A DNA stretch of 64,000 bases. It comes from Flavobacterium aquidurense. GTDB taxonomy: Bacteria; Bacteroidota; Bacteroidia; Flavobacteriales; Flavobacteriaceae. The notes under the pieces are model-generated. The model saw nothing but the letters and a program-made list of their open reading frames with translations. It did no database searches and was not told the origin of the DNA. Within the stretch, counting starts at the first letter, position 1. Every line of letters begins with the position of its first letter. The translations under genes were made by a program, and so were the position numbers. Shown here piece after piece: positions 1 through 64,000 of the stretch. Where the stretch lies: NCBI RefSeq assembly GCF_001404985.1, contig NZ_JRLF01000014.1:310001-374000 (forward strand), written 5' to 3'.

Positions 1-773
1 ATCATTGGAAAATTGACACGCAGGATGAAAATTATGCTACAGAAAAATTAGTACTTGCCACAGGGAGTAATCCTAAAATTTGGGAAATGTTACAAACACA
101 AGGACACGCCATTGTAAGCCCTGTTCCTTCCCTATTCACTTTTAATATCAAAGATTCCCGTATAAAAGAATTGCCCGGTGTTGCGGCGCAAGTTACAGTA
201 AACGTAAAAGATACTAAACTAGAATCTACCGGACCTTTATTAATAACGCATTGGGGAATGAGTGGTCCGGCAATTTTAAAACTTTCGGCCTGGGGTGCAC
301 GTACTTTATTCGATAAAAATTATCAGTTTACGATTTATGTCAATTGGTTAAATGATGTCGATAGCGAAGATGCCGAAAAAATCCTGAAAGACTTAAAACA
401 AGAACATGCTAAAAAAGCAGTTTCGAAAAAATCTCCTTTCGACTTCCCAAATCGTTTATGGGAAAGTTTGGTTTTAGCCTCAGGAATTGAAACCGAAACA
501 AAATGGGCAGATTTATCTAAAATCCAATTACAGAATTTAGTTTCTCAACTCACAAAAGCTGAATTTAAAGTAAACGGAAAAAGCACTTTCAAAGAAGAAT
601 TTGTTACTGCAGGTGGAATAGATTTAAAAGAAATCAATTTTAAAACCATGGAAAGCAAATTGCATCAAAACCTTTACTTTGCCGGTGAAATTGTTAATAT
701 TGATGCAATTACCGGAGGTTTCAACTTTCAGAATGCCTGGACAAGCGGGTTTATTTTGGCTAATAATATTTAA
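1..773 (+). CDS. NAD(P)/FAD-dependent oxidoreductase, HI0933/BaiN family (5' end outside window)
   Basis: C-terminal part of a flavoprotein. The reading frame is open from base 3, upstream of the first internal ATG at 87, so the start lies outside the window. The first visible residues contain LVLATGSNP, the end of the FAD/NAD-binding Rossmann part, and the C-terminus has the family hallmarks AGGIDLKEIN and NLYFAGEIVNIDAITGGF, which close over the FAD. HI0933-type proteins are poorly characterised flavin-dependent oxidoreductases, and the substrate here cannot be inferred. The gene ends 4 bp before the ATG of the HAD phosphatase, so the two are probably cotranscribed. Family assignment is firm; function is not. 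Confidence 0.88.
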   Translation, partial: HWKIDTQDENYATEKLVLATGSNPKIWEMLQTQGHAIVSPVPSLFTFNIKDSRIKELPGVAAQVTVNVKDTKLESTGPLLITHWGMSGPAILKLSAWGARTLFDKNYQFTIYVNWLNDVDSEDAEKILKDLKQEHAKKAVSKKSPFDFPNRLWESLVLASGIETETKWADLSKIQLQNLVSQLTKAEFKVNGKSTFKEEFVTAGGIDLKEINFKTMESKLHQNLYFAGEIVNIDAITGGFNFQNAWTSGFILANNI

Positions 774-777
774 TAGA

Positions 778-1425
778 ATGAAATACAAAGGAATTATTTT
801 TGATTTAGACGGAACGTTAGTAAATTCATTAGAAGACATTTCCGACGCAATGAATAATGTACTTACAAGTCTGAATTATCCAATACATACTTATGATGCT
901 TATCAATATTTTATTGGAAGTGGTTTACGCAATTTAGTTAGTAAAGCTTTACCTTCATCAAACAATAGTGAAGAACAAATTGAAACTTGTTTTGAAACTA
1001 TGATTAATGAATATCGTGAAATTTGTACACTTAAAACAAAACCTTACAACGGAATTATTGAATTATTAGATAATTTGGTTTCACAAAATATTAAACTAGC
1101 CGTATTTTCAAACAAAGCCGATGAGCTTACTAAAAAAATAGCTGCAGAGATATTTCCTGATTATTTTAATAATGCAATTGGACTAAGTACTGAAGTGCTT
1201 AAAAAACCAAATCCATTTGAAGCTGTAGAAATAAGCAAAAACTGGAATTTAAAACCTGAAGAGATCATTTTCGTAGGAGATTCTGATATCGATATGAAAA
1301 CAGCTACAAATGCTAACATGTTCCCAGTTGGTGTAAGTTGGGGTTATCGAACAAAAGATGAGTTGATTGCCAGTGGTGCAAAATTGGTAATAAATAATCC
1401 TTTGGAATTAATTGAAATAGTATAA
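778..1425 (+). CDS. HAD-superfamily phosphatase, phosphoglycolate phosphatase-like
   Basis: About 215 residues. The nucleophile motif FDLDGTLVNS lies at residues 7-16, a conserved Lys in the KKPNP segment is the motif III candidate, and GDSDIDMKTA is motif IV. An inserted helical cap lies between motifs I and II, as in subfamily IA (Gph/PGMB type). It probably hydrolyses a small phosphorylated metabolite such as 2-phosphoglycolate; the exact substrate is inferred from similarity only. The ATG at 778 is chosen because MKYKGIIFDLDGT is the usual family N-terminus; a longer in-frame reading from 679 would overlap the preceding gene by about 95 bp and is unlikely. It follows the HI0933 gene by 4 bp. 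Confidence 0.88.
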   Translation: MKYKGIIFDLDGTLVNSLEDISDAMNNVLTSLNYPIHTYDAYQYFIGSGLRNLVSKALPSSNNSEEQIETCFETMINEYREICTLKTKPYNGIIELLDNLVSQNIKLAVFSNKADELTKKIAAEIFPDYFNNAIGLSTEVLKKPNPFEAVEISKNWNLKPEEIIFVGDSDIDMKTATNANMFPVGVSWGYRTKDELIASGAKLVINNPLELIEIV

Positions 1426-1581
1426 AAAAGTATACCACTGCAGTTATCAGTAATAATCTACTTTTTAAAATTGCAACTGGGAATACAAACATATATAAAA
1501 CAAATTAACACGAATTTACAGATTCTGTAAGTTTTCATTAAGAGTATTCTAATAATTTTACTCTCATCTAATTATCCCTAA

Positions 1582-2331
1582 ATGAAAGTAACGTTACTTA
1601 CTATAATTTCTTTTTTAACATACCAGCTTGGAATCTCACAAACAGAAAAACTACTTCACGGAATTGTTCTCTCTAATAATAATCCGCTTAACAAAGTAGA
1701 AGTTATAAACAAAACCGCAAAAACCAGCAGTAGAACAAATGATTTAGGAGGATTCTCTATTTTGGTTCAGGTCAACGATAGTTTGTTATTTTTCTCGAAA
1801 GATTATTTTTTTACAAGATTAAAAATAACTCCTGAAATTATAAATCATGATAATCTCACCGTTAATATGACCATTAAGGCCGAAGAATTAAGAGAAGTTG
1901 TAGTTACTTCTATAAAATTTGACCCGGTTCACAGTTCTCAAAAAAACATAGATGATATAAAATTAGCAAAAGACAACCGGTCTTTACAAAAATACACGGG
2001 CGTTAACGACGGAACTATTACCAATGGCATGGACTTTGCCAGAATGGGAACCGGACTTTTTAATTTATTCAAAAAAGATAAACAAGGAGAACTCAAAAAG
2101 AAAACTTCTGAAACTGGTTTCAAAAAATTAGTAGCAGCATCAATTCCTTATGCATTTTTTACCCAGGAATTAAAATTAAAACCAGAAGAAAAAGATCTCT
2201 TTATTGATTTCTGCGATGCTGACCCAAGATCAGCAAAACTTTTAGAAAACAATAACATATTGACTACAATGGACTTTTTGTATGCTAAAAATGAGATGTT
2301 CAAAAAAGAGAAACAAGAGTTTAAAAATTAA
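1582..2331 (+). CDS. Exported CarboxypepD_reg-like domain protein
   Basis: A 249-residue protein with an N-terminal signal peptide (about residues 1-20, ending near ISQTEK) followed by a beta-sandwich of the carboxypeptidase-regulatory type. That domain reads LHGIVLSNNNPLNKVEVIN then a TNDLGGFSI turn, the pattern that opens many Bacteroidota outer-membrane receptors. Here it is not followed by a plug or barrel. Residues 100-249 are mostly charged helix with no family I recognise. Such proteins are common in Flavobacterium and usually annotated as unknown; a periplasmic or surface role is inferred. The gene stands alone, converging on tspO with only 6 bp between their stops. Confidence 0.75.
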   Translation: MKVTLLTIISFLTYQLGISQTEKLLHGIVLSNNNPLNKVEVINKTAKTSSRTNDLGGFSILVQVNDSLLFFSKDYFFTRLKITPEIINHDNLTVNMTIKAEELREVVVTSIKFDPVHSSQKNIDDIKLAKDNRSLQKYTGVNDGTITNGMDFARMGTGLFNLFKKDKQGELKKKTSETGFKKLVAASIPYAFFTQELKLKPEEKDLFIDFCDADPRSAKLLENNNILTTMDFLYAKNEMFKKEKQEFKN

Positions 2332-2337
2332 GAAACA

Positions 2338-2823
2338 CTATCTATTCAGCCACCAGATAGAAGCATTCAGAATTCCGGCAAAAGCAACCCAAGCCATGTA
2401 AGGAATTAATAAATACCCTGCTGTTTTATTGATTTTTATAAACTTTAAATACGTTTCGTAAATCATTAGCCATAATAGCGCAATTTCGATTAAAGCCAAC
2501 ATTGGATTTTTTAAACCAAAGAAAATATACGACCATATAGCGTTCAGTGTCAATTGAATTAAAAAGAAACCTAAAGCTTTTTTCACCTCTTCGTTCTGTT
2601 CCTTTATTTTGTCCCAAACTAATCCGGCCGCAACTGCCATTAAGATATAAAGCAATGTCCAAACAGGCATGAAAATCCAATTGGGCGGATTAAAAACTGG
2701 TTTTATAATCGTTGGATACCAGGTTTCAACACTTGGTCTTGTTACGACACTTGCAGAATATCCAACCATTAAACAAACTATTAACGCTATTACGATCTTA
2801 ACTACCTTATTCATTCTATTCAA
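2338..2823 (-). CDS. tspO: TspO/MBR family tryptophan-rich sensory protein
   Basis: A 161-residue integral membrane protein with five predicted helices. The signature run PPNWIFMPVWTLLY (about residues 46-60) and the C-terminal YMAWVAFAGILN match TspO/peripheral benzodiazepine-receptor homologs, which bind porphyrins and sterols and have been linked to tetrapyrrole or stress signalling. The family length (about 155-165) fits. Two start codons lie close together (2823 and 2814); MNKVVKIV from 2814 is equally plausible. It converges with the CarboxypepD_reg gene, and the upstream side carries a small inverted-repeat element at 2858-2926. No tetrapyrrole gene is adjacent, so its role here stays open. 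Confidence 0.9.
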   Translation of the reverse strand: MNRMNKVVKIVIALIVCLMVGYSASVVTRPSVETWYPTIIKPVFNPPNWIFMPVWTLLYILMAVAAGLVWDKIKEQNEEVKKALGFFLIQLTLNAIWSYIFFGLKNPMLALIEIALLWLMIYETYLKFIKINKTAGYLLIPYMAWVAFAGILNASIWWLNR

Positions 2824-2857
2824 TTTTTATCCAAAAATAGTTAAAAAGAAAGTTTAA

Positions 2858-2926
2858 ACCATATAAGTGGTATAAGTTCATTTTAGTTGAAGTTTCATTT
2901 ATATTTTCTTATATAACTTATATGGT
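2858..2926. repeat. Mini inverted-repeat element, ACCATATAAG family
   Basis: The left end reads ACCATATAAGTGGTATAAG (2858 on) and the right end TATAACTTATATGGT (to 2926), an inverted pair enclosing about 30 bp. The same terminal sequence bounds the elements at 31795-32858 and 61648-61887 and occurs singly at 57033. It fills the divergent gap between tspO and mvaD. Confidence 0.6.
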
Positions 2927-2942
2927 AAAAATATTTAAAAAC

Positions 2943-2950
2943 TATCTTTG
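2943..2950 (+). promoter_or_regulatory. Probable -7 box of the mvaD promoter
   Basis: TATCTTTG fits the Bacteroidota -7 consensus TAnnTTTG and lies 17 bp before the mvaD ATG. No clear -33 TTG is seen at the usual distance because the repeat element at 2858-2926 ends there. Confidence 0.5.
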
Positions 2951-2967
2951 CCAAAATTTTATAATTC

Positions 2968-4083
2968 ATGTTTACAGCAACTGATTTTATTCCTAAAAAA
3001 TATACTTCGACTATAGCAAATGGAAATTTTGAATGGAGTGCTCCAAGCAATATTGCATTAGTAAAATATTGGGGAAAAAAAGAAAATCAAATTCCAGCAA
3101 ATCCATCGGTAAGTTTTACGCTTAATAACTGTAAAACGATTACCAAATTAGGTTTTAAAAGAAGAGATATTTCTCCCGAAGCCTCGGGATCGCTCAATAT
3201 GCCAAATAATAGTTTTTCTTTCGATTTACTTTTTGAAGGAAAACCAAAAGAAGATTTCAAACCTAAGATTCAAAAGTTTTTAGAACGAATTGAGGTTTAT
3301 TTGCCTTTTCTAAAAGAATATCATTTTACGATTGATACGCAAAATACGTTTCCGCACAGTTCAGGTATTGCATCTTCGGCTTCAGGAATGGCAGCTTTGG
3401 CAATGAATTTTATGAGTCTGGAAAAAGTATTAAATCCTGAAATGACAGAGGATTATTTCTTTCAAAAAGCGTCTTTCTTAGCTCGTTTAGGTTCCGGAAG
3501 TGCTTGTAGAAGTATTAAAGGAAATGTTGTTGCCTGGGGAAAACAGGCAAATATAAAAGGAAGTTCTGATTTATTTGGAGTCGAATTTCCATATACAATT
3601 CATGAAAACTTTAAGAACTATCAAGATACAATTTTATTGGTTGACAAAGGCGAAAAACAAGTTTCGAGTACTGTAGGACATGATTTAATGCACAATCATC
3701 CTTATGCCGAAAGACGTTTTACTCAGGCACATGAAAATCTGGATCAATTGATTACTATTTTCGAAAATGGAAATTTAGAGGAATTTATTAAAGTCGTAGA
3801 AAGTGAAGCTTTGACTTTACATGCCATGATGATGACATCTATGCCGTATTTTATTTTAATGAAACCAAACACATTGCAGATTATAAATGCGATTTGGAAA
3901 TTTAGAAATGAAACACAAATTCCGGTTTGTTTCACACTTGATGCCGGAGCAAATGTTCATGTACTTTATCCCGAAAACGTTAGCGAGAAAGTATTACAAT
4001 TTATTAAGGACGAATTAATTGTATTTTGTCAGAATGGTCAGTACATTTGTGACGAAATTGGAGACGGTGCAATTGCATTATAA
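2968..4083 (+). CDS. mvaD: Diphosphomevalonate decarboxylase
   Basis: A 371-residue GHMP-superfamily enzyme that converts mevalonate diphosphate to isopentenyl diphosphate with ATP. Sequence marks are SAPSNIALVKYWGK near residue 25 (substrate-binding N-terminal strand of MvaD), FPHSSGIASSASGMAALA (phosphate-binding GHMP loop, around residue 130) and LDAGANVHVLYP near the C-terminus (catalytic Asp region). The N-terminus carries about 20 extra residues compared with the yeast enzyme, usual for flavobacterial versions. It is followed by a small membrane protein and a mevalonate kinase-type gene, so this is the lower mevalonate pathway, used by Flavobacterium in place of the MEP route. TATCTTTG at 2943 is its likely promoter. 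Confidence 0.95.
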   Translation: MFTATDFIPKKYTSTIANGNFEWSAPSNIALVKYWGKKENQIPANPSVSFTLNNCKTITKLGFKRRDISPEASGSLNMPNNSFSFDLLFEGKPKEDFKPKIQKFLERIEVYLPFLKEYHFTIDTQNTFPHSSGIASSASGMAALAMNFMSLEKVLNPEMTEDYFFQKASFLARLGSGSACRSIKGNVVAWGKQANIKGSSDLFGVEFPYTIHENFKNYQDTILLVDKGEKQVSSTVGHDLMHNHPYAERRFTQAHENLDQLITIFENGNLEEFIKVVESEALTLHAMMMTSMPYFILMKPNTLQIINAIWKFRNETQIPVCFTLDAGANVHVLYPENVSEKVLQFIKDELIVFCQNGQYICDEIGDGAIAL

Positions 4084-4122
4084 TTTTACGTATATTTATA
4101 TAATATATTTCAAGCCAAGAAT

Positions 4123-4377
4123 ATGAATACTGCTACTATAAAACTTTACGATTTATTTAGAAAAGAACTTAATCTTGACGAGAGTAAAGCTAAAGAATTT
4201 GTTGAAGCAATCGACAGAACGATTAGCGAAGAAATTAGGCAGGATAAAAATGAAATTGCAACTAGAGATTTTGTAAAGAAAGAAATCACAGATGCAAAAA
4301 ATGATATGATAAAATGGTTTGTTGGTCTGTTTTTTGCATTGGCCATGATGATTATTGGATTATACATTAAAGGTTAA
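4123..4377 (+). CDS. Small coiled-coil protein with C-terminal membrane anchor
   Basis: 84 residues. Residues 1-60 are highly charged and helical (KEFVEAIDRTISEEIRQ, then a KKEITDAKND segment), and residues 63-82 form one hydrophobic helix (WFVGLFFALAMMIIGLYI) near the end, giving a tail-anchored layout reminiscent of short DUF1640/CCDC90-type proteins. It sits 39 bp after mvaD and 47 bp before the mevalonate kinase-type gene on the same strand, so it is transcribed inside the isoprenoid block. I do not recognise a function; a link to the pathway is only contextual. Confidence 0.7.
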   Translation: MNTATIKLYDLFRKELNLDESKAKEFVEAIDRTISEEIRQDKNEIATRDFVKKEITDAKNDMIKWFVGLFFALAMMIIGLYIKG

Positions 4378-4424
4378 TAAACGAAGAACACTTCTTCTTA
4401 AAATAAGAAAGACATTAAATAAAC

Positions 4425-5363
4425 ATGAAAGGACCATTATTTTACTCAAAAATATTACTCTTTGGAGAATACGGAATCATACGTGACTCTAAAGGACTTT
4501 CTATTCCTTATAATTTTTATAATGGTGCTTTGAAGAAAATCGAAGATCCTTCGACTGAAGCAATAGCATCAAATGCAAGTTTAAAACGTTATACAACTTA
4601 TCTTGAAACTTTACAAAATGAGCAGCCTGAATTGGTTACTTTTGATTTGTTAACTTTAAAAAATGATGTTGAAACCGGAATGTATTTCGACTCAAGTATT
4701 CCGCAAGGATATGGAGTTGGTAGTAGTGGAGCCCTTGTTGCCGCTATTTACGATAAATATGCTACACACAAAATAACGGTTTTAGAGAATTTGACTCGTG
4801 AAAAACTGTTACAGCTAAAAAATATTTTTGCTCAAATGGAGAGTTTCTTCCATGGAAAAAGTTCTGGTTTAGATCCTTTAAACAGCTATTTAAGCATTCC
4901 TATTTTAATAAATTCTAAAGATAATATTGAAGCAACTGGTATTCCGACTCAAAGTTTTGACGGAAAAGGCGCTGTCTTTTTATTAGATTCAGGAATTGTT
5001 GGAGAAACTGCACCAATGGTTAACATCTTCATGGAGAACCTTAAAGACAAAGGTTTCCGCACAATGCTTAAAAACCAATTCGTAAAATATACTGATGCCT
5101 GTGTAGAAAACTTTTTACATGGAGACATGAAATCTTTATTTACGAATACTAAAAAGCTTTCAAAAGTCGTTTTAAACAACTTTAAACCAATGATCCCGGA
5201 ACAATTTCACGGAATCTGGCAAAACGGGATTGACACAAATGATTATTACTTGAAACTTTGTGGTTCTGGCGGAGGTGGTTATATTCTTGGTTTTACCGAG
5301 GATTTAGAGCGTGCTAAAGTATCTTTAAAAGATTATAAATTAGAGGTTGTTTATCAATTCTAA
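4425..5363 (+). CDS. GHMP kinase, probable mevalonate kinase
   Basis: 312 residues. The N-terminus YSKILLFGEYGI is the GHMP substrate strand (KxxLxGEY). The central SIPQGYGVGSSGALVAA (about residues 88-104) is the phosphate-binding loop, and LCGSGGGGYILG near the C-terminus is the third GHMP motif. Together with mvaD upstream this supports mevalonate phosphorylation; phosphomevalonate kinase activity cannot be excluded by reading. Internal Lys/Asp residues for mevalonate binding (FHGKSSGLDPLNSY) are present. It lies in the same transcriptional direction as the genes on both sides, and the following DUF502 gene starts 77 bp later. Confidence 0.87.
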   Translation: MKGPLFYSKILLFGEYGIIRDSKGLSIPYNFYNGALKKIEDPSTEAIASNASLKRYTTYLETLQNEQPELVTFDLLTLKNDVETGMYFDSSIPQGYGVGSSGALVAAIYDKYATHKITVLENLTREKLLQLKNIFAQMESFFHGKSSGLDPLNSYLSIPILINSKDNIEATGIPTQSFDGKGAVFLLDSGIVGETAPMVNIFMENLKDKGFRTMLKNQFVKYTDACVENFLHGDMKSLFTNTKKLSKVVLNNFKPMIPEQFHGIWQNGIDTNDYYLKLCGSGGGGYILGFTEDLERAKVSLKDYKLEVVYQF

Positions 5364-5439
5364 ATTAAACTTTCTTAAAAAAATACCGGCCTATTGAATA
5401 ATTGTTTCCTGGAAATCATCACTCTAAAAGTTATTTAAT

Positions 5440-6030
5440 ATGAAAAGTATTTTAAAGATTATCAAAGCAACTTTTTTAGGCGGAATTCTATTTCTGGCAC
5501 CATTAGTTTTATTGATGGTTCTTTTAGAAAAGGGATATCATATCATTCAGAAAATTACGCTTCCAATTATAAATTATTTTCCTAAAGTGAAAATTTTGGG
5601 ATTGGCAGCAGAAGAAATAATAGCGATTTTAATCCTATTCATTATTTGCATTACTGCCGGCCTAATTTCCAGAACAGCTCATGCAAAAAAATTGGTTCAA
5701 AAACTGGAAAACGGAATCTTAAGTTTCGTTCCCGGATATTCATTTATGAAAGGTATAAATGAAAGTATAATGGGTTTTGAATCTAATGAAAACTTAAAAG
5801 TTATTCTCGTTCCTACAGATGCAGGACTGCAATTTGCTTTTTTGATAGAGCAAATAAACGAAAACAATTTTGCAGTTTTTATTCCGGATGCACCAAGTCC
5901 GTGGAGTGGTTCTGTTTGTTTTGTAGAAAAAAAAGATATCACAGAAGTAGGAATTTCTCAAAAAGAAGCCTTAGCTTGCATTCGAAAACTTGGTCTTGGT
6001 TCAGCAGCAATACTAAAAGACAAACTTTAA
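5440..6030 (+). CDS. DUF502 family membrane protein
   Basis: 196 residues. Two strongly hydrophobic segments occur in the first 80 residues (FLGGILFLAPLVLLMVLL and IIAILILFIICITAGLI), followed by a soluble part with the DUF502-typical VLVPTDAGLQFAFLIEQ and VFIPDAPSPWSGSVCFV. The latter corresponds to the conserved (F/V)xPTxPNPTSG region of the family. DUF502 proteins are inner-membrane proteins without a settled function. Its position between a mevalonate kinase-type gene and a UbiA prenyltransferase is the only functional hint. Same strand, short gaps (77 and 65 bp). Confidence 0.82.
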   Translation: MKSILKIIKATFLGGILFLAPLVLLMVLLEKGYHIIQKITLPIINYFPKVKILGLAAEEIIAILILFIICITAGLISRTAHAKKLVQKLENGILSFVPGYSFMKGINESIMGFESNENLKVILVPTDAGLQFAFLIEQINENNFAVFIPDAPSPWSGSVCFVEKKDITEVGISQKEALACIRKLGLGSAAILKDKL

Positions 6031-6095
6031 TATTTGCATCAAAACTCACTTTTTAAACCAAGACTTTAATTAAAATCCCAAACTAACTTTAAAAA

Positions 6096-7052
6096 ATGTT
6101 AAGCAGACAGCATAAACTTTTAGTAATGAAAATTGTTAGTCTGTTCTCCGTAGTGAGAGGCTATAACATTCCGATTATTGTTTTGGCACAATATTTATCC
6201 GCTATCTTTATACTGGCTCCAGAAAAAAGAGCACTTGACATTTTACTCGATTTCAAGTTGTTTCTAATCGTTTTTGCCTCTGCAATTACTATTGCATCAG
6301 GGTACATAATTAATAATTTTTACGATAGTCAGAAAGATTTAATCAACAGGCCCAACAAATCAATGCTGGACAGATTAGTAAGTCAAAAAACAAAACTTTC
6401 GGTTTATTTTACACTAAATTTTATTGCCGCTTTAATGGCTTTGATCGTTTCATGGAGAGCTTTTATATTCTTTTCAGCTTATATTTTTCTGATTTGGTTT
6501 TACTCCCATAAAATAAAAAAATACCCTATTGTTGGCAATTTAACTGCTGCTTTTATGGCTGTGATTCCTTTTTTTGCAATTCTTTTATATTTCTATAATA
6601 AGATTTCTTTTGAAGAGATTGAAGATCATATGAGTCATTTTATGGTGATTTCTGCACATGCGATTTTCTTGTTTTTATTATTACTGATTCGTGAAATGAT
6701 AAAAGATCTTGAGAATTTAAAAGGTGATTTGGTGAACAATTACAGAACGATCCCAATCATTTACAACGAGACCGTTTCTAAACAAATCATTACAGCTTTG
6801 ACCATTTTAACCGTAATTCCGGTTTATATCTTAATCAACATTTATGATGTAGGCTACATGGACATTTATTTTTATGTCTGTTTTGGGGTTTTATTATTTT
6901 TCCTGATTTATTTATGGAGATCGAACTCTAAAGGACAGTTTTTGCTTTTGCACAATGTACTTAAGTTCTTGATTGTTTCTGGAGTTTGCTGCATTGTTTT
7001 GATTAATCCGAGTGTTTTATGGCACGGAAAGAACTTGCTTTTACATCCCTAG
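6096..7052 (+). CDS. UbiA-family prenyltransferase
   Basis: 318 residues with about eight membrane helices. The first Asp-rich motif reads NNFYDSQKD near residue 70 (family consensus NDxxDxxxD) and the second is EMIKDLENLKGD around residue 205; together they bind Mg2+-prenyl diphosphate. Flavobacterial proteins at this position are usually annotated as geranylgeranylglycerol-phosphate geranylgeranyltransferase-like; the acceptor cannot be decided by reading. Clustering with two mevalonate-pathway genes supports an isoprenoid acceptor reaction. The start at 6126 (MKIVSLFSVVRG), which removes ten residues, is an equally good choice. Confidence 0.88.
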   Translation: MLSRQHKLLVMKIVSLFSVVRGYNIPIIVLAQYLSAIFILAPEKRALDILLDFKLFLIVFASAITIASGYIINNFYDSQKDLINRPNKSMLDRLVSQKTKLSVYFTLNFIAALMALIVSWRAFIFFSAYIFLIWFYSHKIKKYPIVGNLTAAFMAVIPFFAILLYFYNKISFEEIEDHMSHFMVISAHAIFLFLLLLIREMIKDLENLKGDLVNNYRTIPIIYNETVSKQIITALTILTVIPVYILINIYDVGYMDIYFYVCFGVLLFFLIYLWRSNSKGQFLLLHNVLKFLIVSGVCCIVLINPSVLWHGKNLLLHP

Positions 7053-7216
7053 ACTGGATAATGGCTTATGCTAAAAATGGCACGCAGATGACGCGGATCT
7101 AGGCAGATTTGCACAGATTTTTTATTTCCAACTTTGTGTTTTCTCTGTGTAAAATCTTTGTGTATCTCTGTGGTAACCTTTCTCAAAATGTCTAAAAAAA
7201 GCCAATTGTCTTAAAC

Positions 7217-7300
7217 TAGCCCCGATTGCAGTAGAAATCCTTTTATTTTTTTCCTTTAAAAAAATAAAAGATTGAAAGGAAAAGCGGGAGAATATGCCTG
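7217..7300 (+). repeat. Structured repeat, copy 1 (TAGCCCCGAT...GCGGGA family)
   Basis: It begins TAGCCCCGATTG and ends AAAGCGGGAG. In between, CTTTTATTTTTTT (from about 7250) pairs with TAAAAAAATAAAAG (to about 7270). The conserved flanks GAAATCC and GATTGAAAGGA recur in inverted orientation at 10764-10846 and 51401-51493, where the stem sequence differs but still pairs. It lies in the 366-bp gap 7053-7418; the rest of that gap holds a CACGCAGAT-type repeat remnant (from 7081) and the promoter of the next gene. Confidence 0.65.
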
Positions 7301-7393
7301 AAAAAAAGCCGATTGTGCTGCTCCTGCAACTTCCAAAAATAACAGCTATTAATCTAAGAACAATGAACTTAGGATTATTTAGCAAGAATAAAC

Positions 7394-7401
7394 TATCTTT
7401 G
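7394..7401 (+). promoter_or_regulatory. Probable -7 box of the pseudouridine synthase promoter
   Basis: TATCTTTG matches TAnnTTTG and lies 17 bp before the ATG at 7419, the same spacing as in front of mvaD. The -33 region is not convincing. Confidence 0.5.
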
Positions 7402-7418
7402 CACAAATTACAGAATTT

Positions 7419-8327
7419 ATGAACAATAAGGAAGGCAATAATAAAAGAGGCGGATCAAGACCAAATAGTTCAAGATCAAACTCTAACAAGCCAAAACCTC
7501 CTATGGCGAAGCGCGCACAAGGGCCAAAAAAAGTGAAACCTGCTGTTAAGGCTGCGGAAGAAGAAGCAGCGCAAAAACTTAAAAAACAGAATCAGGCTCC
7601 AAAAAGACAAAAAGCTGCAGACGAAATTCGTTTGAACAAATACATCTCTAATTCCGGTGTTTGTTCGCGTCGTGATGCTGATATATACATTCAATCCGGA
7701 AACGTTAAAGTAAATGGCGTACCAGTGACTGAAATGGGCTATTTAGTAAAATTAAATGATGTTATTAATTTTGATGGTGTTGTTTTGACTCCGGAAAAGA
7801 AAGAATACATCTTATTGAACAAACCTAAAAACTTTACTACGGCACTTGACGAAGGTCAGGAATACCGTAACGTACTTGAGCTTGTTCGTGGTTCTACAAC
7901 AGCAAAAATTGCTCCGATTGGAAGAATGGACAAAAACACAACTGGTTTGTTGTTGTTTACGAATGATACTGATATGATTCGTAAATTTACTCTGCCAAGT
8001 CAGAAATCATCAAAAATCTATCAGGTTTCCCTAGATAAAAATCTAAAATTTGAAGATTTAGAAAAAATAAGTAAAGGCCTTGTTCTTGACGGACATCGCG
8101 TGTTTGTTGAAGAGATTAGTTACATTGAAAAAGAAGCAAAAAGTGAAGTAGGTCTTAAATTGCGTTCATCGAATGTAAAAGTGGTTCGTGCGATTTTCGA
8201 AAACTTTGACTACGATGTTTTACGTATAGATCGTGTATCATTTGCCGGATTAACAAAAAAGAATTTACCAAGAGGTAACTGGCGTTTTTTGACCGAGCAA
8301 GAAATTATCAATTTGAAAAACGTTTAA
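7419..8327 (+). CDS. rRNA pseudouridine synthase, RsuA/RluB/RluF family
   Basis: 302 residues. Residues 1-65 are a low-complexity basic tail rich in Lys, Asn and Pro (PKPPMAKRAQGPKKVKP), typical of Bacteroidota members. An S4 RNA-binding domain follows (IRLNKYISNSGVCSRRDAD, about 68-130), then the catalytic domain with GRMDKNTTGLLLFTND around residue 170, whose Asp in GRxD is the catalytic nucleophile. The enzyme converts specific uridines in 16S or 23S rRNA to pseudouridine; which one is not decidable here. In flavobacteria it often follows the UbiA gene, but here it has its own promoter and a terminator at 8355-8393. Confidence 0.92.
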   Translation: MNNKEGNNKRGGSRPNSSRSNSNKPKPPMAKRAQGPKKVKPAVKAAEEEAAQKLKKQNQAPKRQKAADEIRLNKYISNSGVCSRRDADIYIQSGNVKVNGVPVTEMGYLVKLNDVINFDGVVLTPEKKEYILLNKPKNFTTALDEGQEYRNVLELVRGSTTAKIAPIGRMDKNTTGLLLFTNDTDMIRKFTLPSQKSSKIYQVSLDKNLKFEDLEKISKGLVLDGHRVFVEEISYIEKEAKSEVGLKLRSSNVKVVRAIFENFDYDVLRIDRVSFAGLTKKNLPRGNWRFLTEQEIINLKNV

Positions 8328-8354
8328 GAAACATCTCAAAATTGATTTAAATAT

Positions 8355-8393
8355 AAAATCCTGTTTTACTTTTGTAAGATGGGATTTTTTTTA
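8355..8393 (+). terminator. Intrinsic terminator after the pseudouridine synthase gene
   Basis: AAAATCC (8355) pairs with GGATTTT (8382), with an inner TTTTAC/GTAAGA stem, followed by a run of eight T. It lies 28 bp past the stop codon. Confidence 0.65.
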
Positions 8394-8395
8394 TT

Positions 8396-8998
8396 CTAGA
8401 AACTGAAAAAATTATGACCAAAAAGAGTAAAGATAGATCTACCGATAGATTGGTTTTTTTCTTCGACTGATTCGTAACATGAAAAACCAAGGATAATTTT
8501 GATTCCGGGAGGAATACTGTTTAAAATATCTCTTTTTTGATCGTCGAGAAGTAATTTTAAACTCTCCAGTAATTGAAGATTGTTTTTAAGATAAGAAGCA
8601 ACTAATAGGGCTGAAAAATTAAGGATTTCTCTTGCTGTCTCGCTTTTGATTCCGACTTCATTTGAAATCATTTCTGAAATTCTTCCTTTTTTATTGGTGA
8701 AAATTTCTTTCAGTAAAGCATTTCCTTCTAAACGGTAACAATCATCTACTGATAAAATTCGACCGGATGTAAAATCGACTTCCTGATAAAAGGTGGAATC
8801 TTCCGGTATTTGTGAAACAATTCCTTTACAAAAATCCGAATCATCAGATCTATTATACAAGCCCATTAAAACTGTCCCTATTGAAACATCAATTCCTTTA
8901 ATTAAAAGGGCATCATTTTCAAAATAAAACTTGTTCAACTTTGAAACAACATTAGAAGAAATAAAACGTCTAAGTTCAATTTGTAGGTTAGGAGTCAT
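8396..8998 (-). CDS. DUF937-like helical protein, function unknown
   Basis: 200 residues, all-helical by eye, no signal peptide or clear membrane span. The pattern of helices around VSIGTVLMGLYNR and EMISNEVGIKSETAREILNFSALLVASYL resembles DUF937, a family of bacterial proteins of unknown function often annotated with helical repeats containing a conserved SxxxxLL pattern. The call is by pattern only and could be wrong. It is a stand-alone gene, converging with the pseudouridine synthase gene and followed upstream by a 270-bp A/T-rich gap in which I see no gene. Confidence 0.55.
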   Translation of the reverse strand: MTPNLQIELRRFISSNVVSKLNKFYFENDALLIKGIDVSIGTVLMGLYNRSDDSDFCKGIVSQIPEDSTFYQEVDFTSGRILSVDDCYRLEGNALLKEIFTNKKGRISEMISNEVGIKSETAREILNFSALLVASYLKNNLQLLESLKLLLDDQKRDILNSIPPGIKIILGFSCYESVEEKNQSIGRSIFTLFGHNFFSF

Positions 8999-9269
8999 AC
9001 TTAAATTGTTTAAAATTATTTAAATCAGTTCAAAATAACCGATAAAGTGAGGCTTTTTATCGTTTATCAGGATAAAAATATAAAATATTTTAACATTTCC
9101 AAAAAGCTAGTTAAATACTTCAAAGAGCAATTAACAGTTGTTTAAGAAAAAAAACTCCTCTAGCCAGTAAATATAACCCCTTCGTTATCAAATAAAAGTA
9201 AAATTATTTTTTTGTAAATTTTACATTTAAAACAAAAAATAAGAAAAAAGCTTAATAAATGTTATATAA

Positions 9270-9770
9270 TTAAAACAAAAGGTTTCGATATTCCCATGTT
9301 AGACTTAAAAATATGCCTAGAAAAATGATACAAAACATAAAATTGATAAAACTCGACGCGAGAAAACCTAGTAAAAATCCTGTTGCCGCTTTTAATGCGC
9401 GTTTATGATTTTTAGAGTCATAAATTAACTCCCCAGCTAAGGCTCCTACAAAAGGACCAATAATAACGCCAAAAGGTATTGGAGCCAGAATACCAACTAT
9501 TAATCCAATGTTTGTACCCCAAATTCCATAAGAACTTCCGCCAAATTTTTTGGTTCCTTTTGCCGGAATTACATAATCCAAAACCGTGACAATTATTGTT
9601 ATTACAAGTGTAATACCTAAAATCCAATAATTATTTTCGACTGCTTTTGTCATATACAATAATAGCAAGCCAACCCAACAACTTGACAGACCAGGTAAAA
9701 TGGGTAAAAAACTACCAAAAACACCCACAATCATGCATATAAAACCAAGTAATAACAATAGTAAATCCAT
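9270..9770 (-). CDS. DUF456 family membrane protein
   Basis: 166 residues with four to five hydrophobic segments. Diagnostic runs are GVFGSFLPILPGLSSCWVGLL near the N-terminus and GPFVGALAGELIYD near the middle; the glycine-rich GxxxPxxPG and GxxxGxxxGE patterns define DUF456. These are small inner-membrane proteins without assigned function. It is transcribed divergently from the small exported protein at 9820, with 49 bp between the start codons. Confidence 0.85.
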   Translation of the reverse strand: MDLLLLLLGFICMIVGVFGSFLPILPGLSSCWVGLLLLYMTKAVENNYWILGITLVITIIVTVLDYVIPAKGTKKFGGSSYGIWGTNIGLIVGILAPIPFGVIIGPFVGALAGELIYDSKNHKRALKAATGFLLGFLASSFINFMFCIIFLGIFLSLTWEYRNLLF

Positions 9771-9781
9771 ATAAATTTTTG

Positions 9782-9789
9782 TAATTTTG
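9782..9789 (+). promoter_or_regulatory. Probable -7 box for the gene at 9820
   Basis: TAATTTTG fits TAnnTTTG, 30 bp upstream of the ATG. It sits in the short divergent gap with the DUF456 gene; no good -33 TTG is visible. Confidence 0.4.
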
Positions 9790-9819
9790 CACCTACAAAC
9801 CTTTAACTAAAGCTAGTCA

Positions 9820-10203
9820 ATGCGCAGACTTTTGCAATTTGTAATATTTATATTCTTGATCATTTTGATCAACGAAACCACCTATGCGCAAACTAAAAAA
9901 TTATCTGTCGACGATCAATTAATTCAGGATAGCATTTATAAAAGTAAGAAGAAAAAAGTTTTAAATTTTTCAATGAAAGAATTTGATACGCTTTTCTTCG
10001 AATATTTTAATCGCAAAAATGATCCGAATGTTGTTTTAACCAAAAAAGAATTTTACAATTATACTGTTCAAATTGCCACTTTTTCTGATAGATTATCATC
10101 TTTATATCCTGAACAAAAAGAAATTGCTGCAAAAAATAAAGAAAAATGGCTATCAGAAAACTATGAAGATTATCTGCAATACAAAGGTTCCCAAAAAAAA
10201 TAA
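9820..10203 (+). CDS. Small exported protein, unknown
   Basis: 127 residues with a clear signal peptide (RRLLQFVIFIFLIILI, cleavage near TYAQ at residues 21-24). The mature part is strongly charged and helical, rich in Lys, with no cysteine, and I recognise no family. It probably resides in the periplasm. The next gene, another small exported protein, starts 46 bp later on the same strand, so the two are likely cotranscribed. Confidence 0.65.
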   Translation: MRRLLQFVIFIFLIILINETTYAQTKKLSVDDQLIQDSIYKSKKKKVLNFSMKEFDTLFFEYFNRKNDPNVVLTKKEFYNYTVQIATFSDRLSSLYPEQKEIAAKNKEKWLSENYEDYLQYKGSQKK

Positions 10204-10249
10204 TCGTATTTTTATACTTTAATTATTTCATTCAATCAACATCAGAATC

Positions 10250-10735
10250 TTGAAGCAGTTTTTCCTTTTTTTAATTATCCTATTTTTCAATTCTTGTCAA
10301 TATTTTGAGAAGCAGGTTCCCTCTGAAAAAGAGTTACTTCAAAAAGAATTAAAATCAATCAACTGGAAAGAAGTTGACGAATATCCATCTGTAGCTAATT
10401 GCGAAAAAATTGCCAATAAAAAACAACGCCAACAATGTTTTTTTGAAGTTATGGCGCAGCTTATCCAGGAGAAACTAGATATCGATACACTTTCTATATT
10501 GTATCCTGAACTTGATACGATTCAGGTAAAAGTAACGGTTTATCCTAACTCAACCATGAAATTCGAACCGCAATTTCCTAAAGATTCTGTTGCTTACGAC
10601 ACCATCAAAATCGATAGTATTTTGCATGCGAGGTTAGTCGATTTCCCTAAAATAAATCCTGCCTTAAAACGCGGACTTCCGGTAAAAACCCAATTTATTT
10701 TGCCTGTTATTCTTAAAGAAAAAGGGAAAGAATAA
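10250..10735 (+). CDS. Small lipoprotein with a TonB C-terminal-like region
   Basis: 161 residues starting at a TTG codon (10250). The N-terminus KQFFLFLIILFFNSC is a lipoprotein signal with the modified Cys near residue 16. The last 40 residues (FPKINPALKRGLPVKTQFILP) follow the pattern fPxixPAxkrGxpVxxxFxlPI of TonB C-terminal domains, which in Bacteroidota are often found in stand-alone proteins. Two internal Cys (NCEKIANKKQRQQC) could form a disulfide. There is no ATG alternative that keeps the signal sequence, which supports the TTG start. Partner of the preceding gene by proximity; function unknown. Confidence 0.65.
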   Translation: MKQFFLFLIILFFNSCQYFEKQVPSEKELLQKELKSINWKEVDEYPSVANCEKIANKKQRQQCFFEVMAQLIQEKLDIDTLSILYPELDTIQVKVTVYPNSTMKFEPQFPKDSVAYDTIKIDSILHARLVDFPKINPALKRGLPVKTQFILPVILKEKGKE

Positions 10736-10763
10736 ATTTTACTTTTTAAGATTTATTTTTTTT

Positions 10764-10846
10764 AGGAGCTATTTCCTGCTGTTCCTTCCAATCTTTTATG
10801 CCGAACCCCGGCACAAAAGGATTTTCCCTCCCATCAGGGCTAGGGC
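10764..10846 (-). repeat. Structured repeat, copy 2 (inverted TAGCCC...GGGA family)
   Basis: Read on the minus strand it starts GCCCTAGCCCTGATGG, continues ATCCTTTTGTGCCGG, has a short loop, then CGGCATAAAAGATTGG and ends AGCAGGAAATAGCTCCT. The stem CTTTTGTGCCG/CGGCATAAAAG replaces the A/T stem of copy 1 with one mismatch. It lies 28 bp past the stop of the TonB-like lipoprotein gene. The remaining gap to 11018 holds a CCGCGTG/ATCCGCG-type repeat (10893-10948) and nothing else I can name. Confidence 0.65.
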
Positions 10847-11018
10847 TTCGGTTTTCATAAAAACATTTCTCAAGAATAGAAGTTTTCAAAATAAAAATCC
10901 GCATAAATCCGCGCTTTCGCGAAGCGAATCTGTGTAATCCGCGTGCCATTTAGCGTTCCAAATAGTATAGGTTTTCCATTGGAATTTGGAATTTATCCCA
11001 AGCCTTCGGGATTGGAAT

Positions 11019-12122
11019 TTAATTTCTAAATCTTCTTCCCTTCCATTCATACGTTCCAAACAAACTATACAAAGCTACAGCTGAACTAAAAAAAGGATAT
11101 AATAAACTACTTAAAATCAAACTCTTTATTCTCGATTTCGTTAAAAACTGATTCGTTTTATAAAGCAAAACAAAGTCGATTGTAAACTTAAAAAACACAA
11201 GCAAAATAGAAAATGGATAAGGCCAAATCCCGAAAACAAAGGCAAAAAAACCAATTACAAAACTCAAATTCCCAAAGAAAACGATCAATCCCAACATCTT
11301 ACCAAAATTACTTTGATACGAACTTGTTTTCGCAGCCCAACGTACTCTTTGATAAAATAAAGCTTTCCAGTTTTCAGTTGGCTTTGTAATCACAATAGCT
11401 TCTTTAGCTTTTAAATAATGAACTTCCGTTGGGTATAAATTCGCTGCTTTTTGTAATAAAAAAACATCATCGCCACTCGCGATTTTATTATTTCCTTCAA
11501 ATCCATTTAGTTTTTCGAACAGGGATTTCGTGTAAGCAAAATTCGCACCGTTGCACATAAAAGCTTTTTTAATACCAAAACTACCTATTGTTGCTCCTTG
11601 CAAACTCGTTAAATCTAATTGCTGAAAATGGTCCAGAAATGAATTTTCACATTTATACGTAACTGCCCCAGCAAGCATCGAAACATCATTTTGCTGAATA
11701 TAATTATCGAACGTTAAAAGCCAGTTTTCCGGCACTAAACAATCGGCATCTGTCGTAATTACCCAATTGGTTTTTACGTGTTGCGTCGCCGTAGCAATAG
11801 CATCTTTTTTAGGCGAATTCGAAACTCGAATATTGTCTATTTGTAAAATATGAAATGCGAAATGTGAGGCTTGAAATTTCTCATGAGAATTGTCATCTAC
11901 TAAAATTACTTCGAATAGATCATTCGGATAATTTAAGTTTGAAAAACTGTTTAAAAGATTCGGCAAATTCTCAGCTTCATTCCTAAACGGAACTATAATT
12001 GTAAAACTTGTTTGAGGTTTTAAATCTGTTTTCTGATATCTTTTTACTTTGGTAAAGCCATAAATAAGTAAGCTAATGCTAGTTATGTAAATTGTCAATA
12101 TGAGAAACAGAACCAAAATCAT
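11019..12122 (-). CDS. Membrane glycosyltransferase, family 2
   Basis: 367 residues. One N-terminal membrane helix (1-25) precedes a GT-A catalytic domain: FTIIVPFRNEAENL (about 41-54), VILVDDNSHE, TTDADCLVP (the metal-binding D-x-D), ASGDDVFLL and QRVRWAAKT, the QxxRW motif of processive GT2 enzymes. Two or three hydrophobic helices follow (about 275-345). It should transfer a sugar from a nucleotide or polyprenyl donor to a lipid or glycan. Its start overlaps the stop of the upstream LPG-synthase-TM gene by 4 bp (ATGA), so translation is coupled and the two probably work together at the inner membrane. Acceptor unknown. Confidence 0.9.
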   Translation of the reverse strand: MILVLFLILTIYITSISLLIYGFTKVKRYQKTDLKPQTSFTIIVPFRNEAENLPNLLNSFSNLNYPNDLFEVILVDDNSHEKFQASHFAFHILQIDNIRVSNSPKKDAIATATQHVKTNWVITTDADCLVPENWLLTFDNYIQQNDVSMLAGAVTYKCENSFLDHFQQLDLTSLQGATIGSFGIKKAFMCNGANFAYTKSLFEKLNGFEGNNKIASGDDVFLLQKAANLYPTEVHYLKAKEAIVITKPTENWKALFYQRVRWAAKTSSYQSNFGKMLGLIVFFGNLSFVIGFFAFVFGIWPYPFSILLVFFKFTIDFVLLYKTNQFLTKSRIKSLILSSLLYPFFSSAVALYSLFGTYEWKGRRFRN

Positions 12123-13063
12123 TCTACCGTTTTCGTTTTAAAATTCAACACATAATAAGCTCCAATAATCACTGGCAAAACTACATTAAGAAACCACATC
12201 AAAGTACTTATAAAAACCACAATCCATTCGTTTACTCCCAAAATCCCGAAGAAGTAAATCGCTACACTTCCTTTTACGGCAAAATCCAGAAACTGAAAAG
12301 TTGGCAATGATGACGCCAAAAAGTAAACTACAGCAATTGTCGCAATCAAAGTAAAATAAGGTAAATCTACATCAAAAGCCAGAAACAAAAAGTAATACTG
12401 ATGCGAGAAAACCAAATAACGCAAAACACCTAAAAGAATATTTTTACGATGAATTGGTTTGGGAATCTCATTGATTTTATGCAATAACTTTTCGATCGAA
12501 TATCCTTTGATTTTTATTTTCTTTAATGAAAACAAAACAATAAAAAGCAATACAAAACCTCCAAACAAAATGGCAACTGTTTGAGTCGTAATAACTTCAT
12601 ATTTAGCATTAAAATACAATAAGCCAAAAAGCCCAAAAATCACAGTTAAGATCATTTGGATTCCGTTGCAAATCAAGTTAAGAAAAACCACTTGTTTAGC
12701 TTCAGATTTTGGATAAAACAACGCTTTTCCGGCGTACTCTCCTACTCCGTTTGGCGTGAAGATTCCGGCCGTAAGCGCTGCCAGAACTTGCTTTGTAGCT
12801 TCACCCAATGAGATTTCATGAATTACTTTAGCAAGATTCTGCCATTTTAAAATCTCGAAATAACGATTCAAAACACTCAAAAGCAATATAAACCCAATTC
12901 CTAAAACCGATTGGTTTTTACGAAACAACGTAATGAACTTTTGCCAGTCGAGTTTGTCGTTGTTCGCCAACTGATTATAAATAAAATAAAATGCGCCACC
13001 TACAATCAAAAGTTTGACCAGAAGAACAAGGAATTGTTTAGCTTTGTGAGGAATTGAAATCAT
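12119..13063 (-). CDS. Lysylphosphatidylglycerol synthase TM-region (UPF0104) membrane protein
   Basis: About 315 residues and eight hydrophobic helices. The pattern GIFTPNGVGEYAGKALFYP and SLPTFQFLDFAVKGSVAIYFF matches the LPG_synthase_TM/UPF0104 family, the flippase-like part of MprF without its aminoacyl transferase domain. Such proteins often accompany glycosyltransferases that build or move glycolipids. The ATG at 13063 (MISIPHKAKQF) is preferred over 13096 because the extra eleven residues look unlike a membrane-protein N-terminus. It overlaps the GT2 gene by 4 bp. Lipid transport is inferred from the family, not shown. Confidence 0.85.
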   Translation of the reverse strand: MISIPHKAKQFLVLLVKLLIVGGAFYFIYNQLANNDKLDWQKFITLFRKNQSVLGIGFILLLSVLNRYFEILKWQNLAKVIHEISLGEATKQVLAALTAGIFTPNGVGEYAGKALFYPKSEAKQVVFLNLICNGIQMILTVIFGLFGLLYFNAKYEVITTQTVAILFGGFVLLFIVLFSLKKIKIKGYSIEKLLHKINEIPKPIHRKNILLGVLRYLVFSHQYYFLFLAFDVDLPYFTLIATIAVVYFLASSLPTFQFLDFAVKGSVAIYFFGILGVNEWIVVFISTLMWFLNVVLPVIIGAYYVLNFKTKTVE

Positions 13064-13166
13064 GCCGCAAAAGTAATCAATTTGAAAATGTGGCAATGAA
13101 AATGTACCGATTTGAAAATTAGAAAATTGTCCGTTTTCTAAAACTTAAACCTGAAATAAAAATCAC

Positions 13167-13721
13167 TTGACAAAAGAACGCATCATATTAGGTATTGACC
13201 CAGGAACCACCATCATGGGTTTTGGATTGATTAGAGTAATCAATAAAAAAATGGAGTTTTTGCAACTTAACGAATTGCAACTCTCTAAGTACGACAATCA
13301 TTATCAAAAGCTGAAAATAATTTTTGAACGTACCATCGAATTAATCGAAACGCACAATCCTGACGAAATAGCGATTGAAGCTCCTTTTTTTGGTAAAAAC
13401 GTACAATCGATGCTAAAATTAGGTCGCGCACAAGGCGTTGCAATGGCAGCAGGACTTTCCAGAGATATCCCAATTACGGAATATGAGCCAAAAAAGATAA
13501 AAATGGCAATTACCGGAAACGGAAATGCCAGCAAGGAACAAGTTGCAAAAATGCTCCAACAGCTTTTAGGATTAAAAGAGTTGCCTAAAAATTTAGATTC
13601 AACAGATGGTCTGGCAGCTGCAGTTTGTCATTTCTTTAATTCCGGAAAAATTGTTGCGGGAAAAAGTTATACTGGTTGGGATGCTTTTGTAAAACAAAAC
13701 GAAGATAAAGTAAGAAAATAG
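13167..13721 (+). CDS. ruvC: Holliday junction resolvase RuvC
   Basis: 184 residues, the usual RuvC size. It cleaves Holliday junctions together with RuvAB in recombination repair. The RNase H-like fold shows the catalytic acidic residues: Asp in [14 protein letters not shown] (residue 11), Glu in [12 protein letters not shown] (about 71), and the pair near [12 protein letters not shown] (about 145-150). The start is TTG at 13167 (read as Met): ATG codons further in would delete the first catalytic strand. It is transcribed divergently from the UPF0104 gene with 103 bp between starts. Confidence 0.94.
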
Positions 13722-13727
13722 TTTTCA

Positions 13728-13798
13728 GTCGCAGTGGCAGTTTACAGTTAATCTGAGACTGAAAACTGAGACTGAATACTGAGACTGAATACTATAAA
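13728..13798. repeat. ACTGAGACTGAATACT quasi-tandem repeat
   Basis: Several imperfect copies of a 14-16 bp unit (ACTGAAAACTGAGACTG, then AATACTGAGACTGAATACT) between ruvC and hemW. The same words recur at 15790-15822, 23125-23210 and 56176-56203, always between genes. No hairpin or known function is seen. Confidence 0.6.
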
Positions 13799-13799
13799 A

Positions 13800-14936
13800 A
13801 TGAGCGGCATCTACATTCATATTCCTTTTTGCAAACAGGCTTGTCATTATTGCGACTTTCATTTCTCTACTTCGATGAAAAAGAAAGATGAAATGGTTTT
13901 GGCTTTAGCCAAAGAAATTGTCATGCGCAAGAATGAGTTTTCAACTGAAATTATAGAAACGATTTATTTTGGTGGCGGAACTCCATCGGTATTGACAAAT
14001 GACGAAATAAATTTTTTAATTGATACCGCTTACAGCAATTATAATGTTGTCGAAAATCCCGAAATAACGCTCGAAGCAAATCCGGATGATTTATCTACAG
14101 AACGAATTTTGGAATTATCTAAAAGCCCTATAAATCGTTTAAGTATTGGGATTCAGTCTTTTTATGAAGAAGATTTGAAGATGATGAATCGCGCTCATAA
14201 TTCGGCAGAAGCCATAAATTGTTTACAAGAAGCAACTAAATACTTTGATAATATTTCGCTTGATTTGATTTATGGAATACCGGGACTGACAGATGAAATG
14301 TGGAGAAAAAATATCGAAACAGCTTTAAGTTTTCGCATTCCGCATATTTCGAGTTATGCTTTGACAGTTGAACCTAAAACTGCTTTAAGAAAACTAATCG
14401 ATACCGGAAAAATTGCTGAACTACAAGATGAAGTCGCTTCCAACCACTTTATTATTCTGGTTGAAACACTTCAAAAAAACGGATTTATCCATTACGAATT
14501 ATCTAATTTTGGAAAAGAGAATTACTTCTCGAAAAACAATTCGGCGTATTGGTTAGGGAAAAAATATATTGGTATTGGTCCTTCGGCGCATAGTTATGAT
14601 GGCGAAAAAAGAGGATGGAATATTGCCAATAATTCACTTTATATAAAGTCGATTCTGAACGATGAACTTCCAATCGAAACTGAAATCCTCACCATTTCTG
14701 ATCGTTATAACGAATATATTATGACAGGACTACGAACCATTTGGGGTGTTTCTCTGGAAAGAATCGAAAATGAATTTGGTTTAGAATATCTTAATTATCT
14801 CAAAAAACAAAGTCAGAAATTCTTAAATGATGATTTACTTTTCATTGAAAACAAGATCCTCAAACCAACAGCGAAAGGAAAATTTTTAACAGATGGAATA
14901 GCTTCAGATTTATTTTATTTAAATTTGGAAGAATAA
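13800..14936 (+). CDS. hemW: Radical SAM heme chaperone HemW
   Basis: 378 residues. The radical-SAM cluster motif is CKQACHYCDF at residues 10-19 (CxxxCxxC, with the HemW-typical Phe after it), followed by IYFGGGTPSVL (SAM binding, about 57-67), LEANPDD and RLSIGIQSFYEEDL. The C-terminal HemW/HemN-like domain includes YELSNFGKENYFSKNNSAYW and a winged-helix end. HemW is a heme-binding chaperone rather than a true coproporphyrinogen dehydrogenase; it lacks the extra N-terminal region of HemN. The start at 13800 gives the canonical MSGIYIHIPFC. It follows ruvC by 78 bp filled by the ACTGAGACTG repeat. Confidence 0.92.
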   Translation: MSGIYIHIPFCKQACHYCDFHFSTSMKKKDEMVLALAKEIVMRKNEFSTEIIETIYFGGGTPSVLTNDEINFLIDTAYSNYNVVENPEITLEANPDDLSTERILELSKSPINRLSIGIQSFYEEDLKMMNRAHNSAEAINCLQEATKYFDNISLDLIYGIPGLTDEMWRKNIETALSFRIPHISSYALTVEPKTALRKLIDTGKIAELQDEVASNHFIILVETLQKNGFIHYELSNFGKENYFSKNNSAYWLGKKYIGIGPSAHSYDGEKRGWNIANNSLYIKSILNDELPIETEILTISDRYNEYIMTGLRTIWGVSLERIENEFGLEYLNYLKKQSQKFLNDDLLFIENKILKPTAKGKFLTDGIASDLFYLNLEE

Positions 14937-14997
14937 AAATTGAACGCTGATAAAAATCCGTAATCCGCGTTAGAATACCTAAAATCCGCGCTCCATT

Positions 14998-15753
14998 ATG
15001 CTAGCACTTATTGACGAAAAATATCAAATAGACTTATCGAAACCCATTGATATTTCGATTCCGTTAACGAATACAGACGAAAATCCGATTGCGTGGTATA
15101 TTGAAAAACCGGCTATTGAACCAGTAGTTTTTGGAGATTGGATCGGGAAAGTTTCTGAGGGAAAATCATCGACTAATTTCAATAATATTTTCTTCAATCC
15201 TCATGGGCATGGAACGCACACGGAATGTTTAGGACATATTACGAATGATTTTTACAGTATCAATCAATCTTTAAAACAGTTTTTCTTTTATGCAAAATTG
15301 ATTACGGTTGAACCTGAAAAGATTGGGGATGATTTGGTGATTACGAAAGAAAGCATTTCGACTTCGCTCAGTGGGAAATCTTTGGAAGCAATTATTGTCA
15401 GAACACTTCCAAATAAAAAAGACAAAAAATCAAGAAAATACTCGAATACAAATCCGCCTTATTTGTCTGAAGAAGCAGCGATTTTTATTCGCGAAAGCAA
15501 AATTCAGCATTTATTGATCGATTTACCAAGTGTAGACAAGGAACATGATGAAGGCAAATTACTAGCACATAAGGCATTTTGGAATGTAAAAGACACCTTA
15601 AACTTAAATTCTGACGCCAGATTAAATGCAACAATTACAGAAATGATTTATATTCCGGACGAAATAAAAGATGGAGAATATATTCTAAATCTTCAAATTG
15701 CTTCATTTGAAAATGACGCGAGTCCGAGTAAGCCAATATTATACAAAATTTAG
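14998..15753 (+). CDS. Cyclase family protein (kynurenine formamidase-like)
   Basis: 251 residues. The metal-binding signature is NPHGHGTHTECLGHI around residues 63-77, a variant of the HxGTHxDxPxH motif in which the Asp is Glu. Further family parts are IIVRTLP and LLIDLPSVD. Members hydrolyse N-formylkynurenine or related amides with Zn2+ or Mn2+. No tryptophan-catabolism gene is nearby, so the substrate is open. The 61 bp before the start are an ATCCGCG-type repeat (14945-14993), shared with other gaps in the window. Confidence 0.85.
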   Translation: MLALIDEKYQIDLSKPIDISIPLTNTDENPIAWYIEKPAIEPVVFGDWIGKVSEGKSSTNFNNIFFNPHGHGTHTECLGHITNDFYSINQSLKQFFFYAKLITVEPEKIGDDLVITKESISTSLSGKSLEAIIVRTLPNKKDKKSRKYSNTNPPYLSEEAAIFIRESKIQHLLIDLPSVDKEHDEGKLLAHKAFWNVKDTLNLNSDARLNATITEMIYIPDEIKDGEYILNLQIASFENDASPSKPILYKI

Positions 15754-15820
15754 ATTTTAGTCCCGAAGTTTCGGGATAGATTTTAGATTTACTGAATACT
15801 TAAAACTGAGACTGAATACT

Positions 15821-16219
15821 ATGATTAATGTTTCTACAGATAAAACTAAACTTGACGTTCCGTTTATACAAAACTTTTTAAAAGACATTTATTGGGCTGC
15901 GGGAAGAACTATCGAAGAAGTTCAAACTACAATTGATGCTTCGGTTTGTTTTGGAATTTATTTAAATGAGCAACAAATTGGCTTTGCCAGAGTAATTACT
16001 GATTATGTGGTTTTTGGTTATGTAATGGATGTTTTTATTACTGAAGAACATCGAGGTAAAGGATATTCTTCTATTTTAATCGAAAATATGATGAATGAAC
16101 CTATTCTTAAAAACATTCAAATTTGGAGATTAGCCACTACTGATGCGCACTTTTTATATCGTAAATTTGGTTTTACAGAATTGGAATATCCTGAAAAATT
16201 AATGGAGAAAAAACTATAA
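15821..16219 (+). CDS. GNAT family N-acetyltransferase
   Basis: 132 residues, one GNAT domain. The acetyl-CoA pyrophosphate loop is EEHRGKGYSSILIENM (motif A, R/QxxGxG) preceded by the strand VMDVFIT. The C-terminal LATTDAHFLYRKFGFTEL is the usual motif B end. The substrate is unknown; small GNATs of this type acetylate amines of small molecules or proteins. The stop codon overlaps the ATG of the next gene by one base (TAATG), so the two are translationally coupled. Confidence 0.87.
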   Translation: MINVSTDKTKLDVPFIQNFLKDIYWAAGRTIEEVQTTIDASVCFGIYLNEQQIGFARVITDYVVFGYVMDVFITEEHRGKGYSSILIENMMNEPILKNIQIWRLATTDAHFLYRKFGFTELEYPEKLMEKKL

Positions 16220-16569
16220 TGAAAACAATTATCAAACTTGAAGAATTAGGTTTATTTATTTTGGGAATCTATTTATTTAACCGCTTAAATTTTGATTGGT
16301 GGTGGTTCCCAGTTTTAATTTTGGTGCCGGATTTATCCATGTTCGGATATTTATTTGGCAATAAAAACGGTGCATTTTTTTATAATGTATTTCATCATAA
16401 AGGGATTGCACTTTTTATTTATGCCTTAGGATGTTATTTAAATATTGAAAGTATTCAATTAATTGGAATTATTCTATTTTCACATTCGGCAATGGACCGG
16501 ATTTTTGGCTACGGTTTAAAATATGAAAAAGGCTTTAAGTATACTCATTTAGGTGAAATTGGTAAATAA
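16219..16569 (+). CDS. DUF4260 family membrane protein
   Basis: 116 residues with three or four short hydrophobic helices. The run WWWFPVLILVPDLSMFGYLFG and the C-terminal HSAMDRIFGYGLKY match DUF4260, a family of small bacterial membrane proteins of unknown function. The ATG overlaps the stop of the GNAT gene, and the next gene (MmcQ/YjbR) begins 8 bp after its stop, forming a compact three-gene run. Confidence 0.85.
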   Translation: MKTIIKLEELGLFILGIYLFNRLNFDWWWFPVLILVPDLSMFGYLFGNKNGAFFYNVFHHKGIALFIYALGCYLNIESIQLIGIILFSHSAMDRIFGYGLKYEKGFKYTHLGEIGK

Positions 16570-16577
16570 AAAATAAT

Positions 16578-16949
16578 ATGAATCTAGAAACGTTTTACGA
16601 ATATTGTCTTTCGAAAAAAGGCGTTAGCGAACATTTTCCTTTTGATGAAGATACACTGGTTTTTAAAGTTGGCGGCAAAATGTTTGCTTTATCCTCTTTA
16701 TCTCAGTGGGAAAAGAATGAACCTTCGGTAAATTTAAAATGTGATCCTGAGCGTGCACAGGAACTAAGAGCAGAATATGACGAGATAAAACCAGGCTTTC
16801 ATATGAGTAAGGTGCACTGGAATACGATTGACCTGAATGGCAATTTATCGAATGCTTTTGTAAAAGAATTAATCGATCATTCATATGAACTGGTTTTCAA
16901 AAGTTTGACAAAGAAAATTCAGAATGAAATTATTGAATTAGAAAATTAG
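16578..16949 (+). CDS. MmcQ/YjbR family protein
   Basis: 123 residues. The N-terminal CLSKKGVSEHFPFDEDTLVFKVGGKMFAL and central LKCDPERAQELRAEYDEIKPGFHMSKVHW are the MmcQ/YjbR (DUF419) pattern, a CyaY-like alpha-beta fold described as a possible DNA-binding domain. Target and role are not established. It is third in the GNAT/DUF4260/MmcQ run with an 8-bp gap, so probably cotranscribed; no functional link between the three is obvious. Confidence 0.88.
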   Translation: MNLETFYEYCLSKKGVSEHFPFDEDTLVFKVGGKMFALSSLSQWEKNEPSVNLKCDPERAQELRAEYDEIKPGFHMSKVHWNTIDLNGNLSNAFVKELIDHSYELVFKSLTKKIQNEIIELEN

Positions 16950-17016
16950 GCATTACATTTGCAGCAAATCATAGCTGAACAACTCAATTAATTTGCAACC
17001 AAGCAACTTACAGAAC

Positions 17017-17718
17017 ATGAAAGAACAATTTAAAAAATTTCTGAACGAAGAACAAGATCCAAAAGCGATTGAAAAAATCACTTCGAAACTCAATGATTTA
17101 TTGATGAAAAACGAAGAAATTGGTTATATCGCGGTTCAAAAAAAACCGGCAATTACTGTTTTTCCAGATAGCATAATCCTGACCAACAAACGTATTATTA
17201 TCTGCAAACCTAAAAATTTAGGTCTTTCAATGGATTTTACAGATTATACGTGGGATGATATTACAAGCACTTTTGTAAAAGAGAATATTTTGGGTTCTGA
17301 ATTTTCTTTTGGAACTACAACTGACCTGACTATTTCTATAGATTATATTCCGAAAACGCAGGCAAGAAAAATTTATACATATGCTAAAGAACAATTAGAT
17401 TTAATTAAAAATCCTATTGTTGCTGAAACTCCAGTCGTAGAAACTGCACAAGTTATTGAAGAGGAAGAGGATGAAGTTGAAGAAGTTGAAACTGAAGAAG
17501 TAACGAGTTATGCTGAAATATTACCAGCAACAACTCCTTATGAAACTTATGAGCCAATTCAGCCAGCTCAACCTGCAAGCGGAGATCGTAAATTAAGTGA
17601 GTTATCTAAAGAAGAGCTTTTTGATAAATTACAGAACTACAAAAAATTGCTTGATAACGGATTAATAATGCAAGGTGAATATGACGCTTACAAAAAAGAA
17701 ATATTGAGTTACATGTAA
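17017..17718 (+). CDS. Bacterial PH-domain protein with SHOCT-like C-terminus
   Basis: About 233 residues. Residues 35-135 form a bacterial PH-like domain (ITVFPDSIILTNKRIII, then WDDITSTFV and LTISIDYI). An acidic, Pro- and Glu-rich linker follows (EEEEDEVEEVETEEV), then a short C-terminal helical pair LFDKLQNYKKLLDNGLIMQGEYDAYKKEIL, the SHOCT pattern. Such proteins are cytosolic or membrane-associated, with unknown ligand. The ATG at 17017 is preferred over a TTG at 16993. A bidirectional terminator follows at 17766-17804. Confidence 0.78.
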   Translation: MKEQFKKFLNEEQDPKAIEKITSKLNDLLMKNEEIGYIAVQKKPAITVFPDSIILTNKRIIICKPKNLGLSMDFTDYTWDDITSTFVKENILGSEFSFGTTTDLTISIDYIPKTQARKIYTYAKEQLDLIKNPIVAETPVVETAQVIEEEEDEVEEVETEEVTSYAEILPATTPYETYEPIQPAQPASGDRKLSELSKEELFDKLQNYKKLLDNGLIMQGEYDAYKKEILSYM

Positions 17719-17765
17719 GTCTTAAAGTCGAAAGTCATAAAGTCTTAAAAATTTTCGTTGACAAA

Positions 17766-17804
17766 ATAAAAAGCCAGAATAGAATTTTCTATTTCTGGCT
17801 TTAT
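17766..17804. terminator. Bidirectional terminator
   Basis: AAAGCCAGAA pairs with TTCTGGCTTT around an inner TAGAA/TTCTA stem (17770-17802), flanked by A- and T-rich runs. It separates the convergent PH-domain and DUF4407 genes. Confidence 0.8.
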
Positions 17805-17845
17805 CATTTCTATTCTTTTTGACTTTCGACCTTCGGCTTTAAGAC

Positions 17846-18946
17846 TTAAAGAGTTGCTTTCTGCTTTTCTACAAAACTATGTGCTTGTAACTCTAATAAT
17901 TCTGTTGCTTTCTTGCGTTGTAAATCATATAGACTTTTATCTTCGGCAATATCGGCGTATACTTTATCGTGCATTTGAGCACTGGTTTTTACCAATAATT
18001 CGCGTTGATATTTGTTTTGCGTGAGAGTTGCTTTCATTGCCGTTTCGGCTTCTTCCTGTTTAAAATCAAATTCACCTTTTGGAGCCAATAGTTTTGCAAT
18101 AATAGGAGAAGTTTCTATAGCCAGAAATAACAGCATAATAAAAAATGAAGGCAGCCAGGGCAATTTATCTAACGCATTTATACGCGCCATCAATCCGTCA
18201 AAACCTTCAATAATGGGTTGCGTTTGCGATACTTTTTTATCTAAATCGGCTTGTAATTGTTTGCCTGTTTTTTCTTTCTCAGCAATTTTTGCTTCATTAG
18301 TAATTTTTAAAGCCGCCAATTCTTGTAAAGAGGCATCATGTTTCTCCCGTTTCTCTTTATAAACCGGACCTTTTCCCAGTTTTTTAGTTCCGGCAGTTCC
18401 CTCAGCTTCTGTAATATAAGTAGAATAAAGAGCGTTGACTTCTTTTTCTTTCTTTAGAATATCATTTTTTAATGAGGCAATTTCCGCTTTATTTTTATCT
18501 AAATCTGATTTGAAATAATTACCAACTTGCTTTTTATTGGCTAATTCCATTTCGTTTTTCTCTTTCAATAAAACAGTATTGATTTCTTTTTCGAAAATTT
18601 TAATCTCTAAAGGTTTAGAAATAACGATGGCAATAATAACTGCCAATATAATTCGAGGTGTCGCTTGTATAAATTCGTCAAAAAAGCGATCTCTTTTTTT
18701 AATTGTAGAAACGATAAACCGGTCGAGATTAAAGATTAATAAACTCCATACAAACCCAAAAATTAAAGCAGGATAAATAGAGTCAAAAACAGTGAAAAGT
18801 GCATAAGCACTAGCCAAAAAAGCCATTACTGCGGTAAAAAAAACGGTGGCCCCAATACCAACATATTTGGTTTGCTCACCTTCTGAGCAGCCTTCGAGTA
18901 AATCCCGATCTGCCCCGGAACATACGATAAAAAATTGTTTTAACAT
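17846..18946 (-). CDS. DUF4407 family membrane protein
   Basis: 366 residues. Two pairs of hydrophobic helices in the first 130 residues (ATVFFTAVMAFLASAYALF, then YPALIFGFVWSLLIF, with NLDRFIVS after) precede a long charged coiled coil (about 140-250, many KE/EK pairs) and a final helix near residue 260 (FFIMLLFLAIETSPIIAKLL). The segment SGADRDLLEGCSEGEQTKYVG at the N-terminus is the DUF4407 entry motif. Function unknown; the layout suggests an inner-membrane protein with a large coiled-coil domain. It is divergent from the TonB receptor gene across a 235-bp A/T-rich gap with no other gene. Confidence 0.88.
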   Translation of the reverse strand: MLKQFFIVCSGADRDLLEGCSEGEQTKYVGIGATVFFTAVMAFLASAYALFTVFDSIYPALIFGFVWSLLIFNLDRFIVSTIKKRDRFFDEFIQATPRIILAVIIAIVISKPLEIKIFEKEINTVLLKEKNEMELANKKQVGNYFKSDLDKNKAEIASLKNDILKKEKEVNALYSTYITEAEGTAGTKKLGKGPVYKEKREKHDASLQELAALKITNEAKIAEKEKTGKQLQADLDKKVSQTQPIIEGFDGLMARINALDKLPWLPSFFIMLLFLAIETSPIIAKLLAPKGEFDFKQEEAETAMKATLTQNKYQRELLVKTSAQMHDKVYADIAEDKSLYDLQRKKATELLELQAHSFVEKQKATL

Positions 18947-19181
18947 GATTGATGATTTTTGATTGTGATTGATAGGGCAAATTTAGCGCCAAAAATTTAA
19001 TTCTCAGGTAAATAGTTGATTTGTTTTTAGTTGCGGCTATAAAAATTCTTTTTTTATTAAATGTTATTTAAAGATTAATCATTCTAAATATGTAAGGGGA
19101 ATCATAACACTATGTTAATTTTTTCTAACGGCTTTAGTAACATTAAGGTTCTAGTTTCGCAGGAAATCAAATTAAAACACA

Positions 19182-21992
19182 ATGAAAAAAATTTATTTAG
19201 TAATAACATTCATGCTATTAGCCTTTTCAGGTTATGCCCAAAAAGCCATAATCTCAGGAAAAGTATTAGACATAGACGACAAACTTCCTTTACCGGGAGC
19301 GATGATTCAAATAGTAGGTGAAAACAAATACACAGTTTCAGATTACAATGGTCGTTTTGAATTACTTAATATTAATGTTGGGACTTATAAAGTAGAAGTA
19401 AAATATATAGGATATACTGCCATAACTCATGAAATTACTGTTGAGCAAGGCAAAAACAATGTACTTGATTTTAGCCTTAAAACTTCAGGAACAGAGCTGA
19501 ACGAAGTAGTTGTTGGGGATATCTTAAAAGGTCAGGCAAAAGCATTGAATCAACAAAAAAACAGTAAAAATATTGGAAACATCATTTCATCTGATCAAAT
19601 GGGTCGTTTTCCGGATGCCAATGTTGGAGACGCCTTAAAACGAGTTCCGGGTATTACGATGCAAAACGATCAGGGTGAAGCGCGTAACATTATTATTAGA
19701 GGCTTAGCTCCATCTTTAAACTCTGTAACTTTAAACGGAGACAGAATTCCGTCTGCCGAAGGAGATAACAGAAATGTACAAATGGATTTGATTCCATCTG
19801 ATATGATTTCTACTATCGAAGTCAATAAAACCTTAACTTCAGACATGGATGCAGATGCGATTGGAGGTTCTGTAAATTTAGTTACAAGAGCGACTCCAAA
19901 TGGCGAAAGAATCTCTGCAACTCTTGCTGGTGGTTATATGCCAATTCGTGAACACGGAACTTATACAGCTGGTTTAGTTTACGGAAATCGCTTTCTGGAC
20001 AATAAACTTGGTGCTGTTTTCAGCGGATCTTATAATAATGTAGATTATGGATCTGATAACATCGAAAACGAATGGGTAAAAGATGATTTTGGGAATGAAT
20101 ATCTTCAAGCTTCAGAAATTAGAAAATATGATGTACAACGTATTCGCCGCAGCGGATCTGTAGCTTTAGATTATAAATTTGACGAAAATAACACCATTTT
20201 CGCCAATGCTATTTACAACTGGAGAGATGATAGAGAAAACCGTTTCAGAACTACTTATGATGATATCGAACCTATTTATAATGGCGAACAAATTACAGGT
20301 TTTGAAGGTCGTGTAAAACGTCAGACAAAAGGCGGAGTCGATAATAATCGTAACAAAAACAGACGACTAGAAGATCAGCGTGTTCAGAATTATTCGATTC
20401 GAGGAGAACATTTGATCAACTCTAAACTAGATTTAGACTGGTCAGCCAATTATGCTAAAGCCAGAGAATATCGTCCGCAGGAACGTTATATCGAATACCG
20501 TCAGAAAGGTTTGGAAATGACTGAAGATTTATCTGATATCAGATTTCCTTTGATGACAACAGTTGGAGAAGCAACAGATGAATTCAAATTTCAAACGGTT
20601 ACTGAAAATACAGATGAAACCAGCGAAAGTGAATTTGGAGCAAAAGTTAATATCCGTTTCCCTTTTACCATCATTCCATCTGAAAAAGGAAGATTAAGAA
20701 CAGGACTTAGACTTCGATTAAAAGAAAAAGAAAGAAATAATAACTTCTATTCGTACGAACCAATCAACGATGGAATGGAATTATTATCTGAAGTTCCAAA
20801 CAGTTATTACGACGGAAAAAACTTTAATCCGGGAAGCAAATATGTTCCGGGAAGTTTTGCTTCGGCAGACTTTTTAGGAAGTCTAGATTTAAATAATGCG
20901 GCATTATTTGATAAATCATCCGATCCGGCAGAATTTTTAGCCGTAAATTATAATGCTAAAGAAAGAATTTCTGCTGCTTACATAAGATGGGACCAGGATT
21001 TTAACGACAAACTTTCTATGGTTTTAGGTTTTCGTGTAGAGAATACTCATATTGATTATACAGGAAATCGCGTTTTAGATGAAGAAGAATTAGAAAGTGA
21101 GATCAATACAACAAACTCATACACTAATTTGTTGCCAAGTATTTCGTTTCAATATAATGCCACTAAAGATTTAGTTTTAAGAGCTGCAGTTACAACAGCT
21201 TTAGCGCGACCTAACTATTATGCATTAGCTCCTTACGTAAACAATATTGCTGCCGAGAAAGAAATTACAGCCGGAAATCCGGATCTTGACGCAACATACT
21301 CTTACAACTATGATTTTATGGCTGAGAATTATTTCAAATCTGTAGGTTTAATTTCAGGAGGTGTTTTTTACAAAAGATTAGATAATTTTATTTACAATTA
21401 TAGCGACAATCAATATACAGATGCAAAATTTGCTGCCGATTTCCCAAATCAGGCAAACCCTATTCCTGCTGGAGAAAACTGGTCATTTTTGCAATCAAGA
21501 AACGGAGATACGGTTGACGTTTATGGTTTTGAAGTTGCATTTCAACGTCAGTTAGATTTTCTTCCTGGTAAATTCCTAAAAGGTTTTGGTATCTATTTGA
21601 ATTATACCTACACAAAATCTAAAGCAAAAGGAATTGCTGATGAAGACGGAAACGAAAGAAACAACATCAGTCTTCCAGGTACAACGCCACATATGTTTAA
21701 CGGATCTTTGTCTTGGGAAAACAAACGTTTTTCGGCAAGGGTTTCGACGAATTTCACTTCAGATTATTTAGATGAATTGGGTTCTGAATCTTACAAAGAC
21801 AGTTACTACGACAAGCAGTTTTTCTTAGATGCCAATGCTTCTTACAAGATTACACCAAAACTTCGCCTTTTTGCCGAAGCTAACAACTTAACTAACCAGC
21901 CTTTACGCTACTACCAAGGAGTTGAGGCGCATACCAAACAAGCAGAGTACTATCAGGCCAGATACAATTTTGGTTTGAAACTTGACTTGTAA
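19182..21992 (+). CDS. TonB-dependent outer-membrane receptor
   Basis: 936 residues. Signal peptide 1-19 (ending near SGYAQ), a carboxypeptidase-regulatory domain about 24-105 (ISGKVLDIDDKLPLPGAMI and TVSDYNGRFEL), a plug domain about 125-245 (GRFPDANVGDALKRVPGI, NIIIRGLAPSLNSVTLNG, DMDADAIGGSVNLVTR), then a beta barrel with alternating aromatic strands to the C-terminal LGLKLDL. It imports a ligand across the outer membrane using TonB energy. No SusD gene follows; instead the phytase lipoprotein starts 62 bp downstream, which points to uptake of phytate or its breakdown products. Ligand inferred from context. A TAGTTTCG word at 19153 may be its weak -7 box. Confidence 0.94.
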   Translation: MKKIYLVITFMLLAFSGYAQKAIISGKVLDIDDKLPLPGAMIQIVGENKYTVSDYNGRFELLNINVGTYKVEVKYIGYTAITHEITVEQGKNNVLDFSLKTSGTELNEVVVGDILKGQAKALNQQKNSKNIGNIISSDQMGRFPDANVGDALKRVPGITMQNDQGEARNIIIRGLAPSLNSVTLNGDRIPSAEGDNRNVQMDLIPSDMISTIEVNKTLTSDMDADAIGGSVNLVTRATPNGERISATLAGGYMPIREHGTYTAGLVYGNRFLDNKLGAVFSGSYNNVDYGSDNIENEWVKDDFGNEYLQASEIRKYDVQRIRRSGSVALDYKFDENNTIFANAIYNWRDDRENRFRTTYDDIEPIYNGEQITGFEGRVKRQTKGGVDNNRNKNRRLEDQRVQNYSIRGEHLINSKLDLDWSANYAKAREYRPQERYIEYRQKGLEMTEDLSDIRFPLMTTVGEATDEFKFQTVTENTDETSESEFGAKVNIRFPFTIIPSEKGRLRTGLRLRLKEKERNNNFYSYEPINDGMELLSEVPNSYYDGKNFNPGSKYVPGSFASADFLGSLDLNNAALFDKSSDPAEFLAVNYNAKERISAAYIRWDQDFNDKLSMVLGFRVENTHIDYTGNRVLDEEELESEINTTNSYTNLLPSISFQYNATKDLVLRAAVTTALARPNYYALAPYVNNIAAEKEITAGNPDLDATYSYNYDFMAENYFKSVGLISGGVFYKRLDNFIYNYSDNQYTDAKFAADFPNQANPIPAGENWSFLQSRNGDTVDVYGFEVAFQRQLDFLPGKFLKGFGIYLNYTYTKSKAKGIADEDGNERNNISLPGTTPHMFNGSLSWENKRFSARVSTNFTSDYLDELGSESYKDSYYDKQFFLDANASYKITPKLRLFAEANNLTNQPLRYYQGVEAHTKQAEYYQARYNFGLKLDL

Positions 21993-22054
21993 TAATCAAT
22001 TTATAAAATGCTTAAATTAGACAGAACTTAGCGGTTCTGTCTAGTTTATTTAAA

Positions 22055-23122
22055 ATGAAATCCATAATGAAAAACAAAACCATAATAGCTTTTTTACTCT
22101 TAAGCACCTTGTTTACAGCTTGTAAAGATGACAAACTTGCTCCTATTGCTGCAAATGCAGTAAAACCAACTGTTGTAACTCAAGCTTTGCCTCACGATAC
22201 AGATGATCCTTCGATCTGGATTCACCCAACAGATGCTTCTAAAAGTATTATAGTAGGAACTGATAAAGATACTGACGGTGCTTTGTATGCATTTGACTTG
22301 AAGGGAAAAATAGTTGCAAAATCAGAAGTATTAAAACGTCCAAATAATGTTGATATCGCTTATGGTTTGGTAATCCACGGAAAAAAAGTTGATGTTGCCG
22401 TAACTACCGAACGTGAATCGAACAAAATAAGAGTTTTTAGTTTACCAGATTTAAAAGCAATTGACAACGGCGGAATCGCTGTATTTGAAGGTGAAGAATT
22501 ACGCGACCCAATGGGAATTGCATTGTACACCAGAAAAAGCGATGGTAAAATCTTTGCCATTGTAGGTAGAAAATCAGGACCATCAGGCAGCTATTTATGG
22601 CAATATGAACTTTCCGGAAACGGGAAATTCGCTACAGCTAAAGTCGTTAGAAAGTTTGGTGCTTACAGCGGAAAAAAAGAAATCGAAGCTATTGCAGTTG
22701 ATAACGAATTAGGAACTGTTTTATATTGTGATGAACAATTCGGGATTAGAAAATACAAAGCCGATCCTGCTTTAAACGATAATAAAGAAATTGCTCTTTT
22801 TGGAAAAACAGGCTTTAAAGCCGATAACGAAGGGATTGCCATTTACAAAAAAACAGATTCTACCGGATATATTTTAGTATCAAACCAGCAAGCAAATACT
22901 TTTATGGTTTATCCGAGAGAAGGCACAAAAGGAAATCCAAACGATTATCCTTTGTTAGCCGAAATACCAACTTCAACTATTGAATGCGACGGTGCTGATG
23001 TTACCAGTATTAATTTAGGAGGAAATTTCAAAAACGGACTTTTCGTAGCCATGAGCAACGGAATGACGTTTCATTATTATGCCTGGGATTTGATCCAGAA
23101 ACGTATCGACGATAAGAAATAA
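22055..23122 (+). CDS. Beta-propeller phytase, lipoprotein
   Basis: 355 residues. A lipoprotein signal ends at Cys23 (LFTAC), so the enzyme is probably anchored at the outer membrane or cell surface. The propeller carries the phytase signatures DDPSIWIHP (about 51-59), GTDKDTDGAL, KRPNNVDIAYGL, CDEQFGIRKY and ADNEGIAIYK, whose acidic residues bind the Ca2+ ions that hold phytate. Beta-propeller phytases release phosphate from myo-inositol hexakisphosphate. It follows a TonB-dependent receptor on the same strand by 62 bp, a pairing seen in other Bacteroidota and Proteobacteria. An internal start at 22067 (MKNKTIIAF) is possible. Confidence 0.92.
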   Translation: MKSIMKNKTIIAFLLLSTLFTACKDDKLAPIAANAVKPTVVTQALPHDTDDPSIWIHPTDASKSIIVGTDKDTDGALYAFDLKGKIVAKSEVLKRPNNVDIAYGLVIHGKKVDVAVTTERESNKIRVFSLPDLKAIDNGGIAVFEGEELRDPMGIALYTRKSDGKIFAIVGRKSGPSGSYLWQYELSGNGKFATAKVVRKFGAYSGKKEIEAIAVDNELGTVLYCDEQFGIRKYKADPALNDNKEIALFGKTGFKADNEGIAIYKKTDSTGYILVSNQQANTFMVYPREGTKGNPNDYPLLAEIPTSTIECDGADVTSINLGGNFKNGLFVAMSNGMTFHYYAWDLIQKRIDDKK

Positions 23123-23124
23123 GT

Positions 23125-23212
23125 TTTCAGTGGCAGTCGCAGTTTTCAGTTTCTTAACTGTGACTGAAAACTGTGACTGAAGACTGAGACTGAGACTGAG
23201 ACTGAGTACTAA
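23125..23212. repeat. ACTGAGACTGAG quasi-tandem repeat
   Basis: Imperfect repetition of CAGTTTTCAGT and then GACTGAGACTGAGACTGAG with a 6-bp core period at the end. Same family as at 13728-13798, placed between the phytase stop and its terminator. Confidence 0.6.
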
Positions 23213-23214
23213 AC

Positions 23215-23247
23215 AAAAAAGCTGTTCATCACTGAACAGCTTTTTTT
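23215..23247. terminator. Bidirectional terminator between phytase and pckA
   Basis: AAAAAAGCTGTTCA, loop TCAC, TGAACAGCTTTTTTT: a perfect 8-bp GC-containing stem with A- and T-runs on both sides, serving both convergent genes. Confidence 0.88.
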
Positions 23248-23268
23248 AGTTTGAATTAGTAATCTTCC

Positions 23269-24873
23269 TTATTCTGTAATCGGTGCTCCGGCTAAAATTT
23301 CAACGTTTGCAAACTCTTCAAATTTGGCGAAATTAGCTTTAAATTTCTGAGCCAATTCAATTGCTTTTTTATCGTATAACTCAGGATCTTCCCAAGTATT
23401 TCTAGGATTTAAAATTTCACTTGGAACATTTGGACAAGATTGTGGTTTTGCGATTCCAAATACTGCATGATTTTTATATTCTACATTATCCAGCTCTCCG
23501 TTTAATGCAGCGGTAATCATGGCACGGGTATATTTTAGTTTCATACGCGTTCCTGTTCCGTATTCTCCACCTGTCCAACCTGTGTTTATCAACCAAACTT
23601 TTACATCAGCATCTTTCATTTTTTTCGTTAACATTTCAGCATAACGTGTTGGATGTAATGGCATAAATGGTGCTCCAAAACAAGCTGAGAAATTAGGTTG
23701 CGGTTCTGTAACTCCTGCCTCAGTTCCTGCAACTTTTGCCGTATATCCTGAGATAAAATGGTAAGCAGCCTGACCTGGAGTCAATTTTGAGATTGGAGGC
23801 AAAATTCCGAAAGAATCTGCCGTTAAGAAAAATATATTTTTAGGATTATGTCCAATAGAACCTGGCTGAATATTATCAATATGTGTTATTGGGTAACTTA
23901 CACGTGTATTTTGCGTGATAGAAACATCATCATAATCAACCTCATTAGTTCCTTCTTTGAAAACCACATTTTCCAGAAGCGCTCCTTTTTTGATTGCTCT
24001 AAAAATGTCCGGTTCATTTTCTTCTGTCAGATTAATTACTTTTGCGTAACAACCACCTTCAAAGTTAAAAACCGTATTCTCTGCCGTCCATCCGTGTTCA
24101 TCGTCACCAATTAACTTACGTGCAGGATCTGCTGATAATGTAGTTTTTCCGGTTCCTGATAATCCAAAGAAAATAGCAGTATCACCGCCTTCCCCAACAT
24201 TAGCACTGCAATGCATTGGTAAAGTATTTTCGAAAACTGGTAAAATGAAGTTTAAAGCAGAGAAAATTCCTTTTTTCATTTCTCCTGTATAACCTGTTCC
24301 GCCAATAAGTGCTATTTTTTTAGTAAAATCCAATATAGCAAAATTAGATTGGCGTGTTCCGTCTACAGCAGGATCTGCCATAAAACTTGGAGCACAAATT
24401 ACGGTCCATTCCGGTGTAAAGTTAGCTAACTCTGACTCTTCTGGTCGCAAGAACATATTATAACAGAACAAATTAGACCAGGCAGTTTCTGTAACTACAC
24501 GAACATTTAATCTGTAATTTGCATCAGAACAAACATAAGAATCACGTACAAAAACTTCTTTATTTGATAAAAACTGAGTGACCTTATTATATAGTTTCTC
24601 AAAAGCAGCCGGTTCAAAGGGAATATTTACTTTTCCCCACCAAACCTGATCTTCAGTAATAGTATCTTTTACAATATAACGATCCTGAGGGGAACGTCCT
24701 GTAAATTCACCTGTATTAATTGCCAATGCGCCTGTAGAGTTCTCAACACCTTGGCCTGATTGCAAAGTGATCGCATGCAATTCATCAGCAGATAATTGGT
24801 AGCGAACTTTTGCATTTTCAATTCCTAGTTCATTTAGCGAAATCGATTGCGTGAAAACGGTGTGACTGTCCAT
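23269..24873 (-). CDS. pckA: Phosphoenolpyruvate carboxykinase (ATP)
   Basis: 534 residues, normal for the ATP-dependent class. It converts oxaloacetate and ATP to phosphoenolpyruvate, CO2 and ADP, the entry step of gluconeogenesis. The kinase-1a P-loop is FFGLSGTGKTTLSADP near residue 245, the metal-binding/kinase-2 region GDDEHGW follows about 25 residues later, and the PEPCK signature FEGGCYAK is intact. N-terminal SGQGVENSTGALAINTGEFTG and RSPQDRYIV form the substrate side. The gene is monocistronic, with a bidirectional terminator at its end and a TAATTTTG box (24908-24915 on the minus strand) upstream. Confidence 0.96.
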   Translation of the reverse strand: MDSHTVFTQSISLNELGIENAKVRYQLSADELHAITLQSGQGVENSTGALAINTGEFTGRSPQDRYIVKDTITEDQVWWGKVNIPFEPAAFEKLYNKVTQFLSNKEVFVRDSYVCSDANYRLNVRVVTETAWSNLFCYNMFLRPEESELANFTPEWTVICAPSFMADPAVDGTRQSNFAILDFTKKIALIGGTGYTGEMKKGIFSALNFILPVFENTLPMHCSANVGEGGDTAIFFGLSGTGKTTLSADPARKLIGDDEHGWTAENTVFNFEGGCYAKVINLTEENEPDIFRAIKKGALLENVVFKEGTNEVDYDDVSITQNTRVSYPITHIDNIQPGSIGHNPKNIFFLTADSFGILPPISKLTPGQAAYHFISGYTAKVAGTEAGVTEPQPNFSACFGAPFMPLHPTRYAEMLTKKMKDADVKVWLINTGWTGGEYGTGTRMKLKYTRAMITAALNGELDNVEYKNHAVFGIAKPQSCPNVPSEILNPRNTWEDPELYDKKAIELAQKFKANFAKFEEFANVEILAGAPITE

Positions 24874-24907
24874 AAATTTTTAGTTGTGTGTGATATTTAA
24901 TAAGAAG

Positions 24908-24915
24908 CAAAATTA
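24908..24915 (-). promoter_or_regulatory. Probable -7 box of the pckA promoter
   Basis: On the minus strand this reads TAATTTTG, a TAnnTTTG match 34 bp before the pckA ATG. The remaining gap to 25172 is very A/T-rich with no recognisable gene. Confidence 0.5.
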
Positions 24916-25172
24916 CAGATTTATTATTAATCCATTAAAAAAACTAAATTCTACTTTTATTTATATTAATAAAGTAAAATTTGATCTTAAAAATCAATAA
25001 AATAAAAAAATAACCGCTTCCAATTTGTTTTCTTATAATCTTATAAATGAATTTGTTATATTTTTCACCTATTAAAGTAAAAAACAAGATAAATTCACAT
25101 AAATAAGATTATATGTTATTTATGAGACAAAATTAAAGATTAATTTTTAGATAGAATTTTTTATTCGGGATT

Positions 25173-25559
25173 TTATGATTTTCTCCTCAAAATCGTAACA
25201 AATAATGCTGCCCAAGCAATAATTAATAAAAAACCACCCAAAGGTGTTGCGAATACGATAATTTTAAAATCGAAAAGTGTAAGACTTTTTGTCGCTAATA
25301 AATAGATAGAACCGCTAAAAAGAAGAACACCGGCAACAACTAAATTATAGATCGTTTTTACGGTCTTTTCAGCAATGTCTTTTCTGGTAGAAAGAAAAAG
25401 CAAAAACAAGGCATGATACATTTGATAACGAACACCAACTTCAAAAGTATTTAATTCTTCTACAGATAAATATTTTTTAAGTAAATGTGCGCCAAAAGCG
25501 CCTAAAATGATTGCTATCATACCCATCAAAGCTCCTGCTAAAACAATTTTTCTTTTCAT
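25173..25559 (-). CDS. DUF423 family membrane protein
   Basis: 128 residues with four hydrophobic helices. The N-terminal LAGALMGMIAIILGAFGAHLLKKYL contains the GAFGAH signature of DUF423; the second half has a YQMYHALFLLFLS segment and a GxLLFSGSIYLL helix, both family-typical. Function is unknown; members are small inner-membrane proteins found across bacteria. A TATTTTTG box lies on the minus strand at 25585-25592, 26 bp before the start. Confidence 0.9.
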   Translation of the reverse strand: MKRKIVLAGALMGMIAIILGAFGAHLLKKYLSVEELNTFEVGVRYQMYHALFLLFLSTRKDIAEKTVKTIYNLVVAGVLLFSGSIYLLATKSLTLFDFKIIVFATPLGGFLLIIAWAALFVTILRRKS

Positions 25560-25584
25560 ATTTTCTATACTTTTTATTCTTCAG

Positions 25585-25592
25585 CAAAAATA
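25585..25592 (-). promoter_or_regulatory. Probable -7 box for the DUF423 gene
   Basis: Reads TATTTTTG on the minus strand, matching TAnnTTTG, 25 bp before the start codon. Confidence 0.4.
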
Positions 25593-25703
25593 CTTCAATA
25601 CATTTTAAAAAGCATTTTAGTTTTAAAAAATCTTTTCCGGAAAAAGAAATCTGTTGTGATTTGGCTTCAAAATAAAAAATAACGCATTTTTACAAAATTA
25701 AAA

Positions 25704-25734
25704 TTGTTACATATTTAACAATTTAATATATTTG
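25704..25734 (+). promoter_or_regulatory. Promoter of the saccharopine dehydrogenase-like gene
   Basis: TTG at 25704-25706 and TATATTTG at 25727-25734 are separated by 20 bp, close to the Bacteroidota -33/-7 arrangement. The start codon is 17 bp downstream. Confidence 0.5.
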
Positions 25735-25751
25735 TGTTATATATGTAAAAT

Positions 25752-27116
25752 ATGAGAAGCATTTTAATTATTGGAGCCGGAAGATCTGCGTCGTCGCTGA
25801 TACGTTATTTATTAGCAAAATCAGAGACCGAAGACCTTCATCTTGTTGTAGCTGATTTATCTTTGGCTTTAGCCGAAAAAAAGACACAAGGTCATCCCAA
25901 TGCAACTCCAATTGCTTTGAATATTTTTGAAACTGAAGAAAGAAAATCAGCAATCGAAAAAGCATCTATCGTAATCTCGATGTTACCCGCACATTTGCAT
26001 ATAGAAATTGCAAAAGATTGTCTTGAATTCAAAAAACATTTGGTAACCGCTTCGTACGTAAGCGACGCAATGCAGGCACTTGATGAAGAAGTAAAGAAAA
26101 ATAATCTGATTTTCATGAACGAAATTGGTCTTGATCCCGGAATAGATCATATGAGCGCCATGAAAGTTATTGATGAAATTAGAGAAAAAGGTGGCAATAT
26201 GCTACTTTTTGAATCTTTTTGCGGCGGATTAGTCGCTCCGGAATGTGACAACAATTTATGGAATTACAAATTTACCTGGGCACCAAGAAACGTAGTTCTG
26301 GCAGGACAAGGCGGTGCAGCAAAATTTATTCAGGAAGGCACGTATAAATATATCCCATACGGAACTGTGTTTCGCAGAACCGAATTTCTGGAAGTCGAGG
26401 GGTATGGAAAATTCGAAGCATATTCTAATCGGGATTCTCTTAAATACAGATCGATTTATGGGTTAGATGATATTCTGACTTTGTATCGCGGAACGATTAG
26501 AAGAGTGGGCTATTCTAAAGCATGGAATATGTTTGTGCAATTAGGCATGACAGATGATAGCTATATCATGGAAGGTTCTGAAAACATGAGTTATCGTGAA
26601 TTTGTGAATTCATTTTTACCTTATCACCCAACAGATTCTGTAGAAATTAAGACAAGATTGATCTTAAAAATCGATCAGGACGATATTATGTGGGATAAAC
26701 TTCTGGAACTGGATCTATTTAATCCAGACAAAAAAGTGAATTTACCTAATGCAACTCCGGCACAAATATTAGAAAAAATATTATCAGACAGTTGGACTCT
26801 GGAACCCAATGACAAGGATATGATTGTGATGTATCATAAATTTGGATATGAGCTTGATGGCAAAAAACGACAAATCGACTCAAAAATGGTTTGTATTGGC
26901 GACGATCAAACTTATACAGCGATGGCAAAAACGGTTGGATTACCAGTTGCAATGGCAACATTATTAATCTTAAATCGAAAAATTATAACTCCTGGTGTAC
27001 AGCTTCCTATAAAAAAAGAAGTCTATTTACCTATTTTGAAAGAGTTAGAAGAATATGGGGTGATTTTTAACGAACAAAATATGCCCTATTTTGGATATAA
27101 TCCAGACTTATTTTAA
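25752..27116 (+). CDS. Saccharopine dehydrogenase family protein
   Basis: 454 residues. An N-terminal Rossmann NAD(P)-binding motif ILIIGAGRSASSLIRYL (residues 4-20) starts the saccharopine dehydrogenase NAD-binding domain. FMNEIGLDPGIDHMSAMKV (about 119-137) is the highly conserved hinge of the family, followed by the C-terminal catalytic domain with ESFCGGLVAPECDNN. Members interconvert lysine/2-oxoglutarate and saccharopine or act on related amino acids; the direction and partner reductase are not shown by the neighbourhood. Length and motifs are complete. A terminator lies at 27160-27195. Confidence 0.9.
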   Translation: MRSILIIGAGRSASSLIRYLLAKSETEDLHLVVADLSLALAEKKTQGHPNATPIALNIFETEERKSAIEKASIVISMLPAHLHIEIAKDCLEFKKHLVTASYVSDAMQALDEEVKKNNLIFMNEIGLDPGIDHMSAMKVIDEIREKGGNMLLFESFCGGLVAPECDNNLWNYKFTWAPRNVVLAGQGGAAKFIQEGTYKYIPYGTVFRRTEFLEVEGYGKFEAYSNRDSLKYRSIYGLDDILTLYRGTIRRVGYSKAWNMFVQLGMTDDSYIMEGSENMSYREFVNSFLPYHPTDSVEIKTRLILKIDQDDIMWDKLLELDLFNPDKKVNLPNATPAQILEKILSDSWTLEPNDKDMIVMYHKFGYELDGKKRQIDSKMVCIGDDQTYTAMAKTVGLPVAMATLLILNRKIITPGVQLPIKKEVYLPILKELEEYGVIFNEQNMPYFGYNPDLF

Positions 27117-27159
27117 GACTGGATTTGTTAGTTTTTAGAATTTTTTTTTTAGTTTTTTA

Positions 27160-27195
27160 ATTTATCCGCTTCATGAAACTGAAGCGGATTTTTTA
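27160..27195 (+). terminator. Intrinsic terminator after the saccharopine dehydrogenase-like gene
   Basis: ATCCGCTTCA (27164) pairs perfectly with TGAAGCGGAT (to 27189) across a 6-nt loop, followed by a T-run. Confidence 0.8.
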
Positions 27196-27229
27196 TTAAA
27201 AAGGTTCAACAGCAACAAAGTTTTTTTTG

Positions 27230-27367
27230 AATAGTCCGCAGTTTTAGCTGGTGTTTATAATAAAGGCAACGAAAATGGCTTTAACCAAATAAATCATTAC
27301 ATGTAAAAATTCGGCTAAAGCCAATTCTTATCTAAAAAAAACTCCAGCTAAAGCTGGAGCCTATTCA
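27230..27367. repeat. Interspersed repeat of the GGCTTTAGCC/CCAGCTAAAGCTGG family, copy 1
   Basis: The right end CTCCAGCTAAAGCTGGAG (27342-27359) is itself a perfect hairpin. An internal ATGGCTTTAACC/TTCGGCTAAAGCC pair makes a second stem. The same order of words occurs at 29764-29910 and as a half element at 32464-32527. It fills most of the 324-bp gap 27117-27440. Confidence 0.7.
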
Positions 27368-27440
27368 TCTTCAAAAGGAACCTATATTTCTGTCGCTTTG
27401 GACCTTTAGTCCTTTTCAGAATTTAATGTTTTAAAAAAAT

Positions 27441-28664
27441 CTATTTCTCGGGCTGAACCAGAATAGGTAAACTATACATCACCCGAACGGCTTTTCCTTG
27501 TTGAGTTGCAGCAATCCACTTTGGGGAAAGTTTTAAAACACGAATCGCCTCATCACCTATGCCATAACCAGCGTCTTTTAGTGTAATAATGTTTGATAAA
27601 CTTCCATCCTTTTCTATAATAAATTGCATATAGGTTTTTCCTTCAATCTTGTTTTTTCCAACTTCCAACGGCGTTTTAAAATTTTTACCAATAAATTTAT
27701 AAAACTCATTCATACCGCCAGGAAACTCAGGCAATTTTTCAACATCTTCTAATACATAAAGATCTTTTTCTTTTACATCTGCTTTATTAGCTGTTTTTTG
27801 AGCTATTGCTTTTGTACTAAAAACAAACAATAATAGAGTATAAAATACACCTACGGTAAATACTTTTAGAACAATTTTAATGGGAGATTCTTTTTTGGTC
27901 ATCATAAGTAAACGTTTTTTAGTTATTAAATAATTGATATTGCTTGCCAAAGCAATGGTGTTTTTATTTGAAGCAAAATCCAATAATAGATTCTGATAAC
28001 TTTTTACAGATCCAAACTGTTTGTTTACAGCGTCATCAGCCAGAAATTCGTGATTGAGTTTAATTGCTTTTTTGTAAAACACAAGCAACGGATTAAACCA
28101 AAAAACAATTTGCAAAACCTCGATAAAGAGAATATCCAAAGTATGTTTTTGTTTCAAATGTGCTTTTTCGTGCGCAATTAATTCTGATGGAATTTTACCA
28201 TCTTCGAATGCATTTTTATGGATAAAAATAGATTTCCAAAACGAATGTGGTAAAATAGGTTCATCGATCAAAACTATTTTTTCTCCTTTGATAAATTGAA
28301 CTTCATTCGTTTTTATTGTTTTATAAAAAGAATATAAACCAAATATAAATCGGGTTGTTAGCAACAAAACTCCCAGACTATAAACAACAATAATTAAAAT
28401 CAGTAGAAAATCATTCAATGAAATAGTTTCCAGGTTTTTATTGTTTTTCTGAATCACCAGTTCGCTCAATTCAACCAATCCTATTTTATTCGATAAAGCA
28501 GATTGAAAAGAAAAAATTTGCAACGGAATCACAAAACTAAAAACCAAACTGGCTAATAAATAAGCCCGATTAAAATGAAACATTTTCTCGTTTTCAAGCC
28601 ATAATTTATATACTGCATAAAAAACCAAAAGCAGTATTCCTGATTTTAGAAGATAAAGTATCAT
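27441..28664 (-). CDS. M56 (BlaR1-like) membrane metallopeptidase with TonB C-terminal domain
   Basis: 407 residues. Four hydrophobic helices in the N-terminal 290 residues carry the M56 zinc site LIAHEKAHLKQKHTLDI (HExxH, about residue 165). A C-terminal periplasmic TonB-like domain (FPGGMNEFYKFIGKNFKTP to KWIAATQQGKAVRV, about 310-400) replaces the penicillin-binding sensor of BlaR1. This is the common Bacteroidota form: a membrane protease that presumably inactivates its cognate BlaI-type repressor when a signal arrives. Its start overlaps the stop of the blaI-like gene by 4 bp, so the two are coupled. The signal is unknown and no beta-lactamase is adjacent. Confidence 0.9.
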   Translation of the reverse strand: MILYLLKSGILLLVFYAVYKLWLENEKMFHFNRAYLLASLVFSFVIPLQIFSFQSALSNKIGLVELSELVIQKNNKNLETISLNDFLLILIIVVYSLGVLLLTTRFIFGLYSFYKTIKTNEVQFIKGEKIVLIDEPILPHSFWKSIFIHKNAFEDGKIPSELIAHEKAHLKQKHTLDILFIEVLQIVFWFNPLLVFYKKAIKLNHEFLADDAVNKQFGSVKSYQNLLLDFASNKNTIALASNINYLITKKRLLMMTKKESPIKIVLKVFTVGVFYTLLLFVFSTKAIAQKTANKADVKEKDLYVLEDVEKLPEFPGGMNEFYKFIGKNFKTPLEVGKNKIEGKTYMQFIIEKDGSLSNIITLKDAGYGIGDEAIRVLKLSPKWIAATQQGKAVRVMYSLPILVQPEK

Positions 28665-29032
28665 TTTTTCTTTTTTTGAATTTCTGAATCGATTATTTTT
28701 CTAAGTTCTTCTAATTCTGAAGTCGACAAATTGGTTTCTTTGGTAAAAAAAGAAGCAAATTGCGATGCCGAATTATTGAAAAAACTACTGATTAATCCGT
28801 TTACATGTTTCGAGAAATAAGCGGTCTTTTCGACCAAAGGATAATATTCTCTCGAATTTCCGAATTCGTTATACGCTACGAATTTCTTATCGATCATTCG
28901 TTTCAATAGCGTTGCAACGGTTGTGGTTGCGGGTTTTGGCTCGGGATAGGCTTCGAGTAAATCTTTCATAAAAGCTTTTTCAAGCTTCCAAAGATGTTCC
29001 ATTAATTGTTCTTCTGAGTTTGATAGTTGCAT
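28661..29032 (-). CDS. BlaI/MecI/CopY family transcriptional repressor
   Basis: 123 residues with an N-terminal winged helix (LSNSEEQLMEHLWKLEKAF, recognition helix near TTTVATLLKRMIDKKFV) and a C-terminal dimerisation helix pair, the normal BlaI layout. It would repress its own operon and be cleaved through the downstream M56 protease. The 150 bp upstream contain a 10-copy heptamer array (29097-29169) that could affect promoter spacing. It forms a two-gene unit with the M56 gene (ATGA overlap). Confidence 0.92.
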   Translation of the reverse strand: MQLSNSEEQLMEHLWKLEKAFMKDLLEAYPEPKPATTTVATLLKRMIDKKFVAYNEFGNSREYYPLVEKTAYFSKHVNGLISSFFNNSASQFASFFTKETNLSTSELEELRKIIDSEIQKKKK

Positions 29033-29096
29033 GTTTCTAAGGTGCTAAGGCTCTGAGTTTCTAAGTTGCTGAGTTTTTTTGATAATTAAAATCAAT

Positions 29097-29169
29097 CTAT
29101 ATTCTATATTCTATATTCTATATTCTATATTCTATATTCTATATTCTATATTCTATATTCTATATTCTA
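29097..29169. repeat. Heptamer tandem repeat (CTATATT) x 10.4
   Basis: Ten perfect copies of CTATATT from 29097 to 29166 plus three bases of the next. It lies between the stop of the MORN-type gene (29183) and the start of the blaI-like gene (29032), all on the minus strand, so 65-137 bp upstream of the blaI-like start codon. Confidence 0.95.
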
Positions 29170-29182
29170 AAAAAAACGTGGT

Positions 29183-29605
29183 CTATTGTATTTCTTGTTC
29201 CGAAATTAAATTCCCATTATTGTAATTCTTTATTTCGGCTAGTTTTCCTTTATCGGAGTAAAATTTCCAGACTCCAAAATAAAACCAATGTGTTTCTACT
29301 GAATCAACTTCGATTTTTGTTTTTCCTTTTGATTGTAATTTTCCGTTTTCGTAATAATATTTTACGATGCAGATTCCGTTTTTATATTTCTCGGTTTTGT
29401 AGATTTTTCCGTTAATGTAGGATTTCCACTTTTTTACCGGCTGATCATTCTTATAATATTCGAACGATTTATATGTCGTACTATCTTGTTTGTAATTATC
29501 GATCCAAAGACCTTCTTTCTTTTTATTAACCTTCTGATTTACAAGCTTGCTTTTACAACTTAAAAGCATGATACCACAAAAAAATAATAGAAGAAAGTTT
29601 TTCAT
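29183..29605 (-). CDS. MORN-like (YwqK-type) repeat lipoprotein
   Basis: 140 residues. The N-terminus NFLLLFFCGIMLLSC gives a lipoprotein signal with Cys near residue 17. The mature part consists of short beta repeats of the MORN/YwqK kind: KKEGLWIDNY, YYKNDQPVKKWKSYING, YKNGICIVKYYYENGKLQSKG, GVWKFYSDKGKLAEIKNYNNG. These toast-rack repeats are common in Bacteroidota surface or periplasmic lipoproteins, and some were named after B. subtilis YwqK antitoxin by similarity only. No toxin partner is adjacent; function is unknown. Confidence 0.8.
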   Translation of the reverse strand: MKNFLLLFFCGIMLLSCKSKLVNQKVNKKKEGLWIDNYKQDSTTYKSFEYYKNDQPVKKWKSYINGKIYKTEKYKNGICIVKYYYENGKLQSKGKTKIEVDSVETHWFYFGVWKFYSDKGKLAEIKNYNNGNLISEQEIQ

Positions 29606-29763
29606 ATTTCCAATTTAACTCTACATTTATAGACATTGTTCTACAAATGTAGAGTTATTTTTTTTAATAAACAAAAAAAATTACTAAGATTCTAAGTCAC
29701 TAAGGTTCTGAGGTTTATTTTTTCAGGTTCAAAGGTGCAGAGATTCAAAGCAGCAAAGATTTT

Positions 29764-29910
29764 GAATAGGCTCCAGCTTTAGCTGGGGTTTAGAATAAAT
29801 GTTTAGGAAATGGCTTTAGCCGAATAAATACGCTTATAAAAGATTAAAGAATTCGGCTAAAGCCAATTACTCTTTTCACAAAAAACTCCAGCTGAAGCTG
29901 GAGGCTATTC
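29764..29910. repeat. Interspersed repeat of the GGCTTTAGCC/CCAGCTAAAGCTGG family, copy 2
   Basis: It begins GAATAGGCTCCAGC and ends GCTGGAGGCTATTC, near-perfect inverted ends, with an inner pair TGGCTTTAGCCGAAT/ATTCGGCTAAAGCCA. This copy is more complete than the one at 27230. The gap 29606-30143 also contains the quasi-repeat TTCTAAGTCACTAAGGTTCTGAG (about 29690) and a GGGATATAGCCGAAAGCCCGAC-like word (about 29985); no gene was seen in it. Confidence 0.75.
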
Positions 29911-30019
29911 AATTTTGATGCGAAAAACCTTTGTCACTTTGTTCCTTAACAACTTTGTACCTTTTTTAGGTTTTTGTTAATCGGGAATATAGCCGAAAGC
30001 CCGACCGAAGGGAACGCCC

Positions 30020-30053
30020 AAAAAAAAATCCGCTCATTTCTGAACGGATTTTA
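30020..30053 (-). terminator. Intrinsic terminator of the dipeptidase gene
   Basis: On the minus strand AAAATCCGTTCA, loop GAAA, TGAGCGGATTTTTTTTT: an 11-bp stem with one bulge and a nine-T tail, 91 bp past the dipeptidase stop. Confidence 0.8.
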
Positions 30054-30143
30054 TATGGTTTGAGATTCATCTTTTTCAAAGTTTTAAACTTTGAAAAAGA
30101 GCTAAACCTAAAAAACTTTGTGTCTTAGTGCCTTCTTGGCAAA

Positions 30144-31532
30144 TTACTTAGAAAGCTCTACAAAATATTTGTAAAACAACGGAATAGTTTCGATTCCTTT
30201 TAAGAAATTGAAGATTCCGAAGTGCTCGTTTGGGGAGTGAATCGCGTCGCTGTCTAAACCGAAGCCCATAAGGATGGTTTTGCTTTTTAATTCTTTTTCG
30301 AACAACGCTACAATTGGAATACTTCCGCCTGAACGAACCGGAATTGCAGGAACTCCAAAAGTCTCTGTATAGGCTTTGTTTGCTGCCTGATATCCAACGC
30401 TGTCAATTGGCGTAACATAACCTTGCCCACCATGATGTGGCGTTACTTTTACGGTAACTCCAGACGGTGCAATGCTTGTGAAATGTTTAGTAAAAAGTTC
30501 TGTGATTTCATGCCAATCCTGATTAGGAACCAAACGCATTGAGATTTTAGCGAATGCTTTACTAGCAATAACGGTTTTTGCTCCTTCACCTTGATATCCG
30601 CCCCAGATTCCGTTTACATCTAATGTTGGACGAATTGAGTTACGTTCGTTGGTTACATATCCTTTTTCGCCATAAACATCATTTAAGTCTAAAGCTTTTT
30701 TATATTTTTCTAAGCTAAAAGGCGCTTTTGCCATTTCGGCTCTTTCTTCAAGAGATAATTCTTGTACATTATCGTAGAAACCAGGAATCGTAATATGATT
30801 GTCTTCGTCATGCAAAGAAGCGATCATTTTTGCCAAAACATTAATTGGGTTCGCCACTGCTCCACCGTATAATCCGGAATGCAAATCACGATTTGGACCT
30901 GTAACTTCTACCTCTACATAACTCAAACCACGCAAACCTGTCGTAATCGACGGTTGTTGATTAGAGATCATTCCGGTATCTGAAATAAGAATTACGTCAT
31001 TTTTCAGTTTCTCCTGATTGCGTTCTACGAACCAAGCCAAACTTGCTGAACCTACTTCTTCTTCGCCTTCGATCATGAATTTTACGTTACATGGTAAAGT
31101 ATTGGTTTGCACCATAAGCTCAAGGGCTTTTACGTGCATGTACATTTGTCCTTTGTCATCGCAGGCTCCACGGGCAAAAATTGCACCTTCCGGGTGAATT
31201 TCGGTTTTTTTAATTACGGGTTCGAATGGTGGCGATGTCCATAATTCGATAGGATCTGGCGGTTGAACATCATAATGTCCGTAAACTAGAACTGTAGGTA
31301 AATTTGGGTCGATTATTTTCTCTCCATAAATGATTGGATAGCCCGGAGTATCGCAAATTTCGACAAAATCACAGCCAGCTTTTGTTAAACTTTCCTTAAC
31401 AGCCTCGGCAGTATCGATCACATCTTGCGAATATGCAGTGTCGGCACTTACCGACGGAATTTTTAATAATTCGATCAATTCATTGATAAACCGATCTTTA
31501 TGTTGTTGAACATAAGACTTAATATTTTCCAT
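30144..31532 (-). CDS. M20 family dipeptidase
   Basis: 462 residues. The di-zinc site is readable: VLVYGHYDVQPPDP (His and Asp, about 81-94), GACDDKGQMYMH (bridging Asp, near 118), EGEEEVGS (Glu pair, near 152), a downstream SDT segment, and the C-terminal AIHSPNEHFG (His). The lid/dimerisation domain (about 195-345) contains the conserved RDLHSGLYGG. These match cytosolic metallo-dipeptidases of the CNDP/PepV-like M20 group that cleave short peptides. It is a single gene; TATTTTTG at 31555-31562 on the minus strand is a candidate -7 box and a terminator lies at 30020-30053. Confidence 0.92.
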   Translation of the reverse strand: MENIKSYVQQHKDRFINELIELLKIPSVSADTAYSQDVIDTAEAVKESLTKAGCDFVEICDTPGYPIIYGEKIIDPNLPTVLVYGHYDVQPPDPIELWTSPPFEPVIKKTEIHPEGAIFARGACDDKGQMYMHVKALELMVQTNTLPCNVKFMIEGEEEVGSASLAWFVERNQEKLKNDVILISDTGMISNQQPSITTGLRGLSYVEVEVTGPNRDLHSGLYGGAVANPINVLAKMIASLHDEDNHITIPGFYDNVQELSLEERAEMAKAPFSLEKYKKALDLNDVYGEKGYVTNERNSIRPTLDVNGIWGGYQGEGAKTVIASKAFAKISMRLVPNQDWHEITELFTKHFTSIAPSGVTVKVTPHHGGQGYVTPIDSVGYQAANKAYTETFGVPAIPVRSGGSIPIVALFEKELKSKTILMGFGLDSDAIHSPNEHFGIFNFLKGIETIPLFYKYFVELSK

Positions 31533-31598
31533 TTCAATTATTTTTATAGAAATTCAAAAATACAAAAAATAGAATTAATATTTTTTTTCAAAAAATGC

Positions 31599-31628
31599 TT
31601 TGAAATATAGAACTTATGTTTATCTTTG
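31599..31628 (+). promoter_or_regulatory. Promoter of tRNA-Leu
   Basis: TTTG at 31599-31602 and TATCTTTG at 31621-31628 are 18 bp apart, a good fit to the Bacteroidota -33/-7 pair; the tRNA begins 14 bp later. Confidence 0.7.
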
Positions 31629-31641
31629 CACCCACAATTGA

Positions 31642-31723
31642 GCGGATATGGTGAAATTGGTAGACATGCCAGACTTAGGATCTGGTGCCGCAAGGCGTGT
31701 AGGTTCGAGTCCTATTATCCGCA
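31642..31723 (+). tRNA. tRNA-Leu (anticodon UAG)
   Basis: An 82-nt cloverleaf with acceptor stem GCGGATA/TATCCGC and discriminator A, D-arm GGTGAAATTGGTAGACATG, anticodon arm CCAGACTTAGGATCTGG (loop ACTTAGGAT, anticodon TAG), a short variable arm TGCCGCAAGGCG, and T-arm AGGTTCGAGTCCT. The long variable arm and GGTAGAC D-loop are typical of class II tRNA-Leu. CCA is not encoded. It has its own promoter and terminator. Confidence 0.96.
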
Positions 31724-31726
31724 CTG

Positions 31727-31764
31727 AAAAAAGCTTCTGAGAAATCAGAAGCTTTTTTGTTTTT
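31727..31764 (+). terminator. Intrinsic terminator of tRNA-Leu
   Basis: AAAAAAGCTTCTGA, loop GAAA, TCAGAAGCTTTTTT: a perfect stem with a T-rich tail, starting four bases after the tRNA. Confidence 0.9.
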
Positions 31765-31904
31765 GGTATTTTACCAAATATTACCACTATTTGAACCATA
31801 TAAGTGATATAAGTTCATTTTAGACAATCTCGAAATCTTTGTCAAAGTTAAAACTTTGACAAAGATAAAAATACAAAGTCTTTGTCGAGCTTCTTGTGAA
31901 GAAT

Positions 31905-32023
31905 AGATTAAAATCCATCCCTGCAATATGTTACGTACCTCTGGAAATCTTTATAAAATTCCGGAGGAATGATTTATTTTGCAGCTAGGGATTTCAATCC
32001 CTTGAAGCGCAACGTAACCCCAA
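31905..32023 (+). repeat. 119-bp structured repeat (AAAATCCATCCCT...GTAACCCCAAT), left copy
   Basis: Shared blocks with the copy at 32555 are GATTAAAATCCATCCCT, TAAAATTCCGGAGGAATGA with TTTATTTTG after it, AGGGATTTCAATCCCTTG and GTAACCCCAAT. AGGGATTTCAATCCCT forms a hairpin. Both copies have the same orientation and flank the small gene at 32133-32363. Confidence 0.75.
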
Positions 32024-32132
32024 TATTCTAAACCCGACAGGTTTTAAAAACCTGTAGGGTTTAGAATATGCATCATTGTCGAGTTTCTTACGAAGATTTC
32101 TCGTTCCTCGAAATGACAAACTGTATGTTTAA

Positions 32133-32363
32133 TCAAACATCTAAATAAGGATCTAAAACTTCGGCTAATTTATTGAGCCAATAAAAATTATCTTGAATAC
32201 TATTTATTTCAGATTCTATCGTTTCGCATCCTCGCATTACACATAAGGAAAGAGCAAAATTTACTTCTCGTATTGTCTTTGCCATATCTTGAGGATCTAT
32301 AACATCAATAAAAAAATCTTTTAATCTGTTTTCAACTTCTTTGGACAGATGATTTTTGTTCAT
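32133..32363 (-). CDS. Small helical protein, family unknown (paralog at 52413)
   Basis: About 76 residues from the ATG at 32363 (MNKNHLSKEVENRL). The protein is all-helical and acidic. It aligns along its full length with the product of 52413-52646: LSKE-E-RL--FF, DP---AK-IR-VN, L---VMR-CET, and FYWLN-LAE-L-PYLD are shared, roughly half of all positions. I do not recognise a Pfam family; the compact four-helix pattern with conserved CET and FYWLN blocks suggests a real gene. It sits inside the repeat-bounded composite 31795-32858. An upstream in-frame extension to 32408 is less likely. Confidence 0.7.
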   Translation of the reverse strand: MNKNHLSKEVENRLKDFFIDVIDPQDMAKTIREVNFALSLCVMRGCETIESEINSIQDNFYWLNKLAEVLDPYLDV

Positions 32364-32463
32364 AATTTTAAAGTTTGAAAAGCAAAATTCCTCAAAACTT
32401 ATTTGCATTTGAACTCATATATGCCTTCAACTTTAATTGTTATTTTCATATATAAAATTAAAT

Positions 32464-32527
32464 TTCGGCTAAAGCCCTTCCCTACAAAACATAAAAAACC
32501 TCCAGCTAAAGCGAGAGGCTATTAATT
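32464..32527. repeat. Half copy of the GGCTTTAGCC/CCAGCTAAAGC repeat
   Basis: TTCGGCTAAAGCCC then CCTCCAGCTAAAGCGAGAGGCTATT: the right half of the element seen complete at 29764-29910, with the terminal hairpin damaged by substitutions. Confidence 0.6.
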
Positions 32528-32554
32528 TACTTTGTGATTGTAATCGCTAAAATG

Positions 32555-32674
32555 GATTAAAATCCATCCCTAAAATATATTTTGTTCCTCTATAACTCTC
32601 TGTAAAATTCCGGAGGAATGATTTATTTTGTAACAAGGGATTTCAATCCCTTGTTACACAAAGTAACCCCAATC
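32555..32674 (+). repeat. 119-bp structured repeat, right copy
   Basis: Same block order as at 31905. Here the apical stem is longer, GTAACAAGGGATT/AATCCCTTGTTAC, where the left copy has GCAGCTAGGGATT/AATCCCTTGAAGC, so the flanks differ more than the core. Confidence 0.75.
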
Positions 32675-32676
32675 TT

Positions 32677-32774
32677 GTCATTTCGAGGAACGAGAAATCT
32701 CCACGAGAAGCTCGACAAAGATTGGCTTTTCGTTGCGGAGTTACTTGCGAAGATTTCTCGTTCCTCGAAATGAC
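32677..32774. repeat. 98-bp palindrome, GTCATTTCGAGGAACGAG family
   Basis: The left arm GTCATTTCGAGGAACGAGAA and the right arm TTCTCGTTCCTCGAAATGAC are exact inverses, with a central CTCGACAAAG loop region. A half copy lies at about 32084-32115, and the related palindrome at 61706-61805 has CCC where this one has TTT. Confidence 0.8.
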
Positions 32775-32867
32775 AAACTTTGTGTAAAAAAAAACCTTTG
32801 TCAAGTTTAAAACTTTGACAAAGGCTGTATTTAAATGAACTTATATCACTTATATGGTTTAAAAATT

Positions 32868-33527
32868 CTAGCTTTCTAATAACTCCAAAACCTTATCGAC
32901 ATTTACTTCGCTATAATCATTGATATAAAAACTACATGGCGGAAGCTGTTCTTTTGTATGTGTACTCAAAACACCAACGACTTTCATTCCTGCATTTAAT
33001 CCCGCTGTAACGCCCGAGAATGAATCTTCGAAAACAATACAATCAGACGGAGAAACTCCAACACGCTTTGCAGATTCTAAATATACTTCGGGATTTGGTT
33101 TATGAAATTTTACATCTTCGCTTGACATAACAGAATCCATTTTGTCCTGGAATTGTAACGCCCCCATAATCAAATCAAGATTGGCGCGTGGTGCAGATGT
33201 TGCAACAGCGGTTTTAAAACCTCGCGATTTTAATTCGGCTAAAAAGTCGAGATAATGCGGAATGGTTTCGACTTTGTCTTTATAAATTTCCCGAAACATT
33301 CCTTCTTTTTCATCTTCGAGTTTTACGAGTTCTTCTCCAGTAATCGGACGTTTGAAGAAATGCGTCATAATATAACCATTGTGTTTTCCGTACATATGTT
33401 CTTCAAACTCTGGTTCTGAATGAGGAATTTGATATTTATCGAAAAATGCCTCGAAAGCTTTTGCATGATGCGGATTCGTGTGACAAATCACGCCATCCAT
33501 ATCAAAAATAACACATTGCTGCTTCAT
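32868..33527 (-). CDS. HAD-superfamily hydrolase, beta-phosphoglucomutase-like
   Basis: About 219 residues. FDMDGVICHTNPHHAKAF (from residue 7) holds the two catalytic Asp of a subfamily IA HAD, AVATSAPRANL is motif II, KFHKPNPEVYL carries the motif III Lys, and VFEDSFSGVTAGLNAGM is motif IV. The cap (KYQIPHSEPEFEEHMYG) and the GVxAGxxAGM ending resemble beta-phosphoglucomutase and sugar-phosphate phosphatases. Substrate unknown. The ATG at 33527 is chosen because it places DxD at the normal distance; a longer reading to 33635 would run into the left arm of the inverted repeat 33586-33802. Confidence 0.9.
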   Translation of the reverse strand: MKQQCVIFDMDGVICHTNPHHAKAFEAFFDKYQIPHSEPEFEEHMYGKHNGYIMTHFFKRPITGEELVKLEDEKEGMFREIYKDKVETIPHYLDFLAELKSRGFKTAVATSAPRANLDLIMGALQFQDKMDSVMSSEDVKFHKPNPEVYLESAKRVGVSPSDCIVFEDSFSGVTAGLNAGMKVVGVLSTHTKEQLPPCSFYINDYSEVNVDKVLELLES

Positions 33528-33585
33528 TTTATATTTTGTTTTTAACGGTTGCAAGATACTTATTTTCTGCGGAGGTTTTTTATAG

Positions 33586-33802
33586 AATCTCGCAAAGTCA
33601 GTCTCTAGGCTTCGGGAGCAAAGATTTTGTTTCACGCAGATTTTAAAAAGATCTAAGCCGATAAACGCAGATAATTATTAAAATTAAATCTGCTAAAATC
33701 TGCGGAATCTGCGTGAAAAAAATCCTTTAAATCTTATTAATCTGTGGCTTTAAAATAAAAAACTTTGCTCCCGAAGCCTCGGGACTGCGACTTTGCGAGA
33801 TT
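33586..33802. repeat. 217-bp nested inverted repeat
   Basis: The outer arms AATCTCGCAAAGTC (33586) and GACTTTGCGAGATT (33789) continue inward as AGGCTTCGGGAGCAAAG and CTTTGCTCCCGAAGCCT. Inside lies a TTTCACGCAGATTT/AATCTGCGTGAAA palindrome (33629-33718). It fills the whole gap between the MFS stop and the HAD start. Confidence 0.8.
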
Positions 33803-33808
33803 AAATCA

Positions 33809-35392
33809 TCAGCCAATCCAAATCTTACTCTTAACCAAAGTCATTGTTTGTCTCAAATGTTGATTACACGCAATGAGAATAATCAAAACCACAAGACCGT
33901 AACCTACGATGGTATAAATTTCCATATCGGCCAATAAAGTCGATTGTTTGGTGATGGCTCCAAAAAGTTTTTTGAGCGCCAAAGTATTCGCATTATCTGC
34001 CGAATATCCTTTTGCCATAAAGCTCTGCGCTGTTGAAGCGATTGTTTGCTGAGCTTGCGGATTATCGCCGGTTACGAATTGGCTAAGTTTCAGAAAGTGT
34101 TTTTTATTCAAAAAAACCATCGCATTCTGCATTACACAAAATCCAATTGTGCTTCCCCAAAAACGTCCAGAAACTCCAACAATTCCTGAAGAAACCGCCA
34201 TTTTTGCCGGAACAGATGATGTGGTAAATAATATTAAAGGCACGAATAAAAATCCAACTCCAATTCCTTGCAAAACATACGGAATGATAATATCTGACAA
34301 TGCAACATCTGGCACGAAAAGAAAGGTGAACCAGAAATGAAAAAGCGCAATTAGCGAAAAACCAATTATAAAAATGACTTTCGTCGAAACGGATTTCATC
34401 AGAAAAAAAGCAGCTAAAATCAATCCAATTACATTTCCTAATCCGTTAATATATTGCACGCCTGCAACTCGTGATGGATCCCAATTCCAGATCGAAAACA
34501 TCGCCGAATGACAAAGACTCAACGTTGCCCGACTGATATAAAAAAGGAAAAACAACAAGAATCCAATTCGGAGATTGGCATATTTAAAGACTTCAAAATC
34601 AAAAGTGGGTCTTTTTACCAAACGCTCTTTAAAGATGAATAAACCTCCTGTTATTAAAGCAATCATCAACATTATAACCATATGAGAAGACTCGAACCAG
34701 TATTTTTTTTCGGCATAAACAAAAAAGTAAGCACCGCAAAGAATCGCTGTCAAAACCAAAATATAACTAATCCAATCGATTTGATACAACGGAATTTTCT
34801 TTGTGATTCTATGTCCGCGAAAAGTCACTAAGATCAAAAAGACATTCAGAACCTGAAGTCCGCCCGAAACATACAGCATGTATTTCCAATCGTAATGATC
34901 CAGAAACCAAACGGCAATATTCATAATAAACGGCGTTGACAATAACAATGAACCGTAATAAAAGGAGAAACCAATGATTATGGCATTTTTAGAATGAAAC
35001 TGCTCGATTAATAATTGTCTGATCGTGATTACCGGAAGCGCCATCAAAATCCCTTCGGCAACTCTTAGCAATAAAAAGAGATAAAAATTGGTAATATACG
35101 CCGATGAAATAATCGTAATCCCGATTAAGGAATAAACTGCCATCAGGTAATTTTTTGCCGGGAAAAAACTCGAAAACCTACTTTCGATCAAGATTGTTGC
35201 CAGCAAAGTTCCGTAAGTTACACACATTGCAAACTGCAAATCTTCGGGCTCAATGTCCAGAAAACTTGCCGCGTAAGTTACGTTTGAAGTATAAACTCCC
35301 AATAAAATCATGGAATGCAGCAAACAGACAAACAAAATAATAATGATTGCCCATTTGGGAACCCAGGATTTAAAAATACTTTTATCTTCCAT
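33809..35392 (-). CDS. MFS drug-efflux transporter, DHA2 (EmrB-like) family
   Basis: About 527 residues with roughly 14 hydrophobic segments. The first helix follows SWVPKWAIIIILFVC, and a loop with RVAEGILMALPVITIRQLL corresponds to the motif region after TM4 in DHA2 transporters. It is the inner-membrane pump of a tripartite efflux system: on the same strand, immediately upstream, lie HlyD (adaptor) and TolC (outer-membrane channel) genes, with an AraC regulator before them. The ATG at 35392 directly follows the HlyD stop (35394-35396); a start at 35410 would overlap by 17 bp. Substrate unknown. Confidence 0.9.
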   Translation of the reverse strand: MEDKSIFKSWVPKWAIIIILFVCLLHSMILLGVYTSNVTYAASFLDIEPEDLQFAMCVTYGTLLATILIESRFSSFFPAKNYLMAVYSLIGITIISSAYITNFYLFLLLRVAEGILMALPVITIRQLLIEQFHSKNAIIIGFSFYYGSLLLSTPFIMNIAVWFLDHYDWKYMLYVSGGLQVLNVFLILVTFRGHRITKKIPLYQIDWISYILVLTAILCGAYFFVYAEKKYWFESSHMVIMLMIALITGGLFIFKERLVKRPTFDFEVFKYANLRIGFLLFFLFYISRATLSLCHSAMFSIWNWDPSRVAGVQYINGLGNVIGLILAAFFLMKSVSTKVIFIIGFSLIALFHFWFTFLFVPDVALSDIIIPYVLQGIGVGFLFVPLILFTTSSVPAKMAVSSGIVGVSGRFWGSTIGFCVMQNAMVFLNKKHFLKLSQFVTGDNPQAQQTIASTAQSFMAKGYSADNANTLALKKLFGAITKQSTLLADMEIYTIVGYGLVVLIILIACNQHLRQTMTLVKSKIWIG

Positions 35393-35393
35393 T

Positions 35394-36446
35394 TTATTGG
35401 TGTTCGGCAATAACGGTGATGTTCATTCCGGCTCTTAAAAAATCAGCCTGTTTATCAGTGTCTTTCAATTGAATTCTAACCGGAATTCTTTGCTCAATTT
35501 TCACAAAGTTTCCTGTTGCATTATCCGGTGGCAATAACGAAAATCTCGCTCCACTTGCAGGAGATAACGAAGTCACAACTCCTGTAAATTCTTTACCATT
35601 TATAGCATCAGCCTGAATTTTCACTTCCTGACCAACCGTTAAATACTGTAATTGTGTTTCTTTAAAATTGGCTGTAATCCATTTTTCTTTACTTACTATC
35701 GAAAGTAAAGATTGTCCTTCTTTTACCATTTGTCCAGGTTGCAAAGTTCTTTTACCAACCCAACCGTTATAAGGCGCCGTGATTATCGTATACGAAAGAA
35801 ATAGTGCCGCATTGTCTGCCACAGCTTGCTTTGACGCAATATTTGTTTGCGTTGTAGGAACATTTGCCTGCGCTTGAGAAGTACTCAAATTTGAAGATTG
35901 AATTCTGTCTCGCATTTCTTGTAAATGTGCTTGCGCCGATTCGTAATCTGCTTTAACTTTTTCTAATTGTTGCGAAGTTGCAGCTTCGTCTTTAACCAAA
36001 GCTTTGTATCTGTCGTATTCTAATTTTGTTTTCCAAAGATTAGTTTTGGCTGCAGCCAATTGCGATTCTCCAATTGCAGTTGAACTTGCCGTTGTCGCCA
36101 CATTTTTCTCGGCCACAACACTACTTTGTTTCGCGTTTTGAACATCGGCAAGAGCCACATTCAATTTCGATTTATATTCTCTGTTATCTATAATTACCAA
36201 AGTATCACCTTTATGCACAAACTGATTTTCATCAAAACGAACTTCCTGCACATAACCTGTAATTCTGGACATAATTGGCGTTACATATTGCTCAACCTGA
36301 GCGTCATTGGTTTCTTCGTGGTTTCTATTAAACACATAAAACCAAATCCCTAAAATGATTCCGCTTGCCACCAAAACGCAAGCTATAATTGTTATTAATA
36401 TATGAAACGTTCTGTTTCTTCGAGTTTCATTTTTTATCTTGACCAT
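35394..36446 (-). CDS. HlyD/EmrA-family membrane fusion protein
   Basis: 350 residues. One N-terminal membrane helix (about 13-35, ITIIACVLVASGIILGIWFYV) anchors a periplasmic adaptor. Following it are a lipoyl-like half (ITGYVQEVRFDENQFVHKGDTL, about 58-79), a long alpha-helical hairpin rich in Ala, Gln and Lys (about 90-200), the second lipoyl half (ITAPYNGWVGKRTLQPGQMV) and a beta-barrel (ITANFKETQLQYLTVGQEV). It should connect the MFS pump to the TolC-type channel. It lies between these two genes, 89 bp after the TolC stop. Confidence 0.93.
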   Translation of the reverse strand: MVKIKNETRRNRTFHILITIIACVLVASGIILGIWFYVFNRNHEETNDAQVEQYVTPIMSRITGYVQEVRFDENQFVHKGDTLVIIDNREYKSKLNVALADVQNAKQSSVVAEKNVATTASSTAIGESQLAAAKTNLWKTKLEYDRYKALVKDEAATSQQLEKVKADYESAQAHLQEMRDRIQSSNLSTSQAQANVPTTQTNIASKQAVADNAALFLSYTIITAPYNGWVGKRTLQPGQMVKEGQSLLSIVSKEKWITANFKETQLQYLTVGQEVKIQADAINGKEFTGVVTSLSPASGARFSLLPPDNATGNFVKIEQRIPVRIQLKDTDKQADFLRAGMNITVIAEHQ

Positions 36447-36535
36447 AAACTATATATCTATTTTCTTTATTCTATTCTCTATTCTCTTCCTTCTAAAATC
36501 TTGCTTCTTGCGTCTAACTTCTTGCCTCTAAAAAT

Positions 36536-37894
36536 CTAAATCTGCTCTGGCATTATTCCAGCCGTATGAAGCAATTCGTAGTGTTTTAAAATCGCATCTA
36601 ATCGCGTAGAAATCTTATTGTATTTCGCTTGTAATAAAGCGTTATCTGCATCGACCATTTCGGTTATTAAAACCAATTGATTTAGGTATTTCAGCTTTAC
36701 AATTCGGTAGTTTTCATTGGCCAAATCCAAAGCTTTATCAACAACCACAAACTTCTCTAGGATTTCCTGATATTGTGTATGTTCTTTAAACAGCTTATCC
36801 TGAATCTCATCTTTTGTAATTTCCGTTTGCATTTTTTGCCATTCGATTTTTGTATTCGCCTGATCTACTTTGGTTTTATTTTTATACAATGCCGAAAGAT
36901 CAAAATGCGCTTCAATACCAACTTGACCTAAAGTGTACAAATACGGATTTGGCGGAAAGAATTTGTAATTTGGATAGTAAAAACCATAATTTCCAAAGAA
37001 GTTTACAGTTGGCAAATAATTTGCTTTAACCAACTTCATTTCCGTTTTTTTGATGTTTAATTCCTGACTTGCCATTCGCATTTCTTCGTTCTGAAAAGCT
37101 TTCTCCAAATAAAAATCATACGGATCTAAACCTTTCATTTCATCCATATTCGCCGTTGTATCAATTGCCACTTCTTCGCTTTCCGGAATCTGAATCAAAG
37201 TTTTTAAATCATGCAATGCAATCTTTATATTCTTAGAATTTGTCAACGCGCTTAATTCACGATCCGAAAGTTGTAATTCGGCTCTAATAACCTCGTTTTT
37301 GGTTACCGTTCCGTGTTTTTGCAAAGACTGTACTTCTTTCAATCGGCTTTTTTCTTCTTTGATGTTTTCTTCGAATATCTTTTGAAGTTCTATCATTTTA
37401 TAAATCGCCAGATAATTGGCCACAACTTCAAGCTCGATATCATTTTGAGTCTTTTCGTTTTTTATTTTAGCAATTTCGTTTTCCTGATTGGCAATTTTTA
37501 TGGCATTGTTAATCTTGTTTCCTGCGTAAATTGGCATTTTAAAAGTCGAATTAACCTGATAGATTTCAGGAATTGCTTTTGTTACTTCTTTACCGTTTAA
37601 AAAACCGCTTCCTTTGAATTCCGTAATATTGGTAATTCTCGAATATTCGCCATTTAATTCGATATCCGGCAAACGAAGTTCTTTTCTTTCTTTGATGTTT
37701 TGCTCTGAAAGCGTAGTCTCTAATTGAGATCTAAGGATTTTTTTATTGTTTTCTTTAGCTAGTTTCACTGCTTCATTCAAAGAAACGGAATGAATTTCCT
37801 GAGCTTGTAAACCATTAAATGTCAATACAATTAGAAATATCAACACGATTTTGAGAAAACAATCTTCTGTAGAATTTGTTGTTTTAAGGAACAT
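36536..37894 (-). CDS. TolC-family outer-membrane efflux protein
   Basis: 452 residues. A hydrophobic signal-like stretch (about 14-31, ending near LQAQE) precedes two OEP repeats of long amphipathic helices: SLNEAVKLAKENNKKI (about 38-53) starts the first and VEAHFDLSALYKNKTKVDQA lies in the second. The protein forms the trimeric outer-membrane channel for the HlyD/MFS pump encoded downstream. It is the first structural gene of the unit after araC. The 5' region holds a CACGCAGATTT palindrome at 38066-38165, past the regulator gene. Confidence 0.92.
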   Translation of the reverse strand: MFLKTTNSTEDCFLKIVLIFLIVLTFNGLQAQEIHSVSLNEAVKLAKENNKKILRSQLETTLSEQNIKERKELRLPDIELNGEYSRITNITEFKGSGFLNGKEVTKAIPEIYQVNSTFKMPIYAGNKINNAIKIANQENEIAKIKNEKTQNDIELEVVANYLAIYKMIELQKIFEENIKEEKSRLKEVQSLQKHGTVTKNEVIRAELQLSDRELSALTNSKNIKIALHDLKTLIQIPESEEVAIDTTANMDEMKGLDPYDFYLEKAFQNEEMRMASQELNIKKTEMKLVKANYLPTVNFFGNYGFYYPNYKFFPPNPYLYTLGQVGIEAHFDLSALYKNKTKVDQANTKIEWQKMQTEITKDEIQDKLFKEHTQYQEILEKFVVVDKALDLANENYRIVKLKYLNQLVLITEMVDADNALLQAKYNKISTRLDAILKHYELLHTAGIMPEQI

Positions 37895-38065
37895 GAATAT
37901 TTTAAGATTTTAATACTGCAAAGTTCCTACATTTTTCTGATGACTGATAATTATAAAAAGTCAATAACATATTCATTTCGGACAAATGTTAAAATTTTAT
38001 TTCCCGAAAACGTTATATTAAAATACTGAAGAACAATACGTTGTAAAAAGCTATATAAATTAGGG

Positions 38066-38165
38066 TTTCACGCAGATTTAAAAGGATTTTAGGAGATATG
38101 CGCAAATTTTATTTTAAAAAAAGATCTGCAAAATCTGCTTTAATCTTTTTTAAATCTGCGTGAAA
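38066..38165. repeat. TTTCACGCAGATTT/AAATCTGCGTGAAA palindrome
   Basis: The left arm TTTCACGCAGATTTAAAAGG and the right arm CTTTTTAAATCTGCGTGAAA end 7 bp before the AraC stop. An inner AAGATCTGC/GCAGATTT pairing is also visible. Member of the most frequent palindrome family here. Confidence 0.8.
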
Positions 38166-38171
38166 TAATCC

Positions 38172-38993
38172 TTATCTGTCTTTTAAAATATTCTCGCCAT
38201 TCAGGTAATCAGAAGGTCTTTGTCCGAGGAATTTAAAGAAAGTATTACTGAATGTCGGTACACTACTATATCCTACTTCCAGAGCGACTTCTTTGACCGA
38301 AAGTTTTCTGTCAAGCAAAAGTTCGATCGCTTTCAAGATTCTTCGAATAGTATAATATTGAATGAATGACATATTAAGATCTTTCTGGAACAAGCGATAC
38401 AAAGAACGCTCACTATACCCAAATTGATGTGCAACCTCAGCAAATAAAATTGTTTCGCCTAGATTATTCTCAATATGTCTTAAAATTTTACCTAATCGCG
38501 GATCTTTCGGTTGTGGTAATTCTAAAGGTAAATTGGTTAAACAAATTTGAGGTAATATCGCCTTGATCGCTTTGGCAATCGCAAAATTCGGACTTCCTTT
38601 TTTAAGATCGCCATTCCACCTATTCGTAAAAAGCATCATTTGTAATAATAAATTATTGACCGGATAAATACCTTCACTTTTATAAAAAACATCTTCGTCT
38701 TTTTCAACCGGAAAATATAAATTCCGCATGGTCACACTTTCAGATTTGGGCTCAATACTGTGCGCAACACCACTTGGGATCCAGATAAAATGTCTTGCCG
38801 GCAAAAAGTAGGTTTTTGTTTCTGTCGTTACAAAAACCACATCGCCTTCAGCATATAGTAATTGCGCTTTGTCGTGTTTATGGGTAGGCACAAACAATTC
38901 ACCCATCAAATCGTGGTGACAATAAATGCTTTTTTTATCAGCATCTACTTTTTTGATGTAATACTTATCTAGTTTTTGACCGGAATGTTCCAT
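38172..38993 (-). CDS. AraC family transcriptional regulator
   Basis: 273 residues. An N-terminal cupin (FVPTHKHDKAQLLYAEGDVVF and HFIWIPSGVAHSIEP) is the ligand-sensing half, and the C-terminal 100 residues hold two helix-turn-helix motifs (LFAEVAHQFGYSERSLYRLF and SVKEVALEVGYSSVPTFSNTF with the PSDYL end). AraC proteins of this size usually activate a nearby gene. It lies upstream of, and on the same strand as, the TolC/HlyD/MFS genes, so it is the obvious candidate regulator. The inducer is unknown. Confidence 0.9.
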   Translation of the reverse strand: MEHSGQKLDKYYIKKVDADKKSIYCHHDLMGELFVPTHKHDKAQLLYAEGDVVFVTTETKTYFLPARHFIWIPSGVAHSIEPKSESVTMRNLYFPVEKDEDVFYKSEGIYPVNNLLLQMMLFTNRWNGDLKKGSPNFAIAKAIKAILPQICLTNLPLELPQPKDPRLGKILRHIENNLGETILFAEVAHQFGYSERSLYRLFQKDLNMSFIQYYTIRRILKAIELLLDRKLSVKEVALEVGYSSVPTFSNTFFKFLGQRPSDYLNGENILKDR

Positions 38994-39146
38994 TGAAGTT
39001 TAATACGACGGTTTTTGCGATATTAAATATAAGAAGAAATAGAATTGAAATTCCAATTCCCGCAACGTTTGTCATTTCGAGTAATACAAAACCCTTCTCG
39101 TAATATTTACCTATTAGGTTTCAGATAAACCTTAAATCATAAAAAC

Positions 39147-39175
39147 AAAAAAGCCTTTCCGTTAAGAAAGGCTTC
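39147..39175 (-). terminator. Terminator of tRNA-Asp copy 1
   Basis: On the minus strand AAGCCTTTC, loop TTAACG, GAAAGGCTT then TTTTTG. It lies about 12 bp past the tRNA. Confidence 0.85.
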
Positions 39176-39186
39176 TTCCAATATTG

Positions 39187-39260
39187 CGGTCTGGACGGGA
39201 CTCGAACCCGCGACCCCATGCGTGACAGGCATGTATTCTAACCAACTGAACTACCAAACC
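39187..39260 (-). tRNA. tRNA-Asp (GUC), copy 1
   Basis: A 74-nt cloverleaf on the minus strand: acceptor GGTTTGG/CCAGACC (one G-U pair), D-arm GTTCAGTTGGTTAGAA, anticodon arm with loop CTGTCAC (anticodon GTC), T-arm CGGGTTCGAGTCCCG, discriminator G. No encoded CCA. It is identical to the copy at 39784-39857. Confidence 0.95.
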
Positions 39261-39491
39261 AACTGCGTTATTGTGAGTGCAAAAATACAACAGAACTTGG
39301 ATTATACAAGGGTTTTTGCGAATAAAATTTGATAAATTTTTAATGTCCTGATTTTAAATAAATTCCAAACCTTTATACCGAAGCATTGAGACCAAATTCC
39401 AATTGAATGTATTTGGATTTGCCAAAACCCTGAATTTTTATACCGGTTTTTTCTTATGAAATTTTATCTTCCTTGTTAAACATAGCCAATA

Positions 39492-39573
39492 GTTTCAAGC
39501 GTTGACCATACTTGAAACAATGCGTACAAAACCAAAAAGTCCCCAAAGTTTAAAATTAAACTTTGGGGACTTT
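39492..39573. repeat. Two hairpins between the tRNA-Asp genes
   Basis: GTTTCAAG/CTTGAAAC (39492-39518) is followed by a perfect 38-bp palindrome whose left arm is AAAGTCCCCAAAGTTTAA (39536-39553) and right arm its exact inverse to 39573. The second could act as a terminator-like or repeat hairpin. The gap 39261-39743 holds, besides this, only the terminator-like hairpin at 39629 and the tRNA-like fragment at 39666. Confidence 0.7.
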
Positions 39574-39628
39574 GCGTAAATCTTAGCGTTTTTTTTGCGG
39601 TTAAACAAAATCTCGATATGTCTTAAAT

Positions 39629-39662
39629 CAAAAAAGCCATCCACAAAAGTGGAAAGCTTTTC
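39629..39662 (-). terminator. Orphan terminator-like hairpin between the tRNA-Asp genes
   Basis: On the minus strand AAAAGCTTTCCAC, loop TTTT, GTGGATGGCTTTTTT. No intact gene lies between it and the terminator of tRNA-Asp copy 2, only an 82-bp stretch with a tRNA-5'-like fragment. Confidence 0.6.
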
Positions 39663-39743
39663 ATTGGTCTAACTACTAAACCAGCTACGAGTTACAAAGT
39701 CGTAGCAAAACAACACAACTAATCTTAGATACCGTATTTGGGC

Positions 39744-39774
39744 AAAAAAGCCTTTCCGTTAAGAAAGGCTTTTC
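39744..39774 (-). terminator. Terminator of tRNA-Asp copy 2
   Basis: Same stem as for copy 1 (AAGCCTTTC/GAAAGGCTT) followed by TTTTTT on the minus strand. Confidence 0.85.
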
Positions 39775-39783
39775 CCAATATTG

Positions 39784-39857
39784 CGGTCTGGACGGGACTC
39801 GAACCCGCGACCCCATGCGTGACAGGCATGTATTCTAACCAACTGAACTACCAAACC
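39784..39857 (-). tRNA. tRNA-Asp (GUC), copy 2
   Basis: 74 nt, identical to the copy at 39187-39260, including the adjacent downstream 25 bp with the terminator. The two are about 600 bp apart and clearly arose by duplication. Anticodon GTC, discriminator G, no CCA. Confidence 0.95.
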
Positions 39858-39943
39858 TCTGCGTTATTGCGGTTGCAAAGATAGTACAGAATTTCATTTC
39901 TGCAAGCGTTTTGCGAAAAAAAATTAAATATATTTTTAAAATA

Positions 39944-40870
39944 TTAGCCAAAGTTTTGTTTTTCAACTAAATATGTAGTCAATATTTTTTCAAAATTATC
40001 GCCAACATTCACCGGAACGTACTTAATTTGGTTCTTTGCGCAGGTCAAAGCCAGATTTTTAAAGTAGGCTTCTGCCCTTTTTTCATATTCTGCTTTTACA
40101 TTATCGGCAAAAATCGATACTTCTTCTCCTGATTCTAAGTCAATAAACTTTCTTGGCGTATTGTCGAAGTCAAATTTAAGCTCGGTTTCATTGTCTACCA
40201 CATGAAACAAAACTACTTTATGTTTATTGTGTTTAAGATGCTGCAAAGCATTAAAAAGCTTTTCATCATCTTCTGACTGAAACATATCTGTAAATAAGAT
40301 AATCATAGAACGGCGATGCATTTTCTCTGCGATCTGATGCAAATACGTAATCGTGTCCGTTGTTTTTTTGACTTTTGGCTGTTCTAATAATTGTTCTAAT
40401 TTATTGAGCAGCATTCTATGATGGCGATCACTTCCTTTTTCGGGAGCATAATATTCGTAAGTATCTGAGAAAACGCTTAAACCAACAGCATCGCGTTGTT
40501 TTTTTAGGATATTCATTAAAACTGCCGAAGCCAAAACCGCAAAACCAATCTTCTTTTCATAAAAAGGCTGACCTGATTTTAATTCCGGATAATGCATCGA
40601 CGACGAATTATCGACAATAAGATGACAACGCAAATTGGTTTCTTCCTCAAAACGTTTGGTGTATAAACGATCTGTCTTCGCAAATAATTTCCAATCGATG
40701 TGTTTCGTACTTTCTCCAGCATTATAAACTTTATGCTCGGCAAATTCAGCCGAAAACCCATGAAACGGACTCTTGTGCATTCCGGATATAAAACCTTCTA
40801 CAACCTGATTTGCCAGCATTTCCAGATGCTGAAAACTGGATACTTTCTCTATTTCCGATTCGATTTTCAT
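39944..40870 (-). CDS. DUF58 domain protein (VWA-like)
   Basis: 308 residues, cytosolic. The DUF58 core AGESTKHIDWKLFAKTDRLYTKRF (about 51-75) is followed by a von Willebrand A-like fold with a MIDAS motif LIVDNSSSMH (DxSxS, about 85-94) and a SMIILFTDMFQS strand. DUF58 proteins normally pair with a MoxR AAA+ ATPase as metal-dependent chaperone or insertion systems; none is next to it here. It overlaps the stop of the M1 aminopeptidase gene upstream by 4 bp (ATGA), an unusual pairing, so it is likely cotranslated with that exported peptidase. Function inferred at family level only. Confidence 0.87.
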   Translation of the reverse strand: MKIESEIEKVSSFQHLEMLANQVVEGFISGMHKSPFHGFSAEFAEHKVYNAGESTKHIDWKLFAKTDRLYTKRFEEETNLRCHLIVDNSSSMHYPELKSGQPFYEKKIGFAVLASAVLMNILKKQRDAVGLSVFSDTYEYYAPEKGSDRHHRMLLNKLEQLLEQPKVKKTTDTITYLHQIAEKMHRRSMIILFTDMFQSEDDEKLFNALQHLKHNKHKVVLFHVVDNETELKFDFDNTPRKFIDLESGEEVSIFADNVKAEYEKRAEAYFKNLALTCAKNQIKYVPVNVGDNFEKILTTYLVEKQNFG

Positions 40871-43443
40871 TCACTTTCTTTTTTAATATTCTGTGCGCGG
40901 TATAAACCATCTGTCGCCTGCAATAATTTCCTTTTTAGAATTGGACTAAAATTAGGGTTTTCTTTTAAGAATCGCTGTACTTCATCAAAAGCATATTTCG
41001 ATGAGTATTTTCCAATGGTATTATTCAACCAGTCTTTGGGGAAGAAAATATCTCCCGTTCGCTGAATTTCTTCAACCAAATCCAGCGAAAACCTAATATA
41101 CTTTTGAGCACTTTCCTGACGTAACGGATGATGAATATTCGCCAAACCTACGGAAACCCAGGATTCTTTTTCTCTGTTTTCATCATCTTTCAATGATTTT
41201 ACAAATGCATCACGCACTAATTCATCTTTTGATAAAGACGGAAGTAAAAACTCAAATCGCTTTTGTTTGTCCGGATTTGTGATCGTTGTTCTGGCTTTAT
41301 TCAGGATTTCATCTGCTTTAGTATGTTTAAATATAGCCAAATTCATTGCCATATTCGTGTAATCGTCTTCGTTTAATTTTAAACCAGAAATTACTTTTTC
41401 TTTATTCCATAACGAATATAATTTGGCTTTCGCCGAATCTGAATATGCAATCGAACTGAATAAATTAAATAATGTCTTTTTTATATTACTAGGCAAATTA
41501 GCCTGCAAACGTTCGTATAGAATATTCTCTAATTGTTTCTGTGCTTTGTTTTGTTGTTTTTCTGTTAGAAATTTCCAAAAGACATTGCTGGTCTGATTGG
41601 TAATTATCTTTAAAACCAACTCGTTTTGTTCCTGCTGAATTCCTTTTACAAAACAATCAAAAGCTTTTGATGGAGCAGCATTTCCATTTAGCGTATTTTC
41701 ATAAATATTGATATACGTTGACGCTCTCGCAACCTCATCGTTCAAAGTCAAAACAGATTTTATAGTATTCCCGTCAAGCGGAAAAACACCGTAACCAAAA
41801 CCATTATAATTGTAAATAATGGCAATAGGTTTCGCAAGTCCAATGGCTTCTTTTACTACTAGATTTTTGTCTTTTATATTGACATTAATCACTTTCACCT
41901 GATCCGGATATACCAAACCAATATCAAAAATTTGAGGCCACACATTAGCTGATTTATCTTCGGCTTGTTGGCTTATTTCAAAATTCTTTATTTGTTTTTT
42001 AGCATCATATTCAATCTTATCTGTAAAAATGGCCCTTCCGGATTTGTTTACCCAAACCTCACTCCATTTTTGCATATCAAGTGGCGTTTCGGCATCGAGG
42101 ATTTCTACCAGATTATTCCAGTCCGCATTATCGTTGGCGTATTTTTTAATGTATTTTTCTATTCCTTTTTGGAAAGCTTCTTTTCCCATCGAAGCTTCTA
42201 ACTGGCGCATCATTATTGGTGCTTTATTGTAAATAATGGCTCCGTAAAGCGAACCTGCATCTTTTAAATTTGCTAAATGTTGTTTTATAGGATGTGTCCC
42301 TAACGAACGATCTTCTGCATAAGCGCTAGAATAATGCGCTGTTAAAAACTGTAGATTATGATTGACTTTCGGGAAAATAGGATTCATGATTTTGTCTGCC
42401 ATAAAATTCGCAAACACTTCTTTCATCCAGACATCATCAAACCATTTCATTGTCACGAGATCGCCAAACCACATATGCGAAGTTTCGTGCGCAATCAGTT
42501 TTGCACGATCTAATTTTTCACTATCTGTTGAACTATTATCCAAAAACAAAGTCGATTCTCGATACTGAATCGCACCTACATGTTCCATTCCGCCATATTG
42601 AAAAACCGGAATCGAAGCAAAATCCAATTTCTGAAACGGAAACGGATAATTGGTATATTTTTCTAAAAAGTCTAAGGATTGTTGGTGTAAACTAAAAATT
42701 GTATCGGTACTTATGCGTAATTTTTCGGCATTGTTTTCACGATACAACATCGTCATTTCTCTATTACCTGGTTTCTGCGCTACTGTTTTAAATTTTCCGG
42801 CAACGAATGAAAACAAATACGTGCTCATTTTATCTGATTCACCAAAAGTATAACTTGTAAAATCGCCTTTTTCTACTTTCTCTTTTACATCGGCTCCAGC
42901 CAAAACTGTCCAGTCTTTTGGGACCGTTAAACTCAATTTATAAGTCGCTTTAATATCCGGCTGATCAAAACACGGGAACAAAGTACTCGCGCGATCGGGA
43001 ACTAATAAGGTATAAAGAAAATCGTCGTTTCTGTTTAAGGATAAATTTCCTGCTATAAACGAAATCGCAACTGTATTTTTTCCTGAAATCAAATCTTTGG
43101 CAGCAATAACAATATGCCCTTTCTCATGCACAATAGCAATACTTTTATTATTAACCTGAATTGATTTTATATTTGAAGTTTTCTCTTTAAAATCTAAATA
43201 CAAAGGTTCGCTCAAATCTGAAATTGTGAGATTTAAAGTCAGATTGGAAATGATTTCCTGCTGTTTTTGTTGCGGAATTTCAAAAGAAAGTCCATAAACA
43301 ATATCTGAAATTTGTTTTTTTCGAAAGTGCGCCATTTGCTCTGAAACGCCGTTTTCTAAAATAAGATTCTCTTTTTGTTTCGATTGAGAAAAACCAATTG
43401 CAGTAAATACAAAGACACAGAGAAAGCTGTAGAAAATTTTCAT
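40867..43443 (-). CDS. M1 family metallo-aminopeptidase, exported
   Basis: 858 residues. Signal peptide about 1-19 (ending IGFSQSK). The zinc site is LIAHETSHMWFGDLVT (HExxH, around residue 315) with the third ligand in WMKEVFANFMADK. The exopeptidase signature, GAMEN in most members, reads GGMEH here, a variant known in some bacterial M1 enzymes. The N-terminal beta domain spans about 35-220 and the C-terminal helical domain about 520-858. It removes N-terminal amino acids from peptides in the periplasm or outside. Its stop overlaps the start of the DUF58 gene by 4 bp. Confidence 0.92.
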   Translation of the reverse strand: MKIFYSFLCVFVFTAIGFSQSKQKENLILENGVSEQMAHFRKKQISDIVYGLSFEIPQQKQQEIISNLTLNLTISDLSEPLYLDFKEKTSNIKSIQVNNKSIAIVHEKGHIVIAAKDLISGKNTVAISFIAGNLSLNRNDDFLYTLLVPDRASTLFPCFDQPDIKATYKLSLTVPKDWTVLAGADVKEKVEKGDFTSYTFGESDKMSTYLFSFVAGKFKTVAQKPGNREMTMLYRENNAEKLRISTDTIFSLHQQSLDFLEKYTNYPFPFQKLDFASIPVFQYGGMEHVGAIQYRESTLFLDNSSTDSEKLDRAKLIAHETSHMWFGDLVTMKWFDDVWMKEVFANFMADKIMNPIFPKVNHNLQFLTAHYSSAYAEDRSLGTHPIKQHLANLKDAGSLYGAIIYNKAPIMMRQLEASMGKEAFQKGIEKYIKKYANDNADWNNLVEILDAETPLDMQKWSEVWVNKSGRAIFTDKIEYDAKKQIKNFEISQQAEDKSANVWPQIFDIGLVYPDQVKVINVNIKDKNLVVKEAIGLAKPIAIIYNYNGFGYGVFPLDGNTIKSVLTLNDEVARASTYINIYENTLNGNAAPSKAFDCFVKGIQQEQNELVLKIITNQTSNVFWKFLTEKQQNKAQKQLENILYERLQANLPSNIKKTLFNLFSSIAYSDSAKAKLYSLWNKEKVISGLKLNEDDYTNMAMNLAIFKHTKADEILNKARTTITNPDKQKRFEFLLPSLSKDELVRDAFVKSLKDDENREKESWVSVGLANIHHPLRQESAQKYIRFSLDLVEEIQRTGDIFFPKDWLNNTIGKYSSKYAFDEVQRFLKENPNFSPILKRKLLQATDGLYRAQNIKKESE

Positions 43444-43501
43444 TTTTAAAGGAATGTTAGATTTGTAAAAATAAAAAAAAGGATTGGCTTTATTGAAAGT
43501 T

Positions 43502-43616
43502 TGCCACGAATTTCACGAATTAGAACGAATCCCTTTATGTTTAAAATTGAATTTCATGAATTTATATTCCTTATTTAAACAAAAGACCTAACAGTTTTTA
43601 AAAACCCGTTAGGTCT
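43502..43616. repeat. GCCACGAATTTCACGAATT repeat fragment and a GACCTAAC hairpin
   Basis: GCCACGAATTTCACGAATT (43502) is a half copy of the family that forms a palindrome at 59454-59546. At 43586-43614, ACCTAACAGTTTTTAAAAAC then CCGTTAGGT forms a hairpin like the one near 32030. Confidence 0.55.
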
Positions 43617-43621
43617 GAACA

Positions 43622-43653
43622 CAAAAAAAGTCTGACTATTGCCAGACCTTTTC
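43622..43653 (-). terminator. Intrinsic terminator of the DUF4082-type gene
   Basis: On the minus strand AAGGTCTG, an 8-nt loop, CAGACTT, then a run of T; one bulged base. It lies 34 bp past the stop codon. Confidence 0.65.
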
Positions 43654-43686
43654 GAAACATACTAATTCTCACTATCCAAAATAAAA

Positions 43687-44286
43687 TTATTCAGTTCGTT
43701 GAAATTTAAAACTAATATCTCCTGCATAATACGTATTACGTGCATTGGTTGGAAAAATGGTTTCTGCAGCTGTACTTGAAATATATGCATATCCTGTAAT
43801 GATGATATTTCCGGCTACTATTGGGTAAGTTGCTGCTGATCCGTCAGTTTTTGTTCTGTTAATCCAATCGTCGCTGTTTACGGTAAAAAAGTATTCTTTG
43901 TCTTTTGTAAGTGCAATTGAAGTAATTGTTTTTTCTACGGTAACATTTGCCGTTGCCACATTTACAGTTTCAGATTTTATGACTGTTTTTGTTGCTGCAT
44001 CCCATAAAGTGATTCTTAGAGCAGCATTTACATCCGGAATTTTTACCACTAAAGCATTTATTTTTCCGGTTACGGTTGGTTTAAAGCTAAAACCGTATTC
44101 ATAAATTCCTGAGTTTTTTACATCGACTGCTTTTTGGCTAAATCCGGAACCTGCCATATAAGCATCAAGAGGATTTTCTTCATTATATTTAACAGCATCT
44201 TTGTCGTCGTCATTGCTGCATGAAATGGCTAATAATGCAACTGATAAAATGGTGAAAATGGTGAAAATGGTTTTTAAAGTTTTCAT
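43687..44286 (-). CDS. DUF4082-like lipoprotein
   Basis: 199 residues. Lipoprotein signal with Cys near residue 23 (LLAISCSNDDD); the Asp-rich stretch right after the Cys may act as a flavobacterial surface-export tag. The rest is one beta-sandwich: EYGFSFKPTVTGKINALVVKIP, then a KEYFFTV segment and the end RNTYYAGDISFKF, a DUF4082-like pattern (extracellular beta domain of unknown function). The next gene upstream on the same strand is another Asp-tagged lipoprotein (44356-44946), 69 bp away, so they may form a surface-protein pair. Confidence 0.72.
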   Translation of the reverse strand: MKTLKTIFTIFTILSVALLAISCSNDDDKDAVKYNEENPLDAYMAGSGFSQKAVDVKNSGIYEYGFSFKPTVTGKINALVVKIPDVNAALRITLWDAATKTVIKSETVNVATANVTVEKTITSIALTKDKEYFFTVNSDDWINRTKTDGSAATYPIVAGNIIITGYAYISSTAAETIFPTNARNTYYAGDISFKFQRTE

Positions 44287-44355
44287 AATATGTAATTTAA
44301 CTAATTCTATATCTGGTTTCGTAAATTCAACTTGTATTATTTTTTTCTCAAAAAA

Positions 44356-44946
44356 CTATTGCGCGATATTAAAATGGGCACAAACTTCTTCATAACTCAT
44401 TTTAGCATAATCAGCTTTTGCGCCTTTTCCTGTCGCAGCTGCAACTCCTCCGGGAATCAAGATATAACGCCAGCTTAGTGATACCGGAAGATTGACCGTT
44501 CCTCCTGCATCATGTCTGAATCTGAACAGTTTGATTTTCTTTGCTGTAGAAATAGCCGTAATCGTATTAACAAATCCTCCGGCTGTTGATGTGTAAGGCA
44601 GCGTATAAGTACCTGTGCCAAAAGACACATAAACCAATATGGTCCCTTTCGCCAGGATATCTTCTGATAATTCAGGTGCATTAATAGTAGTCGACATTCC
44701 GGAAGTCCCGTCTATTGTTTCTGCCGCAGCCGCAGGTGCATTCAACCAGGCGCTGTAAATAACATTTGCTGTTCCTGTTGCTCCCGTTGCCCCTATTGCT
44801 CCGGCTGCTCCTGTTTTTCCGTCTATACCGTCTTTTCCATTAAGTCCGTCTTTTCCGTTTATTCCATCTGTTCCGTCATCGCTGCTGCATGAAATCGTAG
44901 AAATGGCAACTAATAAAATTGTAAAAATGATTTTTGAAAATTTCAT
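44356..44946 (-). CDS. Collagen-like-repeat lipoprotein
   Basis: 196 residues. A lipoprotein signal ends at Cys20 (STISC) and is followed by SSDDG and about nine Gly-x-y triplets (DGINGKDGLNGKDGIDGKTG, then AAGAIGATGATG), a short collagen-like stalk. The C-terminal part (about 62-196) looks like a compact beta domain (ILVYVSFGTGTYTLPY and VSLSWRYILIPGG) common to Bacteroidota collagen-triplet lipoproteins. It is probably displayed on the cell surface as a trimer, by analogy. Forms a same-strand pair with the DUF4082-like lipoprotein. Function unknown. Confidence 0.75.
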   Translation of the reverse strand: MKFSKIIFTILLVAISTISCSSDDGTDGINGKDGLNGKDGIDGKTGAAGAIGATGATGTANVIYSAWLNAPAAAAETIDGTSGMSTTINAPELSEDILAKGTILVYVSFGTGTYTLPYTSTAGGFVNTITAISTAKKIKLFRFRHDAGGTVNLPVSLSWRYILIPGGVAAATGKGAKADYAKMSYEEVCAHFNIAQ

Positions 44947-45099
44947 AATAATTTTGGTTTTAAATTTGGCTAAATGATTCTTATTTAATTCAATAACATT
45001 ATTTTTGCAAAAGTCAACTGATAGCGAAAGAACGTTTCATTTTATCTGGTGACTTAATTACGAGACAAATTTGCAGGATTAAAATCGGTTGAAAAACCA

Positions 45100-45136
45100 C
45101 CAATAGACAGACGACATTTTAAATAGACAGACGACA
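45100..45136 (+). promoter_or_regulatory. Direct repeat upstream of the LytTR regulator
   Basis: ATAGACAGACGACAT occurs at 45102 and again about 21 bp later (45123), an exact direct repeat two helical turns apart, ending about 15 bp before the start codon. LytTR proteins bind such direct repeats, so this may be its own operator. The distance and function are inference. Confidence 0.5.
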
Positions 45137-45150
45137 TAAATTCTAGTTAA

Positions 45151-45858
45151 ATGACAAAAAAATACACGTGCATTATTATTGACGATGACGAAATAGACAG
45201 ACTTACGGTATTATCGTTTGCCAAAAAATTTACGATTCTGGATATTCTGGGTGTTTTTGAATCGGCAGAAGATGCGCTTCCGTTTATCGAAAAACAAAAA
45301 GTCGACATTTTATTTCTGGATATTGATATGCCGGGTTTAAATGGAATCGAATTCAGAAAAAAAGCTTTAGAAATTCCGGTTTGTATTTTTATAACCGCAC
45401 ATCCTGAACATGCCGTAGAAAGTTTTGAAATCGAAACTCTGGACTTTATCGTAAAACCATTGAAACTGGATCGTTTTGCACAAACTGTAAGCCGAATCGA
45501 AGAGTTTATGGAGATTAAACTCAAAGTCTCTCTTTTTGAAGCCAGCATTGGCGGCGACACGATTTATATAAAAGAAGGTCACGAACAGACAAAAGTCAAA
45601 CTGCACGAAATTTTATATCTCGAAGCGCTAAAAGATTACACGTTAATTATAACCGATAAAAAAAGACATTGTGTTTTATCGAGTATTGGCAATCTATTGA
45701 AAGAAGATCATTTCAGGTCCTTCATCAGGATTCATAGAAGTTACGCGGTTCAGAAACAGTTCATTCAGAAGATTAATTCAACAGAAATTATTCTGAATAA
45801 CAATATTACAATTCCCGTAGGAAGAAGTTATAAAGAAAACCTAAACCTTTTTTCATGA
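45151..45858 (+). CDS. LytTR-type response regulator
   Basis: 235 residues. The receiver domain (1-120) has DDDEIDR (acidic pocket), the phospho-acceptor Asp in LFLDIDMPGLNG (about residue 54) and the conserved Lys in FIVKPL (about 105). The LytTR DNA-binding domain (about 135-235) includes LYLEALKDYTLI and RIHRSYAVQKQFI. LytTR regulators activate genes via direct repeats. The following histidine kinase gene overlaps by 4 bp (ATGA), so the two are a cognate pair. Targets are unknown; an ATAGACAGACGACATTTTAA-like direct repeat sits at 45100-45136 just upstream, a possible autoregulatory site. Confidence 0.92.
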   Translation: MTKKYTCIIIDDDEIDRLTVLSFAKKFTILDILGVFESAEDALPFIEKQKVDILFLDIDMPGLNGIEFRKKALEIPVCIFITAHPEHAVESFEIETLDFIVKPLKLDRFAQTVSRIEEFMEIKLKVSLFEASIGGDTIYIKEGHEQTKVKLHEILYLEALKDYTLIITDKKRHCVLSSIGNLLKEDHFRSFIRIHRSYAVQKQFIQKINSTEIILNNNITIPVGRSYKENLNLFS

Positions 45859-47936
45859 GAAAAATGCGGTTTTTGTTTTTGTTATTCATCAATCTAACTG
45901 TTTTTGCGCAGCAGGAACCTATTTTATCACGATATAAAACCCAACCAGAAAAACTAAAAGCCTGGCTAAAATACGCCAACGAAATATTAGATGCCGAAGA
46001 TTATCCCAAACTAATCGTTGCCGCACAAAAAGGAATCGAACTTTCTAAAGATCATCTGGCCTACAAATCAAGGTTTTATTTTTTAAAAGGAAACGCATAC
46101 GAATTCAATAATAATCAGACCAAAGAGGCATCTATTAATTATGAGTTTGCCTTAAAATTTGCGCAAAAAGCCAGACATCTTAAAAACGAAACTTCGGCTT
46201 TGATGCGCCTTAGTTATGCCTATTATGCGCTGAACGAAACTTTAAAAAGAAAAAAATTAATAGCATATGTAAAACAGGTTCTTGACACTACAAAAAGTAC
46301 CTACACTAAATCTGTTCTTTACGGAAGTCTTGGCGAATATTATCTCGATAATGCGCAATATGAAACCTTTATTAGTTATCAGCTAAAAGCTATTAACTAT
46401 AAAAAACTGCTTAAAAAAACCGTAGCAAACGACGAAACCATTGGTGTATCTTATAGTCAGATTGCGGCGGCGTACACTAAAATGAAACAATACAATAAAG
46501 CCCTTGAATATCTTAATTATGCCCAACCTTATATCAAAACTTCGCCTTATATCAGTGCTTTTTCATGCAATTATTATTTACAATGCTTTGTTCCTTTAAA
46601 GAATCTTGACAGCATTCAAAAATATTACAATCTGGCTTATACCTTTCCGTCTAAAAAAGATTCTCTCTTTCTAAATTTAAGTTTCGCCAACAGAAGCGTA
46701 TCTGAATATTATGCCAATGAAGGTCAGATAAACACCGCCTTTAGTTATGCTAAAAAAGCAGTTTTATTAGGACAAAAATCAAATGATCAGGATATAATTA
46801 TGGAAGCCAATGCCGTAATGGGAAGGGTTTTATATGAAAAAGGAGATTACAAAAAAGCCATCGAAACCTTAAAGAAAGCTTCAATAAATGCCCTAAACTA
46901 TGACAAAGAATCGTTTGTAAGCATCAATAAAGAACTATCTCAAAGTTATGCCGCATTAGGATTATGGAAAGAAGCTCTTTATTATAACGAAATCTATAGC
47001 AAATACAACGACGAAATGATGCAGGAATCGGCGAAACAAAATATTGCCAATGCCGAGGCACGTTACCAAAACAAAACGAAAGGACAGGAAATAAAGAATC
47101 TTTCGACTCAGAACACGCTTAAAAATATTCAGATTGACGAAGCCAAAAAGCAACGTATTTTTCTAATTTCGGGATTAATTCTCGTGGGCATTATTGGGTT
47201 ATTATTGTTCAAACAAAACCAAAACCGAAAGAAAACCAATCAGAAATTACAGCTTTTGAATCAGGAACTCGACGAAGCCAATAAAATAAAAGCGCGATTC
47301 TTTAGTATTTTGAACCATGATTTACGAAGTCCCGTTTCGAATTTAATTCACTTTTTACATCTTCAAAAAGAAAACCCTGAATTGATTGATGAAGCCACCG
47401 CTTTACGAATGCAGACCAAAGTAATTACCGGAGCTGAGAATTTATTATCGTCTATGGAAGATATTTTGTTGTGGAGCAAAGGGCAAATGGAAAACTTTAA
47501 ACCTCATTTTAAAGAAATTGAAATAGCTGTTTTATTTGATGAAACGAAGAAACATTTTTCAGGTATCGAAAATATTCAGATTTCATTCGTAGATACTGAA
47601 AACATTATCCTGAATACCGATGAAAATTATTTAAAAACGATCATTAGAAACCTTACCGGAAACGCCATAAAAGCACTCGACAAAACCCTAAACGGAAAAA
47701 TAATCTGGGAAGCCTGGCACGAAAACAACCAAGTTTATCTCTCAATTACGGATAATGGTCCAGGCGGAACTCAGGAACAATTTAAAGCTTTATACGACGA
47801 CTCCGAAGTTATTGGTATCAAATCAGGCCTAGGATTGCACTTGATTCGTGATTTGGCTACAGCCATAAATTGCAAAATCGAAGTCAACTCCCAGCAAGAT
47901 TCAGGAACTACTTTTACGATAAAAGTTTGCCACTAA
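45855..47936 (+). CDS. TPR-containing sensor histidine kinase
   Basis: 693 residues. Signal-like N-terminus (MRFLFLLFINLTVFAQ), a periplasmic tetratricopeptide array (about 30-420, e.g. YNKALEYLNYAQPYI and GDYKKAIETLKKASINAL), one membrane helix about 436-455 (IFLISGLILVGIIGLLLF), a short coiled coil, then HisKA with ILNHDLRSPVSNLIHFLH (phospho-His) and HATPase (NLTGNAIKAL, TDNGPGG, SGLGLHLIRDL). This layout is frequent in Flavobacterium. It should phosphorylate the LytTR regulator encoded just upstream with a 4-bp overlap. The signal sensed by the TPR domain is not known. Confidence 0.92.
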   Translation: MRKMRFLFLLFINLTVFAQQEPILSRYKTQPEKLKAWLKYANEILDAEDYPKLIVAAQKGIELSKDHLAYKSRFYFLKGNAYEFNNNQTKEASINYEFALKFAQKARHLKNETSALMRLSYAYYALNETLKRKKLIAYVKQVLDTTKSTYTKSVLYGSLGEYYLDNAQYETFISYQLKAINYKKLLKKTVANDETIGVSYSQIAAAYTKMKQYNKALEYLNYAQPYIKTSPYISAFSCNYYLQCFVPLKNLDSIQKYYNLAYTFPSKKDSLFLNLSFANRSVSEYYANEGQINTAFSYAKKAVLLGQKSNDQDIIMEANAVMGRVLYEKGDYKKAIETLKKASINALNYDKESFVSINKELSQSYAALGLWKEALYYNEIYSKYNDEMMQESAKQNIANAEARYQNKTKGQEIKNLSTQNTLKNIQIDEAKKQRIFLISGLILVGIIGLLLFKQNQNRKKTNQKLQLLNQELDEANKIKARFFSILNHDLRSPVSNLIHFLHLQKENPELIDEATALRMQTKVITGAENLLSSMEDILLWSKGQMENFKPHFKEIEIAVLFDETKKHFSGIENIQISFVDTENIILNTDENYLKTIIRNLTGNAIKALDKTLNGKIIWEAWHENNQVYLSITDNGPGGTQEQFKALYDDSEVIGIKSGLGLHLIRDLATAINCKIEVNSQQDSGTTFTIKVCH

Positions 47937-48039
47937 TTGCACGAATTTCCGCGAATTATTTATTTTGATACTGCTTAAAAAGTTAGCCACAGATTAAAGG
48001 ATTGAAATGATGATTCTTTGCTTTACTTTATATTATATA

Positions 48040-48106
48040 CTCACGCAGATTTTGCAGATTAATTTAAAATCACTTTTATCTGCTTGATCTGCAAAATCTG
48101 CGTGAG
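48040..48106. repeat. CTCACGCAGATTTTGCAGAT palindrome
   Basis: The left arm CTCACGCAGATTTTGCAGAT and the inverse ATCTGCAAAATCTGCGTGAG close a 67-bp hairpin. The rest of the 318-bp gap 47937-48254 holds GCCACTAATTGCACGAATT (47930) facing ATTCGTGGCAAAA (about 48132), words of the GCCACGAATT family, and no gene. Confidence 0.8.
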
Positions 48107-48201
48107 AAAAATAATTAGTGAAAATTAGAGAGATTCGTGGCAAAAAAAATCATTTGAATCTGTGCAATCTGTGGCAAAAAAACCTTTAAAATCAAGCAAA
48201 T

Positions 48202-48229
48202 AAAAAAGGCTTGACTTTCGCCAAACCTC
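48202..48229 (-). terminator. Intrinsic terminator of trxA
   Basis: On the minus strand AGGTTTG, loop GCGAAAGT, CAAGCCT then TTTTT; one G-U pair. Located 26 bp past the trxA stop. Confidence 0.7.
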
Positions 48230-48254
48230 TTTTATATAGATCATAATCTTACGA

Positions 48255-48572
48255 TTACAACAAAGCGTCTAAACTATCTGCGTAGGTTTGTTTAGGAGCA
48301 ACTCCTACTTGTTTTCCTACTACTTCACCGTTATGAAAAACCAAAACGGTAGGTATGTTACGCACACCATATTTTGCAGCGAATTCCTGATTAGCGTCTA
48401 CATCGACTTTACCAACAACTACCTTACCAGCGTATTCTTCGCTGATTTGATCAATGATTGGACCAACCATTCTACAAGGACCGCACCATGCTGCCCAAAA
48501 ATCTACCATTACTGGTTTATCTGATTTCAAAACTACTTCATCAAAAGTAGCATCTGTTATTGCTAATGCCAT
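48255..48572 (-). CDS. trxA: Thioredoxin
   Basis: 105 residues, the standard thioredoxin size. The active site WCGPC lies at residues 29-33, the buried Asp is in VMVDFWA (Asp24) and the cis-proline is in VRNIPTVLVF (about 72-81). It reduces protein disulfides in the cytoplasm, kept reduced by thioredoxin reductase. It is monocistronic, with its own terminator at 48202-48229 and a divergent neighbour (AsmA) 244 bp away. Confidence 0.96.
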   Translation of the reverse strand: MALAITDATFDEVVLKSDKPVMVDFWAAWCGPCRMVGPIIDQISEEYAGKVVVGKVDVDANQEFAAKYGVRNIPTVLVFHNGEVVGKQVGVAPKQTYADSLDALL

Positions 48573-48816
48573 AATTTCTTGTCTTTTAAAATTATTGTTT
48601 GAATTTGTTCGTTCAAACTAGACTACAAATTTAAAAATTAAATACTAATCAAACACCATTCTTAAATTAGTTTTAGTTATAAATGCATTGTCATTTATTA
48701 TATCATTCCCATGTTGCAAAATAGTAGGTTTAAACTTACTAATTATTGAGTGTCATCTTTTTAAAAATAACGTCGGTTTTTTACCTTATCTTTAATGATC
48801 CAGAAAATTCTTCGAG

Positions 48817-51279
48817 ATGACAGCAACTTTACACGATATAAAAAACTTTTTTCAATCGGTACGTTTTAGAAAATATGCCAAGCGTTTTGGCATTTTCATA
48901 TTAGGACTTATCGCATTACTATTAATTGCTTGTGGTGGATTGTCTATTTATTTTAACCAAAATAAAACCGAAATCATTGCCAAGATCAATACGAAAATTA
49001 ATGAAAACATCAACGGAAAATTTCATGTTGGTGATTTTCATTATAAGTTTCTAACCGGTTTCCCAAACTTTACTTTAGCCTTAAAAGATGTCGAACTCAA
49101 AGACAATCAATGGGCAACGCACAAACATACTTTATTAAATGCCAAAGAAATTGAAGTGCGTTTAAACGTGTGGAACCTATTGCAAAACGAAATCAACATT
49201 CATAAAATCCTCATTAACGACGCCGACATTTATGTTTATAAAGCCGAAGACGGTTATTCGAACGCTGATATCTTTAAACCAAAAAAGAAAAAAACACCCG
49301 AAAATAAATCAGATAGAGAAACTACAATCGATCAGGTCGACCTTAACAATGTGCATTTTATTTTAGACAATCGACTTGGTCATAAATTATTTGATTTTGA
49401 TGTTGCGAGTTTAAAAACCAAAGTAGATTATGATGGCGATAATTGGCAAACCGATGTTTTTCTGGATACAAAAATCAAGAGTTTAGCCTTTAATACCGTA
49501 CACGGAAGTTTTGCCAAAGAAAAGGAACTTACCGGAATTTTTAATGTTTCGTATCAATCTCAAAAAGAACGAATTGACGTCGTAACCAAAAATCTAAAAA
49601 TAGGAACAGACGGTTTTGACATTATTGCTTTTTTTAATTTAGCGAAAGGAAATGCCCTTTTCGGAATCAACATTGGGACAACTATTTTATGGCAAAATGC
49701 TTCGAATGTATTATCAGCAAATATTAGTTCTAAGTTAAATCGCTTTAATCTAAGTAAACCAATCGATGTAAATTGCGACATAAAAGGCGATTTTAATGCC
49801 GAAGGAGATCCCAGAATTGTGGTTCAGGCGATTATAAAAGACAACGAATTGAGTATTCCGGATGGATTAATCAAAAAATGTAATTTTAAGGGAATCTTTA
49901 CCAATAATTTCAAACCAAAAGACGGTTACAACGACGCAAATTCAGCAATTATATTAACGAAATTTGTGGGAGAATACGAAAATATCCCACTTACAATTCC
50001 GCAATTGTCTATCAATAATCTGGAGAAACCCGTTGCTACCGGAAACGTAAGTTCTGATTTCGATGTAGAAAGGCTTAACGAAATCAGCAACGACAAATGG
50101 ATTCAGTTTACATCAGGTCACGCAAAAGCCAACCTGAAATTTCAGTTTGATATTGTCGATTTATACATTACAAAACCACGTTTTATTGGTAAAGTAGATG
50201 TCGATGACGCCTCATTTCATTATATCCCAAAAAATGTTCGTGCCGTAAAAACCAACATTCATCTTGATTTTACAGAGAAAGCATTACTGATCAAACAAAT
50301 TGCTTATAAACACAATAAGAACACCATTTTTATTGAAGGTAAAATCGATAATTTCCTAAACCTATATTACGATGCTCCTGAAAAAATGATCGTAAACTGG
50401 AAAATCTATTGTCCAAATATCGATCTCAAACAATTTCTGGGTGTTTTGGCCACTTCGCAAAAAACAAAGGCTACAGCCAAAACTACTAAAAGAACCACGA
50501 TATCGAACCAGATACGAACAGCAATCGACAAATGTGCTGTAGTAATCGACATTAAAGCTGACAAAATCAATTACAACAAACTAACCGCAACCAATACTAC
50601 TGCAACCGTCGAAATGATCGATTCAAGATTAGTCATTAAAAATGGTTCATTGCAAACTTCCGGCGGAAGCATCACGTTTAATAGTGAAGTAAAACCAAGC
50701 GGAAAAAACTTTGCATTTAGTTCAAACGCGCAGGTAAATAAGGTTGATATTGCGAGTTTCTTAAAGTCGTTCAACAACTTTGGTGTTACGTCATTTAATC
50801 CTAATAATATCAAAGGAAAACTCAGCAGTCAGGCCAATGTTACCGGATTCATCAACAGCAATGGCGCGTTGATCACCAATTCTATGCACGGCAATCTGAG
50901 CTTTAATGTCAATCAGGGCGCTTTGTTAGACTTTGAACCTATTGTAAAAATTGGCAAGTTTGCGTTTCCGTTTCGCGATGTCAAGAATATTACCTTCAGC
51001 GATTTATCCGGCAATCTCAAATTACGCGGAGAGCAAGTCGATGTGAATAATTTTACCATTAGTTCCAGCGTCTTAAACCTCGATGCCGAAGGCATTTATT
51101 CCTTTGGACGTGGCACCAATCTCGCTCTTACCATCCCACTCCGAAACTCCAAAAATGACATCAAACTCGCCACCAAAGCCGAACGCGACGCCGTTCGCGA
51201 CCGCGGAATTGTCCTGCATTTAATTGCGCTCGATGATGAAGGAAAAATGAAAATAAAATGGGGGAAGAAGGAGAAGTAG
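48817..51279 (+). CDS. AsmA family protein
   Basis: 820 residues. One N-terminal membrane helix (about 24-45, FGIFILGLIALLLIACGG) anchors a very long beta-rich periplasmic region, with AsmA_2/DUF3971-like segments in the N-terminal and C-terminal parts (for example the stretch DFEPIVKIGKFAFPF and the ending LTIPLRNSKNDIKLATK). AsmA-like proteins act at the interface of inner and outer membrane, thought to move or organise phospholipids. The family length is typical. It is a single gene, divergent from trxA and ending with a structured-repeat copy (51401-51493) downstream. Confidence 0.88.
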   Translation: MTATLHDIKNFFQSVRFRKYAKRFGIFILGLIALLLIACGGLSIYFNQNKTEIIAKINTKINENINGKFHVGDFHYKFLTGFPNFTLALKDVELKDNQWATHKHTLLNAKEIEVRLNVWNLLQNEINIHKILINDADIYVYKAEDGYSNADIFKPKKKKTPENKSDRETTIDQVDLNNVHFILDNRLGHKLFDFDVASLKTKVDYDGDNWQTDVFLDTKIKSLAFNTVHGSFAKEKELTGIFNVSYQSQKERIDVVTKNLKIGTDGFDIIAFFNLAKGNALFGINIGTTILWQNASNVLSANISSKLNRFNLSKPIDVNCDIKGDFNAEGDPRIVVQAIIKDNELSIPDGLIKKCNFKGIFTNNFKPKDGYNDANSAIILTKFVGEYENIPLTIPQLSINNLEKPVATGNVSSDFDVERLNEISNDKWIQFTSGHAKANLKFQFDIVDLYITKPRFIGKVDVDDASFHYIPKNVRAVKTNIHLDFTEKALLIKQIAYKHNKNTIFIEGKIDNFLNLYYDAPEKMIVNWKIYCPNIDLKQFLGVLATSQKTKATAKTTKRTTISNQIRTAIDKCAVVIDIKADKINYNKLTATNTTATVEMIDSRLVIKNGSLQTSGGSITFNSEVKPSGKNFAFSSNAQVNKVDIASFLKSFNNFGVTSFNPNNIKGKLSSQANVTGFINSNGALITNSMHGNLSFNVNQGALLDFEPIVKIGKFAFPFRDVKNITFSDLSGNLKLRGEQVDVNNFTISSSVLNLDAEGIYSFGRGTNLALTIPLRNSKNDIKLATKAERDAVRDRGIVLHLIALDDEGKMKIKWGKKEK

Positions 51280-51400
51280 TCATTGCGAGGAACGAAGCAA
51301 TCACAAAAGTAACTCACCAAAAATTTGTCACTCTGAGCGAAGTCGAAGAGCTTTTGCGATTTTGAATTTGTAATTTAAAAATATTGTAATTTAATTTTTA

Positions 51401-51493
51401 AGGAGCTATTCCCTGCTATCCACTATATCTTTTGTGCCGTCCCGAGGCTTCGGGACCACCACAAAAGGATGTCGTTCCCATCAGGGCTAGGGC
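51401..51493 (-). repeat. Structured repeat, copy 3 (inverted TAGCCC...GGGA family)
   Basis: On the minus strand it starts AGCCCTAGCCCTGATGGGAA, continues CATCCTTTTGTGGTGGTCCC, loop, then GGGACGGCACAAAAGATA and ends GGATAGCAGGGAATAGCTCCT. The stem CTTTTGTG...TCCCGA/TCGGGA...CACAAAAG differs from copies 1 and 2 yet pairs. The 306-bp gap 51280-51585 also contains a GTCATTGCGAGGAACGAAGC word (about 51279-51298); nothing else seen. Confidence 0.65.
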
Positions 51494-51557
51494 TTTTGTT
51501 TTCATAAGAGCATTTTTAAATTCATTAATTCTTTCCTCTTACTATTTTCTAAATATT

Positions 51558-51565
51558 TATATTTG
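51558..51565 (+). promoter_or_regulatory. Probable -7 box of the HNH gene
   Basis: TATATTTG (TAnnTTTG) 20 bp before the ATG at 51586. Confidence 0.4.
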
Positions 51566-51585
51566 AAGATACCAAAAACGAACAA

Positions 51586-52371
51586 ATGCCACCACTAAGA
51601 CTTTGGACAAAAGAAGAATTAATTCTTACCTTTAATTTATACTTGAAAATTCCCTTTGGAAAAACACACAGTACTAATAAAGATATTATTCACTTAGCAA
51701 ATTTAATTGATAGAACTCCTGGTTCAATTGCATTACGCCTAGCAAACTTTGCAAGCGTTGATCCTGTATTAAAAGCAAGAGGAATAAAAGGAATGGATGG
51801 AGGTAAAAAGATTGTTCAACCTATTTGGAATGAATTTTACGAAAATCAAGAAGAATTAATTTTCTTAAGCGAAGAAATCCTTGCACAAAAAGAACATATT
51901 TCGATTGAAAAGAAATTTGAAGATATCCTTTTTGACACAAAAGACTTAAAAGGAGAAGATGTTAGAAGAGCAGTAAAGACAAGAGTAAATCAATCCGTTT
52001 TTAGACAAATGGTTTTATCAAATTACAATAATAAATGTGCGATTACAGGAATTGATATCCCTGAACTTTTATTAGCCAGTCATATAATACCTTGGTCTAA
52101 AAATGAAGAACATCGATTAAATCCTGAAAACGGAATTTGCTTTTCTGCACTTTATGATAAAGCTTTTGACAAGGGATTAATTGGAATTAATACAAACCAT
52201 GAAATAATATTTTCTGATTCAATCAAGAGGAAAAAAGAAGCTGAATTTTATAATAAATACTTTTATTCACTTGAGAATCAAAAAATAATTGCTCCTCAAA
52301 AATATCTACCTAGAAAAGAATTTCTCGAATATCATTTAGACACAGTTTTCAACAAACAGATAATCTCATAA
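51586..52371 (+). CDS. HNH endonuclease (HNH_2 type)
   Basis: 261 residues. Residues 1-75 form a small helical domain (LWTKEELILTFNLYLKIPFG, then IDRTPGSIALRLANFASVDP), a DNA-binding-like segment found in front of many bacterial HNH_2 domains. The nuclease part runs from about 145: Cys151 in NNKCAITGIDIPELLLASH, the catalytic His166, Asn182 in LNPENGICFSALYDKAFD. Members include restriction-type and defence-associated nucleases, many without a methylase next to them. No methyltransferase or mobile gene is adjacent. A bidirectional terminator follows. Biological role (restriction, repair or other) is inference. Confidence 0.88.
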   Translation: MPPLRLWTKEELILTFNLYLKIPFGKTHSTNKDIIHLANLIDRTPGSIALRLANFASVDPVLKARGIKGMDGGKKIVQPIWNEFYENQEELIFLSEEILAQKEHISIEKKFEDILFDTKDLKGEDVRRAVKTRVNQSVFRQMVLSNYNNKCAITGIDIPELLLASHIIPWSKNEEHRLNPENGICFSALYDKAFDKGLIGINTNHEIIFSDSIKRKKEAEFYNKYFYSLENQKIIAPQKYLPRKEFLEYHLDTVFNKQIIS

Positions 52372-52373
52372 AA

Positions 52374-52402
52374 TAAAAAAAGCCACTTCACAGTGGCTTT
52401 TA
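52374..52402. terminator. Bidirectional terminator
   Basis: AAAAAAAGCCACT, loop TCAC, AGTGGCTTTT between the convergent HNH and small-protein genes. Confidence 0.85.
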
Positions 52403-52412
52403 TCATTATAAA

Positions 52413-52646
52413 TTATTCAGCATCCAGATAAGGATTTAGAATTTCGGCTAATTCATTGAGCCAATAAAAACCATCTTCGACTGATTTTGTATCGATTTGC
52501 AGGGTTTCGCATTCTCGCATTAACGACATGGCCAGGAGATAATTTACTCTTCGAATTGCTTTTGCGAAACTTTTAGGATCAGTCGCTTGGTTGAAAAATT
52601 CGTTTAACCGTAATTCGGTTTCTTTTGAAAGGGTGTTTACACTCAT
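52413..52646 (-). CDS. Small helical protein, family unknown (paralog of 32133-32363)
   Basis: 77 residues (MSVNTLSKETELRL...), all-helical and acidic. Roughly half of its positions match the 32133 product in the same order, with shared LSKE, DP, MR-CET and FYWLN-LAE-L-PYLD blocks. I do not recognise a Pfam family. Upstream on the same strand lie a direct repeat and a tRNA-like fold (52672-52747) which may be transcribed with it. A bidirectional terminator is shared with the HNH gene. Function is unknown. Confidence 0.75.
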   Translation of the reverse strand: MSVNTLSKETELRLNEFFNQATDPKSFAKAIRRVNYLLAMSLMRECETLQIDTKSVEDGFYWLNELAEILNPYLDAE

Positions 52647-52785
52647 AATCTTGCATTTTAGGAAATATAAAACCCGCGTAGCTTAGGTGTCCTACGCTGC
52701 AAGAGCGTTGCAGTTGTTTCCAATACCGCCACCATACCACACGGGCACAAAGTTTTTCTGAGTTCATAAGTCTTGCATTTTAGGA
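52644..52785. repeat. Direct repeats CATAA(G)TCTTGCATTTTAGGA around the tRNA-like fold
   Basis: CATAATCTTGCATTTTAGGA at 52644-52663 and CATAAGTCTTGCATTTTAGG (continuing A) at 52765-52785 differ only by one inserted G. The inner copy ends at the start codon of the small gene; the outer copy is 121 bp further upstream. They enclose the cloverleaf-like segment 52672-52747. Confidence 0.8.
52672..52747 (-). ncRNA. Cloverleaf-like structured RNA candidate
   Basis: Read on the minus strand: a closing stem GCCC(G)/(C)GGGT, a small TTG-GAAA-CAA hairpin, then CTGCAA-CGCTC-TTGCAG and CGTAG-GACACCTAAG-CTACG hairpins in direct succession. The order recalls a tRNA, and the second hairpin could be read as a 5-bp anticodon arm with a 7-nt loop, but U33 and the T-arm GGTTCGA are missing, so it is not a functional elongator tRNA. 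It lies in the 498-bp gap 52647-53144; the stretch 52786-53085 beside it holds only a TCCCGAAGGATCGGGA hairpin and an ATCCGCGTTCC repeat word. Confidence 0.4.
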
Positions 52786-53086
52786 CTGCGAAGATACCAA
52801 AAAATGCTGTGTTTATGCGAGTTTTCTTTATTGATTTAAAAAGTTACAAATTTTAGTTTGCTTGTTGTTGCGGGGCTTCTCCCGAAGGATCGGGACGCTC
52901 AGCCTGACAAAGCGACTTCGTTTAGCCTAACAAAAAATACAAATAAAAAAATCTGTTTTTATCCGCATTTTCACGAAGTGAATCCGTTAAATCCGCGTTC
53001 CATAATAACATTTTCAGAATCACCAAGTCTGACAAAAAAAGCCTTTAAATTTTTCAACATTTTTTCATAATGTTTTATTAACTCAC

Positions 53087-53117
53087 TTGGGTTTTCATTC
53101 TAAAAAAGATAGCTTTG
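53087..53117 (+). promoter_or_regulatory. Promoter of hpf
   Basis: TTG at 53087-53089 and TAGCTTTG at 53110-53117 with a 20-bp spacer; the ATG follows 27 bp later. Confidence 0.55.
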
Positions 53118-53144
53118 AGAAACAATCATTAAATATAAAGCCAT

Positions 53145-53459
53145 ATGAAAATTCAAATCAATACCGACAAGAACATCGAAGGACACGAAAGATTAGCTAC
53201 TTATTTTTCTGAAGAATTAGAAAAAGGTTTAGCTCGTTTTGAAGAAAAAATAACCCGAGTTGAAGTACATTTTGGAGATGAAAACGGAGAGAAATTCAGC
53301 TTAAACGATAAAAAATGTGTAATCGAAGTTCGTATTGCCAACTTACAACCCTTAACCGTAACAGAACACGCTGATACGCTTGAAAAAGCTTTTAGCGGCG
53401 CTCTTGCAAAAGCAAAAAAATCACTTACTACGACTTTCGAAAAAATGAAAGCGCATTAA
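53145..53459 (+). CDS. hpf: Ribosome hibernation-promoting factor / RaiA family
   Basis: 104 residues, the short HPF/RaiA form. The pattern is a beta-alpha-beta fold with KITRVEVHFGDENGEKFS in the middle and the C-terminal helix LEKAFSGALAKAKKSL, whose basic residues contact 16S rRNA. It binds the 30S decoding centre in stationary phase and dims translation. Stand-alone gene with its own TTG-TAGCTTTG promoter and a bidirectional terminator. The absence of a long C-terminal dimerisation domain means it should not by itself join 70S dimers. Confidence 0.9.
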   Translation: MKIQINTDKNIEGHERLATYFSEELEKGLARFEEKITRVEVHFGDENGEKFSLNDKKCVIEVRIANLQPLTVTEHADTLEKAFSGALAKAKKSLTTTFEKMKAH

Positions 53460-53478
53460 TTTATATAGTTTCAAATAT

Positions 53479-53517
53479 AAAAATGGCATTATCCGGATTA
53501 GAGATAATGCCATTTTT
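53479..53517. terminator. Bidirectional terminator
   Basis: AAAAATGGCATTATC, loop CGGATTAGA, GATAATGCCATTTTT: a 15-bp perfect stem between the convergent hpf and SDR genes. Confidence 0.92.
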
Positions 53518-54172
53518 ATTTTAGTAAAGCGGTCATTTCTTCCCACTGCAATATTTTGACTTTCTCATTTAGTGTGTTCGCGCTATTTACCATTGCTTTG
53601 GCGATATCGCTTGCCTCGATTCCTTTGTATTTGTTTATTCCTCCAATAAATAACGGATTGATTAATTTGAATATCCCAATAAATACTTTTTCCAGCGGTC
53701 GGCTTTCTTTTCGGTTTCCTAAAATCATCGATGGCCGGAAAATATAGGTATGATCAAGATTTAGATTGATAATATCCTGTTCAGTTTCTCCTTTCAGCTT
53801 GGTATAAAATATCGAGGACTTTGCATTTGCTCCAATTGCCGAAACTAGAAACACGGCTTTTGCTCCGTTTTCTTTGGCCAGTTTTGCTGCCAAAATGGGG
53901 TAATCATGATCGATTTGGTAATATAGTTTTTTATCCGGCGTTTTCTTTTGTGTGGTTCCTAGGGCTATAAAAACCTCATCTATTGGAATGTCTTTTACAA
54001 CTTCGGGCAATAAATTAAAATCACCAATTAGCGTTTTTAGTTTTGGATGCTGAATGTTCAAATCTTTCCTGACCACAATTATTACTTGATCATAATTGGC
54101 GTTATTCAATAACGTTTCAAGAATATAAGATCCTACTAATCCGCTTGCTCCGTATACAACTACTTTTTTCAT
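53516..54172 (-). CDS. NAD(P)H-binding Rossmann-fold protein (atypical SDR, HTATIP2-like)
   Basis: 218 residues. The cofactor loop VYGASGLVGSYILETLL (residues 5-21) is the GxxGxxG motif of atypical short-chain dehydrogenases. EVFIALGTTQKKTPDKKLYYQIDHDY (about 92-117) and FRPSMILGNRKESRP are typical of the NmrA/HTATIP2-like group, which often bind NADPH for regulation rather than catalysis. There is no clear YxxxK catalytic pair at the usual place (YTKLKGETE provides Tyr and Lys). Substrate unknown. It shares the terminator at 53479-53517 with hpf. Confidence 0.85.
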   Translation of the reverse strand: MKKVVVYGASGLVGSYILETLLNNANYDQVIIVVRKDLNIQHPKLKTLIGDFNLLPEVVKDIPIDEVFIALGTTQKKTPDKKLYYQIDHDYPILAAKLAKENGAKAVFLVSAIGANAKSSIFYTKLKGETEQDIINLNLDHTYIFRPSMILGNRKESRPLEKVFIGIFKLINPLFIGGINKYKGIEASDIAKAMVNSANTLNEKVKILQWEEMTALLK

Positions 54173-54263
54173 AATAAGACGATTTGTTTCCTAGAAGTTA
54201 GAAATTTTTCCACTCCCGATAGCTATCGTGATTCACAAATTATAATGATTACTTTTTTTTGTT

Positions 54264-54290
54264 TCACGCAGATTCTGCAGATTTTTATTT
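54264..54290. repeat. Half copy of the TTTCACGCAGATT palindrome family
   Basis: GTTTCACGCAGATTCTGCAG without a matching right arm, at the start of the 669-bp non-coding gap 54173-54841. Confidence 0.55.
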
Positions 54291-54308
54291 TCTAATCTTT
54301 TAATCTAA

Positions 54309-54575
54309 AGCTCCGGCGGAGCGATATATTTATAGTCAATTTTGTATTCGTTATTATTATAAGCTCCAGCGGAGCGACATGTTTATAGCCAATTTTGTAT
54401 TCGTTATTATTATAAGCTCCAGCGGAGCGACATATTTATAGCCAATTTTGTAATTAGTTTTTAATATCAGCTCCAGCGGAGCGACACATTTATAGCCAAT
54501 TTTTTATGCGCAATTATAATCCAGCTCCAGCGGACCGACATATATTTTTAGAACGATTCGATATGTCACCGCGAT
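54309..54575. repeat. 53-bp tandem array with GCTCCAGCGGAGC hairpins
   Basis: Five units starting AGCTCC(A/G)GCGGAGC at 54309, 54362, 54415, 54469 and 54523 (period 53, 53, 54, 54). Each carries the hairpin GCTCC-AGC-GGAGC, then GACAT.TTTATAG.CAATTTT. The last unit has GGACC instead of GGAGC. A single inverted copy (TATATCGCTCCGCTGGAGCT) lies at 54606-54625. The array and its inverted copy occupy most of the gap before the flavodoxin-RidA gene. Confidence 0.9.
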
Positions 54576-54841
54576 GGGGTTTTATTGGTATGTATTTTAA
54601 ATTTTATATAAATATATCGCTCCGCTGGAGCTCTACATACATTGTTTTGATCTTTTCTATAAATATGTCGTCCCAATGGGACTTAAAATAAATTATACTC
54701 GAAACCTTAATTAAGATAATAATAACGCTTTTTGATATTGTAAGAAGTAATTTTGCAGTCCCAAAAAAGAAACTTGGTTTTTGAAATAAAAAAAGCTTCT
54801 TTTTTGAGATTATTCATTACAAATTATTTAAAATTACCTTC

Positions 54842-56002
54842 ATGAAAAAGCAATTACTCGTATTATTAATAGCGCTATTTATAGGTTTTGGTGCCAATGC
54901 GCAAACAAAATCATCTGAAACAAATGTGTTGGTTTTGATTTATTCTCAAAACGGCGGAACTTATAAAATGGCAAAAGCTATTGCCGAAGGAATTCAGGAA
55001 TATCCAAATACTAAAGCGACTTTAAAACGTGTTCCATCCATAAACTCAAAAGAAAAACTAAATGCTGAGGTAGAAAAATTACCTGTTGCAACGATCGAAG
55101 AATTGGCAAATTATGACGGAATCGCTTTTGGAAGTCCGGTTCATTTTGCGAATATTAGTGCTGATATGAATTACTTTTTCAGCCAGAGTATTCCGCTTTG
55201 GACTTCGCGAGCTTTAGAAGGAAAACCGGCAACGGTATTTATGTCCGCAGGATCTGGGGCAGGAAAAGAAGCGGCCATTTTATCTTTCTGGAATATTCTG
55301 GCGTCGCACGGAATGGTGATTGTACCTACCGGAATTATGGGAACAGCAACTTTAGACAAAACTGTTCCGCAAGGAAATACTCCGTTTGGTGCAACTGCAT
55401 TGACAGGATCTACAGGAACTCGTCCGTCACAAAGTGAATTGAATCTGGCTAAAGAACAAGGTAAAGCCTTGGCAAGAGTTACCGCTGGATTAAAAAATAC
55501 AGAGAATATAAAGTCTGTAAAAACAACTTCGGCTGAGACTAAAACCGATATCAACAAAACATTAAAAGACAATAATATTGTACTTCCTGAAGCACCTAAA
55601 CCGGTTGGAAATTACGTTCCGTTTACGATTTCAGATCATAAAGTATATATTAATCAGGTGGCGTTGAAAGACGGGAAGATTTTAAATCCGGGAAAAGTTG
55701 GCGCAACAGTTACAGAAGATCAGGCAAAGGAAGCAACATACCAAACGATGCTAAATGTTATTGCAGTTTTGAAAGAAGCTTGCGGAGGCGATTTGAACAA
55801 AGTAAAACAATGTGTGCAATTGACAGGATATTTTAATACCACTCCAGAATATACGCAACATGCAGGGCTTATGAATTCGGCTTCGAATTTGACGGCTTTG
55901 GTTTTTGGCGAAAAAGGAAAACACGCCAGAGCAACAATTGGTGCGGTTTCGTTACCGATTAATTCGGCTGTAGAAATTCAGGCGATTTTTGAAATTGAAT
56001 AA
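54842..56002 (+). CDS. Exported flavodoxin/WrbA-like domain fused to a RidA domain
   Basis: 386 residues. Signal peptide 1-20 (LFIGFGANAQT). Residues about 27-195 are a flavodoxin-like domain with the FMN phosphate loop YSQNGGTYKMAKAIAEG (34-50) and GSPVHFANISADM, as in WrbA-type NAD(P)H:quinone oxidoreductases. A Lys/Thr-rich linker (about 205-250) leads to a RidA/YjgF domain (about 262-386): GKILNPGKVGATVTEDQ, a central TMLNVIAVLKEA helix, and HARATIGAVSLP near the end, which keeps Arg363 (the catalytic Arg of RidA) and Glu378. RidA enzymes hydrolyse reactive enamines/imines from PLP enzymes. A flavodoxin-RidA fusion with a signal peptide is unusual; periplasmic location and the joint reaction are inference. 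Confidence 0.85.
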   Translation: MKKQLLVLLIALFIGFGANAQTKSSETNVLVLIYSQNGGTYKMAKAIAEGIQEYPNTKATLKRVPSINSKEKLNAEVEKLPVATIEELANYDGIAFGSPVHFANISADMNYFFSQSIPLWTSRALEGKPATVFMSAGSGAGKEAAILSFWNILASHGMVIVPTGIMGTATLDKTVPQGNTPFGATALTGSTGTRPSQSELNLAKEQGKALARVTAGLKNTENIKSVKTTSAETKTDINKTLKDNNIVLPEAPKPVGNYVPFTISDHKVYINQVALKDGKILNPGKVGATVTEDQAKEATYQTMLNVIAVLKEACGGDLNKVKQCVQLTGYFNTTPEYTQHAGLMNSASNLTALVFGEKGKHARATIGAVSLPINSAVEIQAIFEIE

Positions 56003-56175
56003 AGAAAAATTTTACCGCAAAGGTCACAAAGTTTTGTAAATTATGCTTTTGCTTTGAGATCGCAAAGGGATTGTGTTTAAAAATGTTAGACGCACTGCTT
56101 TGTGTCTCTACGCAAATTGGAACGCATATCATATTTATTAAAATGACATTTCGGCTTCGTTCAGAATGACAAGAG

Positions 56176-56203
56176 TACACTGAAAACTGAGACTGAAAAC
56201 TGT
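56176..56203. repeat. ACTGAAAACTGAGACTGAAAACTG repeat
   Basis: Short copy of the ACTGAGACTG family. The rest of the gap 56003-56259 holds low-complexity CAAAGGTCACAAAG words (about 56020), AATGACATTTCGGCTTCGTT (about 56141) and GCGAAAGCCCGACAGC (about 56240), also part of repeat families, and no gene. Confidence 0.5.
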
Positions 56204-56259
56204 TTCGCGTGAGGGATAGAGCTAAGCTACCGCAGTAGCAGCGAAAGCCCGACAGCAAT

Positions 56260-56304
56260 AAAAAAGGGGCCGACTAAGCGATTTGCATAGTTGGCCCCTT
56301 TTTT
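56260..56304. terminator. Bidirectional terminator
   Basis: AAAAAAGGGGCCGACTA (56260) and TAGTTGGCCCCTTTTTT (to 56304) form a strong stem with A- and T-runs on both sides, between the convergent flavodoxin-RidA and lipoprotein genes. Confidence 0.9.
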
Positions 56305-56340
56305 ATTGGTGGCACGCCCAGATTATTATTGACGTAAATA

Positions 56341-56991
56341 TTATGATTTTGGCAACGGAGCTCCTACGGCAATATCGCAGCGATGTCCGGGTTTTCCGTG
56401 TGCTGGATTCATTCCGTCTGCTACTGCTTCTTCGGTACTTAATAAAGCGGGAACTGCATTTGCAGGTGGTGGCGTAACGGTATAAGTTTGAGATGTTGTA
56501 CCACTTTGTGCTGTATTTGCAACAGGTTGTTTTGTCGCTGCAGAATTTAAAGGCGCTCCAACAGGAATATCACATCTGTGTCCGGGTTGTCCGTGTGAAG
56601 GATTCATGCCTTTGCCTACTTTTACAGGTACTGTAGTGGTTGTGGTGACTACATTTTGTTGGCCTGCATTTACTTGTACAGGTTGTGAAGGCTGAGCTGT
56701 TACAGTTTGTCCTTGTGTTGGAGCTGAATTCAACGGTGCGCCAACGGCAATATCACAACGATGCCCCGGTTGTCCATGTGCAGGATTTATTCCGTTAGTC
56801 TCTCCCATTACGGTATTAGGATTCGTCACCGGATTTTGAACGACTGATGGTGTTTTTGTCGTGTCTTTTGCCAAGCCAAGTTTTACTAATTCAGATGTTG
56901 GCGTGCTTTCTTGTGGTTCTAATTCTTTCTTACAAGAAGTAAAAACTAAAGAAGTAACAAGTATAGAGGTAAGGAGTATTTTTGAATTCAT
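56341..56991 (-). CDS. Lipoprotein with three HGxPGHRCDIxVGAPL repeats
   Basis: 216 residues. Lipobox FTSC with Cys20. Three copies of a 22-residue block, GxNPxHGxPGHRCDIxVGAPL, at about residues 67-88, 128-149 and 193-214, separated by Thr/Val/Gln-rich low-complexity linkers. Each block has two His four residues apart and a Cys two after the second His (HxxxxHxC), an arrangement that could bind metal or heme. Only the lipobox adds a Cys outside these blocks. The gene is convergent with the flavodoxin-RidA gene across a shared terminator. I know no characterised function for the block; metal binding is a hypothesis. Confidence 0.8.
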   Translation of the reverse strand: MNSKILLTSILVTSLVFTSCKKELEPQESTPTSELVKLGLAKDTTKTPSVVQNPVTNPNTVMGETNGINPAHGQPGHRCDIAVGAPLNSAPTQGQTVTAQPSQPVQVNAGQQNVVTTTTTVPVKVGKGMNPSHGQPGHRCDIPVGAPLNSAATKQPVANTAQSGTTSQTYTVTPPPANAVPALLSTEEAVADGMNPAHGKPGHRCDIAVGAPLPKS

Positions 56992-57032
56992 GATGTATCG
57001 ATTTTAAAGCCCTCAAATATACTAAGAATTTC

Positions 57033-57061
57033 ACCATATAAGTAATATAAGATACTTTAAG
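57033..57061. repeat. Single end of the ACCATATAAG inverted-repeat family
   Basis: ACCATATAAGTAATATAAG then ATACTTTAAG without an inverse partner nearby; a degenerate solo end. Confidence 0.5.
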
Positions 57062-57123
57062 ATTTGCGTTGTCAGTTAATTTCGCAAAGGTGCAGTCCCG
57101 AGGCTTTGGGAGCAAAGTTTTTT

Positions 57124-57214
57124 GTTTCACGCAGATTTTAAAAAGATTTAAGCAGATATACGCAGCGGATTTATAAATCTAATCTGCAATTTATCTGCAG
57201 AATCTGCTTGAAAC
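57124..57214. repeat. GTTTCACGCAGATTT palindrome
   Basis: The left arm GTTTCACGCAGATTTTAAAA and the right arm CAGAATCTGCTTGAAAC close with one mismatch; inner AAGCAGATA/TTATCTGC pairing. A GTCCCGAGGCTTTGGGAGC hairpin (about 57094) precedes it, as at 33586-33802. Confidence 0.75.
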
Positions 57215-57264
57215 ATTCTATCGTTTAAAAATCATTCTTACCTTTAAACTCAAATAACATTCTC

Positions 57265-57756
57265 ATGAAAAAATTAATTCTACTATTATTATTTGCTGCC
57301 ACTTTTGCAAATGCACAAACGTCTGAGAAAGACAAAATCAATCAAACTATCGATTCATGGCATAAGGCTGCAGCCGATGTAAAATTTGACGCATACTTTA
57401 ATCTGATTGCCGAAGACGGAATTTTTATTGGAACGGACGCTACTGAAAACTGGAACAAAAAAGAATTTAAAGTTTGGGCAAAACCATTTTTTGATAAAGG
57501 AACAACCTGGAATTTTACGGCGCTTGAACGTCATATCTTTTTTGATAAAACTGGAAAAATTGCATGGTTTGACGAATTGCTAAATACGCAGATGAAAATT
57601 TGTCGCGGTTCTGGTGTTTTGGTAAAAGTGGGGAAAGAATGGAAAATTCAGCACTATGTTTTATCAATGACAGTTCCTAATGAAGAAGTTGACGCTGCTA
57701 CTAAGATAAAAGCACCAATTGAAGATGTGCTGATCGCAAAGCTTCAGAAAAAATAA
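57265..57756 (+). CDS. Exported NTF2/SnoaL-like protein
   Basis: 163 residues. Signal peptide 1-18 (LILLLLFAATFANAQ). The mature part is a single NTF2-like cone: a first helix TIDSWHKAAADVKFDAYFNL, then EDGIFIGTDATENWNKKEFKVWAKPFF, and a last strand KVGKEWKIQHYVLS. Such proteins bind or isomerise small molecules, or act as scaffolds; nothing decides here. It probably lies in the periplasm. Stand-alone gene; the 262-bp gap to amt is A/T-rich without a gene. Confidence 0.82.
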   Translation: MKKLILLLLFAATFANAQTSEKDKINQTIDSWHKAAADVKFDAYFNLIAEDGIFIGTDATENWNKKEFKVWAKPFFDKGTTWNFTALERHIFFDKTGKIAWFDELLNTQMKICRGSGVLVKVGKEWKIQHYVLSMTVPNEEVDAATKIKAPIEDVLIAKLQKK

Positions 57757-57972
57757 ACATTTTCGAACTTTCTTATTATAATCCTAACTTTTCTAGCGTT
57801 TTACAAGATCTTATATCAAATTAATTATAATACAATTGGCAATTTTATCCTTAAATTAGAAGTTGAAAATAACATACTCTCAAAAAAACAGATCGAATTT
57901 TACAAAATTGACTAAAATAAAAGATCAACCTCTATTTTATTAGCCCTGAAAATCAAAATCTTTATTTTTTTT

Positions 57973-57980
57973 TAACTTTG
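57973..57980 (+). promoter_or_regulatory. Probable -7 box of the ammonium transporter gene
   Basis: TAACTTTG (TAnnTTTG) 38 bp before the ATG at 58019. Confidence 0.4.
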
Positions 57981-58018
57981 ACCCCAAAAAAAATAGGGTT
58001 CAATAAAGTATTTGAAAA

Positions 58019-59401
58019 ATGAAAATAGAAAAACGCTGGATCATTTCCTTTATTATTATAAGTATTGTTTGTATTACCGGTGCATTCTGGCCAACTGTTA
58101 CTCAAAATAGTTACGTTTTATCTGAATTTGGCACAACAGAACATATCGTTCCTGCCGATGTCGCCTGGATGTTAACCTCTTGTTGTCTGGTTTTGATCAT
58201 GACGCCTGGATTATCATTTTTTTACGGAGGAATGGTAGGCCGAAAAAATGTGATTTCGACCATGTTACAAAGTTTTATTTGTTTGGGCGTTGTAACGCTT
58301 TTATGGGTTGTTGTGGGTTTTAGTCTGGCCTTTGGAGATCCCGTAGGTTTTGGTTCCGGAGAGCATTTTTATAGCTTTTTTGGTAATCCTGCAACTTTTG
58401 CTTTTATGGATTATGTGGGTGTTTTGCCTCATAAACAATTGGCAAGTACGATTCCGTTTATGTTATTTGCGTTGTTCCAGATGAAATTTGCAATTATCGC
58501 TCCGGCAATTATTACGGGTTCATTTGCAGAACGCGTTCGCTTTATATCGTATTTACTATTCATTAGTTTGTTTACCATTTTTATTTATGCGCCTTTGTGC
58601 CATTCGGTTTGGTATCCTACGGGTGTTTTAGGAAGTTATTTTGGCGTAAAAGATTTCGCCGGAGGAACTGTCGTGCATATGAGTTCTGGTTTTGCTGCGC
58701 TTGCGGGAGTTCTGGTTTTAGGTAAAAGAAAAAATAGTGATCATATACCAACTAATATTCCGTTTGTATTATTAGGAACCGGAATGTTATGGTTTGGATG
58801 GTTCGGTTTCAACGCTGGTTCAGCTCTTGCTGCAAACGGAACTGCTGCAATGGCTTTTGCAACTACAACAACATCATCTGCAGCTGCAATGCTAACATGG
58901 GTTTTCTTTGACCGTATGAACGGCAGAAAAGTTTCGGCTCTTGGTGCTTGTATTGGAGCTGTTGTAGGTTTAGTTGCCATAACACCTGCCGCAGGATTTG
59001 TATCGGTTCCTGAAAGTATGTTTTTTGGATTTATAACTGCTTTGGTTTCAAACTCGGTTGTAAATTGTCGTTTCTCAAAAAGATTTGATGATACACTTGA
59101 CGTTTTTGCCTGTCACGGTGTTGGCGGAATTATGGGAATGATCCTGACTGCGATTTTCGCTCATGGCGAAGATGCAAGTTTACTTCACGGTGGATGGAAT
59201 GTTTTCGCTCACCATATGATGGCGCTGGTTTTGGTTTCGATCTTTACTTTCTTCGGCGCTTATTTCTTGTTTAAAGTGACGAACTTTATTATTCCGCTTC
59301 GTGTTTCTGAAGAAAACGAACATATCGGACTTGATTTATCCCAACACGATGAAACGCTTGATCCTAAATTAAAACCTATTACTGAGGCGCATTACGGGTA
59401 A
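58019..59401 (+). CDS. amt: Ammonium transporter, Amt family
   Basis: 460 residues with about 11 membrane helices after one extra N-terminal hydrophobic segment (1-25) that may be a signal or twelfth helix. The Amt signatures are GLSFFYGGMVGRKNVIS (about 62-78) and the channel His pair in VVHMSSGFAALAG and FACHGVGGIMGM. It conducts ammonium into the cell. No PII (glnK) gene follows, which is unusual for an Amt gene in many bacteria; regulation may be by a distant PII. Single gene with its own -7 box. Confidence 0.94.
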   Translation: MKIEKRWIISFIIISIVCITGAFWPTVTQNSYVLSEFGTTEHIVPADVAWMLTSCCLVLIMTPGLSFFYGGMVGRKNVISTMLQSFICLGVVTLLWVVVGFSLAFGDPVGFGSGEHFYSFFGNPATFAFMDYVGVLPHKQLASTIPFMLFALFQMKFAIIAPAIITGSFAERVRFISYLLFISLFTIFIYAPLCHSVWYPTGVLGSYFGVKDFAGGTVVHMSSGFAALAGVLVLGKRKNSDHIPTNIPFVLLGTGMLWFGWFGFNAGSALAANGTAAMAFATTTTSSAAAMLTWVFFDRMNGRKVSALGACIGAVVGLVAITPAAGFVSVPESMFFGFITALVSNSVVNCRFSKRFDDTLDVFACHGVGGIMGMILTAIFAHGEDASLLHGGWNVFAHHMMALVLVSIFTFFGAYFLFKVTNFIIPLRVSEENEHIGLDLSQHDETLDPKLKPITEAHYG

Positions 59402-59408
59402 TTTTTTT

Positions 59409-59660
59409 GCCACAGATTGGAAAGATTTTTCTAATCTGTAATTAAAATAGTTTGCCACGAATTTCACTAATTTTCACTAATTTTTCCTTCTTTAATTCAG
59501 TTTAAAGCGGTAAAATTAATTCGTGTAGATTCGTGAAATTCGTGGCGAAAAAATTAACTGCTGTAGTTTTTTATCTGGTGTACTAATCTAATTTTCTACC
59601 GACATTTAACTCCTAACGGAGTATTTAAAAAAAATCTTTTTAATCTGTGTAATCTGTGGC
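59409..59660. repeat. Nested palindromes of the GCCACGAATT/GCCACAGATT families
   Basis: An outer pair GCCACAGATT (59409) and AATCTGTGGC (59651-59660) encloses a second pair GCCACGAATTTCACTAATT (59454) and ATTCGTGAAATTCGTGGC (to 59546), and an ACTCCTAACGGAGT hairpin (about 59609). Two more half copies (AATTCGTGTAATTCGTGGC) follow to 59694. These fill the gap 59402-59767; no gene. Confidence 0.75.
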
Positions 59661-59767
59661 AAAAAATTAGCGTTAATTCGTGTAATTCGTGGCTAAAAAA
59701 CTTTAAACCAATTTGCGCTATTTTCATTCGTTTATATTCCTTAATTTTGCTGAAAATTTTTGTAAAA

Positions 59768-60445
59768 GTGGGAAGTAAAAATAAACTAAAAAGATTCAGA
59801 GAAAACGAAACGTTTCAAAACGTTTTTCAACCAACCAGAGAAGAAGTTGTAGGCGATTTAATGCCTTTGAAAGGAAAATGGAACTCTGATTTCTTTAAAA
59901 ATGATAATCCATTAGTTTTAGAATTAGGATGTGGAAAAGGAGAATATTCTGTTGGTTTAGCAGAAAGATATCCAAACAAAAATTTTATCGGAATAGATAT
60001 TAAAGGAGCCCGTTTCTGGAGAGGTGCCAAAACCGCTGTTGAAAACGGACTTCATAACGTTGCTTTTATTCGTACTCAAATCGAATTGATCAATCATATT
60101 TTTAATGAAAATGAAGTGGATGAAATCTGGATTACTTTTCCGGATCCGCAAATCAAATACAAAAGAACAAAACACAGAATGACAAATTCTGAGTTTTTGA
60201 AACTGTATAAAAAGATCCTTAAAAAAGATGGTGTCGTAAATCTTAAAACCGATAGTGAATTCATGCACGGTTACACGCTTGGATTACTTCACGGTGAAGG
60301 ACATGAGGTTTTATATGCAAATCATAATGTATATAAAAACGAAGGAAGCCCTGAGGAAGTTACTGCTTTTCAGACTTTTTACGAGAAACAATATTTAGAA
60401 ATTAACAAGGCAATTACGTATATTCGCTTTAAAATTAAAGACTAA
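59768..60445 (+). CDS. trmB: tRNA (guanine-N7-)-methyltransferase
   Basis: About 225 residues from a GTG start at 59768 giving MGSKNKLKRFREN, the usual flavobacterial N-terminus; a TTG at 59747 would add seven residues. The SAM site is LELGCGKGEYSVGLAERYP (about 56-74), and the TrmB signature WITFPDPQIKYKRTKHRM (about 121-138) binds the target. It methylates G46 of tRNA. The enzyme is complete. The next gene (LysE-like) follows after 42 bp on the same strand. Confidence 0.94.
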   Translation: MGSKNKLKRFRENETFQNVFQPTREEVVGDLMPLKGKWNSDFFKNDNPLVLELGCGKGEYSVGLAERYPNKNFIGIDIKGARFWRGAKTAVENGLHNVAFIRTQIELINHIFNENEVDEIWITFPDPQIKYKRTKHRMTNSEFLKLYKKILKKDGVVNLKTDSEFMHGYTLGLLHGEGHEVLYANHNVYKNEGSPEEVTAFQTFYEKQYLEINKAITYIRFKIKD

Positions 60446-60487
60446 TTTAATTTTAAAAACATTTTTTCAAACCCATTAAATAACTGA

Positions 60488-61123
60488 ATGGCATTACTTA
60501 CCCCATTACTTTCAGGTTTTATTGCCGCTTTCATTGGGATTATTCCACCCGGATTAATCAATATGACAGCTGCGAAAGTAAATTTGAAAGAAGGAAAAAG
60601 GAACGCTTTATGGTTTGTTGCCGGCGCTGTTTTAGTAATCTTTTTTCAGGTTTCCCTTGCGGTTTTATTCGCACAGGTAATCGACAATCGTCCTGATGTT
60701 GTTACGTTATTGCGTGAGGTTGGATTTGCTATATTTTCGATATTAACGATTTACTTTTTGTTTATTGCAAAAGAACCCAAAGCCAAGAAATCGAAGATTA
60801 AAAAGAGCAGTAAAAAAAGCCGTTTCTTTTTAGGAATGTTACTTTCCGGCCTGAACTTCTTCCCTATTCCGTATTATGTGGTGGTGAGTGTTACGCTGGC
60901 TTCTTATCATCTTTTTGCATTTGAAAACAACATTATTTTTACTTTTGTATTTGGTTCTGTGTTAGGTTCATTTGCCGCTTTGTACAGTTATATTGGTTTC
61001 TTTGGAAGAATTGAAAAGAAAACCGATTATATCATGCGAAACATGAATACTATTATTGGTAGTATCACGGGAATAATTGCCATTGCTACACTTTTTAATA
61101 TCCTGAATTACTATTTCGGGTAA
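60488..61123 (+). CDS. LysE family amino-acid exporter
   Basis: 211 residues with about six membrane helices. The LysE signature is near the N-terminus: FIAAFIGIIPPGLINMTAAKV, followed by a membrane helix and a basic loop (KAKKSKIKKSSKKSRFFLGM) that precedes the second half. The family exports lysine, threonine, homoserine or other small molecules. Which one is not decidable. It is 42 bp after trmB, probably cotranscribed. It lacks a dedicated LysR regulator nearby. Confidence 0.87.
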   Translation: MALLTPLLSGFIAAFIGIIPPGLINMTAAKVNLKEGKRNALWFVAGAVLVIFFQVSLAVLFAQVIDNRPDVVTLLREVGFAIFSILTIYFLFIAKEPKAKKSKIKKSSKKSRFFLGMLLSGLNFFPIPYYVVVSVTLASYHLFAFENNIIFTFVFGSVLGSFAALYSYIGFFGRIEKKTDYIMRNMNTIIGSITGIIAIATLFNILNYYFG

Positions 61124-61163
61124 CTTATAAATCTAAGGATTACAAATGATTTTTTTAAATTTG

Positions 61164-61238
61164 TTTCACGCAGATTTTGCAGATAAAATTAAATAAAAAA
61201 GATCCTTTTAGATTTGCATAAATCTGTAAAATCTGGTT
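61164..61238. repeat. GTTTCACGCAGATTTTGCAG palindrome, diverged
   Basis: The left arm GTTTCACGCAGATTTTGCAG (61164) faces TCTGTAAAATCTGGTTGAAA (to about 61238), with mismatches in the outer part. It lies between the LysE and alkyltransferase-like genes. Confidence 0.6.
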
Positions 61239-61312
61239 GAAAATTTAATTTTACAGGCAAAGTTAAAAATCATTTTAATCTGTGAAATCTGTGGCGAAAA
61301 AAATCCAAATCT

Positions 61313-61639
61313 ATGGCTGAAGATAATTTTTTTGAAAGGGTTTATGCGATCGCCAGACAAATTCCGTACGGAAAAGTAACTTCTTATGGCGCAATTGCGA
61401 AAGCTTTAGGAACTGCACGTTCTGCCCGAATGGTAGGTTGGGCAATGAATGCATGCCATAATATGGAAGATGTTCCGGCACATAGAGTTGTAAACCGAAA
61501 AGGATTACTAACCGGAAAACATCATTTTGACGGAACGAATTTAATGCAGCAATTGCTGGAAAGCGAAGGTATTGAAGTCGTAAACAATCAAATTATAGAC
61601 TTCGAAAAACATTTTTGGACGCCTGAAATTGAATTTTAA
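61313..61639 (+). CDS. Alkyltransferase-like protein (MGMT fold without the acceptor Cys)
   Basis: 108 residues, one MGMT C-terminal domain (FFERVYAIARQIPYGKVTSYG, TARSARMVGWAMN). The alkyl-acceptor motif PCHRV of O6-alkylguanine-DNA methyltransferases reads PAHRV here (Ala56), so it cannot take the alkyl group. This is the ATL group, which flips and binds O6-alkylguanine and passes the lesion to nucleotide-excision repair. The Arg that intercalates the DNA (Arg39 in SARMVG) is kept. The gene is complete and stands alone. Confidence 0.92.
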   Translation: MAEDNFFERVYAIARQIPYGKVTSYGAIAKALGTARSARMVGWAMNACHNMEDVPAHRVVNRKGLLTGKHHFDGTNLMQQLLESEGIEVVNNQIIDFEKHFWTPEIEF

Positions 61640-61647
61640 AGGTTTTT

Positions 61648-61887
61648 ACCATATAAGTGATATAAGTTCATTTAAAAATTCAAAGTTATTTTATTCTCAT
61701 TTTTTGTCATCCCGAGGAACGAGGGATTTCCGTTGGTAGCTCGACAAAAATTGAAAACCTTGCTTGCGGAATTTCTTGCGGAGATCCCTCGTTCCTCGGG
61801 ATGACAAAAATGCGCGTAATAACTTTGACAAAGATTCAGAAACTATTTTAAGTCCCAACTAAAATGAACTTATATCACTTATATGGT
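61648..61887. repeat. 240-bp MITE-like element, ACCATATAAG ends
   Basis: Left end ACCATATAAGTGATATAAGT at 61648 and the exact inverse ending ACTTATATGGT at 61887. Inside lies a 100-bp palindrome (61706-61805) with arms GTCATCCCGAGGAACGAGGG and CCCTCGTTCCTCGGGATGAC. No coding content. It occupies the whole gap between the alkyltransferase-like gene and the histidine kinase stop. Confidence 0.8.
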
Positions 61888-61892
61888 TCAAA

Positions 61893-63218
61893 TCAAATCA
61901 AACAAATTACAAAACTTGTTTTATCTTCATCGGTTTGATAACTTAGGTAGCCGCCGTGCGCTTCGATGATGTTTTTAGAAAGCGTTAATCCAATTCCGGC
62001 ACCATCTTTTCTGGTGGTAAAAAATGGCAGGAATACTTTATCCCTAATCTCGGTATCGATTCCTTTTCCGTTGTCTGAAATGATAATAAAAAAGCGATTA
62101 TTTTCGGTGTAACTCGACAAGAACATTTTCTTTTCTGTCTTTTCTTTTAAGGCGTAAATACTATTTGTAATTAAATTAATAATCACTTGTTCCATTTGGC
62201 TTTTATCAATTAAAATCGACCTTGAACTATTAATTTCGTTAACCAATTCTATATTCTCTGCTTTCAAAATTGGACTCATAATTCGCATGCAATCTTCAAA
62301 AAGCATATTAATTGGCGTCATTTGTTTCGTTGGAGTTGGCAGCATGGCAAGTTTTCGATAATTTTCCACAAATACCTGCAAGTGATCACTTCGATTGATA
62401 ATGGTCGAAATACTGCTTTTTATATCTTCAAAATCATCTTCTTCCAGTTGTTCCTGATCAACAATATGAAGCAGGTTTTGCGAAAGTGCCCGAATTGGCG
62501 TTAGAGAATTCATTAATTCATGCGAAATAATCTTCATTAAGTTAATCCAGGCTTCTTTTTCCTTTTTCTCAATTACACGTTGAATACTATCCAGTAAAAT
62601 AATATAATATTCTTTGTCGAAAGTCTTCGTACTGGAGGTTTGAAGTACAAAAGTCTGCAAATCCTTATCTTCAATTTTAATCGAAATTGCCGATTTTATT
62701 TCAGCAAAACCTACATTCTCAATCTCACTGCAAAGCGATGGCAGATAATTTTTAAGATATGTCCAATGGCTCACTTTTGGCACTTTAAATAAATGAGAGA
62801 AACAATCATTCATTAAAAAAATATTCCAATCGTCATTGTCTTTTTCAAGAATTAAAGTCGCAGTATCAATATTATTTAAAATCGACTGATAAATTTGTTC
62901 CTTAGAGATTTGTTCTTGTTGCTGAACTTTCAGTTTATTATATAAAAGATGCAAATTCTTGAAATTTTCCTTTTTATATTCTTCTGGAAAATTGGTAGAA
63001 AAATCATTTTGTAATATCGAAAGCAATGTTTTATCATAAAACAAAGAATGATTTTTGATATAAAAATACATTTCAAACAACAATAGAAATATAAAAAAAC
63101 CAACTAAAATTGCATTGTAATAAAGCGTTTTATAAATCAAAAAAATGCAAAAGAAAAAGGGAATCATAATAAACAAAACCCTTATGAATAACGCATTATA
63201 TAACTTCCAGTTTTTCAT
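61893..63218 (-). CDS. Sensor histidine kinase (NtrY-like)
   Basis: 441 residues. Two membrane helices lie within the first 55 residues (LFIMIPFFFCIFLIYK and AILVGFFIFLLLFEMYFYI) with a very short periplasmic loop, so it senses inside the membrane or cytosol. A PAS-like region (about 95-200) precedes HisKA with IISHELMNSLTPIRALSQN (His near 235) and HATPase (NLITNSIYAL, SDNGKGID, GAGIGLTLSKNI). The sigma-54-type regulator gene lies upstream on the same strand, 191 bp away, so the two form a probable NtrY/NtrC-like pair. Signal unknown. Confidence 0.9.
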   Translation of the reverse strand: MKNWKLYNALFIRVLFIMIPFFFCIFLIYKTLYYNAILVGFFIFLLLFEMYFYIKNHSLFYDKTLLSILQNDFSTNFPEEYKKENFKNLHLLYNKLKVQQQEQISKEQIYQSILNNIDTATLILEKDNDDWNIFLMNDCFSHLFKVPKVSHWTYLKNYLPSLCSEIENVGFAEIKSAISIKIEDKDLQTFVLQTSSTKTFDKEYYIILLDSIQRVIEKKEKEAWINLMKIISHELMNSLTPIRALSQNLLHIVDQEQLEEDDFEDIKSSISTIINRSDHLQVFVENYRKLAMLPTPTKQMTPINMLFEDCMRIMSPILKAENIELVNEINSSRSILIDKSQMEQVIINLITNSIYALKEKTEKKMFLSSYTENNRFFIIISDNGKGIDTEIRDKVFLPFFTTRKDGAGIGLTLSKNIIEAHGGYLSYQTDEDKTSFVICLI

Positions 63219-63270
63219 TATTTTATTTTTTATTGCTACAGATTAAAGGATTAAAATGATTCTTAAATTT

Positions 63271-63358
63271 GTTTCACGCAGATTTTAAAAAGATCGAAGC
63301 AGATAAATTAGATCAAAATAAAAATAATCTGCCTAAATCTGCAGCATCTGCGTGAAAC
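63271..63358. repeat. GTTTCACGCAGATTT palindrome
   Basis: The left arm GTTTCACGCAGATTTTAAAA and the right arm CTGCAGCATCTGCGTGAAAC form the outer stem, with an inner AAGCAGAT/ATCTGC pair. It sits between the regulator and kinase genes and could dampen read-through. Confidence 0.75.
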
Positions 63359-63409
63359 AAAAGAAATATTATTTTAACTTCTTAATTTGGAGCAAAAATA
63401 TTTTTTAGA

Positions 63410-64000
63410 TTATGAATTTTTTAAATCGTATTTCTCAATTCTTCTATACAACGCAGCTCTTGACAATCCTAGCTCTTCTGCCGTTTTACTGATGTTTCCG
63501 TTGTATTTGAAAAGTGTTTTTTCGATTGCACTTTTTTCCATTTCTGATAGCGGGTTTTCATCGTTTTCCTGAATTTCTTCGAAATCTAAAATATCCAGAT
63601 TTGTGACCGAAATAGTATTATTATCAGCCAAAATCAAAGCGCGTTCTATTTTGTTTTCCAATTCGCGAATGTTTCCTTTCCAGGGATATTTTTCTAAATA
63701 TGGCGCAACATTATCATCAAAATGCCATCCCGAAGCTTCGTGACCATGATTGTATTTTTGGGCAATCTTATCCAGGATAAAATGCGCCATTGGTACAATA
63801 TCATCTTTTCGTTCGCGTAATGATGGCAAATAAATTTCCATTGTATTGATGCGGTACAGCAAATCTTCGCGAAACGTTTTATTTTTTACCTCAGCTTTTA
63901 AATCACTGTTTGTTGCTGCAATAATACGCACGTTCAAAGGTCTGGGTTTACTTTCTCCTAAGCGCGTAACGGTTTTAGTTTGTAGAACATGTAATAATTT
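63410..64000 (-). CDS. Sigma-54-dependent response regulator, NtrC type (5' end outside window)
   Basis: The C-terminal 197 residues are visible. The frame is open to the window edge, so the receiver domain and Walker A lie outside. Present are the AAA+ segment VRIIAATNSDLKAEV (sensor I), FREDLLYRINTMEIYLPSLRERKDDI (arginine finger region) and WKGNIRELENKIERALIL (sensor II). A Fis-type helix-turn-helix follows at the end (NISKTAEELGLSRAALYRRI). It activates promoters read by sigma-54. The kinase gene follows on the same strand. Confidence 0.92.
   Translation of the reverse strand, partial: KLLHVLQTKTVTRLGESKPRPLNVRIIAATNSDLKAEVKNKTFREDLLYRINTMEIYLPSLRERKDDIVPMAHFILDKIAQKYNHGHEASGWHFDDNVAPYLEKYPWKGNIRELENKIERALILADNNTISVTNLDILDFEEIQENDENPLSEMEKSAIEKTLFKYNGNISKTAEELGLSRAALYRRIEKYDLKNS

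Follow-up and report, generated by a model that had tools for sequence, protein, structure and literature searches.

Rid proteins are generally taken to be cytoplasmic guards against reactive imines from PLP and flavin enzymes. An open reading frame of Flavobacterium aquidurense, lying in the 64,000-nucleotide stretch of contig NZ_JRLF01000014.1 analysed here (the window), raises the question of what a Rid domain might do when it is joined to a flavodoxin-type domain and preceded by what looks like an export signal. The frame begins with ATG and encodes 386 amino acids plus a stop codon. Its parts, with the evidence for each, are as follows:

54842..56002, plus strand: leader-WrbA-Rid1 fusion gene (open reading frame, profile matches above curated cut-offs, full-length relatives)
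54842..54901, plus strand: Sec/SPase-I-like leader, residues 1-20 (sequence; home-made n/h/c-region test)
54923..55495, plus strand: WrbA-type flavodoxin domain, residues 28-218 (NF002999, TIGR01755, residue map, Foldseek)
55496..55561, plus strand: variable linker, residues 219-240 (alignments; predicted structure)
55562..55999, plus strand: Rid1 (PF14588) domain, about residues 241-386 (PF14588, alignment to 3d01/2otm/9bk9/9bkb, Foldseek)

Architecture, distribution and origin of the fusion

In profile searches, residues 28-218 score 159.7 bits against NF002999 (cut-off 141) and about 143.8-146 bits against TIGR01755 (cut-off 132.5), and the protein matches Pfam FMN_red at 41.4 bits (cut-off 24). 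Residues 245-378 score 65.3 bits against PF14588 (cut-off 35), and the RidA profile TIGR00004 gives 30.1 bits, far under its cut-off of 106.25; the Rid part is therefore Rid1 and not RidA. In an alignment with two Rid1 proteins of solved structure, 3d01 (Atu1372) and PA0814/9bk9, Arg363 and Glu378 fall on their conserved Arg and Glu. A sequence-only reading of this DNA had placed a leader, a WrbA domain and a RidA domain retaining Arg363 and Glu378 in a single chain. Profile matches and alignment bear out that layout, with the leader predicted from sequence; the Rid domain stands as such, and its assignment to the RidA subfamily gives way to Rid1.

The fusion is a new architecture made of known domains. 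No paper describing a WrbA-Rid1 fusion was found in the portion of the open-access literature available to us, and none is described in the accessible passages of PMC8469502 or PMC9537276. The survey in PMC4433059 set out to find Rid domains fused to members of other families; a term search of its main text returns no 'flavo', and its supplements may list a WrbA-Rid1 fusion.

An AlphaFold2 model built from a 49-row alignment contains two confident domains (mean pLDDT 86), whose mutual orientation is poorly predicted (pTM 0.54); confidence is low at residues 17-23 and at the linker (pLDDT below 50 for residues 222-233). Foldseek matches the model to the WrbA structures 3b6i, 4dy4, 4yqe and PnpB and to the Rid1 structure 3d01, with target-normalised TM-scores mostly about 0.85-0.94. 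The flavodoxin-type domain matches FMN-bound WrbA, and binding of FMN by the fusion is a prediction. Two domains that both exceed curated cut-offs, separated by a variable linker of low confidence, do not require tight coupling. The chain could thus be two independent enzymes, an ordinary quinone reductase and an ordinary imine hydrolase, fused only for co-expression or co-export and sharing no intermediate, which we consider rather unlikely in view of the ancestry of the domains and the state of their pockets (see below).

A search for the same architecture in other genomes found that the fusion recurs. At 1e-20, 56 of 398 Flavobacterium genomes have a match (the window's own included), comprising 46 unbroken full-length fusions, one interrupted copy and nine Rid-only matches. 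The interrupted copy (L156 4760-5955; L numbers denote loci throughout) lies in a single-contig genome, G118, and has its WrbA and Rid parts in separate frames. A sample of the phylum yielded six genomes with the fusion among 395, four of them Flavobacterium (again including the window's) and two from another family of the same order. In a scan of the genome collection, the best 80 of 202 relatives are all full or near-full-length fusions and span eight genera of Bacteroidota: Flavobacterium (including one [Flexibacter] record), Chryseobacterium, Elizabethkingia, Empedobacter, Myroides, Pedobacter, Sphingobacterium and Chitinophaga. A sequencing join or chimera is ruled out by these many full-length relatives in other assemblies; because the same fusion occurs in other genomes, it is not an assembly artefact.

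The fusion is also present on pYGP1, a predicted conjugative plasmid of Sphingobium sp. YG1, with 52% identity over its whole length; among 554 plasmid records with a match, only pYGP1 has one place covering 80% of the query. There an SDR gene stands on one side of the fusion gene and a gene for a DMT-family transporter on the other; transposases and a LysR gene, which is divergent from the SDR gene, are nearby. The surrounding region (L069 1-25164) holds genes of the IS21, IS66 and IS1380 families, genes for metal/cation transporters and one for a metal/formaldehyde-sensitive repressor, so that this copy of the fusion lies in mobile DNA.

The window's own genome gives no second TIGR01755 match at 0.001 and encodes one further PF14588 protein, which stands alone and has no leader. 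WrbA itself is rare in the phylum sample, occurring in 9 of 198 genomes at 1e-30, the window's included. The long open frame that precedes a WrbA-like domain at L195 is spurious.

The origin of the fusion was approached with two domain trees containing 29 of 86 fusions (quick searches, unrooted, with SH-aLRT support only). The 29 fused Rid domains fall on one side of a branch from 17 stand-alone Rid1 domains (SH-aLRT 91), and the 29 fused WrbA domains on one side of a branch from eight stand-alone WrbA domains (SH-aLRT 100). This pattern, read from sequence, would fit a single fusion event and subsequent spread. That representative fused domains lie together in both trees also argues against two modules joined for co-expression or co-export only.

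The leader and the probable location of the protein

The protein begins with MKKQLLVLLIALFIGFGANA followed by Q, in which a charged n-region, a hydrophobic core and an A-N-A site can be recognised by eye, suggesting cleavage after ...ANA and a leader of about residues 1-20. We assessed such leaders with a home-made n/h/c-region test anchored on the first WrbA strand, which 74 of the 82 fusion loci passed; the other eight were unscored, the anchor motif being unmatched, and by eye they carry leaders too. With starts taken at the M of the longest open reading frame, the test was passed by 69 of 71 fusions, 62 of 215 control ORFs and none of 46 AraC neighbours of the fusion gene. Since that many controls pass, the test is non-specific on its own, and the weight comes from conservation of the leader: across genera the leaders end mostly in ...A-Q, though their sequence diverges. 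The stand-alone WrbA proteins of E. coli and Labrenzia begin directly at the domain, without a leader. Taken together, these features suggest that the fusion protein is probably exported, apparently to the periplasm.

Those Rid proteins that have been characterised are cytoplasmic, as is WrbA. This background, together with the acceptance of control ORFs by the leader test, would suit a fusion that stays in the cytoplasm, its N-terminus being uncleaved or lacking an export signal (a cytoplasm-facing membrane anchor or a mis-called start). We hold such a location to be highly improbable, given a leader with n-, h- and c-regions and its usual ending that has been kept across genera despite divergence, the leaderless WrbA proteins just mentioned and the leader-like N-termini of several stand-alone Rid1 relatives.

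Those relatives qualify the sequence-only reading, since they bear on whether an exported Rid1 is special to the fusion. It probably is not: among the stand-alone Bacteroidota Rid1 rows, which are best hits and a non-random sample, 7 of 17 have leader-like N-termini by eye (L004, L005, L049, L056, L060, L066 and L068). Such proteins (L049, L060, L066, L068 and others) share with the fusion a leader-like N-terminus and a Rid1 domain; they differ in having no flavin domain, in keeping the SG/AG loop described below and in lying outside the fusion branch. As an observation in its own right, exported Rid proteins in Bacteroidota may form a wider, little-studied group.

Conserved and replaced residues in the two pockets

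Residues were counted in 86 fusions and compared with 8 stand-alone WrbA and 17 stand-alone Rid1 proteins, using E. coli WrbA numbering from Met1 for the flavin domain; the two stand-alone sets are small. The 86 rows include many close relatives, 31 of them from one Flavobacterium clade, and are therefore non-independent; L050, whose matched stretch contains a stop, was excluded from the alignments.

Much of the WrbA framework is retained. The fusion shares with WrbA (NAD(P)H:quinone oxidoreductase type IV; 3b6i/4yqe; PnpB 4la4/4laf) the fold, Trp98, Phe80, the loop glycines of the E. coli protein and scores above curated cut-offs, and over the domain the Foldseek rows for PnpB and WrbA of the E. 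coli type show 38-44% identity. Phe80, Asn82, Trp98, Gly115, Gly117 and Gly119 are each kept in 86 of 86 fusions and Gly13 in 85. The window protein has the loop 35-SQNGGT-40, Trp120 and Gly137/139/141, and in its numbering Trp120 and these three glycines are likewise found in all 86. Only three of the eight stand-alone WrbA proteins have Gly at 115 and one has it at 117, so that Gly115 and Gly117, being variable there, are weak evidence for FMN binding. The first loop reads SMYGHI in E. coli WrbA and S-x-N-G-G-T in most fusions, a form that we take to be closer to the classical flavodoxin phosphate loop.

The substrate side of the pocket is a different matter. Arg79 and Tyr143 are presumably substrate-pocket residues of WrbA. 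The accessible part of PMC12247152 counts Trp98, Thr116 and His133 among the key residues at the catalytic site of WrbA. Thr116 is replaced by Ser in 86 of 86 fusions, and none of the 86 retains Arg79, His133 or Tyr143. In place of Arg79 the fusions have His (45), Tyr (40) or Asn (1); in place of His133, Val (51), Ser (31), Ile (3) or Leu (1); and in place of Tyr143, Ile (84) or Leu (2). Stand-alone WrbA proteins keep the three residues in 8/8, 8/8 and 6/8 rows, respectively. The corresponding residues of the window protein are His101, Ser155 and Ile165. Scores against TIGR01755 set the fusion apart as well: it reaches about 146 bits, whereas seven Bacteroidota WrbA proteins score 294-321, with one more at 144. 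The fusion thus differs from WrbA in these replacements, in its attached Rid1 domain and in its predicted export. The name NAD(P)H:quinone oxidoreductase, which the Sphingobium copy bears, was considered and set aside, because a pocket feature of that family (Arg79/His133/Tyr143) is absent.

A comparable mixture of retention and change is found in the Rid1 domain. All 86 fusions keep the equivalents of Arg105 (Arg363) and Tyr17 (Tyr258) and the presumed equivalent of Asn88; 83 keep that of Glu120 (Glu378), the other three (L102, L111 and L129) having Ser. The 'SGQ' loop has become a one-residue-shorter 'INQ' in all 86 (Ile270-Asn271-Gln272 in the window protein), and two residues past the Arg the fusions have Thr, not the usual Ala. 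Among the 17 stand-alone Rid1 proteins, 15 have 'SG' or 'AG' before the Gln32 position, one row stops short and one reads AI; that the small-Gly loop is a defining Rid1 feature is our own judgement. Compared with the Rid1 imine deaminases (PA0814/9bk9, ACIAD3089/9bkb, Atu1372/3d01), the fusion has the same fold and the equivalents of Arg105, Glu120 and Tyr17, and differs in its 'INQ' loop, the Thr after the Arg, its putative export and its flavin-fold partner.

What these residues mean for activity can be judged from work on other Rid proteins. According to the accessible passages of Niehaus et al. (PMC4433059), Arg to Ala almost abolishes imine hydrolysis, and Ala in place of Tyr17 or Glu120 has little effect; two Rid1 proteins, PA0814 and ACIAD3089, have imine deaminase activity in vitro in the part of PMC5619798 available to us. 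The kept Arg, these mutant effects and the in vitro deamination by Rid1 proteins together suggest that the Rid module may be active on imines, with a non-standard substrate loop. Loss of the 'SG' loop could also mean that canonical imine hydrolysis has been lost. Since the Rid loop and the WrbA pocket are altered in all 86 fusions, the protein should not be presumed to hydrolyse imines or to reduce quinones with NAD(P)H. The quinone-imine chemistry suggested in the sequence-only reading is hypothetical.

The same replacements speak against an ordinary quinone reductase joined to an ordinary imine hydrolase, the more so as NAD(P)H, the canonical donor, should be absent outside the cytoplasm. 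They would suit a binding or sensing protein, one in which catalysis has been lost in one or both domains and the altered pockets take up an extracytoplasmic ligand, perhaps to scavenge flavin or a reactive compound: both pockets are replaced clade-wide, the Rid Glu is lost in three of 86 fusions, and the AraC-type regulator that adjoins many copies of the gene suggests a small-molecule signal. Yet Arg363, Tyr258 and the WrbA residues Trp98 and Phe80 are kept in 86 of 86, as would be the case for active sites under selection, and we judge a binding or sensing role unlikely.

Gene neighbourhood and possible function

Gene context was compared at 82 loci (81 plus the window), of which 31 belong to a core Flavobacterium clade and 51 do not. 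An AraC-family gene lies directly upstream of the fusion gene, and divergent from it, at 46 of the 51 non-core loci; the five exceptions are three Elizabethkingia loci, one Sphingobacterium locus and the Sphingobium plasmid. No AraC-family gene is found beside the fusion at any of the 31 core-clade loci, the clade to which the window belongs. Six of the 46 AraC neighbours were run against Pfam (L099, L101, L104, L110, L115 and L129), and all have AraC_binding plus HTH_18. Other flanking genes are common within genera and mostly not between them. Since these are so rarely shared between genera, the link between AraC and the fusion is likely functional, although the 46 loci are non-independent.

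In the core clade, the fusion is accompanied by a gene for an S30AE-domain (HPF-like) protein at 31 of 31 loci, and by an SDR-like gene at 25; genes for a small lipoprotein-like protein, a SnoaL_3 protein and an ammonium transporter are each present at 30. The window's lipoprotein-like frame (56341-56991, minus strand), recognised by eye, contains three 'GxNPAHGxPGHRCDIAVGAPL'-type repeats and has no Pfam match at 0.001; a member of its cluster stands beside the fusion at 30 of the 31 core-clade loci. The window's SnoaL_3 gene, whose product looks exported, and its ammonium transporter gene lie near the fusion gene, which brings to mind a linkage of ammonia release to uptake. We set this linkage aside and retain it as no more than a lead: the SnoaL protein is present in 316 of 398 Flavobacterium genomes, far more commonly than the fusion, so that it is simpler to suppose that the fusion gene lies close to a common locus. 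At L155 8654-11734 (genome G395), the amt, SnoaL_3 and fusion genes are tightly packed on one strand, in an order that differs from that of the window.

Among the Chryseobacterium neighbours are genes for CinA (20 loci), SDR (9), DUF6766 (10), pyridoxamine-oxidase-like (19) and MocR/PdxR-like (13) proteins, one member of each having been tested. A DapB-like gene lies directly downstream of the fusion at 3 of the 82 loci (L129, L130 and L140; one Chitinophaga and two Chryseobacterium), starting about 20-35 bases after the fusion gene, at 9176-9976 in L129 and in the same place in the other two; it scores above the TIGR00036 cut-off in L129 and L130, and the L140 gene belongs to the same cluster. 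A dapA equivalog lies near the fusion in L103, in a cluster shared by L109 and L116, and a DHDPS-family gene near the fusion at 13 Chryseobacterium loci, of which one was tested and fell under the dapA cut-off. The dapA/dapB neighbours were found post hoc, are at most suggestive and carry no weight in the interpretation below.

Upstream of the fusion gene, window positions 54308-54543 hold a tandem array (period about 53, 4.4 copies, 87% matches) of the palindromic motif AGCTCCAGCGGAGCGA, one inverted copy of which lies nearer the gene at 54618-54632. The 16-base core of the repeat has 19 exact occurrences in the genome, on seven contigs, and the array looks like a dispersed intergenic repeat family.

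How, then, might the parts work together? Tentatively, and at less than even confidence, we favour an exported bifunctional flavin-imine enzyme whose flavin does not use NAD(P)H, possibly serving detoxification, over independent activities, a binding or sensing role or a cytoplasmic enzyme. Sequence, comparison and the predicted structure contribute the leader, the WrbA and Rid1 folds, the conservation of the whole as a unit and, in most lineages outside the core clade, the AraC gene. The protein would leave the cytoplasm unfolded and bind FMN outside. Its flavin module would oxidise or reduce an amine, an imine or a quinone-type electrophile, and the tethered Rid module would hydrolyse the resulting or parent imine or enamine to a carbonyl compound and ammonia. 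NAD(P)H should be lacking outside the cytoplasm, and three WrbA positions are replaced clade-wide; the electron partner is therefore probably not NAD(P)H and could be a diffusible or membrane quinone, or oxygen. The most likely role would be to detoxify or salvage a reactive nitrogen compound at the cell surface, with induction through AraC where an AraC gene is present. We infer every element of this scheme, from substrate and electron partner to export, FMN binding and the coupling of the modules.

Several features count against the bifunctional enzyme, namely the lost 'SG' loop, the lost Glu in L102, L111 and L129, and the absence of AraC from the core clade. We know of no WrbA-type domain that oxidises amines. 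Assembly is a further difficulty: in the passages available to us, WrbA is described as a tetramer (PMC3430622) and Rid proteins as typically trimers (PMC4433059), two symmetries that a single chain would have to reconcile; the chain may assemble into a larger cage or lattice. A precedent for pairing a flavin enzyme with an imine hydrolase exists in the clusters of FAD amine oxidases with RidA or Rid3 covered in the accessible part of Niehaus 2015 (PMC4433059), which differ in comprising separate genes and FAD enzymes, whereas the fusion is one putatively exported chain with a flavodoxin-type fold. A more specific version of the bifunctional enzyme would be a new type of periplasmic flavin-coupled deaminase, in which a WrbA fold working without NAD(P)H makes or reduces an imine and hands it to the tethered Rid1 domain, whose substrate loop is re-shaped, and AraC senses the substrate; we regard this version as doubtful.

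It is safest to say that the gene encodes a conserved WrbA-Rid1 fusion, probably exported, in which both pockets have been re-tooled. Active sites altered alike in the compared relatives point to chemistry outside the inner membrane. If so, Bacteroidota would encounter or exploit reactive imines or quinones beyond the cytoplasm, and a WrbA-type flavin domain could exchange electrons with a partner that is not NAD(P)H. The residues changed in this clade can be targeted directly by mutagenesis, and the AraC regulator that adjoins the gene in most lineages provides a handle on the inducer.
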